From NCBI RefSeq assembly GCF_027947535.2, contig NZ_JAAGKO020000072.1:1-32177 (forward strand): a stretch of 32,177 bases of DNA, read 5' to 3'. Below, in pieces: positions 1-32,177 of the stretch (within the stretch, counting starts at the first letter, position 1; the number at the start of each line of letters is the position of its first letter). Below the pieces are notes generated by a model, which was not told the DNA's origin, searched no databases, and was given only the letters and a program-made list of their open reading frames with translations. Position numbers and translations under genes: made by a program. Origin of the DNA: Streptantibioticus silvisoli (GTDB taxonomy: Bacteria > Actinomycetota > Actinomycetes > Streptomycetales > Streptomycetaceae).

Positions 1-86
1 GTCTGCCGCACCGCGCGGGGCGGGGGCTGACACGGACGGGGGATCGTCGTGCGCAATCGGCGGGCGCCCCGCGCGGTGCGGCAGAC
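1..86. repeat. 22-bp perfect inverted repeat with 42-nt loop
   Basis: Bases 1-22 are the exact reverse complement of bases 65-86, separated by 42 bases. As the left arm begins at the first base of the window, the repeat may extend further left. As RNA it would form a very stable GC-rich hairpin, possibly the terminator of a gene to the left. It could also be a pair of inverted ends, but no transposase or target duplication is visible. It lies about 70 bases upstream of the idi start. Confidence 0.75.
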
Positions 87-158
87 TGGTGCCGCTCGTA
101 CGTCGTGGCGTCATCGCGCACCACGCGCGCTCAACGGTTCTTACAGCGAAGGATGGCC

Positions 159-806
159 ATGCCGATCAGTTCCGCCGCCGGCTCCTCTTTCACCGAATCC
201 CCGGTCGCCGGGGAACCGACGCGGTCCGGTGCCACGGCCGCCACCGGAACGCCGGCCGCTTCCGGGGAGATCCTGCTGGAGCTGGTCGACGAGGCCGGGG
301 TGACCATCGGCACGGCGGAGAAGCTGTCGGCGCACCAGGCTCCGGGGCAGCTGCACCGGGCGTTCTCGGTGTTCCTGTTCGACACCGGGGGCCGGCTGCT
401 CATGCAGCGGCGCGCGCTGGGCAAGTACCACTCCCCCGGCGTGTGGTCCAACACCTGCTGCGGCCACCCGTACCCCGGTGAGCAGCCGTTCGTCGCGGCG
501 GCCCGGCGCACCGCGGAGGAGCTGGGGCTGGCGCCGGCACTGCTGCGCGAGGCGGGCACCGTGCGCTACAACCACCCGGACCCGGCGTCGGGCCTGGTGG
601 AGCAGGAGTTCAACCACCTGTTCGTCGGCGTGGTGACCGCCACGCCCGCCCCGGACCCGGACGAGGTGGCGGACACCCGGTTCGTCACGCCGGGCCAGCT
701 GGCGGACCTGGACGGGAGCACCACGCTGTCGGCCTGGTTCCACACCGTGCTGGACGCGGCCCGCCCGGCCGCCCGCGAGCTGGTCGGGGACTCCGCCGGC
801 TGGTAG
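159..806 (+). CDS. idi: Isopentenyl-diphosphate delta-isomerase, type I
   Basis: Interconverts isopentenyl and dimethylallyl diphosphate, supplying the starter unit for isoprenoids; cytosolic and metal dependent. The Nudix-type fold carries the family residues: H59 and H66 in AHQAPGQLHRAFS, catalytic C101 with H103 in NTCCGHP, and the acidic pair E148/E150 in VEQEFNHLF. The AARRTAEELGL stretch matches the Nudix helix. Length is 215 aa; E. coli Idi is about 180, and residues 1-37 are a low-complexity extension. ATG 159 was chosen because GAAGGA at 147-153 sits at normal ribosome-binding distance; ATG 153, two codons upstream, is the alternative. It stands alone and converges on the minus-strand gene 972-1484. 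The terpene-synthase-like gene is about 20 kb away, so there is no evidence of a terpene cluster. Confidence 0.95.
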   Translation: MPISSAAGSSFTESPVAGEPTRSGATAATGTPAASGEILLELVDEAGVTIGTAEKLSAHQAPGQLHRAFSVFLFDTGGRLLMQRRALGKYHSPGVWSNTCCGHPYPGEQPFVAAARRTAEELGLAPALLREAGTVRYNHPDPASGLVEQEFNHLFVGVVTATPAPDPDEVADTRFVTPGQLADLDGSTTLSAWFHTVLDAARPAARELVGDSAGW

Positions 807-928
807 GGGCTCCGCCGGGGTACGGGGGACGGCCGCCGGGGCCGGTGGGCTCGACCGGGGCAGCCGGTTCAGCCGGTGGGCGGCGGGGTCGGCCGACCCG
901 TGGGTTCAGCCGGGGCAGCTGATCCTTC

Positions 929-968
929 GACCGGACCGGCGGGGCCGGCCGGTGCGGCCGGACCGGTC
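929..968. terminator. Imperfect hairpin between convergent genes
   Basis: GACCGGACCGGC (929-940) pairs with GCCGGACCGGTC (957-968) with one mismatch. It lies between the convergent idi gene and the anti-sigma-type gene that ends at 972. A bidirectional terminator is plausible, but the whole 820-970 stretch is CCGG-rich low-complexity sequence, so chance pairing is likely too. Confidence 0.35.
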
Positions 969-971
969 GGG

Positions 972-1484
972 TCAGCCGCGCCGCAGGGGGAGCGCGGCCC
1001 AGACGATCTTGCCGCCGCCGGGGGTGTGGTCGACGTCATAGTGGCCGCCCGCCTCGGCGGCGATGGCGTCGACCAGCAGCAGGCCGCGGCCCCCGGTCCG
1101 GCCGTGGTCGGCTGCCAGCGCCTTGGGGCGGTACGGGTGGTCGTCGCCGACCGCGATCCGCACCCAGCGGGGGCTGACGGCGATCTCCAGGGTGATCCGC
1201 GGCGACAGCACGGCCGCGTGCCGCACGGCGTTGGTGACCAGCTCGGAGACGATCAGCAGCAGCCCGTCGAGGGTGCCGGGGCCGGCGGGCACGCTCTCGC
1301 GGGCCAGCAGGTCGCGGACCGCGTGCCGCAGCCGGGGCACCGAGGCGTCGGCGGGCGGCGCGGTGAACATCCAGGCCCGGTCGTAGGCCACCGGCGGCGC
1401 GGCGGACGGCGGACCGTCCCGGCCCGGGGCGCCCGTGAGCGCTGACCGCACCGGGCCGCGCGGGACCGCGCCGTTGAACGACAT
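972..1484 (-). CDS. ATP-binding protein, anti-sigma factor (RsbW-like) type
   Basis: A 170-aa stand-alone GHKL ATPase of the HATPase_c_2 type, abundant in streptomycetes. Known members are anti-sigma factors that phosphorylate anti-anti-sigma partners, though most paralogues are uncharacterised. The N-box reads LLIVSELVTNAVRHA with N85; DDHPYRP (114-120) occupies the G1 region; TGGRGLLLVDAI (130-141) is the G2 loop. Residues 1-35 are a disordered Ala/Pro/Gly-rich leader. The start is ATG 1484, preceded on its strand by a GGTGG stretch. No sigma factor or antagonist gene is adjacent, so its partner cannot be named. It is divergent from the enoyl-CoA hydratase gene at 1766. Confidence 0.88.
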   Translation of the reverse strand: MSFNGAVPRGPVRSALTGAPGRDGPPSAAPPVAYDRAWMFTAPPADASVPRLRHAVRDLLARESVPAGPGTLDGLLLIVSELVTNAVRHAAVLSPRITLEIAVSPRWVRIAVGDDHPYRPKALAADHGRTGGRGLLLVDAIAAEAGGHYDVDHTPGGGKIVWAALPLRRG

Positions 1485-1729
1485 GTAGCACCACCCTCGT
1501 GTCGGTCTCCGCGCCGGCTCCGCCGCCTGTCGGGGAGCGTCCGCGGTTGTTCCGAGTCTTCGCCGCCGCGGCCCGCGGTCGCAGCGGTGTCCGCAACTCG
1601 CCTCCTTCCGACGTCTGTTGACCGGTTCCGACCGAGGGTGACGACGGCTGATCGCTTTGCTGGCGTTTGTTCTCCGGTTCGGCGGGCGGCACCGGCCCGG
1701 GGGTCGCGCGGCCGTGCGGCGCGCGCCGG

Positions 1730-1755
1730 TAGAGTCCGACCGGAACCCCCGGAGG
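1730..1755 (+). promoter_or_regulatory. Candidate -10 box and Shine-Dalgarno for the hydratase-fold gene
   Basis: TAGAGT at 1730-1735 fits the actinomycete -10 pattern TANNNT and lies about 30 bases before ATG 1766, with GGAGG at 1751-1755 as ribosome-binding site. No good -35 box is visible at 16-19 bases upstream. The 280-base divergent region 1485-1765 holds no other feature I can support. Confidence 0.3.
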
Positions 1756-1765
1756 TGGTGGACGG

Positions 1766-2512
1766 ATGGCGGAACCGGGCCTGTCGCTCGGCCGTGACGG
1801 TGCGGTCGCGACGATCACCATCAGCAATCCCGCCAGGCGCAACGCCATGACCACAGCGATGTGGCGTGCCCTGCCCCCGCTGCTGGACCGGCTGGCGGCC
1901 GATCCGGCGGTGCGCGCCCTGGTGCTGACCGGCGCCGAGGGCACGTTCTGCGCCGGGGCGGACATCACCGGGCTGCTGGACGACCCGGAGCCGGGCGCCG
2001 GCGCGGTCGCCGCCGAGGAGGCGCTGGCCGCCTTCCCCCGGCCGACGGTGGCGGCGGTGCGCGGCGCGTGCGTGGGCGGCGGCTGCCAGCTGGCGGTCGC
2101 CTGCGACCTGCGGTTCGCGGCCGAGGGCTCCCGCTTCGGGGTGACCCCGGCCCGGCTGGGCATCGTCTACCCCGCCTCCTCCACCCGCCGGCTGGCGGCG
2201 CTGGTGGGCCCGTCCACCGCGAAACACCTGCTGTTCTCCGCCGAGCTGATCGACGCGGAACGCGCGCTGCGCACCGGACTCGTCGACGAACTGCTGCCGG
2301 ACGGCGAGCTGGACGGCCGGGTCGCCGCCTTCACCGCCGGGCTGGCCGACCGCTCCGGGCTGACGCAGGCCGCCGCCAAGGAGTTCGTCGCCGGCGCCGG
2401 GCCGGACCGGGTCGCGCACTGGGAGGGCCAGGCCCGGCGCAGCGCGGAGACGGTCGAGGGCGTCACCGCGTTCCTGGAGCGCCGGGCGCCGCGCTTCACC
2501 TGGACCGGCTGA
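1766..2512 (+). CDS. Enoyl-CoA hydratase/isomerase-fold protein without the usual catalytic glutamates
   Basis: A 248-aa crotonase-fold protein. FCAGADI (61-67) and GGGCQLAVACD (104-114) mark the CoA-binding and oxyanion-hole regions. In rat enoyl-CoA hydratase two glutamates (E144, E164) activate water. The equivalent positions here read Q108 (GGGCQLA) and P128 (FGVTPARLG), so ordinary hydration is doubtful. Crotonase-fold members without these residues act as isomerases, thioesterases or decarboxylases, or are uncharacterised. The start is ATG 1766 with GGAGG ten bases upstream. The next gene begins 94 bases downstream on the same strand, so the two may be co-transcribed. The substrate is unknown. 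Confidence 0.88.
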   Translation: MAEPGLSLGRDGAVATITISNPARRNAMTTAMWRALPPLLDRLAADPAVRALVLTGAEGTFCAGADITGLLDDPEPGAGAVAAEEALAAFPRPTVAAVRGACVGGGCQLAVACDLRFAAEGSRFGVTPARLGIVYPASSTRRLAALVGPSTAKHLLFSAELIDAERALRTGLVDELLPDGELDGRVAAFTAGLADRSGLTQAAAKEFVAGAGPDRVAHWEGQARRSAETVEGVTAFLERRAPRFTWTG

Positions 2513-2606
2513 CCGCCCGGCCGGCGGACGCGCGGCCCCTCTCCCCGGGCAGACGGTGGGCGGACCCCCCTCCCCGGAACGGCTACCGATGGGTAACGTG
2601 TCGGGC

Positions 2607-3470
2607 ATGACCACGCTGACCCCGCATGACGCCCGCCGGTGCTACAACGCCTTCAACGTGCTGCACTCGGCCTTCTACTTTTCCCCCGAGCACGAGAAGG
2701 AGCTGACCTCCCTGGGTCTGGAGGCCGGTGCGATGGCCTACTTCGCCGGCCGCGCGGCGCCGATGGGCCCGGTGGGCGCCGGAGTGGTGACGGCCACCTT
2801 CTACAACTTCAGCCCGTCGCTGGTGGCCCGGCACATCCCGCGGGCGTGGGAGCTGGCCGGCCCGGCCGACGTGCTGGCGGCGCGCTCCCGGATCACCGAC
2901 GGCTACCTGACCCGGATGCTCGGCTCCGACGTCGCGGCGTCGCAGCAGGTGGCGGAGGCGGCCGCGCTGGCGCTGCGGGCGGCCGAAGCCTGCGGGAGCG
3001 GCGCCCGGCCGCTGTACGCCGCCAACGCCGACCTGCCGGTGCCGGACGCGCCGCACCTGGCGCTGTGGCACGCGACGACCCTGCTGCGCGAGCACCGCGG
3101 CGACGGCCACCTGGTGGCGCTGGCGGAGGCGGAGCTGGACGGCCTGGAGGCGCTGGTGACGCACACCGCCACCGGCAAGGGCTTCACCCCGCGGTTCTGC
3201 CAGAAGACGCGCGGCTGGTCGGAGCAGGAGTGGGCCGCGGCGCAGGAACGACTGCGTGAGCGCGGTCTGCTGGACGCGGCCGGCGAGCTGACCGACGCCG
3301 GCACCGAACTGCGCCGGACGGTGGAGGACACCACCGACCGCCTGGCGTTCGCCCCGTACCGCCACCTGGGCGAGGAGGGCGTGGCACGGCTGACGGAGCT
3401 GGCGGCGCCGCTGACCCGCCTGCTGCTGGAGGCCGGCGCGATCCCGACGCGCCACCTGGGCAAGGGCTGA
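2607..3470 (+). CDS. SCO6745-family protein (putative helix-turn-helix)
   Basis: A 287-aa soluble protein resembling the actinobacterial SCO6745 family. It shows the N-terminal stretch CYNAFNVLHSAFYFSPE, the core GRAAPMGPVGAGVVTATFYNF and the segment GFTPRFCQKTRGWSEQEW. The C-terminal half (about 195-260) reads like a MarR-type winged helix (W..A...L.ERGLLD..G.LT..G), but no function is established that I know of. Family members often sit near other genes of this left-hand set. ATG 2607 was chosen because family similarity begins at MTTLTPHDARRCY; ATG 2589 and GTG 2598 are in frame, and the ribosome-binding site is weak for all three. It ends at a strong hairpin. Confidence 0.8.
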   Translation: MTTLTPHDARRCYNAFNVLHSAFYFSPEHEKELTSLGLEAGAMAYFAGRAAPMGPVGAGVVTATFYNFSPSLVARHIPRAWELAGPADVLAARSRITDGYLTRMLGSDVAASQQVAEAAALALRAAEACGSGARPLYAANADLPVPDAPHLALWHATTLLREHRGDGHLVALAEAELDGLEALVTHTATGKGFTPRFCQKTRGWSEQEWAAAQERLRERGLLDAAGELTDAGTELRRTVEDTTDRLAFAPYRHLGEEGVARLTELAAPLTRLLLEAGAIPTRHLGKG

Positions 3471-3477
3471 CGTCCCC

Positions 3478-3519
3478 CGCGCCGGCCCCGCGGGACGTTC
3501 GCCCTGCGGGGTCGGCGCG
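3478..3519 (+). terminator. Hairpin terminator after the SCO6745-family gene
   Basis: A 14-base stem (3478-3491 with 3506-3519, one G-U pair) with a 14-base loop starts 8 bases after the stop codon at 3470. There is no U-tract, which is usual for GC-rich actinomycete terminators. Confidence 0.6.
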
Positions 3520-3677
3520 GTCAGGGCGGGGCGGTATTCGGGGCGGGGCGGCGTTCGGGGCGGGGCGGCGGTGAGGCGCGCGCGGCGTCAGCTCCGGCGC
3601 CGCGGTGGGCCCGCGGCGCGCTCGCACAGGCGTCGTGCTCGCACCGACGCGACACGCCGTCTGCGGGGGCCGGTGCC

Positions 3678-3807
3678 GCGTTCCGACCGGCACCGCGTTC
3701 CAACCCGACCGCGTTCCGACCGGCACCGCATTCCAACCCGACCGCGTTCCGACCGGCACCGCGTTCCGACCCGCCCCGCGTTCGGACCCGCCCCGCGTTC
3801 GGCCACC
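3678..3807. repeat. Tandem array of 16/17-bp units (about 8 copies)
   Basis: Copies start at 3678, 3695, 3711, 3728, 3744, 3761, 3778 and 3795. Units alternate between GCGTTCCGACCGGCACC and GCGTTCCAACCCGACC, giving a 33-bp higher-order period. The last units drift to GCGTTCGGACCCGCCCC. Two related 17-bp GTTCGGGGCGG units occur at about 3531-3570. No gene is credible here: the open frames are repeat artefacts. The array fills the 426-base gap between two convergent genes. Confidence 0.85.
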
Positions 3808-3850
3808 GCCACCACCGCGACCGCCCCGCAGGGCTCCGGCTGAGCGCCGC

Positions 3851-3906
3851 ATGATCAGTGCCGCATGATCAGTGCCGCATGATCAGTGCCGCATGATCAG
3901 TGCCGC
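3851..3906. repeat. Four exact 14-bp repeats overlapping a gene stop codon
   Basis: The unit ATGATCAGTGCCGC is repeated exactly four times, starting at 3851, 3865, 3879 and 3893. Each copy contains the palindrome TGATCA. The innermost copy holds the stop codon (3897-3899) of the minus-strand transporter gene. Because 14 is not a multiple of three, the TGA triplets of successive copies fall in different reading frames of that gene. Confidence 0.95.
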
Positions 3907-4805
3907 ATGAGGTGGCCGCGGCGGGCCAGGGACGGTTTGGGGTCGCGCTGGGCGCAGGGGCCCTCGGGCATGGCGGGGTGGCGGCCGAGCAGCACGATGC
4001 CGGCGACGATGGCGGCCAGGCCGGCCGTCTGCCAGGTGAGCGCCTCGGTGGTCACCCGCAGCCGGTCGCCGAGGAAGCCGACGCCGCAGGCGATGCCGGC
4101 CAGCGGCTGGGCGGCGGTCAGGGCGGGCAGGGACGAGCGCAGCGGCGCGGTCTCGAAGGCGGACTGCACGAGCAGCAGTCCGGTCAGGCCGATGGCGACG
4201 ATGACGTACGGCTGCCAGTGCACGAACAGTTCGGTGGCGCCGTGGTCGTCGACGATCTGGCCGCAGATGCGGGTCAGCGCGTCCTGGAGGCCGTAGAGCA
4301 GGCCTGCCGCGAGCGCCAGCACGGTGGCCTCCAGGGTGGGCCGCAGGCGTCTGCCCAGCGCGGTCAGCAGCAGGGCGATCCCCACGACCAGGCCGAACAG
4401 CAGCCAGTGGCGCAGCGGGCCGGCCGCCGCACCGCCGCCGGAGGGGCGTCCGGCGACGATGAACGCGGTCACCCCCGCCGCCAGCAGCCCGACGCCGCCC
4501 CAGCCGCTGCGTCCCAGCGGCTGGCCGGTGAGGCGGCGGGACAGGGCCATGGCGAACAGCAGGTTGGTCGCGGTCAGCGGCTCGACCAGCGAGACCTCGC
4601 CGTGGGCCAGCGCCAGCGCGCCGAGGACCTGGCCGCCGACCATGAGGGCGATGCCCAGCACCCATTCGGGCATCCGCAGCAGGTCGAGCAGCAGCCGGAA
4701 GGAGAGGAAGTCGGCGAGCGGGGCGCGCTGGGCGGCCCGTTGCTGGAGGACGAAGCCGAACCCGAGGCAGCAGGCGGCGGCGAGTCCCAGCACGAACACG
4801 GCCAC
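3897..4805 (-). CDS. EamA/DMT-family transporter, about 10 membrane helices
   Basis: A 302-aa integral membrane protein with two EamA-type halves. Hydrophobic helices begin at MAVFVLGLAAACCLGFG and continue through WVLGIALMVGGQVLGALALA, PLTATNLLFAMALS, VGLLAAGVTAFIVAG and LLFGLVVGIALLLTAL. The second half includes YVIVAIGLTGLLLVQSA, PLAGIACGVGFLGD and TAGLAAIVAGIVLLG. DMT carriers export or import small metabolites, and the substrate cannot be read from sequence. The start is GTG 4805 (CAC on the plus strand), with GAGGTGGTGA upstream. The stop codon lies inside the 14-bp repeat array. The tail after the last helix (about 280-302) is basic and cytosolic. Confidence 0.88.
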   Translation of the reverse strand: MAVFVLGLAAACCLGFGFVLQQRAAQRAPLADFLSFRLLLDLLRMPEWVLGIALMVGGQVLGALALAHGEVSLVEPLTATNLLFAMALSRRLTGQPLGRSGWGGVGLLAAGVTAFIVAGRPSGGGAAAGPLRHWLLFGLVVGIALLLTALGRRLRPTLEATVLALAAGLLYGLQDALTRICGQIVDDHGATELFVHWQPYVIVAIGLTGLLLVQSAFETAPLRSSLPALTAAQPLAGIACGVGFLGDRLRVTTEALTWQTAGLAAIVAGIVLLGRHPAMPEGPCAQRDPKPSLARRGHLMRH

Positions 4806-5064
4806 GGCTCACCACCTCGTCACGGTCGGGGTCTGCCTCCCGGCGGCCTGGGCACACGGCGGCACGGGCATCCGGCAGCTCAACGAACGGGCGATGGCGG
4901 CTGGTTCCGCCGCGAGCCGGACGCGGCCGGCGGCCACTCCGTGCGACCCGACGACTGCGGGAGGTGATCGATCGGTTTCGCAAGGCCGACAATAGACCCC
5001 CTCGGCGGGGACGGCGACCCTCCGTCGGGCCTGTTTCGTGCGCGCGCCCGGGACCGCTCGAACG

Positions 5065-5865
5065 TCAGGCCCACTGGTCGTACGCCAGTTTCGCCACCAG
5101 GGCGACGACCACGACCAGCAGCGCGTACCGCACGAAGGAGGCGCCGCGCCGCAGGGCCATGCGGGCGCCGACGGTGCCGCCGGTGACGTTGCCCACCGCC
5201 ATGCAGGCGGCCAGCGGCCACATGACGTGACCCTCGACGACGAACACCACCAAAGCGCCGAAGTTGGTACTGACGTTGACGACCTTGGCCATGGCCGAGC
5301 CGCGCAGGAAGTCGGTGCGCAGCACCAGCAGGAAGATGATGATCAGGAAAGTGCCGGTGCCGGAGCCGATGACGCCGTCGTAGAAGCCGATGCCGCCGCC
5401 GCTGAGCACCGCGAGCAGGTTGGCCCGGCGGCGGTCGAGGCGGACCGGTTCGTGGGTGCGGCCGAAGTCCGGGCGCAGGGTGACGAACAAGCCGACGGCC
5501 AGCAGCGCGACCATGATGAGGGGCCGGAAGACGGCGCCGGGCAGCCGGCTGGCGACCAGGGCGCCGGCCACCGCGGCGGGCAGCGCGACGGCGGCGGCCA
5601 GGCCGGTGAAGGGCCAGTCGGGGGTGGTGCGCCGCAGGTAGGTGGCGCAGGCGGTGCCGGTGCCGGTGATGGCGACGGCCTTGTTGGTGCCGAGCACGGT
5701 GGCGGTCGGCAGGCCGGGGAAAGCGACCAGCATGGCGGGCAGCTGGAGCAGGCCGCCGCCGCCCACCACGGCGTCGATCCAGCCGGCCGCGGCCGCCACC
5801 GGTATCAGCTCCACTGCTTCGAGCGCGCGCACAACTCCCCCAGCTTCGTCGGCGCACCCGATCAT
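5065..5865 (-). CDS. TauE/SafE-type (TSUP) permease
   Basis: A 266-aa polytopic membrane protein of the sulfite exporter TauE/SafE family, whose members move sulfite, organosulfonates or sulfoacetate. Each half of the internal duplication has the family glycine-rich loop: GWIDAVVGGGGLLQLPAML with GTNKAVAITGTGTA, and GGGIGFYDGVIGSGTGTFL with GSAMAKVVNVSTNFGAL. About eight hydrophobic segments are visible. ATG 5865 has GAGGA upstream; GTG 5832 in frame, with GGGGGAG close by, is an alternative that would remove 11 polar residues. No sulfur-metabolism genes flank it, so the substrate is open. Confidence 0.9.
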   Translation of the reverse strand: MIGCADEAGGVVRALEAVELIPVAAAAGWIDAVVGGGGLLQLPAMLVAFPGLPTATVLGTNKAVAITGTGTACATYLRRTTPDWPFTGLAAAVALPAAVAGALVASRLPGAVFRPLIMVALLAVGLFVTLRPDFGRTHEPVRLDRRRANLLAVLSGGGIGFYDGVIGSGTGTFLIIIFLLVLRTDFLRGSAMAKVVNVSTNFGALVVFVVEGHVMWPLAACMAVGNVTGGTVGARMALRRGASFVRYALLVVVVALVAKLAYDQWA

Positions 5866-5966
5866 GCCGGACGGTCCTCGCGGCCCCCTCGGCGCCCCCC
5901 ACCTGCGGATTCGCCCTTCACCGGAACCAGGGGCGACGAGGGGCGGGGGCGCGGGGCGGCGGCGGC

Positions 5967-7604
5967 TCAGTCCTCGGTGACCTCGCCGTCCTGGACGCGC
6001 AGCCGGCGGGTGGTCTCGACGGCGGCGAGCATCCGGCGGTCGTGGGTGACCAGCAGCAGCGTGCCGCGGTAGGAGGCCATGGCGGACTCCAGCTGTTCGA
6101 TGGCGGGCAGGTCGAGGTGGTTGGTCGGCTCGTCCAGCACCAGCAGGTTGACGCCGCGGGCCTGGAGCAGCGCCAGCGCGGCCCGGGTGCGTTCACCGGG
6201 CGACAGCGTGGCGGCCGGCCGCAGCACGTGGGCCGCCTTCAGGCCGAACTTGGCCAGCAGGGTGCGCACGTCGGCGGGCGTCAGGTCGGGCACCGCGGCG
6301 CCGAACGCCGCCATCAGCGCCTCCTCGCCGTGGAAGAGCGCGCGGGCCTGGTCGACCTCGCCGACCACCACGCCGGGGCCCAGCGCGGCGCTGCCGGCGG
6401 TGAGCGGGACCCGGCCGAGCAGCGCGCGCAGCAGGGTGGACTTGCCGGAACCGTTGGCCCCGGTGATGGCGACCCGGTCGGCCCAGTCGATCTGGAGGGT
6501 GACCGGGCCGAGCCGGAAGCCGCCCAGCCGCACCTCGGCGCCGTTGAGGGTGGCGACGACGGCGCCCGAGCGCGGGGCGGCGGCGATCTCCATCCGCAGG
6601 TCCCACTCCTTGCGCGGCTCCTCGACGGTGTCCAGCCGTTCGATCAGCCGGTCGGTCTGCCGGGCCTTGGCGGCCTGCTTCTCGGTGGCCTCCACCCGGG
6701 CGTTGCGGCCCACCTTGTCGTTGTCGGGGGCCTTGCGGCGGGCGTTCTTGACGCCCTTCTCCATCCAGGCGCGCTGGGTGCGGGCCCGCTGCTGGAGGGC
6801 CGCCTTGGTGTCGGCGTACTCGTCGTACTCCTCGCGGGCGTGCCGGCGGGCGGTCTCGCGTTCCTCCAGGTACGACTCGTAGCCGCCGCCGAAGGTGTTG
6901 ACCTGCTGCTGGGCGAGGTCGAGTTCCACGACGCGGTTGACGGTGCGGGCCAGGAACTCGCGGTCGTGGCTGACGACGACGGTGCCGGAGCGCAGGCCGG
7001 TGACGAAGGTCTCCAGCCGGTCCAGGCCGTCGAGGTCGAGGTCGTTGGTGGGCTCGTCGAGCAGGAAGACGTCGTAGCGGCTCAGCAGCAGCGAGGCCAG
7101 GCCGGCCCGGGCGGCCTGGCCGCCGGACAGCGAGGTCATCTGCTGGTCCAGGCCGATGGTCAGGCCCAGGTCGGCGGCCACCGCGTCGGCGCGTTCGTCG
7201 AGGTCGGCGCCGCCCAGCGCGAGCCAGCGCTCCAGTGCGACGGAGTAGGCGTCGTCGGCACCGGGCACGCCGTCGACCAGGCCCTGGGTGGCGTCGTCCA
7301 GTGCGGTCTGCGCGGCGGTGACCCCGGTGCGGCGGGACAGGAAGGCGCCGACCGACTCGCCGGGGCGGCGGTCCGGCTCCTGCGGCAGGTATCCGACGAC
7401 GGCGGTCGGCGGGCTCAGCCGCAGCACGCCCTCCTCCGGGCGGTCGGTGCCGGCCAGCATCCGCAGCAACGTGGACTTGCCGGCGCCGTTGGCCCCGACC
7501 AGGCCGACGATGTCGCCGGGCGCGACGACGAGTTCGAGCCCGGAGAACAGCACGCGGTCGCCGTGGCCGGCGGCGAGATCCTTGGCGACGAGAGTGGCAC
7601 TCAT
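5967..7604 (-). CDS. ABC-F family ATPase (ribosome-associated type)
   Basis: A 545-aa soluble protein with two ABC ATPase domains and no membrane segment. ABC-F proteins act at the ribosome as translation factors or antibiotic-resistance proteins. NBD1 has Walker A GANGAGKS (37-44), signature LSGGQ (159-163) and Walker B VFLLDEPTND. The linker, rich in Arg/Lys/Glu, spans about 240-340. NBD2 has Walker A GANGSGKS (382-389), a variant signature LSPGERTRAAL and LLVLDEPTNHLDL. Whether it protects against an antibiotic or is a housekeeping member cannot be decided by eye. ATG 7604 has no evident Shine-Dalgarno, but a -10-like TAAGAT lies just upstream. Confidence 0.92.
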   Translation of the reverse strand: MSATLVAKDLAAGHGDRVLFSGLELVVAPGDIVGLVGANGAGKSTLLRMLAGTDRPEEGVLRLSPPTAVVGYLPQEPDRRPGESVGAFLSRRTGVTAAQTALDDATQGLVDGVPGADDAYSVALERWLALGGADLDERADAVAADLGLTIGLDQQMTSLSGGQAARAGLASLLLSRYDVFLLDEPTNDLDLDGLDRLETFVTGLRSGTVVVSHDREFLARTVNRVVELDLAQQQVNTFGGGYESYLEERETARRHAREEYDEYADTKAALQQRARTQRAWMEKGVKNARRKAPDNDKVGRNARVEATEKQAAKARQTDRLIERLDTVEEPRKEWDLRMEIAAAPRSGAVVATLNGAEVRLGGFRLGPVTLQIDWADRVAITGANGSGKSTLLRALLGRVPLTAGSAALGPGVVVGEVDQARALFHGEEALMAAFGAAVPDLTPADVRTLLAKFGLKAAHVLRPAATLSPGERTRAALALLQARGVNLLVLDEPTNHLDLPAIEQLESAMASYRGTLLLVTHDRRMLAAVETTRRLRVQDGEVTED

Positions 7605-7620
7605 AAGGGGACAGATCTTA
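7602..7620 (-). promoter_or_regulatory. Possible leaderless start of the ABC-F gene
   Basis: On the minus strand TAAGAT (7615-7620) matches TANNNT and ends about 10 bases before ATG 7604. Transcription would then begin at or next to the start codon, which fits the missing Shine-Dalgarno. No convincing -35 hexamer is present, so this is tentative. Confidence 0.35.
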
Positions 7621-7790
7621 TCGGGGTGCGGGCGGACCGGCTCCCGCCGGTCGCCGCGGGCCGGACGGCGTGCCCTCGCACGGCCCGGCGGGCCCGTTCC
7701 CGGCCGCGGCCACCGCCGCGCGACGCCCGTTCCCCGTCGGCCGGCACCGCGCGGGCACGCCTGCGGCGCCGAACGCGTCGGCGCCGGGGC

Positions 7791-7936
7791 GGGGTTGGCG
7801 AGGCCGGGGTTGGCGAAGCCGCGGTTGGCGTGGCGGGGTTGGCGGAGCCGGGGCTGTCGAGGCGGGGCTGTCGAGGCGGGGCTGTCGAGGCGGGGTTGGC
7901 GAGACCGGGGTTGGCGAGACCGGGGTTGATGTCACC
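7791..7936. repeat. Tandem array of 14/15-bp units (10 copies)
   Basis: Ten contiguous units with consensus GGGGTTGGCGAGGCC fill 7791-7936. The lengths are 15, 15, 14, 15, 14, 14, 14, 15, 15 and 15. The three central 14-bp copies (GGGGCTGTCGAGGC, 7850-7891) are identical, suggesting recent amplification. The mixture of lengths breaks any reading frame, so it is noncoding. It sits in the 500-base divergent gap between the ABC-F gene and the acyl-CoA operon; nothing else in 7621-8090 is supported. Confidence 0.9.
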
Positions 7937-8103
7937 GGCGCCGCGAGCACGCCCGTTCCCGGGGTCGGCCACCGCCGCGGCACGCAACCGCTCCCGCCGC
8001 CCGGGGGCCGGAAATCGCGTGGGCACGCTTGATTGTCGCGGCGGCCGGTGCGAGCCTTCCCGCACGCGGAAGTTACTGACCGTTCACCAGACAAGGGGCT
8101 GCC

Positions 8104-8910
8104 GTGTCGGAACCGAACGCCGCACGGACGGTGCTGTCCGACCTGCGGGTCGAGACAGCCCGGCTGGACGCGTTGGTCGACCCGCTGGGCGACGAGGGAT
8201 GGCGGCTGCCGACCCCGGCGCCGCGCTGGAGCGTCGCCCACCAGATCGCGCACCTGGAGTGGACCGACCGGCAGGCGCTGTTGTCGGCCGTCGACCCGGA
8301 CGCCTTCACCGCCGGGGCGGAGCAGGCGCTGGGCGCGATCGACAGCTACGTCGACGACGGTGCCGACGCGGGGGCCGCGCTGCCGCCCGCCGAACTGCTG
8401 GCGCGGTGGCGCACCGGGCGCGACCGGCTGTGGCAGGCGCTGGCGGCCGCGCCGCAGGGCACCCGGTTCCCCTGGTACGGGCCGCCGATGGGGGTGGCGG
8501 CGATGGCGACCGGGCGGCTGATGGAGACCTGGGCGCACGGGCAGGACGTCGCCGACGCGCTGGGGGTGACGCGGGAGCCGTCCGCGCGGCTGCGGCACGT
8601 GGCCCGGATCGGGGTGCGGGCCCGCGACTTCGCGTTCCTGGTCCGCGGGCTGACCCCGCCGCCCGAGGAGTTCCGGGTGGAACTGACCGCGCCGGACGGT
8701 GAGTTGTGGGCCTACGGTCCGCCCGAGGCGGAGGAACGGGTCACCGGCCCGGCGCTGGACTTCTGCCTGCTGGCCACCCGGCGCCGGCACCGCGCCGATC
8801 TGGCGGTCGTGGCGCACGGCCCCGGCGCGGACCGCTGGCTGGACATCGCGCAGGCCTTCGCCGGGCCGCCGGGACCCGGGCGCGAACCGGCCGGGGGTGC
8901 GGAGGCGTGA
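8104..8910 (+). CDS. TIGR03084-type metal-binding protein (DinB/maleylpyruvate isomerase fold)
   Basis: A 268-aa protein resembling the TIGR03084 family, related to mycothiol-dependent maleylpyruvate isomerases and DinB four-helix proteins. The N-terminal half has RWSVAHQIAHLEWTD with H46 and H50, and a later segment reads METWAHGQDVADALG, whose His could complete the usual metal site. The biochemical role is not established. Members occur with acyl-CoA carboxylase genes, as here, where it is the first gene of the operon and overlaps the carboxylase beta gene by 4 bases (GTGA). The start is GTG 8104, preceded by AAGGGG. Confidence 0.82.
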   Translation: MSEPNAARTVLSDLRVETARLDALVDPLGDEGWRLPTPAPRWSVAHQIAHLEWTDRQALLSAVDPDAFTAGAEQALGAIDSYVDDGADAGAALPPAELLARWRTGRDRLWQALAAAPQGTRFPWYGPPMGVAAMATGRLMETWAHGQDVADALGVTREPSARLRHVARIGVRARDFAFLVRGLTPPPEEFRVELTAPDGELWAYGPPEAEERVTGPALDFCLLATRRRHRADLAVVAHGPGADRWLDIAQAFAGPPGPGREPAGGAEA

Positions 8911-10562
8911 CGGGCACGCAGGGCGCGCAGGGCATCGACGGCGCGGACGGCACGCAGGGCACGCAGGACGTCGACAGCGCGGACCGCACGGACGGCACCG
9001 GGGCCGGCGAGCGGCGGCGGGCGGTGCTGGAGCGGCTGGCGGAGCTGGCCGCCGAGCACGAGCGGGCGATCGCGGGCGGCGGGCCGAAGTACGTGCGGCG
9101 GCACCGCGAGCGGGGCAAGCTGCTGGCCCGGGAGCGGATCGAGCTGCTGGTCGACGAGGACTCGCCGTTCCTGGAGCTGTCGGCGCTGGCGGCCTGGGGC
9201 AGCGACTACCCGGTGGGCGCCTCGATGGTGACCGGGATCGGGGTGATCGAGGGCACCGAGTGCGTCATCACCGCCAACGACCCGACGGTCCGCGGCGGCG
9301 CCAGCAACCCGTGGACGTTGCGCAAGGCGCTGCGGGCCAACGAGATAGCCCGGGTGAACCGGCTGCCGCTGGTGAGCCTGGTGGAGTCCGGCGGCGCGGA
9401 CCTGCCCAGCCAGAAGGAGATCTTCATCCCGGGCGGCGCGCTCTTCCGCGACCTGACCCGGCTGTCCGCCGAGGGCGTGCCGACCGTCGCCGTGGTGTTC
9501 GGCAACTCCACGGCGGGCGGCGCCTACATCCCGGGCATGTCCGACCACGTCATCATGGTCGAGGGCCGGTCCAAGGTCTTCCTGGGCGGGCCGCCGCTGG
9601 TGCGGATGGCCACCGGTGAGGAGAGCGACGACGAGTCGCTGGGCGGCGCGGACATGCACGCGCGGGTCTCCGGTCTGGCCGACTACTTCGCCGCCGACGA
9701 GCAGGACGCGCTGCGCACCGCCCGCCGGGTGGTGGCCCGGCTGTCGTGGCGCAAGGCCGGCCCGGCGCCGCGCGCCTGCCCGGCGCCGCCGCGCTACGAC
9801 GAGGACGGGCTGCTGGACATCGTGCCGGCCGACCTGCGCGAGCCGTTCGACCCGCGCGAGGTGATCGTCCGGATCGCCGACGACTCGCAGTTCGACGAGT
9901 TCAAGCCGCTGTACGGGCCGAGCCTGGTGACCGGCTGGGCGCAGGTGCACGGCTATCCGGTGGGTGTACTGGCCAACGCGCAGGGGGTGTTGTTCTCCGC
10001 GGAGTCGCAGAAGGCGGCGCAGTTCATCCAGTTGGCCAACCAGCGTGACATCCCGCTGCTGTTCCTGCACAACACCACGGGCTACATGGTGGGCCGCGAG
10101 TACGAGCAGGGCGGCATCATCAAGCACGGCGCGATGATGATCAACGCGGTGGCCAACTCGCGGGTGCCGCACATCTCCCTGCTGCTCGGGGCGAGTTACG
10201 GCGCCGGGCACTACGGCATGTGCGGGCGGGCGTTCGATCCGCGGTTCCTGTTCGCCTGGCCGACCGCGAAGTCGGCGGTGATGGGCGCGGCGCAGCTGGC
10301 CGGGGTGCTGTCCATCGTGGCCCGGCAGTCGGCGGCGGCGCGCGGGCTGCCGTACGACGAGGAGGCGGACGGCGCGCTGCGGGCGGCGGTCGAGGCGCAG
10401 ATCGAGGCCGAGTCGCTGCCGTTGTTCCTGTCCGGGCGGCTGTACGACGACGGGGTGATCGACCCGCGTGACACCCGCACGGTGCTGGGGATCTGTCTGT
10501 CCGCGGTGCACAGCGCGCCGGTCGAGGGGGCGCGCGGTGGTTTCGGCGTGTTCCGGATGTGA
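8907..10562 (+). CDS. Acyl-CoA carboxylase beta (carboxyltransferase) subunit, methylcrotonyl/geranyl-CoA type
   Basis: Transfers CO2 from carboxybiotin to an acyl-CoA. At 551 aa it shows both carboxyltransferase halves: ESGGADLPSQKEIFIPGG and NSTAGGAYIPGMSDHVIMV in the N half, then NTTGYMVGREYEQGGIIKHGA and GASYGAGHYGMCGRAFDPRF in the C half. These resemble 3-methylcrotonyl-CoA and geranyl-CoA carboxylases more than acetyl/propionyl types. GTG 8907 overlaps the previous stop codon and follows GGAGG closely; longer upstream open sequence is shadow. Unusually, residues 3-20 form six perfect collagen-like G-X-Y triplets (GTQ, GAQ, GID, GAD, GTQ, GTQ), followed by a degenerate DVD-SAD-RTD stretch before the conserved domain begins at about residue 35. 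The partner is the alpha subunit immediately downstream. Confidence 0.93.
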   Translation: MTGTQGAQGIDGADGTQGTQDVDSADRTDGTGAGERRRAVLERLAELAAEHERAIAGGGPKYVRRHRERGKLLARERIELLVDEDSPFLELSALAAWGSDYPVGASMVTGIGVIEGTECVITANDPTVRGGASNPWTLRKALRANEIARVNRLPLVSLVESGGADLPSQKEIFIPGGALFRDLTRLSAEGVPTVAVVFGNSTAGGAYIPGMSDHVIMVEGRSKVFLGGPPLVRMATGEESDDESLGGADMHARVSGLADYFAADEQDALRTARRVVARLSWRKAGPAPRACPAPPRYDEDGLLDIVPADLREPFDPREVIVRIADDSQFDEFKPLYGPSLVTGWAQVHGYPVGVLANAQGVLFSAESQKAAQFIQLANQRDIPLLFLHNTTGYMVGREYEQGGIIKHGAMMINAVANSRVPHISLLLGASYGAGHYGMCGRAFDPRFLFAWPTAKSAVMGAAQLAGVLSIVARQSAAARGLPYDEEADGALRAAVEAQIEAESLPLFLSGRLYDDGVIDPRDTRTVLGICLSAVHSAPVEGARGGFGVFRM

Positions 10563-10621
10563 GGGGCGCACGGGTGAGGCAGTCCGGTGCGCGGTCCGGG
10601 TCCGACGGTGAGGAGCGTGCG

Positions 10622-12523
10622 GTGATCGGTACCGTCCTGGTGGCCAACCGGGGGGAGATCGCCCGGCGGGTGATGCGTATCTGCCGGGAGATGGGGATCG
10701 GCACGGTGGCGGTGTACTCCGGCGCCGACGCGGACGCCCCGCACGTGCGGGAGGCGGACTCGGCGGTGCGGTTGCCGGGGGACGCGCCGGCGGACAGCTA
10801 TCTGCGCGGCGACGCGATCGTGGCGGCGGCGCTGGCGGCCGGGGCGGACGCGGTGCATCCGGGGTACGGATTCCTGTCGGAGAACGCGGAGTTCGCCGCC
10901 GCCGTGCTGGCCGCCGGCCTGGTGTGGATCGGGCCGCCGCCGCGGGTGGTGGCCGCCATGGGGTCGAAGACCCGGGCCAAGCGGCTGATGGCGCAGGCCG
11001 GGGTGCCGGTGCTGGACGGCACCGGGGCCGCCGCGCCGCTGCTGGTGAAGGCGTCGGCCGGCGGCGGCGGGCGCGGCATGCGGATCGTGCGCGAACTGGC
11101 CGATCTGGAGGCGCAGTTGGCGGCGGCGCGGGCGGAGGCGCAGGCGGCGTTCGGCGACGGCGAGGTGTTCGTGGAGCCGTACGTCGAGGACGGGCGGCAC
11201 GTGGAGGTGCAGATCCTGGCCGACGTGCACGGCACGGTCTGGACGCTGGGCACCCGCGACTGCTCGGTGCAGCGGCGGCACCAGAAGGTGATCGAGGAGA
11301 CCCCGGCGCCGGGCCTGCGCGACCTGACGGAGCGTCAACTGCTGGAGTACGCCGACGCGGCGGCCCGCGCGGTGGGGTATGTGGGCGCCGGGACGGTGGA
11401 GTTCCTGGTCGGCGCGGACGGGTCGGCGTACTTCCTGGAGATGAACACCCGTCTGCAGGTGGAGCATCCGGTGACCGAGCTGGTGACCGGGCTGGACCTG
11501 GTGCGCGAGCAGATCCGGATCGCCGAGGGCCGCCGGCTGCCCGAACGGCCGCCGGTGCCGCACGGGCACGCGGTGGAGGCGCGGCTGTACGCCGAGGACC
11601 CGGCGCACGAGTGGCGGCCGGGCACCGGGGTGCTGCACCGGTTCGCGCTGCCCGCCGGGCCGGGGCTGCGGGTGGACTCCGGGGTGGCGGACGGCAGCGT
11701 GATCGGCGTGCACTACGACGCGATGCTGGCGAAGGTCGCGGCGTACGCCGACACCCGCGAGGAGGCGCTGCGGCTGCTGGCGTACGCGCTGCGACGCGCG
11801 GTGCTGCACGGCCCGGTGACCAACCGGGACCTGCTGGTGCGGGTGCTGGGCGATCCACGGTTCGTCGCCGGCGGGGTGCCGACCTCGTACCTGGAAGGGC
11901 TGCCGCCGGCCCCGGCGCCGGACGGCGGCGCACTGCGGCTGGCCGCGCTGGCGGCGGCGCTGGCGGACGCGGCGGGCCGTCATCCGGCGGGCGGCTGGCG
12001 CAACGTGCCCTCGCAGCCGCAGGTCAAGCGGTTCCGGGCGGCCGACGGCGGCGAGTACGAGGCCCGCTACCGGCTGACCCGGGACGGGCTGGCGGCCGAC
12101 GACCACCCGCGGGTGGCGCTGGTGTCGTCGGCGCCGGACCGGGTGGTGCTCGATGTCGGCGGTGTGCGGCGGGAGTTCGCGGTCGCCCGGTACGGCGAGG
12201 CGGTGTTCGTCGACTCCGCCGCCGGCGCGGTGGCGCTGACCGCGGTGCCGCGTTTCCCGCCCCCGGTCGGCCGGACCGCGCCGGGGTCGCTGCTGGCGCC
12301 GATGCCGGGGACGGTGGTGCGGGTGGCCGGCGTCGCGGTGGGCGACCGGGTCACGGCGGGCCAGCCGCTGCTGTGGCTGGAGGCGATGAAGATGGAGCAC
12401 CGCGTCACCGCGCCGGCCGACGGCACGCTGACCGCGCTGCACGCCGAGCCCGGCTGGCAGGTCGAGGTGGGCGCGGTGCTGGCGGTGGTGTCCGCCGCGG
12501 CGGCGGAGTCCGCGCAGGCGTAG
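10622..12523 (+). CDS. Acyl-CoA carboxylase alpha subunit (biotin carboxylase + BCCP)
   Basis: Carboxylates its own biotin using ATP and bicarbonate and feeds the beta subunit. From the N-terminus: biotin carboxylase domain (VLVANRGEIARRV; ATP-grasp glycine loop KASAGGGGRGM; RDCSVQRRHQKVIEE; LEMNTRLQVEHPV), a variable middle region, and a C-terminal biotinyl domain with the biotin-acceptor lysine in EAMKMEH. Length is 633 aa from GTG 10622, chosen because GAGGAG (10609-10614) has ideal spacing and homology begins there; GTG 10559, overlapping the previous stop, is the alternative. The segment between GVPVL and LLVKASAGG is about 15 residues shorter than in E. coli AccC. It belongs to the acyl-CoA operon. 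Confidence 0.94.
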   Translation: MIGTVLVANRGEIARRVMRICREMGIGTVAVYSGADADAPHVREADSAVRLPGDAPADSYLRGDAIVAAALAAGADAVHPGYGFLSENAEFAAAVLAAGLVWIGPPPRVVAAMGSKTRAKRLMAQAGVPVLDGTGAAAPLLVKASAGGGGRGMRIVRELADLEAQLAAARAEAQAAFGDGEVFVEPYVEDGRHVEVQILADVHGTVWTLGTRDCSVQRRHQKVIEETPAPGLRDLTERQLLEYADAAARAVGYVGAGTVEFLVGADGSAYFLEMNTRLQVEHPVTELVTGLDLVREQIRIAEGRRLPERPPVPHGHAVEARLYAEDPAHEWRPGTGVLHRFALPAGPGLRVDSGVADGSVIGVHYDAMLAKVAAYADTREEALRLLAYALRRAVLHGPVTNRDLLVRVLGDPRFVAGGVPTSYLEGLPPAPAPDGGALRLAALAAALADAAGRHPAGGWRNVPSQPQVKRFRAADGGEYEARYRLTRDGLAADDHPRVALVSSAPDRVVLDVGGVRREFAVARYGEAVFVDSAAGAVALTAVPRFPPPVGRTAPGSLLAPMPGTVVRVAGVAVGDRVTAGQPLLWLEAMKMEHRVTAPADGTLTALHAEPGWQVEVGAVLAVVSAAAAESAQA

Positions 12524-12560
12524 AGCGTTCCACGACCGGACCACGGAAGGAAAGCACCCC

Positions 12561-13736
12561 ATGAGCTTCACCTTCGACCACGTGTCACTGGAGAGCGAGG
12601 AGCGGCGGGAGCTGCGGGCGTCGGTGGCCGCGCTGGGCCGCTCGTTCGGCCGCCGGTACTTCACCGACTGCGTCCGGGAGGGCCGGCAGACCGACGAACT
12701 GTGGCACAAGGCGGGCGCGTTGGGCTTCCTCGGCGTCAACCTGCCGCAGGAGTACGGCGGCGGTGGCGCCGGGCTGTACGAACTGGCCGTGGTGCTGGAG
12801 GAGTTGGGCGCCACCGGGTGCCCGTTGCTGCTGATGGTGGTCTCCCCGGCGATCTGCGGCACCGTGCTGGCCCGGTTCGGCACCGAGGAGCAGAAGCAGC
12901 GCTGGCTGCCGGGGCTCGCCGACGGTTCCGCGCGGATGGCGTTCGGCATCACCGAGCCGGACGCGGGCTCCAACTCGCACCGGATCACCACCACCGCGCG
13001 GCGCGACGGCGGCGACTGGCTGCTGTCGGGGCGCAAGGTGTTCATCTCCGGGGTGGACATCGCCGACGCCACGCTGATCGTCGGCCGCACCGAGGACGCG
13101 CGCACCGGCAAGCTCAAGCCGTGCCTGTTCGTCGTCGAACGCGGCACGCCGGGCTTCGAGTTCCGGCAGATCGCCATGGACCTGTCGGCGCCCGAGAAGC
13201 AGTTCCAGGTCTTCCTCGACGACGTGCGGCTGCCGGCCGGGGCGCTGGTCGGCGACGAGGACGCCGGACTGCTCCAGCTGTTCGCCGGGCTCAACCCGGA
13301 ACGGGTGATGACCGCCGCGTTCTCCCTGGGCATGGGCCGCTACGCGCTCGAGGTGGCGGTGGAGTACGCCAGGACCCGGCAGGTGTGGCGGGAGCCGATC
13401 GGCGCGCACCAGGCGATAGCGCACCCGCTGGCGAAGTGCCGGATCGAACTCGAACTGGCCGCGCTGATGGCCCGCAAGGCCGCGGTGCTCTACGACGCGG
13501 GCGACGACATGGGCGCCGGCGAGGCGGCGAACATGGCGAAGTACGCGGCGGCCGAGGCCGGGGCCGCCGCGGTCGACACCGCGGTGCACACCCTCGGCGG
13601 CAACGGGCTGACCGAGGAGTACGGCCTGGCGTCGTTGCTGACCGCCTCCCGGGTCGGCCGGATCGCGCCGGTCAGCCGGGAGATGATCCTCAACTTCGTC
13701 TCGCACCACACGCTGGGCCTGCCCAAGTCCTACTGA
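12561..13736 (+). CDS. Acyl-CoA dehydrogenase
   Basis: A FAD enzyme that oxidises acyl-CoA to 2-enoyl-CoA, 391 aa and full length. The family signature is clear: MAFGITEPDAGSNSHRITTTA, then SGRKVFISG, and the C-terminal helices with RQVWREPIGAHQAIA and TLGGNGLTEEYG. Where many members carry the catalytic Y-E-G, this one reads RIAPVSREM, so the base may be elsewhere, as in isovaleryl-CoA dehydrogenase. The protein ends in LGLPKSY. It starts at ATG 12561 with GGAAGGAAAG upstream, 37 bases after the carboxylase alpha gene. In the operon it would act before the carboxylase, on an isovaleryl-CoA- or citronellyl-CoA-like substrate. Confidence 0.93.
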   Translation: MSFTFDHVSLESEERRELRASVAALGRSFGRRYFTDCVREGRQTDELWHKAGALGFLGVNLPQEYGGGGAGLYELAVVLEELGATGCPLLLMVVSPAICGTVLARFGTEEQKQRWLPGLADGSARMAFGITEPDAGSNSHRITTTARRDGGDWLLSGRKVFISGVDIADATLIVGRTEDARTGKLKPCLFVVERGTPGFEFRQIAMDLSAPEKQFQVFLDDVRLPAGALVGDEDAGLLQLFAGLNPERVMTAAFSLGMGRYALEVAVEYARTRQVWREPIGAHQAIAHPLAKCRIELELAALMARKAAVLYDAGDDMGAGEAANMAKYAAAEAGAAAVDTAVHTLGGNGLTEEYGLASLLTASRVGRIAPVSREMILNFVSHHTLGLPKSY

Positions 13737-13830
13737 CCGCCCGGCCGCGCCGCGGCGGCGGCCGACGCGGCGTCTGGACGTCCCGCCGAACTGCTTCGCC
13801 CAACTCCTTCGAAGAACAAGGTGGTTCACC

Positions 13831-14571
13831 GTGTCCGATCACCGGCCGCCGGTGCGCGTGGCGTACGACCGCGGGGTCACCGTCGTCACGCTGGACTCCC
13901 CCGCCGACCGCAACGCGCTGACCCGCCCGCTGGTCGGCGCCCTGCGCGCGGCGCTGGAGTCGGCCGGCCAGGACCCCGGTGTGCGGGCGGTGTTGCTGAC
14001 CCACACCGGCAACACCTTCTGCGCGGGGGCGAGTTTGAAGGGCGCACCGCCGGCCGGGCCGGCCGAGCTGACCGAACTGCTGGGCGCGGTCGTGGCGTCG
14101 GCCAAACCGGTGGTGGCGCTGACCACCGGGCACGTGCGGGCCGGCGGGCTGGGCCTGCTGGCGGCCTGCGACGTGGCGCTGGCCGGGCCTCAGGCGACGT
14201 TCGCCTTCACCGAGTCGCGGCTCGGGCTGGCCCCGGCGGTCATCTCGCTGACGGTGCTGCCCCGGATGGACGCCCGGGCCGCCTCGCGGTACTTCCTCAC
14301 CGGCGAGGTCTTCGGCCCGCAGGAGGCGGTGCGCACCGGCCTGGTCACCGCCGGGGCGGACGAGCTGGAGGCGGTCCTGGACGGCCTGCGGGCGGCCTCG
14401 CCGCAGGGGCTGGCGGAGTCCAAGCGGCTGGCGTCCGCACCGGTGGCCGCTGCGCTGGCGGCCGGGCGCGAGGAGATGGAACGGCTGTCGGCGCGGCTGT
14501 TCGCGTCCGCGGAGGCCGCCGAGGGCATCGACGCGTTCCGGACCCGCCGGGCGCCCGCCTGGCAGCGGTGA
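13831..14571 (+). CDS. Enoyl-CoA hydratase family protein (operon hydratase)
   Basis: A 246-aa crotonase-fold protein and the last gene of the acyl-CoA operon, 94 bases after the dehydrogenase. Oxyanion-hole regions are FCAGASLKG (63-71) and VRAGGLGLLAACD (102-114). The second catalytic glutamate is kept (E128 in FTESRLG) while the first is replaced by L109. In the pathway it would hydrate the carboxylated enoyl-CoA product (3-methylglutaconyl-CoA- or isohexenylglutaconyl-CoA-like). The start is GTG 13831 with AAGGTGG six bases upstream. Its 3' end, including the stop codon, is duplicated about 118 bases downstream. Confidence 0.88.
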   Translation: MSDHRPPVRVAYDRGVTVVTLDSPADRNALTRPLVGALRAALESAGQDPGVRAVLLTHTGNTFCAGASLKGAPPAGPAELTELLGAVVASAKPVVALTTGHVRAGGLGLLAACDVALAGPQATFAFTESRLGLAPAVISLTVLPRMDARAASRYFLTGEVFGPQEAVRTGLVTAGADELEAVLDGLRAASPQGLAESKRLASAPVAAALAAGREEMERLSARLFASAEAAEGIDAFRTRRAPAWQR

Positions 14572-14718
14572 CCCGCGCACGCGGTTCGACGCCACCGGGC
14601 AGCTGTGGACCTTGCACGCGCTTCGACACCTGGCGGCTGCACGCCGGGCACACGTTCCGGACCCGCCGGGCACCGCCTCGCAGCGGTGACCCGCGCACGC
14701 GGTTCGACGCCACCGGGC
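14534..14718. repeat. Direct repeat of a gene 3' end (about 67 bp, two copies plus decayed copies)
   Basis: Bases 14534-14600, covering the last codons and stop of the hydratase gene, recur at 14653-14718 with few differences and one missing base. The offset is 118-119. Shorter decayed relatives with CCGCGCACGC cores follow at about 14727, 14790 and 14835. The stretch 14572-14880 contains no credible gene and appears to be built from these degenerate copies. Confidence 0.85.
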
Positions 14719-14900
14719 GCCCGCCCGAAGCGGTGGCCCGCGCACGCCTTCCGGGCCCGGCGGACTCCCGCAGCGCAGCGGTGCCCCCGCGCACCCGCTC
14801 CACGGCCGTCGGACTCCCGCCTCGCGGCTGTGACCTGCGCCTTCACCGGCGGCCCGGCGCCGTGCGCGGCGGAGTACGGTCGAAGGTGGGAGGCATGTGC

Positions 14901-15188
14901 ATGCGTACCGGTGACGAACCGATCTCGGCCCGCAGTCCGCTGCGGCTGCGGCTGGGGCTGGCGCTGTTCGGGGCGGCCTGCGCGGTCGTCGGCGTCGTCG
15001 CGTTCGCCGCGGCCGGCCACCCCGGCTGGGCGGGCGTCTGCGGCGCGGTCGTCCTGGTGGCGCTGGCCGACGCGGGCCTGGTGGTGCGCCGCATGCGGCA
15101 GGGGGCGCACTTCCAGCCGGGCCGCGACATCCCGCCGTACCACCCGGACGAGTCCCCGCCGCCGCCGGACCGGCGCACCCCTCGCTGA
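14901..15188 (+). CDS. DUF6343-type small membrane protein
   Basis: A 95-aa protein matching the streptomycete DUF6343 pattern: an N-terminal MRTGDEPISARSPLRLRLGL, two hydrophobic helices (ALFGAACAVVGVVAFAAAG and WAGVCGAVVLVALADAGLVV), then RRMRQGAHFQPGRDIPPY and a Pro-rich tail. Function is unknown. ATG 14901 was chosen because GGGAGG (14888-14893) is correctly spaced; ATG 14895 is too close. A -10-like TACGGT lies at 14875-14880. It precedes the LuxR-type regulator on the same strand, but a good promoter separates them. Confidence 0.85.
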   Translation: MRTGDEPISARSPLRLRLGLALFGAACAVVGVVAFAAAGHPGWAGVCGAVVLVALADAGLVVRRMRQGAHFQPGRDIPPYHPDESPPPPDRRTPR

Positions 15189-15210
15189 CGGCCGCCGTAC
15201 GGACGCTCCA

Positions 15211-15239
15211 TTGACACCCGCCGCCCCCGGGGTTGTCAT
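15211..15239 (+). promoter_or_regulatory. Promoter with consensus -35 and overlapping dyad
   Basis: A perfect -35 hexamer TTGACA (15211-15216) is followed, after 17 bases, by TGTCAT (15234-15239), a fair -10. TGACA (15212-15216) and TGTCA (15234-15238) form an inverted repeat overlapping both boxes, so a regulator could bind there. It would drive the LuxR-type gene starting at 15305. Confidence 0.55.
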
Positions 15240-15304
15240 GAGCACTGCCGTGTGTGTGTCACTGGGTCATCCGCGTACCCGATGAACTCGAAGGGGCCGT
15301 TGCC

Positions 15305-18253
15305 GTGCGAGGACCAGGTGCCCCCACCGCACGCGAGACCCCCGGCGGCGGCAGCGCGGCGCAGGGCCCCGCCACCCCGGACGTACCCGGCCCGCCCGAG
15401 GACCCCCGTCCGCCCGCCGCACGGCAGGACCCGCGCCCGCCGCACGGCGCCCCGCCCGGCCGGGAACGCGAGTGGGCGGCGGCCGGCCTGGCGCTGGCGG
15501 AGGGCACCGGGGTGCTGCTGACCGGGCCGCACGGGAGCGGCAAGTCGGTCCTGCTGGCCGCGGTCGCCGACGCGTGGGCGGCCGGCGGGCGGACCGTGCT
15601 GCGGTGCGCGCCCGCCCCGGAGGACGCCGCACTGCCCCACCTGGGCCTGATCGACCTGCTGGCGGCGGTGCCGGACGCGGTGCTCGACGGCCTGCCGGAC
15701 GGATGCCGCCCGGCGCTGCGGGCCGCCCTGCTGCACGGTCCCCGGCCGGCCGGCGGGCACGACGCGCTGGCGGTACGGGTGGCCTTCCTCGAGGTCCTGC
15801 GGCGGCTGGCGCTGCGAAGACCCGTCCTGGTGGTCGTCGATGGGCTCCAGTGGCTGGACCGGCCCACGGCCGACCTGCTGGCGTTCGCCGTCCGGCGGCT
15901 GGCCGGCACCGGCGTACGGGTCGCCGCCGCCGAACGCGTCGCCGACGGCGGCACGCCCGAGGGCCGCCCCTGCTGCCCGCCCGGCACCGCGGAGATCGCG
16001 CTGCCGCCGCTCGGCGACGACGACGTGGACCGGTTGCTGGCCGGCGCCGTCCCGGACCTGCCCGATCCCGCCCGCCGGGCGGTGCGCCGCACCGCGGCCG
16101 GCAACCCGCTGTACGCGCTGGAGCTGGCGCGCGCCACCCTGCGCGACGGGACCGCCGCGCCGCCGGCCGGGGCCCGCGAGCAGTGGTGGGAACACGACGG
16201 CCCCGACCGGGCGTTCGGCGCCCGGGTGGCGGTACCGGCCGCGCTGCGGGGGCAGTTGCTGGCCGGGGTGGCCCGGTTGTCGGCCGGCGACCGGCAGGCG
16301 CTGCTGCTGTGCGCCGCCGCCGACCGGCCCGCGCTGGCGCTGCTGCGGGCGGCCGGACTGCACCGCCCGGCGGCCCGGCTGGCGGCGGCCGAGCGCCTCG
16401 GGGTGCTGGTCACCGACCCCTCCGGCGCGGTCCGCTTCCGGCACCCGGTGCTGCGCGCGGCGCTGTACGCGGAGGCCGACGGCCCCCAACTGCGCCGCGC
16501 GCACGCCGCGCTGGCCGGTGCGGTGGCCGAACCCGTCGAGCGGTCACGGCACTTGGCGCTGGCCCATCCGCACGAGGACGAGGCGACGGCGGACGCGCTG
16601 ACGTCGGCGGCCGAGGCGGAACGCGGTCGCGGCGCACCGGACCGGGCCGCGCGGCTGGCGGCGCTGGCCGCGCGGCGCACCCCGGCCGACCGGACGGCGG
16701 ACCGCGGCGAGCGGTGGATCGCGGCGGCCGAGTACGCGCGCGACGCCGGGCTGCTGGGGGCGGCGGAGCGGATCGCGCGCGGGGTGCTGGCCCGGTCCGG
16801 CTCGGCCCGGCAGCGGGTGCGGGCCCGGCTGGTGCTGCTGGGTACCGCGGGCCAGGCGCTGGGCGGGGCACGGGAGTTGATCGCCGACGGGCTGCGGGAC
16901 GCGCGGGGGGTGCCGGAGCTGGAGGCGTGGCTGCACCACTGGGCGGCGATCCGCGGGCTGCTGGCCGGTGAGTTGGAGGCGGCCGCGCGGCACGCCGGGT
17001 TCGCGGCGCGGCGGGCGGCGACCGCCGGTGACACCCGGGCGTGGTCGGAGGCGCTGGCCACCTTGGCCCGGGTGCGGTCGCTGACCGGCGAACCGGGCCG
17101 TGCGCAGGCGGCGTTGGACCGGGCGATCGCGCTGGTCGGCGGGGTGCGCGGCGGCCCGGACGCCTGGGCGCCGGCCCGGATGCGCGCGGTGCTGGCGCTC
17201 GACGCCGACCAGGTGGACGTGGCCCGCGAACGCGCCGGGCAGCTGCTGGAGACGGTGGGCGCCTCGGGTTCGGTGGAGGAGACGCTGGCCACGCTGGTGG
17301 TCCTCACCCGCGTGCAGGTGCGGGCCGGCGACTGCGGTACGGCGTTGCGCACCGCCGAGGAGTGCGGGCGGCTGGCCGGGCGGCTCGGCGGGCAGTCGCC
17401 GCCGGCCCTGTACGCGGCGGCGCTGGCCGCGGCGTTCGGCGGCGCGCCCGGGGAGGGCCGGCGGCTCGCGGGGCTGGCGGTGGATGCCTGCGAGGCGGCC
17501 GGCGACCGGCTGTTCCTGCCGCGGGCGCTGGCGGTGCTGGGGCAGTCGGCGCTGCTGGCCGGTGACCCGCCGGGCGCGGCGGTGGCGGCGGAGGCGCTGC
17601 GGCGGGTGAAGGAGATCGGCGACGGCATGCGGGCCGCCGATCCGCCGATGCTGCACTGGTGCGCCGATCTGGCCGAGGCGCTGGTGATGCTGGGGGAACC
17701 GGACACGGCGGCCGGCGTGGTGCGCGAGGCGTACGAGCGGGCGGGCGGGTCGGCGCCCGGCAGCGTGCTGGCGGCGCTGGAACGGGCGGAGGGGCTGTGC
17801 GAGGCGGCGGCCGGCCGGGCCAAGGAGGGCGCGGCCCGGCTGCGGTCGTCGGCGGACCGGCTGCGTGATCCGTCGCTGCCGCTGGACCTGGCCCGTTCCC
17901 TCATCGCGCTCGGCGCGGTGGAGCGCCGCGCCCGGCACCGGCCGGCCGCGCGGGAGGCGCTGACCGAGGCGCTGCGGATCGCGCGGGAGGCGGGCGCGGC
18001 CCCGCTGGCCGCGCGGGCCGGTGAGGAGCTGGAGCGGCTGGACGCCGGGGAACGCGGCGGCACGCCGCTGCTGACCCCGACCGAGGCGCGGATCGCCGGG
18101 CTGGTCGGCGGCGGGGCGACGAACCGGGAGGTGGCGGCCGAGCTGTTCATCAGCGTCAAGACGGTCGAGGGCACGCTGTCGCGGGTCTACCGCAAATTCG
18201 GGGTCCGCTCCCGTACCGCGCTGGCCAGAGCGCTGACGACCGCGTCGTCCTGA
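15305..18253 (+). CDS. Large ATP-binding LuxR-family regulator (LAL type)
   Basis: A 982-aa transcription regulator of the LAL/MalT-like class. It has an N-terminal AAA/STAND ATPase with Walker A GPHGSGKS (about 74-81) and Walker B VLVVVDGLQWLD (about 175-186), a long Ala/Leu/Arg-rich TPR-like helical middle, and a C-terminal LuxR helix-turn-helix (LTPTEARIAGLVGGGATNREVAAELFIS split over about 921-950, then VKTVEGTLSRVYRKFGVRSR). Such proteins often activate secondary-metabolite or catabolic operons, but the target is unknown. GTG 15305 was chosen because AAGGGG (15291-15296) is well placed; a longer GTG 15254 start is in frame. The divergence of its domain from named activators cannot be judged by eye. 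Confidence 0.9.
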   Translation: MRGPGAPTARETPGGGSAAQGPATPDVPGPPEDPRPPAARQDPRPPHGAPPGREREWAAAGLALAEGTGVLLTGPHGSGKSVLLAAVADAWAAGGRTVLRCAPAPEDAALPHLGLIDLLAAVPDAVLDGLPDGCRPALRAALLHGPRPAGGHDALAVRVAFLEVLRRLALRRPVLVVVDGLQWLDRPTADLLAFAVRRLAGTGVRVAAAERVADGGTPEGRPCCPPGTAEIALPPLGDDDVDRLLAGAVPDLPDPARRAVRRTAAGNPLYALELARATLRDGTAAPPAGAREQWWEHDGPDRAFGARVAVPAALRGQLLAGVARLSAGDRQALLLCAAADRPALALLRAAGLHRPAARLAAAERLGVLVTDPSGAVRFRHPVLRAALYAEADGPQLRRAHAALAGAVAEPVERSRHLALAHPHEDEATADALTSAAEAERGRGAPDRAARLAALAARRTPADRTADRGERWIAAAEYARDAGLLGAAERIARGVLARSGSARQRVRARLVLLGTAGQALGGARELIADGLRDARGVPELEAWLHHWAAIRGLLAGELEAAARHAGFAARRAATAGDTRAWSEALATLARVRSLTGEPGRAQAALDRAIALVGGVRGGPDAWAPARMRAVLALDADQVDVARERAGQLLETVGASGSVEETLATLVVLTRVQVRAGDCGTALRTAEECGRLAGRLGGQSPPALYAAALAAAFGGAPGEGRRLAGLAVDACEAAGDRLFLPRALAVLGQSALLAGDPPGAAVAAEALRRVKEIGDGMRAADPPMLHWCADLAEALVMLGEPDTAAGVVREAYERAGGSAPGSVLAALERAEGLCEAAAGRAKEGAARLRSSADRLRDPSLPLDLARSLIALGAVERRARHRPAAREALTEALRIAREAGAAPLAARAGEELERLDAGERGGTPLLTPTEARIAGLVGGGATNREVAAELFISVKTVEGTLSRVYRKFGVRSRTALARALTTASS

Positions 18254-18295
18254 CGCACCGTCAGGGCCATGGGTGACCAGTTGACGCATCGCCGG

Positions 18296-18333
18296 TCACA
18301 CGGATCGGCTGTCGTCACACGGAGTTCACACGG
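18296..18333 (+). promoter_or_regulatory. Three direct repeats TCACACGG upstream of the protease promoter
   Basis: TCACACGG occurs exactly at 18296-18303, 18315-18322 and 18326-18333, that is 19 and 11 bases apart, ending 20 bases before the predicted -35. The pattern suggests activator binding sites for the sedolisin gene. The regulator is unknown. Confidence 0.5.
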
Positions 18334-18340
18334 CAGGCAA

Positions 18341-18381
18341 GGGTTAACCCGCTTACGCGGTCCCGGCCGCACTCCTAGCGT
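18341..18381 (+). promoter_or_regulatory. Sedolisin promoter with adjacent palindrome
   Basis: TTACGC (18353-18358), a 17-base spacer and TAGCGT (18376-18381) form a plausible vegetative promoter. The perfect 10-bp palindrome GGGTTAACCC (18341-18350) abuts the -35 side and is conspicuous because it is AT-rich at its centre. The transcript would have a leader of about 65 bases before GTG 18453. Confidence 0.5.
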
Positions 18382-18452
18382 GGAAGGCGTTCCTCCTACC
18401 CCCCTCCGCCCCCGCCGGAGGGATCGAGCACCCCCACGTACAGGAGAACTCC

Positions 18453-20075
18453 GTGACGTCACGTCTGAAGCTGCTGGCCCTGGCCGCCACTCCCGCCCTG
18501 CTGGTCGCCGCGATCCCCGCCGCGTACGCCGCACAGCCGCACGCCGCGCACGCCGCGGTCGCCGGCGACGTGGTGAGCGGGCTGGGCACCCAGGCCGCGA
18601 AGACCGGTTCGGTGGCCGCCGGCAAGCACCTGAACATAGCCGTGAGCCTCGCGCCGAGAAACGCCGCCGGGCTGGCGACGTTCGTCGGTCAGGTCAGCGA
18701 CCCGCACTCGGCCGACTACGGCCACTACCTGACCAAGGCCCAGTTCCAGGCGCGCTTCGGCCGCACCGACTCCGAGGTCAAGCAGGTCAAGGACTACCTG
18801 CGCTCGCAGGGCCTGACGGTCGGCACGGTCCACTCGGGCAACCTGCTGATCGACGCCGGCGGCACCGCGGCGCAGCTGGAGAAGGCGTTCAGCACCAAGC
18901 TGGGCACCTACAAGGACGCGGCGACCGGCCGCTCCTTCTACGCCAACACCTCGGCGCCGACGCTGCCGTCCTCGATCGCCTCGATCGTCAGTGACGTCTC
19001 CGGTCTCAACAACCGCTCCGTGCTGCACCACACCGCGGCGACCTCGGTCCGCCCGCACAACGGTCCCGGCGGCGGCTATACGCCCGCGCAGATCAAGGGC
19101 GGCTACAACGTCCCCAGCTCGGACACCGGTTCGGGCCAGACGGTCGGCCTGGTGGAGTTCGACGGCTTCCAGGCGTCCAACATCAGCACCTACGTCAAGA
19201 ACTACTCGCTGGGCTCCCCCGCGCCCACCGTCTCCAAGGTCGACGGCGGCTCCGGCGCGCTGGGCGACGGCCAGGTCGAGGTCGAGCTGGACATCGAGAT
19301 GATCAACGCGGTCGCCCCCAAGGCGAACGTGAAGGTCTTCGAGGCGCCCAACACCGACGCCGGCGAGACCGACATGTACCAGGCCATCGTGGACGCCGGG
19401 GTGAAGACCACCTCGTCCAGCTGGGGCGAGGCGGAGACCGAGCGCACCGCCTCCAACATGGAGGCCGTGGACGCCATCGTGCAGGAAGGCGCCTCCGAGG
19501 GCCTGGGCCTGTACGCGGCGGCCGGCGACGACGGCTCGGACGACGCGGGCGACGGCGGGCAGTCGGTGGACTACCCGGCGAGCGACCCGTACGTCACCGG
19601 TGTCGGCGGCACCCGCCTGACCGTCACCTCCGGCAACGCCTGGAGCAAGGAGACCGCCTGGTCCGACGGCGGCGGCGGCGTCTCGGAGCAGTTCTCCCTG
19701 CCCAGCTACCAGAGCGGCGTGGAGAAGTCGCAGGGCGGCGGCAACCGCCAGGTCCCGGACGTGGCGGCGCTGGCCGACACCACCCCGGGCGTGTCGATCT
19801 ACTCCCAGGGTGAGTGGACCCTGGTCGGCGGCACCAGCGCGGCGGCCCCGGAGTGGGCGGCGTTCGGCGCCGACTACAACCAGCAGGCCACCGCGGCCGG
19901 CGCGCCCGACCTGGGCTTCGCCAACCCGGCCCTGTACGCGGCCAACGGCACCGGCTTCCACGACATCACCAGCGGCAGCAACGGCGCCTTCTCGGCCGGC
20001 AGCGGCTGGGACTTCGTGACCGGCTGGGGCTCCTACAACGCCGTGACCCTGACCTCCGAGCTGCTGGGCGAGTAA
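18453..20075 (+). CDS. Secreted S53 (sedolisin/kumamolisin-type) acid peptidase
   Basis: A 540-aa pre-pro-protease. Residues 1-26 are a Sec signal peptide (basic MTSRLK, hydrophobic LLALAATPALLVAAIPA, cut near AYA). A pro-kumamolisin domain follows to about residue 200 (HYLTKAQFQARFG). The peptidase domain then carries the S53 Glu-Asp pair E276/D280 in EVELD, oxyanion Asp D359 in AAGDDGS, and catalytic S462 in GGTSAAAPEWA. The C-terminal GWDFVTGWGSYN matches the calcium site. The start is GTG 18453 with AGGAG six bases before it. It probably degrades external protein at low pH after autoprocessing. It is followed by a perfect 15-bp terminator, so it is transcribed alone. Confidence 0.95.
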   Translation: MTSRLKLLALAATPALLVAAIPAAYAAQPHAAHAAVAGDVVSGLGTQAAKTGSVAAGKHLNIAVSLAPRNAAGLATFVGQVSDPHSADYGHYLTKAQFQARFGRTDSEVKQVKDYLRSQGLTVGTVHSGNLLIDAGGTAAQLEKAFSTKLGTYKDAATGRSFYANTSAPTLPSSIASIVSDVSGLNNRSVLHHTAATSVRPHNGPGGGYTPAQIKGGYNVPSSDTGSGQTVGLVEFDGFQASNISTYVKNYSLGSPAPTVSKVDGGSGALGDGQVEVELDIEMINAVAPKANVKVFEAPNTDAGETDMYQAIVDAGVKTTSSSWGEAETERTASNMEAVDAIVQEGASEGLGLYAAAGDDGSDDAGDGGQSVDYPASDPYVTGVGGTRLTVTSGNAWSKETAWSDGGGGVSEQFSLPSYQSGVEKSQGGGNRQVPDVAALADTTPGVSIYSQGEWTLVGGTSAAAPEWAAFGADYNQQATAAGAPDLGFANPALYAANGTGFHDITSGSNGAFSAGSGWDFVTGWGSYNAVTLTSELLGE

Positions 20076-20112
20076 CCCGCACGGGAACGACGCGCCGACG
20101 CGCGAGCAGGAC

Positions 20113-20146
20113 GGGCGGGCCGGGACCGGATGGTCCCGGCCCGCCC
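20113..20146 (+). terminator. Perfect 15-bp hairpin terminator
   Basis: Bases 20113-20127 pair perfectly with 20132-20146 around a GGAT loop, 38 bases after the sedolisin stop codon. Confidence 0.85.
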
Positions 20147-20285
20147 TTCGCCGTACCCGGCAGTGACCGCCGGCCGGGCGGCCGGGCGCCGCCGCACCGA
20201 TGACCGGATGCGGTCAGGACCGCGCCCGATCTGGACCCGGTCCAGCAAACAGGTGCCAACTTCCGCTCGAATCAGGCCAATTGAG

Positions 20286-20305
20286 AATGTGATGTGCGTC
20301 ACATT
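20286..20305. promoter_or_regulatory. Perfect Crp-type palindrome
   Basis: AATGTGATGTGCGTCACATT contains TGTGA-N6-TCACA, the full E. coli CRP consensus, with matching AA/TT flanks. It also satisfies the Streptomyces Crp pattern GTG-N6-G-N-CAC. It stands in a locally AT-richer island between the sedolisin terminator and the terpene-synthase-like gene, about 125 bases before ATG 20420. A -10-like TATCAC at 20342-20347 would place the site near -57, a class I activator position; that distance is inference. Confidence 0.7.
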
Positions 20306-20419
20306 CGTGTCAGGACGTCAATTCCCCGGCCCTCCCGGACGTATCACTGGTGCACGCGGCGATGCGCCGTGGCGATCCGTGGGGCGTCAGCGCGCCCCGG
20401 GCATCGATCGGGAGTGACC

Positions 20420-21439
20420 ATGCGCGACGACGCCGGACCCCTGGTGGTACCCGAGCTGCACTGCCCCGTGCCGCCGGTCGTCAGTCCGCACGCCCGGCGG
20501 CTGGACCGCGCGGTCGCCGCCTGGGCGACGGCCAACGGCCTGTGCCCCACGCCGGGTCTGCGGCACCGCATCACCCACGCCCGATTCGGCACACTGGCCG
20601 CCCGGACCTGCCCGGATGCCACCGTGGAACGAATGGAACTGCACGCGCAGTGGCTGGCGCTCGCCCTGTTCTACGACGAGGCGTTCTTCCGCCCGCACCG
20701 CGAGGGCCTGCCGGACGCCACCGGGCGGGCCTCGGCGGCGGCCGACGCGGCGATGGCCACCGTCTCGGCGCTGGTGCCCGGCGGCATGCCCGGCGGGCTG
20801 CCGCGCGGCGAGGCGGACCGCCGGCGCTACCGGCTGGACGTGCTGAGCGACCTGCTGAACCGCACCGGCACGATGGCCCGCCTGGAGCAGTACAGCCGGC
20901 TGGGCACCGCGCTGACGCTGTGGCTGTCGCGCCAGGTGCGCGAGGAACCGGCCCCGCCCGGGCCGACCGCCGCGACACCGTGCCTGATCATGGCGGAGAT
21001 CGCCTCCGACTGCCCGATCACCGGTGACGAACTGGCCGGCGACTGCCTGCGCCGGCTCACCGCGCTGGCCACCGAACGCGCCGAGTGGTGCCTGCGGGTG
21101 CACACCGCCGCCCGCCGCCGCTCCGTCGACGAACTCGTGCCCGCGCTGCCGCCGCTGCTCCGGCAGGGCGCCGAACACCACCCGCAGCGGGCGCTGGACC
21201 GCGCCGCGCGCCTCCACGACGAGAGCGCCTGCACCTACCACCGGCTGGAACGGTCCCTGACCCCGCTCGCGACGCCTTCCGTGCTGGCCTACCTCACCCT
21301 GCTGCGCGGCTGGCTGCGCGCCCAGTACGACTGGTCACGCCCGGCCGCCATCATGCCCGGCCCCCTCATCGTGCTGCCCTCCGCCCGCCCCTTCACCACC
21401 GCCCGGCTGACCGCGCCGGTGGGCGGCGTGGCGCTGTAG
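20420..21439 (+). CDS. Class I terpene-synthase-like protein with degenerate metal-binding motifs
   Basis: A 339-aa protein that can be aligned by eye to pentalenene-synthase-type cyclases over most of its length: CPVPPVVSPHARRLDRAVAAW, RHRITHARFGTLAARTCPDA, then LALFYDEAFFRPHREGLP, ending with LRGWLRAQYDWSRP. In active enzymes the aspartate motif reads DDxxD; here it is Y85-D86-E87-A88-F89. The NSE triad region reads AEWCLRVHTAARRR with none of the N, S or E residues in place, and the terminal RY pair is missing. Diphosphate ionisation therefore looks unlikely, and the protein may be non-catalytic or use other residues. The start is ATG 20420 with GGGAG just upstream. It is monocistronic, preceded by a perfect Crp-type site. 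Fold assignment is fairly sure; function is unknown. Confidence 0.75.
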   Translation: MRDDAGPLVVPELHCPVPPVVSPHARRLDRAVAAWATANGLCPTPGLRHRITHARFGTLAARTCPDATVERMELHAQWLALALFYDEAFFRPHREGLPDATGRASAAADAAMATVSALVPGGMPGGLPRGEADRRRYRLDVLSDLLNRTGTMARLEQYSRLGTALTLWLSRQVREEPAPPGPTAATPCLIMAEIASDCPITGDELAGDCLRRLTALATERAEWCLRVHTAARRRSVDELVPALPPLLRQGAEHHPQRALDRAARLHDESACTYHRLERSLTPLATPSVLAYLTLLRGWLRAQYDWSRPAAIMPGPLIVLPSARPFTTARLTAPVGGVAL

Positions 21440-21737
21440 GCCCCCCGCCGCCTCACCGCGCGTGCCCGGCCTCCGACGGCGGGTGACCCTTGCCCTTGCA
21501 CCGCCGACCGTGGCCGACGCGCGACGGTTGACATCCGGCACGAGGGCGTACGGGCAGCCGCGTTCGGGCGCGGGGCGCTGACGCGCAGTCGCACGCGGGG
21601 GCCGGTGCGGGCGTGGCTCGCGTCATGCGGGGCGAGCCCGGCGGCCGGCGCGGAGACCCTCCGGTGCGGGCGCGGCCTCCGTCCTGCGGAAAACGGCCCC
21701 GGCGGCCGACGCGACGTCCCGGCGGTCGGCGCGTGAA

Positions 21738-21804
21738 GGTCCGACTCCGGTGCATGAGGTCCCATCCGGCGCATGGGGTCCGACAAGCGGGGTCCGGCGG
21801 GCGG
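21738..21804. repeat. Short degenerate GGTCC-led direct repeats
   Basis: Four consecutive segments begin GGTCC at 21738, 21758, 21777 and 21791 (20, 19, 14 and 14 bp), with shared CCGG/GCATG elements. The whole gap 21440-21966 is GC-rich with no credible gene; a TTGACA at 21528-21533 has no matching -10 box. Confidence 0.5.
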
Positions 21805-21966
21805 GGTCGTTCACCCGGCACCTGTCACTGCCGCCGATGAGCAGGGTCCGGGCGGGGCGCACTCCGACAGGCGGGGGCCGGCCACGAGGTCCGGCTCCGG
21901 CGCACGGCCCCCGCGGGTGCCTTCCTCCGGCCGCGTCACCGAGGCCCGCGGCCGTAACCGGTGGGC

Positions 21967-22581
21967 TCAGGCTCCGGCGAGCAGGGTGACGCCGACGACG
22001 ACCATGGTGGCGGCGACCAGCCAGTCCAGCACCCGCCAGGCGGCGGGGCGGGCGAACAGGCCGCTCAGCAGCCGGGCGCCGAACCCGAGGGCGGTGAACC
22101 AGCAGGCGCTGGCCACCATGGCGCCGGCGCCGAACGCCCAGCGTGCCGTGCCGTGGCCGGCCGCGACCGAACCCAGCAGCAGCACGGTGTCGAGGTAGAC
22201 GTGCGGATTGAGCCAGGTCAGCGCCAGGCAGGTCAGCACCGCCCGACGCGCCGACCCGGCGGTGGTTCCCGGGGTCCGCAGGCTCTCGCCGGAGCGCAGG
22301 GCGCGGCGGGCGGCCAGGGCGCCGTAGGCCAGCAGGAAGCAGCCGCCGAGCACCCGGACCGCCAGCAGGGCCCGGGGGAAGGCGGTCACCAGCGCGCCGA
22401 CGCCGCCGACGCCCAGCGCGATGAGGAGCGCGTCGGACAGCGTGCAGATGCCGACGACCGCGAGGACCGCCTCACGGCGCACCCCCTGGCGCAGGACGAA
22501 GGCGTTCTGCGCGCCGATGGCGACGATGAGGGACAGGCCGGTGCCGAAACCCGCGGCGGCCGCGGAGACGAAGTGGGTCAC
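21967..22581 (-). CDS. lysE: LysE/ArgO-family basic amino-acid exporter
   Basis: A 204-aa inner-membrane exporter of the LysE superfamily, known for efflux of lysine and arginine. Family hallmarks are GLSLIVAIGAQNAFVLRQG near the N-terminus and LTWLNPHVYLDTVLLLGS in the middle. Five to six hydrophobic helices are visible, ending in WLVAATMVVVGVTLLAGA. The start is GTG 22581; a GGAG lies further upstream than usual. It is divergent from an ArgP/LysG-type regulator across a 66-base region with a perfect palindrome, the classic arrangement in which the regulator, bound to basic amino acids, switches on the exporter. Confidence 0.93.
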   Translation of the reverse strand: MTHFVSAAAAGFGTGLSLIVAIGAQNAFVLRQGVRREAVLAVVGICTLSDALLIALGVGGVGALVTAFPRALLAVRVLGGCFLLAYGALAARRALRSGESLRTPGTTAGSARRAVLTCLALTWLNPHVYLDTVLLLGSVAAGHGTARWAFGAGAMVASACWFTALGFGARLLSGLFARPAAWRVLDWLVAATMVVVGVTLLAGA

Positions 22582-22618
22582 CGGACGACGGTAGGAACTC
22601 CAGCCATCATCAGTAAAG

Positions 22619-22642
22619 CTAATGATTCTTACGTATCATTAG
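22619..22642. promoter_or_regulatory. LysR-type operator in the exporter/regulator intergenic region
   Basis: CTAATGAT (22619-22626) and ATCATTAG (22635-22642) form a perfect 8-bp inverted repeat with an 8-base spacer. The right arm overlaps a -10-like TATCAT (22634-22639) whose start point would fall at the GTG 22648 of the regulator, implying a leaderless transcript and autorepression. The site is strikingly AT-rich compared with its surroundings. Confidence 0.75.
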
Positions 22643-22647
22643 CGCTC

Positions 22648-23559
22648 GTGACGACCGAGCTGCCCCTGGACCAGGTACGGACCCTGCTCGCCGCGGTCGA
22701 CGAGGGCACCTTCGACGCGGCGGCCACCGTGCTGCACGTGACGCCTTCGGCGGTCAGCCAGCGGATCAAGGCGCTGGAGCAACGGGTCGGCCGGGTGCTG
22801 CTGCAACGGACGAAGCCGCTGCGGCTGACCGATTCGGGCCGGACCGTCGCCCGGTTCGCCCGGCAGCTGGCGTGGCTGGAACGCGACACGCTCGCCGAGC
22901 TCGGGATGACGCCGGCCGGCGAGCCGTCCCGGGTGACGATCGCGGTGAACGCCGACTCGCTGGCCACCTGGTTCCTGCCGGCGCTGGGCCGGGTGCCGCA
23001 GGACGCGCGGATCTGCTTCGAACTGCGCCGCGAGGACCAGGACCACACCACCGCGCTGCTGCGCGAGGGCCTGGTGATGGCGGCGGTCACCTCCTCGCCG
23101 GACCCGGTGGCCGGCTGCTCGGTGCGGCGGCTGGGCCGGATGCGGTACCGGGCGGCGGCGGCGCCGGCGTTCGTCGCCCGGTGGCTGGCGGGCTGGCCGG
23201 CGACGCCGCTGGGCGAGCTGCTGACCGGGGTGCCGGTGGTGGTGTGGGACCGGCGCGACCGGCTCCAGGACGCCTTCGCCGACGCGGTCACCGGCGGGAC
23301 CGGCGCCGGGACGCTGCGCCACCACGTGCCGACGTCCGAGGGCTTCCTGGACGCGGTGGCCGCCGGGCTCGGCTGGGGCATGGTCCCGCAGGCCCAGGCC
23401 GCCGGCCGGCTGGAGCGCGGCGAGCTGGTCGACCTGGCGCCGGACCGGCCGGTCGACGTACCGCTGTACTGGCAGCAGTGGCGGCTGGACTCCCCCACCC
23501 TCACCGCCGCCGCCCGCGCGGTCGCCGAGCAGGCCGCCACGACGCTCGACGACGGCTGA
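22648..23559 (+). CDS. argP: ArgP/LysG-type LysR-family regulator
   Basis: A 303-aa LysR-type regulator closely following the ArgP pattern. The N-terminal winged helix reads LDQVRTLLAAVDEGTFDAAA and HVTPSAVSQRIKALEQRVGR (about 5-55), and a periplasmic-binding-like effector domain (about 88-295) follows. In characterised systems ArgP/LysG senses lysine, arginine or histidine and activates the exporter transcribed divergently, which matches the layout here. The start is GTG 22648; no Shine-Dalgarno is visible and the only candidate -10 lies just upstream, so translation is probably leaderless. It ends in AATTLDDG. There is no sign of degeneration. Confidence 0.92.
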   Translation: MTTELPLDQVRTLLAAVDEGTFDAAATVLHVTPSAVSQRIKALEQRVGRVLLQRTKPLRLTDSGRTVARFARQLAWLERDTLAELGMTPAGEPSRVTIAVNADSLATWFLPALGRVPQDARICFELRREDQDHTTALLREGLVMAAVTSSPDPVAGCSVRRLGRMRYRAAAAPAFVARWLAGWPATPLGELLTGVPVVVWDRRDRLQDAFADAVTGGTGAGTLRHHVPTSEGFLDAVAAGLGWGMVPQAQAAGRLERGELVDLAPDRPVDVPLYWQQWRLDSPTLTAAARAVAEQAATTLDDG

Positions 23560-23755
23560 CGGGCCCGCGTCAGCCGTCAGGCGGCAGCGCCGGCAGGTAT
23601 ACCTCACGCCGCTACGTCCAACGCCGCCTGCCGCCGCATCGCGGAAAAATCCGACCGAACCCGGGCCGGGCGGGCACGGAGGGAAAACCCGGGCCAAAGG
23701 TGGTTTCCTGGTGTGACGGGCAGGCCGGGCCGTCGGAGGGTGAAGCGGGACGCGA

Positions 23756-26179
23756 ATGGGCGCATGGCGGGTGACGACGGGCGACGGCGAGGGACTGCCG
23801 TTCGGCCCGGGAGCCGTTTCCACCGCGGAACTGGCCGACGACGGGACGATCACCGCGTGGGGGCCTTCGGCGCGGCGGCTGCTGGGCTACGACGCGGCGC
23901 AGGCCATCGGGCTGCGGGCGAACCGGCTGCTGGCGGACGGAGTGCGCGTCGAGGGCCTGGTCAGCCGCTGGTGCCGGGACGGGGACACCGGGGAACTGGC
24001 GCTGCGGCACCACGAGGGGCACACGGTACGGGTACGGGCCCGGGTCAACGAGATGCGGGACGCGGACGGGGAGCTGCGGTGGATGGTCACCGCGCTGCCG
24101 TCGGCGGAGGCCGTCCGGCGGGACGTGGGCCGCTCGGTACTGGCCGGCCTCGCCGACCGCACGTCCATCGGCCTGGCGGTACTCGACACCGACCTGCGGT
24201 ACGTGTGGATCAACCCGGCGCTGGAACGCATGGGCGGCGTCCCGGCCGGCGCGCGGTACGGGCGGCGGATCGACGACGTGCTGCCCCGGCCGGCCTCCCG
24301 GAACGTGATGGGCGTGATGAAGGAGGTCATGCGCACCGGCAGGCCGGTCAACGACTTCGAGTACCACGGCCTCACCGACGCCTCGCCGGACCGCGAGGTG
24401 GCACTGTCGTTCTCCTGCTTCCGGCTGGAGGACTCGGCTAACCGGGTGGCCGGCGTGGGGTACGCGGTCATCGACGTCACCCCGCGGTTCCGGGCCCGCG
24501 AGCGGCTGAAGCTGCTGGACGAGGCGAGCGCCCGGATCGGCAGCACGCTCGACGCGGTCCGGGTGGCCGGCGGGCTGGTCGCGGTGGCCGTCCCCCGGTT
24601 CGCCGCCTCCGCGGCCGTCGACCTGCTGGACGCCGTGGTGACCCCGACGCCCTCCGCCGACGACGCCCCGGCCCCGCGGGCGCTGCGCACGGTGGCCGAC
24701 TCCCCGCCCCCGGCCAACGGCGGCGGTCCGCTGCTGCTGATCCCGCTGCGGGCCGGCGGCCGCAACCTCGGCCAGGTCCGCTTCCTGGGCCGCGCCGGGC
24801 AGCCGTTCGAGCCCGACGACATCACCCTCGCCCAGGAGCTGGCGCAACGGGTGGCCACCTGCGTCGACAACGCGTCCCGGTTCGAGCGGGAACGCACCGC
24901 CGCGCTGGCCCTGCGGCGCAGCCTGCTGCCCAAGGACGTGCCGCGCCAGACCGCGGTCGACGTGGCCCGGCGCTATCTGCCGGCCGCGCAGAGCCAGGTC
25001 GGCGGTGCCTGGTACGACGTGATCCCGCTGTCCGGGGCGCGCACCGCGCTGGTCGTCGGGCAGGTCGCCGGGCACGGGCTGGCCGCAGCCGCCGGCATGG
25101 GACGGCTGCGGACCGCGGTGCAGACCCTGGCCCGGATGGACCTGCCGCCCGGCGAGCTGCTGGCCCACCTCGACGACATCGTGGTCGGGCTGCACGAGGA
25201 GTCCAACGACACCGACACCGACCCGGGCGGCACCTGCCTGTACGCGGTCTACGACCCGGTGGCCCAGCGGGTCAGCCTGGCCAGCGCCGGCCACCCGCCG
25301 CCGGCCGTGGCGCTGCCGGACGGCACGTCGCGGTTCCTGGAGTCGAGGACCGGTCCCGCGCTCGGGCTCGGCGCCGGCCTGCCGTTCGAGACGGCGGAGT
25401 TCCCGCTTCCGGAGGGCGGCCTGCTGGCCCTGTACAGCGCGGCGCTGCCCGCGGCGGACGGCGGCCGCGAGGGCCTGCGGCGGGCGCTGGCGGCCGGCGA
25501 GGGCTCACCGGACGAGGTGTGCGGCGCGCTGACCGGCGGGCTGCCCCGGGTGCCGGGCAAGGACGACGCGGTGGTGCTGGTGGCGCGGGCCCGGGGGGTG
25601 CCGGAGGACCGGGTCGCGGTCTGGGACGTGCCCCTCGAACCGTCGGCGGTCGCCCGGGTGCGCGCGGACGTGGCCGGCCGGATGGCGCGCTGGGGCCTGC
25701 GCGACCAGTCGTTCCCCACCGAACTGGTCGCCAGCGAACTCGTCACCAACGCGATCCGCTACGGCCGCCCGCCGGTACGGCTGCGCCTCATCCGCGAGAC
25801 CAGTCTGACCTGCGAGGTCTTCGACGCCAGCGACACCACCCCGCACGTGCGGCGGGCCGCCGCCGACGAGGAGGGCGGCCGGGGCCTGTTCCTCGTCGCG
25901 CAGCTCACCGAACGCTGGGGCACCCGCTACACCGCCGAGGGCAAGACCGTCTGGTCGGAGCAGCCGCTCTCCACCCCGGACGACACAGCGGACACACCGG
26001 ACGCGCCGAACGGGCCGAACGCGGCAGACCCGCCCGGCACTCCGGACGCGGACGCTCCGGAGGCCGAAGGGCGGGACAGTGACGGGCGGGACGGCGACGG
26101 GCGGCGCACCGGCGCCGACGGCCGGCCGTTCACCGGGGTGCCGCCGTCCCGGGGCGACGGCACCCGGGGAGCGGCCTGA
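23756..26179 (+). CDS. PAS / degenerate SpoIIE-phosphatase / HATPase signalling protein
   Basis: An 807-aa cytosolic protein. Order: PAS-like domain (about 15-105), second PAS (about 125-255, with LAVLDTDLRYVWINPALERMGG), GAF-like segment (about 255-385), SpoIIE/PP2C domain (395-615), anti-sigma-type HATPase (625-745), and an acidic Pro/Asp/Gly-rich tail. The phosphatase domain is well preserved in sequence but has lost metal ligands: A418 in GGAWYD (normally GGDWYD), Q436 in GQVAGHG (normally GDVxGHG) and A562-A563 in LYSAALP (normally LYTDGL). Only D603/D604 remain. The HATPase keeps N665 in ELVTNAIRYG and GGRGLFLV. It is probably a kinase or anti-sigma protein with a sensory pseudophosphatase. 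ATG 23756 follows GCGGGA. No partner gene is adjacent. Confidence 0.88.
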   Translation: MGAWRVTTGDGEGLPFGPGAVSTAELADDGTITAWGPSARRLLGYDAAQAIGLRANRLLADGVRVEGLVSRWCRDGDTGELALRHHEGHTVRVRARVNEMRDADGELRWMVTALPSAEAVRRDVGRSVLAGLADRTSIGLAVLDTDLRYVWINPALERMGGVPAGARYGRRIDDVLPRPASRNVMGVMKEVMRTGRPVNDFEYHGLTDASPDREVALSFSCFRLEDSANRVAGVGYAVIDVTPRFRARERLKLLDEASARIGSTLDAVRVAGGLVAVAVPRFAASAAVDLLDAVVTPTPSADDAPAPRALRTVADSPPPANGGGPLLLIPLRAGGRNLGQVRFLGRAGQPFEPDDITLAQELAQRVATCVDNASRFERERTAALALRRSLLPKDVPRQTAVDVARRYLPAAQSQVGGAWYDVIPLSGARTALVVGQVAGHGLAAAAGMGRLRTAVQTLARMDLPPGELLAHLDDIVVGLHEESNDTDTDPGGTCLYAVYDPVAQRVSLASAGHPPPAVALPDGTSRFLESRTGPALGLGAGLPFETAEFPLPEGGLLALYSAALPAADGGREGLRRALAAGEGSPDEVCGALTGGLPRVPGKDDAVVLVARARGVPEDRVAVWDVPLEPSAVARVRADVAGRMARWGLRDQSFPTELVASELVTNAIRYGRPPVRLRLIRETSLTCEVFDASDTTPHVRRAAADEEGGRGLFLVAQLTERWGTRYTAEGKTVWSEQPLSTPDDTADTPDAPNGPNAADPPGTPDADAPEAEGRDSDGRDGDGRRTGADGRPFTGVPPSRGDGTRGAA

Positions 26180-26353
26180 GCCTCGCCGCCGGGACCGTGG
26201 CGGGAGCCGGTCGGCGGGGCCCACAGGCGCGTTCGTACCGCGCGGTGGACGGATCGCGGATTCGCACCCATCCGCCGCACGGCCGGCGCCGAATACCCTG
26301 TGCCGGAAGCTGGACGGCGGCCGGATCGGTTCGCCCGGAGGAAGGACGCGTTG

Positions 26354-26839
26354 ATGGCGGGCACACCCGAGATCGGTGACAAGGTGGCGGACTTCGCGCT
26401 GCCGGGCGGCGTGGCGGACGGCGAGGGCTTCAGCCGGCGGGAGTACCGGCTGTCGCAGGCGGCGGGGCATCCCGTGGTGCTGGCGTTCTACCCGGGCGAC
26501 GACACCAGCGTGTGCACCAAGCAGATGTGCTCGTACTCCACGGGCCTGGAGCGGTTCGCCGGGCTGGACGCCGAGGTGTGGGGCATCAGCCCGCAGGACG
26601 TCGACAGCCACGAGTCGTTCGCCCGCAAGTACGACCTGCGGATGCCGCTGCTGGCGGACACCGGACGCGAGGTGGCCCGCGCGTTCGGGATCGCGGTACC
26701 CGGTCTGGGTCTGCGCCGGGCGGTGTTCCTGGTGGGACCGGACGGGGTGCTGCGCTGGAAGCACGTGGCGCTGCTGGGCGCCACGTTCCAGTCGGTGGAC
26801 ACGCTGACCCAGCAACTGTCAGCACTGTCCGCCGGCTGA
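26354..26839 (+). CDS. bcp: Peroxiredoxin, Bcp type
   Basis: A 161-aa thiol peroxidase that reduces hydrogen peroxide and organic peroxides, recycled by thioredoxin. The thioredoxin-like fold shows VVLAFYPGDDTSVCTKQMCSYS, with peroxidatic C54 and resolving C59 in the C-x4-C spacing of one Bcp subgroup. The usual Pro before the peroxidatic loop is altered (T-S-V-C instead of T-P-x-C). WGISPQDVDSHESFARKYDLRMPLL and VFLVGPDGVLRW are typical. The start is ATG 26354 with GGAGGAAGG about seven bases upstream. It is followed by a strong hairpin, so it is probably transcribed alone. Confidence 0.92.
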   Translation: MAGTPEIGDKVADFALPGGVADGEGFSRREYRLSQAAGHPVVLAFYPGDDTSVCTKQMCSYSTGLERFAGLDAEVWGISPQDVDSHESFARKYDLRMPLLADTGREVARAFGIAVPGLGLRRAVFLVGPDGVLRWKHVALLGATFQSVDTLTQQLSALSAG

Positions 26840-26854
26840 TCCCGGAGGGGAACA

Positions 26855-26893
26855 GCGGGGGGCGCCGACCGGATCGGGGCCGGCGCCCCCCGC
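26855..26893 (+). terminator. 13-bp perfect hairpin terminator
   Basis: Bases 26855-26867 pair exactly with 26881-26893 around a 13-base loop, 15 bases after the peroxiredoxin stop codon. Confidence 0.8.
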
Positions 26894-27021
26894 GCCCCGC
26901 CGGTGAGGGACGCCGACGGTGGGAACGCCGCCCGGGGCACTCCGTGGGCGGCGCGGCCATGAGCGGCGCACGGCGGACGCCGCCAGTACCGGCACCGACC
27001 GGGCCGCCTGCTCGTCGACAG

Positions 27022-27240
27022 CGGTATGCGTCACGAAAACGGCGTGGGCGGCGGCGATCCCACGTAATACGCAACGAAGCACCCGGGCCGCAGCAAGCCG
27101 ATGCGAGCCCACGTATTACGCAACGAAAGCACCCGGCCAAGCGTAAGTCGACACACGTCGCAGGCCGACGTACGCGTCACGAAAACGGCCGGGCCGACGC
27201 AGGCCCACGCACGCCGCAAGCCGACGTATACGTCACGAAG
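27022..27240. repeat. Five spaced copies of a TACG(T)CACGAA motif
   Basis: Related 16-17 bp motifs begin at about 27024 (GTATGCGTCACGAAAAC), 27062 (ACGTAATACGCAACGAA), 27111 (ACGTATTACGCAACGAA), 27168 (ACGTACGCGTCACGAA) and 27224 (ACGTATACGTCACGAAG). Intervals are about 40-57 bases, and linkers share CGCAAGCCGA elements. This is not a CRISPR, since the motifs are degenerate and the linkers related. The 26894-27300 stretch otherwise has no credible gene. The array lies upstream of the amidase gene, so it could be regulatory or a decayed repeat family. Confidence 0.7.
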
Positions 27241-27327
27241 ACCCCTCCGCCACCCCGTTCCCGCGGAACCCGTTGTCAGCGCAGGCGTCGTCCTGCCGGG
27301 TCGGCGGCAAGACCGTGCCGGTTGGCG

Positions 27328-27410
27328 GAAACTTTCAACCGACCCCTGTCCGGGGCCCCCTGATGGGCACTAAGTTTCAGCAGCGGTCCGAAGGACCCGA
27401 ACCTGAAACT
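27328..27410 (+). promoter_or_regulatory. Three GAAACT half-sites / competing stem-loops before the amidase
   Basis: GAAACTT (27328-27334) is complementary to AAGTTTC (27372-27378). The overlapping AGTTTCAG (27373-27380) is complementary to CTGAAACT (27403-27410). The two stems share one strand and cannot form together. The second stem encloses a perfect GGTCC/GGACC hairpin (27385-27397). Read as DNA, these are three copies of GAAACT, one inverted, and the first lies in the small palindrome GAAACTTTC. GAAA-N-TTTC-like operators are known before secreted polysaccharide hydrolases in actinomycetes. Confidence 0.55.
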
Positions 27411-27434
27411 CCCTCACCCCACTCGGGAGCACCC

Positions 27435-28097
27435 ATGGCGAACCACGACCACGCGGCCATGCCGCGCCGCAGATTCCTCGCCTCGGCCGCCGCGATCGGC
27501 ATCGGGGCCGGTGCGGTCATCATCGGCGCGGCCCCGGCCCAGGCCGCCGTCCCGGAGCCCAACATCTTCGACACGACCGCCTGGGACGCGCGTCCGCCGT
27601 CCTCGCCGGTCGTCCTCGCGGGCAACAACCCGAACAAGATCATCGTGCACCACACCGCGTTCGCGAACACCCCGGACACCGGGGAGTCCGGCTCGTTCGC
27701 CATCGCGCATCAGATCCAGGACCTGCACATGGACACCAACGGCTGGATCGACTCCGGCCAGCACTTCACCATCAGCCGCAGCGGCATCGTCATGGAGGGC
27801 CGCCACCGCAGCCTGGAACGGCTGCTGGCGGGGAGCGACATGGTGGTCGGCGCGCACACCGTCGGCCAGAACAGCCAGGGCATCGGGATCGAGAACAACG
27901 GCACGTACACGTCGGTGGCCCCGCCGGCCATCCTGTACGACAGCCTGGTCAGCATGTGCTCGTACATCTGCTACCAGTACAACCTCTCCCCGACCCAGAT
28001 CTTCGGCCACCGGGACTTCAACGACACCGAGTGCCCCGGCGACCAGCTCTACGCGATGCTCCCCCAGCTGCGTACGGACACCGCGGCCCGCATGTGA
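27435..28097 (+). CDS. Tat-exported N-acetylmuramoyl-L-alanine amidase (PGRP type)
   Basis: A 220-aa secreted peptidoglycan amidase that cleaves between muramic acid and the stem peptide. Residues 1-37 are a twin-arginine signal (PRRRFLASAAAIGIGAGAVII, cut after AQA), so it is exported folded. The Amidase_2/PGRP domain follows: IIVHHTA with zinc ligand H72, DSGQHFTISRSGIVMEGR, and FGHRDFNDTECPGD with ligands H192 and C200. There is no separate wall-binding domain. The start is ATG 27435 with GGGAG about six bases upstream. It is monocistronic between a regulatory leader and a perfect terminator. A role in wall turnover, development or attack on other bacteria is possible. Confidence 0.92.
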   Translation: MANHDHAAMPRRRFLASAAAIGIGAGAVIIGAAPAQAAVPEPNIFDTTAWDARPPSSPVVLAGNNPNKIIVHHTAFANTPDTGESGSFAIAHQIQDLHMDTNGWIDSGQHFTISRSGIVMEGRHRSLERLLAGSDMVVGAHTVGQNSQGIGIENNGTYTSVAPPAILYDSLVSMCSYICYQYNLSPTQIFGHRDFNDTECPGDQLYAMLPQLRTDTAARM

Positions 28098-28108
28098 CGG
28101 CCGGCGTG

Positions 28109-28142
28109 CCGCGGGGCCCGGTCGTGGGACCGGGCCCCGCGG
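28109..28142. terminator. Perfect 15-bp bidirectional hairpin
   Basis: Bases 28109-28123 pair exactly with 28128-28142 around a GTGG loop. It lies between the convergent amidase (stop 28097) and DUF779 (stop at 28150) genes and probably ends both transcripts. Confidence 0.85.
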
Positions 28143-28149
28143 GCGCCGT

Positions 28150-28587
28150 TCAGCCGGCGCCGGCCGCGCCGCCGGGGTCGCCGTCCGCGCCGGGGGTGTC
28201 GGCCCCGGTGGGCAACGGCGGCTCGGCGGTGAGGCGTTCGGCCTCCTCGTCGGTCATCAGGCGCGAGCGGATCAGGAACCGCACGCCGTCCGGCGCCTCC
28301 AGGGAGAAGCCGGAGCCGCGGCCGGGCACCACGTCCACCGTCAGGTGGGTGTGGCTCCAGTAGGCGTACTGGTCCGCGCTCATCCAGAACGGGACACCGT
28401 CGCCGACACGGCCGAGCAGCACGTCGCGCGAGCCGACCCGGAACTCGCCGAGCGGGTAGCACATCGGGGAGCTGCCGTCGCAGCAGCCGCCGGACTGGTG
28501 GAACATCACCGGCCCGTGCTCCCCCGTCAGCCGGTCGACCGTCTCGCGGGCGGCGGGCGTCAGGGTGACCCGCTCGACGCGCGGCAT
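28150..28587 (-). CDS. DUF779 protein, aldehyde-dehydrogenase partner
   Basis: A 145-aa cytosolic protein of the DUF779 family. The conserved N-terminal block FHQSGGCCDGSSPMCYP holds C35, C36 and C43, suggesting metal or redox chemistry. Further blocks are FWMSADQYAYWSHTHLTVDVV and GFSLEAPDGVRFLIRSR; the last 22 residues are a Gly/Ala/Asp-rich tail. Its ATG shares one base with the aldehyde dehydrogenase stop codon (TGATG), so the two are translationally coupled. DUF779 genes sit beside acetaldehyde-type dehydrogenases in many bacteria, but their exact role is not settled as far as I know. Confidence 0.88.
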   Translation of the reverse strand: MPRVERVTLTPAARETVDRLTGEHGPVMFHQSGGCCDGSSPMCYPLGEFRVGSRDVLLGRVGDGVPFWMSADQYAYWSHTHLTVDVVPGRGSGFSLEAPDGVRFLIRSRLMTDEEAERLTAEPPLPTGADTPGADGDPGGAAGAG

Positions 28588-30104
28588 CAGAAGAACCCGA
28601 GCTTCTTGCCCGAGTAGCTGACCAGCAGGTTCTTCGTCTGCTGGTAGTGGTCGAGCATCCGCAGGTGGTTCTCCCGGCCGATACCGGACTTCTTGTAACC
28701 GCCGAACGCGGCGTGCGCGGGGTAGGCGTGGTAGCAGTTGGTCCACACCCGGCCCGCCTTGATGGCCCGGCCCAGCCGGTACGCGGTGCTGCCGTCCCGG
28801 GTCCACACGCCGGCGCCGAGGCCGTAGAGGGTGTCGTTGGCCAGGCGCACCGCCTCCTCGACGGTGTCGTAGGTGGCCACCGACACCACCGGGCCGAAGA
28901 TCTCCTCCTGGAAGATCCGCATGTCGTTGGTGCCCTTGAAGATGGTCGGCTCGACGTAGAAGCCGCCCTCGTAGCCGTCGACCGTGCGGCGCCCGCCGCC
29001 GGTGAGGATCTCGGCGCCCTCCTGGGTGCCGATGTCGATGTACGACAGGATCTTCTCGTACTGGTCGTTGCTGGCCTGGGCGCCGATCATGGTCGCCGGG
29101 TCCAGCGGGTCGCCGCCGGTGATCGCCTTGGTCCGCTCGACGCAGCGGGCCATGAACTCGTCGTAGATGGACGCGGGGATCAGCGCGCGGGACGGGCAGG
29201 TGCAGACCTCGCCCTGGTTGAGGGCGAACATCACGAAGCCCTCGATCGCCTTGTCGAGGAAGTCGTCGTCGGCCGCCATGACGTCCGGCAGGAAGATGTT
29301 GGGGCTCTTGCCGCCCAGTTCCAGGGTGACCGGGATGATGTTCTCGCTGGCGTACTGCATGATCAGCCGGCCGGTGGTCGTCTCACCGGTGAACGCGACC
29401 TTGGCCACCCGCGGGCTGGACGCCAGCGGCTTGCCCGCCTCGGTGCCGAAGCCGTTGACCACGTTGACCACGCCGGCCGGCAGCAGGTCGGAGAGCAGGT
29501 CCATCAGCAGCAGGATGCTCGCCGGGGTCTGCTCGGCGGGCTTGATGACCACGCAGTTGCCGGCCGCCAGCGCGGGGGCGAGCTTCCAGGTGGCCATCAG
29601 CAGCGGGAAGTTCCACGGGATGATCTGGGCGACCACGCCCAGCGGCTCCTGGAAGTGGTACGCGACGGTGTCCTCGTCGATCTGCGAGATCGACCCTTCC
29701 TGGGCGCGCAGCACGCCGGCGAAGTACCGGAAGTGGTCGACGGCCAGCGGCAGGTCGGCGGCGAGCGTCTCGCGGACCGGTTTGCCGTTCTCCCACGTCT
29801 CGGCGACCGCCAGCTTCTCCAGGTTCTCCTCGATCCGGTCGGCGATCCGGTTGAGCAGCACCGAGCGCTCGGTGGTCGACGTGCGGCCCCACGCGTCGGC
29901 GGCGGCGTGCGCGGCGTCCAGGGCGAGTTCGACGTCCTCGGCGCTGGACCGGGCGACCCGGCAGAACGTGCGGCCGTCCACCGGCGACGGGTTGTCGAAG
30001 TAACGGCCCTTGACCGGCGCGACCCACTTGCCGCCGATGAAGTTGTCGTACTGCGCGGCGTAGCTGACGATGCTGCCCTCGGCGCCGGGCTTCGCGTAAA
30101 CCAT
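28587..30104 (-). CDS. NAD-dependent aldehyde dehydrogenase (AldB/ExaC/AcoD-like)
   Basis: A 505-aa full-length aldehyde dehydrogenase, cytosolic, oxidising short-chain aldehydes such as acetaldehyde to acids with NAD. Motifs: [21 protein letters not shown] for cofactor binding, general base E262 in [11 protein letters not shown], catalytic C301 in [15 protein letters not shown] with a second cysteine C303 two residues later, and the C-terminal [15 protein letters not shown]. The CTCPSR motif and DUF779 neighbour fit the AldB/ExaC group. The start is ATG 30104 with GAGGAGAG five bases upstream. A GAF-domain regulator is transcribed on the same strand upstream, behind a 358-base repeat-filled gap. 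Confidence 0.95.
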
Positions 30105-30176
30105 GGGCTCTCCTCGCAGGGTGACGTACGCGGCGGCCCGTCCCGGCCGCCGTGCCGGGGCCATGGTGACGCCGAG

Positions 30177-30196
30177 AGGTTGGCGAAAGGTTGGCG
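30177..30196. promoter_or_regulatory. Tandem AGGTTGGCG direct repeats upstream of the aldehyde dehydrogenase
   Basis: AGGTTGGCG occurs twice (30177-30185 and 30188-30196), 11 bases apart, one helical turn, about 75-90 bases before ATG 30104 on the minus strand. GCGACCAC is repeated just beyond. This spacing fits a dimeric activator such as the nearby GAF/winged-helix protein; the link is inference. Confidence 0.4.
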
Positions 30197-30273
30197 CGCG
30201 ACCACGCGACCACGCGACGCGCCGCCCGCGGGGGCCGGTCACGTGCGGGGCCGGTTGCCTGCGGGGTGCCGAC

Positions 30274-30480
30274 GGTTCAGCCGGTGTACGTGACGGTCGG
30301 TCGGTGTACGCGACGGTTCGATCGGTGTACGTGACGATCGGTCCGCGTACGCGACGTATCGGCCGGTATACGTGACGATTCAGCCGGTGTACGCCACGTT
30401 CGATCGGTGTACGCGACGATTCAGCCGGTACACGCCACGGTTCAGCCGGTATACGTGATGATTCAGTCGGTGTGCGTGGC
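30274..30480. repeat. Ten tandem 20/21-bp units overlapping the regulator's stop codon
   Basis: Units begin at 30274, 30295, 30315, 30336, 30356, 30377, 30398, 30418, 30439 and 30460, with consensus GRTTCAGCCGGTGTACGYGAC. The last unit contains the final codons and stop (30463-30465) of the minus-strand regulator gene. The 21-bp units are exactly seven codons, so units 9 and 8 present further TGA codons in the same frame past the real stop. The core GTAC region is self-complementary. The array fills much of the 30105-30462 gap. Confidence 0.92.
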
Positions 30481-31680
30481 GGTCAGGCGGGCCACGACGG
30501 GGGCGCGGCGGGCGTCGAGCGGGTCGAGCAGGCCGAGGGCGCGGTGGTGCATCTCGGCGTCGTGCGGTACGCGTTCGCCGTAGCGGACCGCGTCGTCGGC
30601 CGATCCGGCGGACAGCACCGCCTCGCGGAGCGTCACCTCCAGGTGGTCGCGCCACACCCGCACCCCCGGCGCCTCGGACCGGGGCAGCAGCGGACCGCGG
30701 CGCAGCCGTACCGCCCGGCCGGTGTCACCGCGGCGCACCGCGTCCAGCAGTTCGACGGCGTCGCAGGCCACCGGCCGGGTCAACGCGTAGGTGCGGGTGG
30801 CGAGGTGGCCGTCCAGGGCGCGGCGCAACCGGGAGACCTCGGCCTTGAAGGTGGAGGCGCTGACCCGCCGGTCGCCGTACAGCGCCTCGCGCAGCCGTTC
30901 CGGGGTGAAGCCGTCCGGTTCCAGGGCCAGCAGCGCCAGGATCTCCACCTGCCGGGGCGGCAGCGCCAGCCGGCCGCCGCCCCGGGTGACGGCGGCGCCG
31001 CCCAGGCACTCCAGGCGGACGGCGGGCGCGGCGGCCGGGGGCGGCGCGGCGGACGGCAGCCGGTCCTCGATGGCGGTGACCAGGGTGCGGACGGTGGACA
31101 TCGCCAGCGGGTGCGAACGGTCCCAGGTGGTCGACAGGTCCAGCACGCCCAGCACCCGGCCGTCCGGGCCGGTGATCGGCGCGCAATAGCAGACCCAGCC
31201 GTGCAGCGCCTCGACCAGGTGCTCGGCGGAGAAGACGCTGTGCGCGCGGCCGGTGCGCAGCGCCAGCGACAGCGCGTTGGTGCCCATGGCGGCCTCGTCC
31301 CAGCGACCACCGGGCGCGAAGTTGACGCGTTCGGCACGGCGCCGCATGACACGGCCGCCGCAGGTCCACAGGATGGTGCCGGTCCCGTCGGTGACCGCCG
31401 CGACGAACCCGGCGTCGTCGGCTATGGTGCGCAGCTCGCCGGCGAGTTCCTCCACCGGGCGGCGCAGCGGCGAGTGCGACCAGCGGCCCTGCACCGCACC
31501 GCCCTCGAAGACCGGCGCGCTGTCCCGGCCGGGGTCCACCGAGCCGAGCGAGCGTCGCCAGGAGTCGGCGACCTCGGGCCGCACCCGGCTCGCGGCGCCG
31601 GCACCGCCGACCGGCACCCAGCGCGACCAGGCGTCCTCCAGCACGGCGCGCCGCTGCCGCAAATCCGCGCTCATGATCAT
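30463..31680 (-). CDS. GAF-domain regulator with winged-helix DNA-binding domain
   Basis: A 405-aa cytosolic regulator. The N-terminal third (about 35-205) resembles the sensor region of AcoR-type activators: [12 protein letters not shown], then a GAF domain with [40 protein letters not shown] and [19 protein letters not shown]. Instead of a sigma-54 ATPase, a SARP/OmpR-like winged helix follows at about 222-305 ([38 protein letters not shown]). The C-terminus is helical and of unknown use. ATG 31680 was chosen, with GGGGGC upstream; ATG 31674 is two codons later. The start lies in the 12-bp palindrome TCATGATCATGA. It probably controls the aldehyde dehydrogenase-DUF779 pair downstream. Confidence 0.88.
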
Positions 31681-32042
31681 GACGCCCCCGACTTCGTCGT
31701 CGCTCGGCCGATCCTCCCCATTATGTGCGGCTGCGCCGCGTGACGGCACCCTGACGCGGCGACACGACGACGATCGCCCCACGGCGGGCCCGCCGACGGC
31801 CGGGCAACGTTCACCGGTCACGTTCGCCGACGCGCCGGTAACGCCCACCGCCGCGTCCACCGCTGCGTCCGCCGCCGCCCCAACGCCCGCCTCCGCGTTC
31901 GCCATTCGCGGATGCTCCCACCACGCCCGCTGCCGCGCCCCTCCAGACGCTCGCCACCATCGCCGCCGCATCCGCCGTCTCGCTCAACGCGCCTCCCAAC
32001 ACGCCCACTACCGGGCTCACTTCGCCCACCCCCGCATCCGCC

Positions 32043-32132
32043 ACGACCGCCAATACGTCCACCTCCGCCCTCACTTCACCCACCCCTACGACCGCCAACG
32101 TGCCCACCTCCGCCCTCACTTCACCCACCCCC
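32043..32132. repeat. 45-bp tandem repeat near the window edge
   Basis: Two 45-bp copies (32043-32087 and 32088-32132) differ at only a few positions, and a partial copy precedes at about 32007-32036. On the plus strand the frame reads as Thr/Ser/Pro-rich, on the minus strand as Val/Gly/Glu-rich; both lack a convincing start inside the window. A C-rich run (32130-32177) closes the window. The 31683-32177 stretch upstream of the GAF regulator holds no gene I can support. Confidence 0.7.
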
Positions 32133-32177
32133 CGGTGCGCCAACCCGCCCCCCACCCCCTCCCCCCCCCCATCCCCC

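Follow-up and report, generated by a model that had tools for sequence, protein, structure and literature searches.

What becomes of a gene that resembles a terpene synthase along its whole length, but has lost the residues with which such an enzyme works? This question is raised by a locus in the stretch of DNA analysed here (32,177 nucleotides, hereafter the window) from the soil actinomycete Streptantibioticus silvisoli. A class I terpene-synthase homologue of 339 residues, devoid of the catalytic motifs, lies at 20420..21439 (+ strand, as do all features of this gene given below), an assignment made from homology, tree and fold. Nearly all of the residues that grip metal and diphosphate have been replaced or deleted, so that in all likelihood the protein is not a working synthase but either a "dead" enzyme put to a new use or a remnant in slow decay. 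We think it fairly likely that the gene encodes a catalytically dead terpene-synthase pseudoenzyme which is still maintained as a folded protein.

As an earlier note on this DNA had stated, the frame is intact and the codon use normal: 339 codons run open from the ATG at 20420 with no internal stop, and the codon-bias score (0.95) falls within the range of 19 window genes (0.70-1.07). GC1/2/3 are 0.77/0.58/0.94, and a Shine-Dalgarno-like GGGAG, found by direct reading at 20410..20414, ends 5 nt ahead of the ATG.

The same note had claimed full-length homology to terpene synthases. In support of this, the protein matched bacterial class I synthases both in NCBIfam (selinadiene synthase, E 1.7e-13) and in the PDB (T-muurolol synthase, E 4.4e-13, residues 15-309). 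In Pfam, the window protein gave no match to PF19086 or to any other terpene-synthase family at E<=1, and one match in all, at E 0.28, whereas four homologues used as controls matched PF19086 at E 4.6e-26, 2.9e-29, 3e-31 and 2e-38, the first two being the values of the two nearest relatives. The AlphaFold2 model of the window protein, built from a 3-sequence alignment, had a pLDDT of 68.8 and a pTM of 0.74, and the same alignment gave 69.6 and 0.77 for an intact relative; confidence is moderate in both cases, and the presence of two intact relatives in the alignment may bias the prediction toward a normal fold. The predicted fold is the alpha-helical class I fold. Superposition recovered it over near-whole length with Z scores of 25.0-28.6 against 1-epi-cubenol synthase (9hqa), T-muurolol synthase (9hqd), selinadiene synthase (4okm) and pentalenene synthase (6wkd), the last being the comparison that the earlier note had proposed. 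The highest VIA-align score (Z 28.6) was to selinadiene synthase and the best Foldseek match (E 1.8e-10) to 9hqa. However, the window protein is only about 17-24% identical to these four enzymes, and their metal and diphosphate ligands are absent from it. An unrelated helical family was rejected, since Pfam offered nothing beyond its single match and all 50 matches listed by VIA-align are terpene synthases or cyclases; no other fold matched better, so the claim of homology stands. Judged from its sequence, the protein is a real class I terpene-synthase homologue by descent and similarity.

The nearest relatives found were proteins of Actinacidiphila guanduensis (L012, 43-44% identical) and Streptomyces griseocarneus 132 (L013, 38%), which are of similar length and resemble the window protein along its whole sequence. 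The three proteins form a clade with support 100/100, within which the inner branch uniting the two relatives is short (0.12, support 96/79). The end branches measure 1.11 changes per column for the window protein and 0.53 and 0.61 for the relatives; note that the window branch is long and that long-branch joins may be false. Unlike the window protein, both relatives keep DDxxxD, NDxxSxxRE, the sensor Arg, RY and the PF19086 match. The sequences thus show descent from an ordinary class I (Mg2+-dependent) terpene synthase whose full catalytic apparatus is kept in the nearest relatives found; in the line leading to the window protein, the RY pair, the diphosphate-sensor segment, every NSE ligand (three in all) and the third acid of DDxxxD were lost.

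Searches for the window protein covered 100 relatives and, from a larger group of family genomes, 394, its own genus being represented by a single genome in the set searched. In the 394 family genomes, three beyond its own reached E 1e-15, and only A. guanduensis was close (45%, 9.4e-59). A contig scan with the window protein alone returned no relatives; with a two-sequence profile it returned the A. guanduensis protein together with that of S. griseocarneus 132. The three-sequence profile, applied to 35 Actinacidiphila genomes, gave one close relative (A. guanduensis) and two more matches at 8e-35 and 5e-34, and the A. guanduensis protein was itself sought in 394 class genomes (E<=1e-30) and in 393 family genomes. 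The altered motifs were seen in one sequence only. The idea that the altered Asp motif might be conserved in orthologues did not hold, as both orthologues found carry normal motifs.

The names sensor Arg and RY pair, and the helix letters, are used here for the motif parts that we take them to denote. In the alignments, the Asp-rich motif is degraded to D86-E-A-F-F-R91 (20675..20692), where the relatives have DDAFFD and DDTFFD: the first Asp is kept (D86), the second is conservatively replaced (E87), and the third acid has become Arg. The partner of this third acid is R94 in one MAFFT alignment, which opens a 3-residue gap after F90, and R91 in another, but it is Arg both ways. The earlier note had therefore seen the loss of DDxxD correctly, although its register (Y-D-E-A-F) was one residue off. 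The NSE motif (NDIHSAARE and NDIFSARRE in the relatives) is likewise degraded, to L225-R-V-H-T-A-A-R-R233 (21092..21118), with N/D/S/E replaced by L225/R226/T229/R233. Here too the reported loss was real, and the replacements given for the triad (E, R, A) were not: the aligned residues are L225, T229 and R233. A frameshift as the origin of the lost NSE was rejected, since the flanking residues align without a gap. The terminal RY pair, also said to be gone, is occupied in the alignment by I311-M312 (21350..21355). In addition, a 15-residue internal in-frame deletion near residue 183 takes out the diphosphate-sensor Arg segment; its junction lies at approximately 20966..20971, the exact place depending on the alignment.

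The alignments show a conserved helix-J segment, W-L-R-A-Q-Y-D-W (21311..21334), although the invariant Gly of this segment is A301 in the window protein, and D86, R232 and the helix-J W305 are retained. The C-terminal tail (residues 313-339, 21356..21436) has low model confidence and is longer than in both close relatives. A small, late frameshift after W305 could explain this odd C-terminus; the other frames hold no clear remnant. Relocation of the motifs within the protein was rejected, because direct reading found no second DDxxD or NSE anywhere in it, and so the motif loss stands. Conservation was lower at the motifs (2/11 residues kept, D86 and R232) than at the other residues shared by the relatives (87/148; Fisher p 0.011, or 0.017 without gaps), the 11 motif positions having been picked from general knowledge of the family. 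In sum, the Asp-rich motif, NSE/DTE, sensor Arg/RY and PF19086 match that characterise a class I terpene synthase are all lacking, and the protein is an enzyme-family homologue without the conserved catalytic motifs, and in this sense a pseudoenzyme.

How unusual this is was seen in a survey of 131 distinct aligned segments (the window protein among them; merging of identical rows had reduced the set from 147), drawn from the matches listed, 50 of which were added to the loci already collected; it leaves aside paired matches in frames mostly longer than 700 aa (geosmin-synthase-like) and the C60 match of the window's own genome. This last match (G000:C60:74174-75121) is terpene-synthase-like and lies within an open frame of 2262 residues. 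Two truncated or gapped rows aside, the window protein was the only one of the 131 segments with neither N/D in the place of the Asn nor E/D in that of the Glu. The sensor Arg was kept in 119 of the 131 rows and the RY Arg in 124. Single departures were not rare, with A, H, T or S at the Asn position in 7 rows and R or G at the Glu position in 3 besides that of the window protein; examples, each with part of the motifs kept, are L089, L091, L092, L093, L107, L116, L145, L147 and L153. Among these, the Streptomycetaceae proteins L145 and L147 have NDIQSPGRRG, with PY in place of RY, and L153, also from the Streptomycetaceae, has AQDRYAD and TSDYYA-SRDN, with no RY aligned.

In class I synthases, according to a review (PMC10563020), the substrate diphosphate is held by basic residues and by three Mg2+, for which DDxxD/E and NSE/DTE provide the ligands. 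Since the ligands for the three Mg2+ and the residues that hold the diphosphate are absent from the window protein, ionisation of GPP, FPP or GGPP by the usual mechanism would not be expected. Could the class I fold instead support a different chemistry, either metal-independent or with a neutral terpene as substrate? The normal fold prediction and the retention of D86, R232 and W305 would allow it, but we regard such an enzyme as very unlikely: 16 of the 30 aromatics shared by the relatives are lost, including the equivalents of F79/F81 and Y163/Y165/Y167, the sensor segment is deleted, and new conserved residues cannot be picked out from one sequence. The sensor deletion and the aromatic losses weaken a different cation chemistry and a faithful prenyl pocket alike; prenyl binding is possible, although weakened on both counts.

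If the protein is not a working synthase, is it maintained or decaying? In the reading that we prefer, it would still be produced as a folded, helical protein and be under selection as such, because the frame is open, the codon bias is kept, the hydrophobic core is preserved and a Crp-like site lies upstream. The rival reading, possible but in our judgement the less probable of the two, is that of a relic in slow decay, a non-functional synthase that drifts and has remained free of stops because the DNA is very G+C-rich. The long window branch (1.11), the in-frame deletion, the odd C-terminus and the fact that the protein is the sole representative found in the genomes searched all favour decay, as does its loss of Phe and Tyr, which make up 3.3% of the residues compared with 8.7% and 7.4% in the relatives. 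Of the 30 aromatics common to the relatives, 14 are kept, compared with 70 of the 90 aliphatics (p 0.002). Before the Asp motif, F79 and F81 of the relatives have become L81 and L83, and ahead of the deletion Y163, Y165 and Y167 have become S170, Q172 and R174. At other shared sites, 26 of the 56 substitutions have a negative BLOSUM62 score. The long branch, these unfavourable changes and the loss of aromatics would fit relaxed constraint.

Against decay, the motif codons for N, D, E and Y each differ by 3 bases from those of both relatives and yet the frame is open, from which it follows that change continued after the first hit and that the motifs have long been free to vary. The normal codon bias also speaks against it, as does the core, in which 54 of 63 family-hydrophobic columns are kept (3 more are gapped; binomial p 5e-11), compared with 59/66 and 61/66 in the relatives. 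The 70 of 90 aliphatics retained likewise favour maintenance. Neutral drift was simulated from the A. guanduensis gene (2000 runs, two base compositions), with one indel per 20 substitutions assumed. An intact frame survived in 7.5%/6.9% of the copies at 0.05 substitutions per site, in 0.45%/1.0% at 0.1, and in none at 0.2 or more (0/2000 at 0.2). The window branch exceeds those of the relatives by about 0.4 changes per column, which by a rough conversion corresponds to about 0.2 substitutions per site if neutral. When stops alone were counted, 6.0%/9.0% of the copies were still stop-free at 0.2 substitutions per site, which is in favour of the relic. Judged by stops alone, the open frame is thus weak evidence, the rest of the simulated loss coming from frameshifts at the assumed rate. 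Taken together, and for a protein seen in one genome, we hold maintenance to be about twice as probable as decay. The earlier note had suggested a selected, non-catalytic, prenyl-binding or regulatory protein. The loss of metal binding is well supported and maintenance is favoured, but the prenyl-binding or regulatory role is a suggestion only, the case for a faithful prenyl pocket being weakened by the deletion and the aromatic loss.

A non-catalytic protein of this kind could also form part of a heteromeric enzyme, as a subunit of a prenyl or terpene synthase. There is a precedent in the mint GPP synthase small subunit, which is a prenyl-synthase-family subunit without DDxxD (PMC7839719); however, it belongs to another family, comes from a plant and works with a large subunit, whereas no partner is seen near the window gene. 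When 20 chosen window frames were compared with Pfam (E<=1e-5; 2 of the 20 gave no match), no terpenoid gene and no prenyl-synthase family appeared among them. Among the other terpene synthases of the same genome, the one aligned in full (L002) is just 22% identical to the window protein. We consider a heteromeric subunit the least probable of the explanations. The genes nearby suggest no pathway, and this lack of context also counts in favour of the decaying relic.

The step of the maintained-pseudoenzyme reading that we regard as weakest concerns function: the protein may be a non-catalytic partner or a ligand-binding protein whose transcription is tuned by control of the cAMP-receptor type. 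Between the upstream sedolisin gene and the homologue gene lies a perfect 20-base palindrome, AATGTGA-TGTGCG-TCACATT (20286..20305, assigned to neither strand). Its core, TGTGATGTGCGTCACA at 20288-20303 (TGTGA-N6-TCACA), is separated from the ATG by 116 nt. This candidate site agrees with GTG(N)6GNCAC, the Crp consensus of Streptomyces (PMC10033298). The exact TGTGA-N6-TCACA pattern occurs in 11 places in the 8.7 Mb genome, 10 of them outside coding-like frames by a crude test, and its reversed control in none. Allowing up to 2 mismatches gave 2 sites in the window against an expectation of 4.2; weight is therefore given to the perfect match alone. No Crp-like site with up to 2 mismatches was found at the A. 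guanduensis locus, and the S. griseocarneus 132 locus has a single one, which carries 2 mismatches and lies 3.7 kb upstream of its gene; the window site, being absent near the relatives, may be unrelated to function. We consider it rather unlikely that the protein, under control of the cAMP/Crp type, senses or regulates isoprenoid metabolism without catalysis. If this were true, there would be a class of bacterial terpene-synthase pseudoenzymes invisible to motif-based genome mining.

The protein probably represents a maintained pseudoenzyme form of the bacterial class I terpene synthase, known so far from one genome. It resembles other pseudoenzymes in that the conserved catalytic motifs of its family are absent, following the definition in a review (PMC10211241); the main text of this review does not contain the words 'terpene', 'prenyl', 'isoprenoid' or 'diphosphate synthase'. 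In the open-access literature, the titles and abstract openings among the matches listed mention no bacterial class I homologue without both motifs; reports in print may exist. Surveys of bacterial terpene synthases select by the metal motifs, for example with a Pfam HMM screen (PMC7192455), and since those motifs are absent here, dead members would go uncounted. If the protein is maintained, the terpene-synthase fold would be one more that bacteria have put to non-catalytic use, and would show, as an experiment of nature, which of its parts persist after selection for catalysis has ended. Should the protein instead be a relic, it would record how a cyclase site is lost.

The upstream neighbour encodes a sedolisin-type protein (18453-20075, +), and downstream lies a LysE/LysR pair (21967-22581, -; 22648-23559, +). 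This neighbourhood is not syntenic with relatives: of 31 genomes, 17 gave a match to the sedolisin and 16 one to LysE, both counts including the window's own, and among the places listed in these genomes the two occurred close together nowhere but in the window. Around the S. griseocarneus 132 gene, 3 of 5 frames matched Pfam (a ricin-type lectin domain, a haem-containing dehydratase and an AMP-binding enzyme, none of them terpenoid), and around the A. guanduensis gene none of 5 chosen frames did, these frames probably being ill chosen. A search next to the sedolisin relatives of G016, G013 and G018 turned up no remnant synthase in the stretches taken (no match better than E 2.8); the G002 sedolisin stretch holds a distant terpene-synthase match, L113 (23% identical, E 8.6e-6). 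Two relatives, at G018:C3:263726-271923 and G002:C114:49033-55936, have a different terpene-synthase gene at a distance of 4-6 kb from a sedolisin gene, which may be coincidence. Scans of the window for tandem repeats, promoters and terminators gave nothing useful for the homologue gene. Short G+C-rich tandem repeats of 19 and 14 bases lie at 21727-21808, within a downstream intergenic stretch of 79% G+C.
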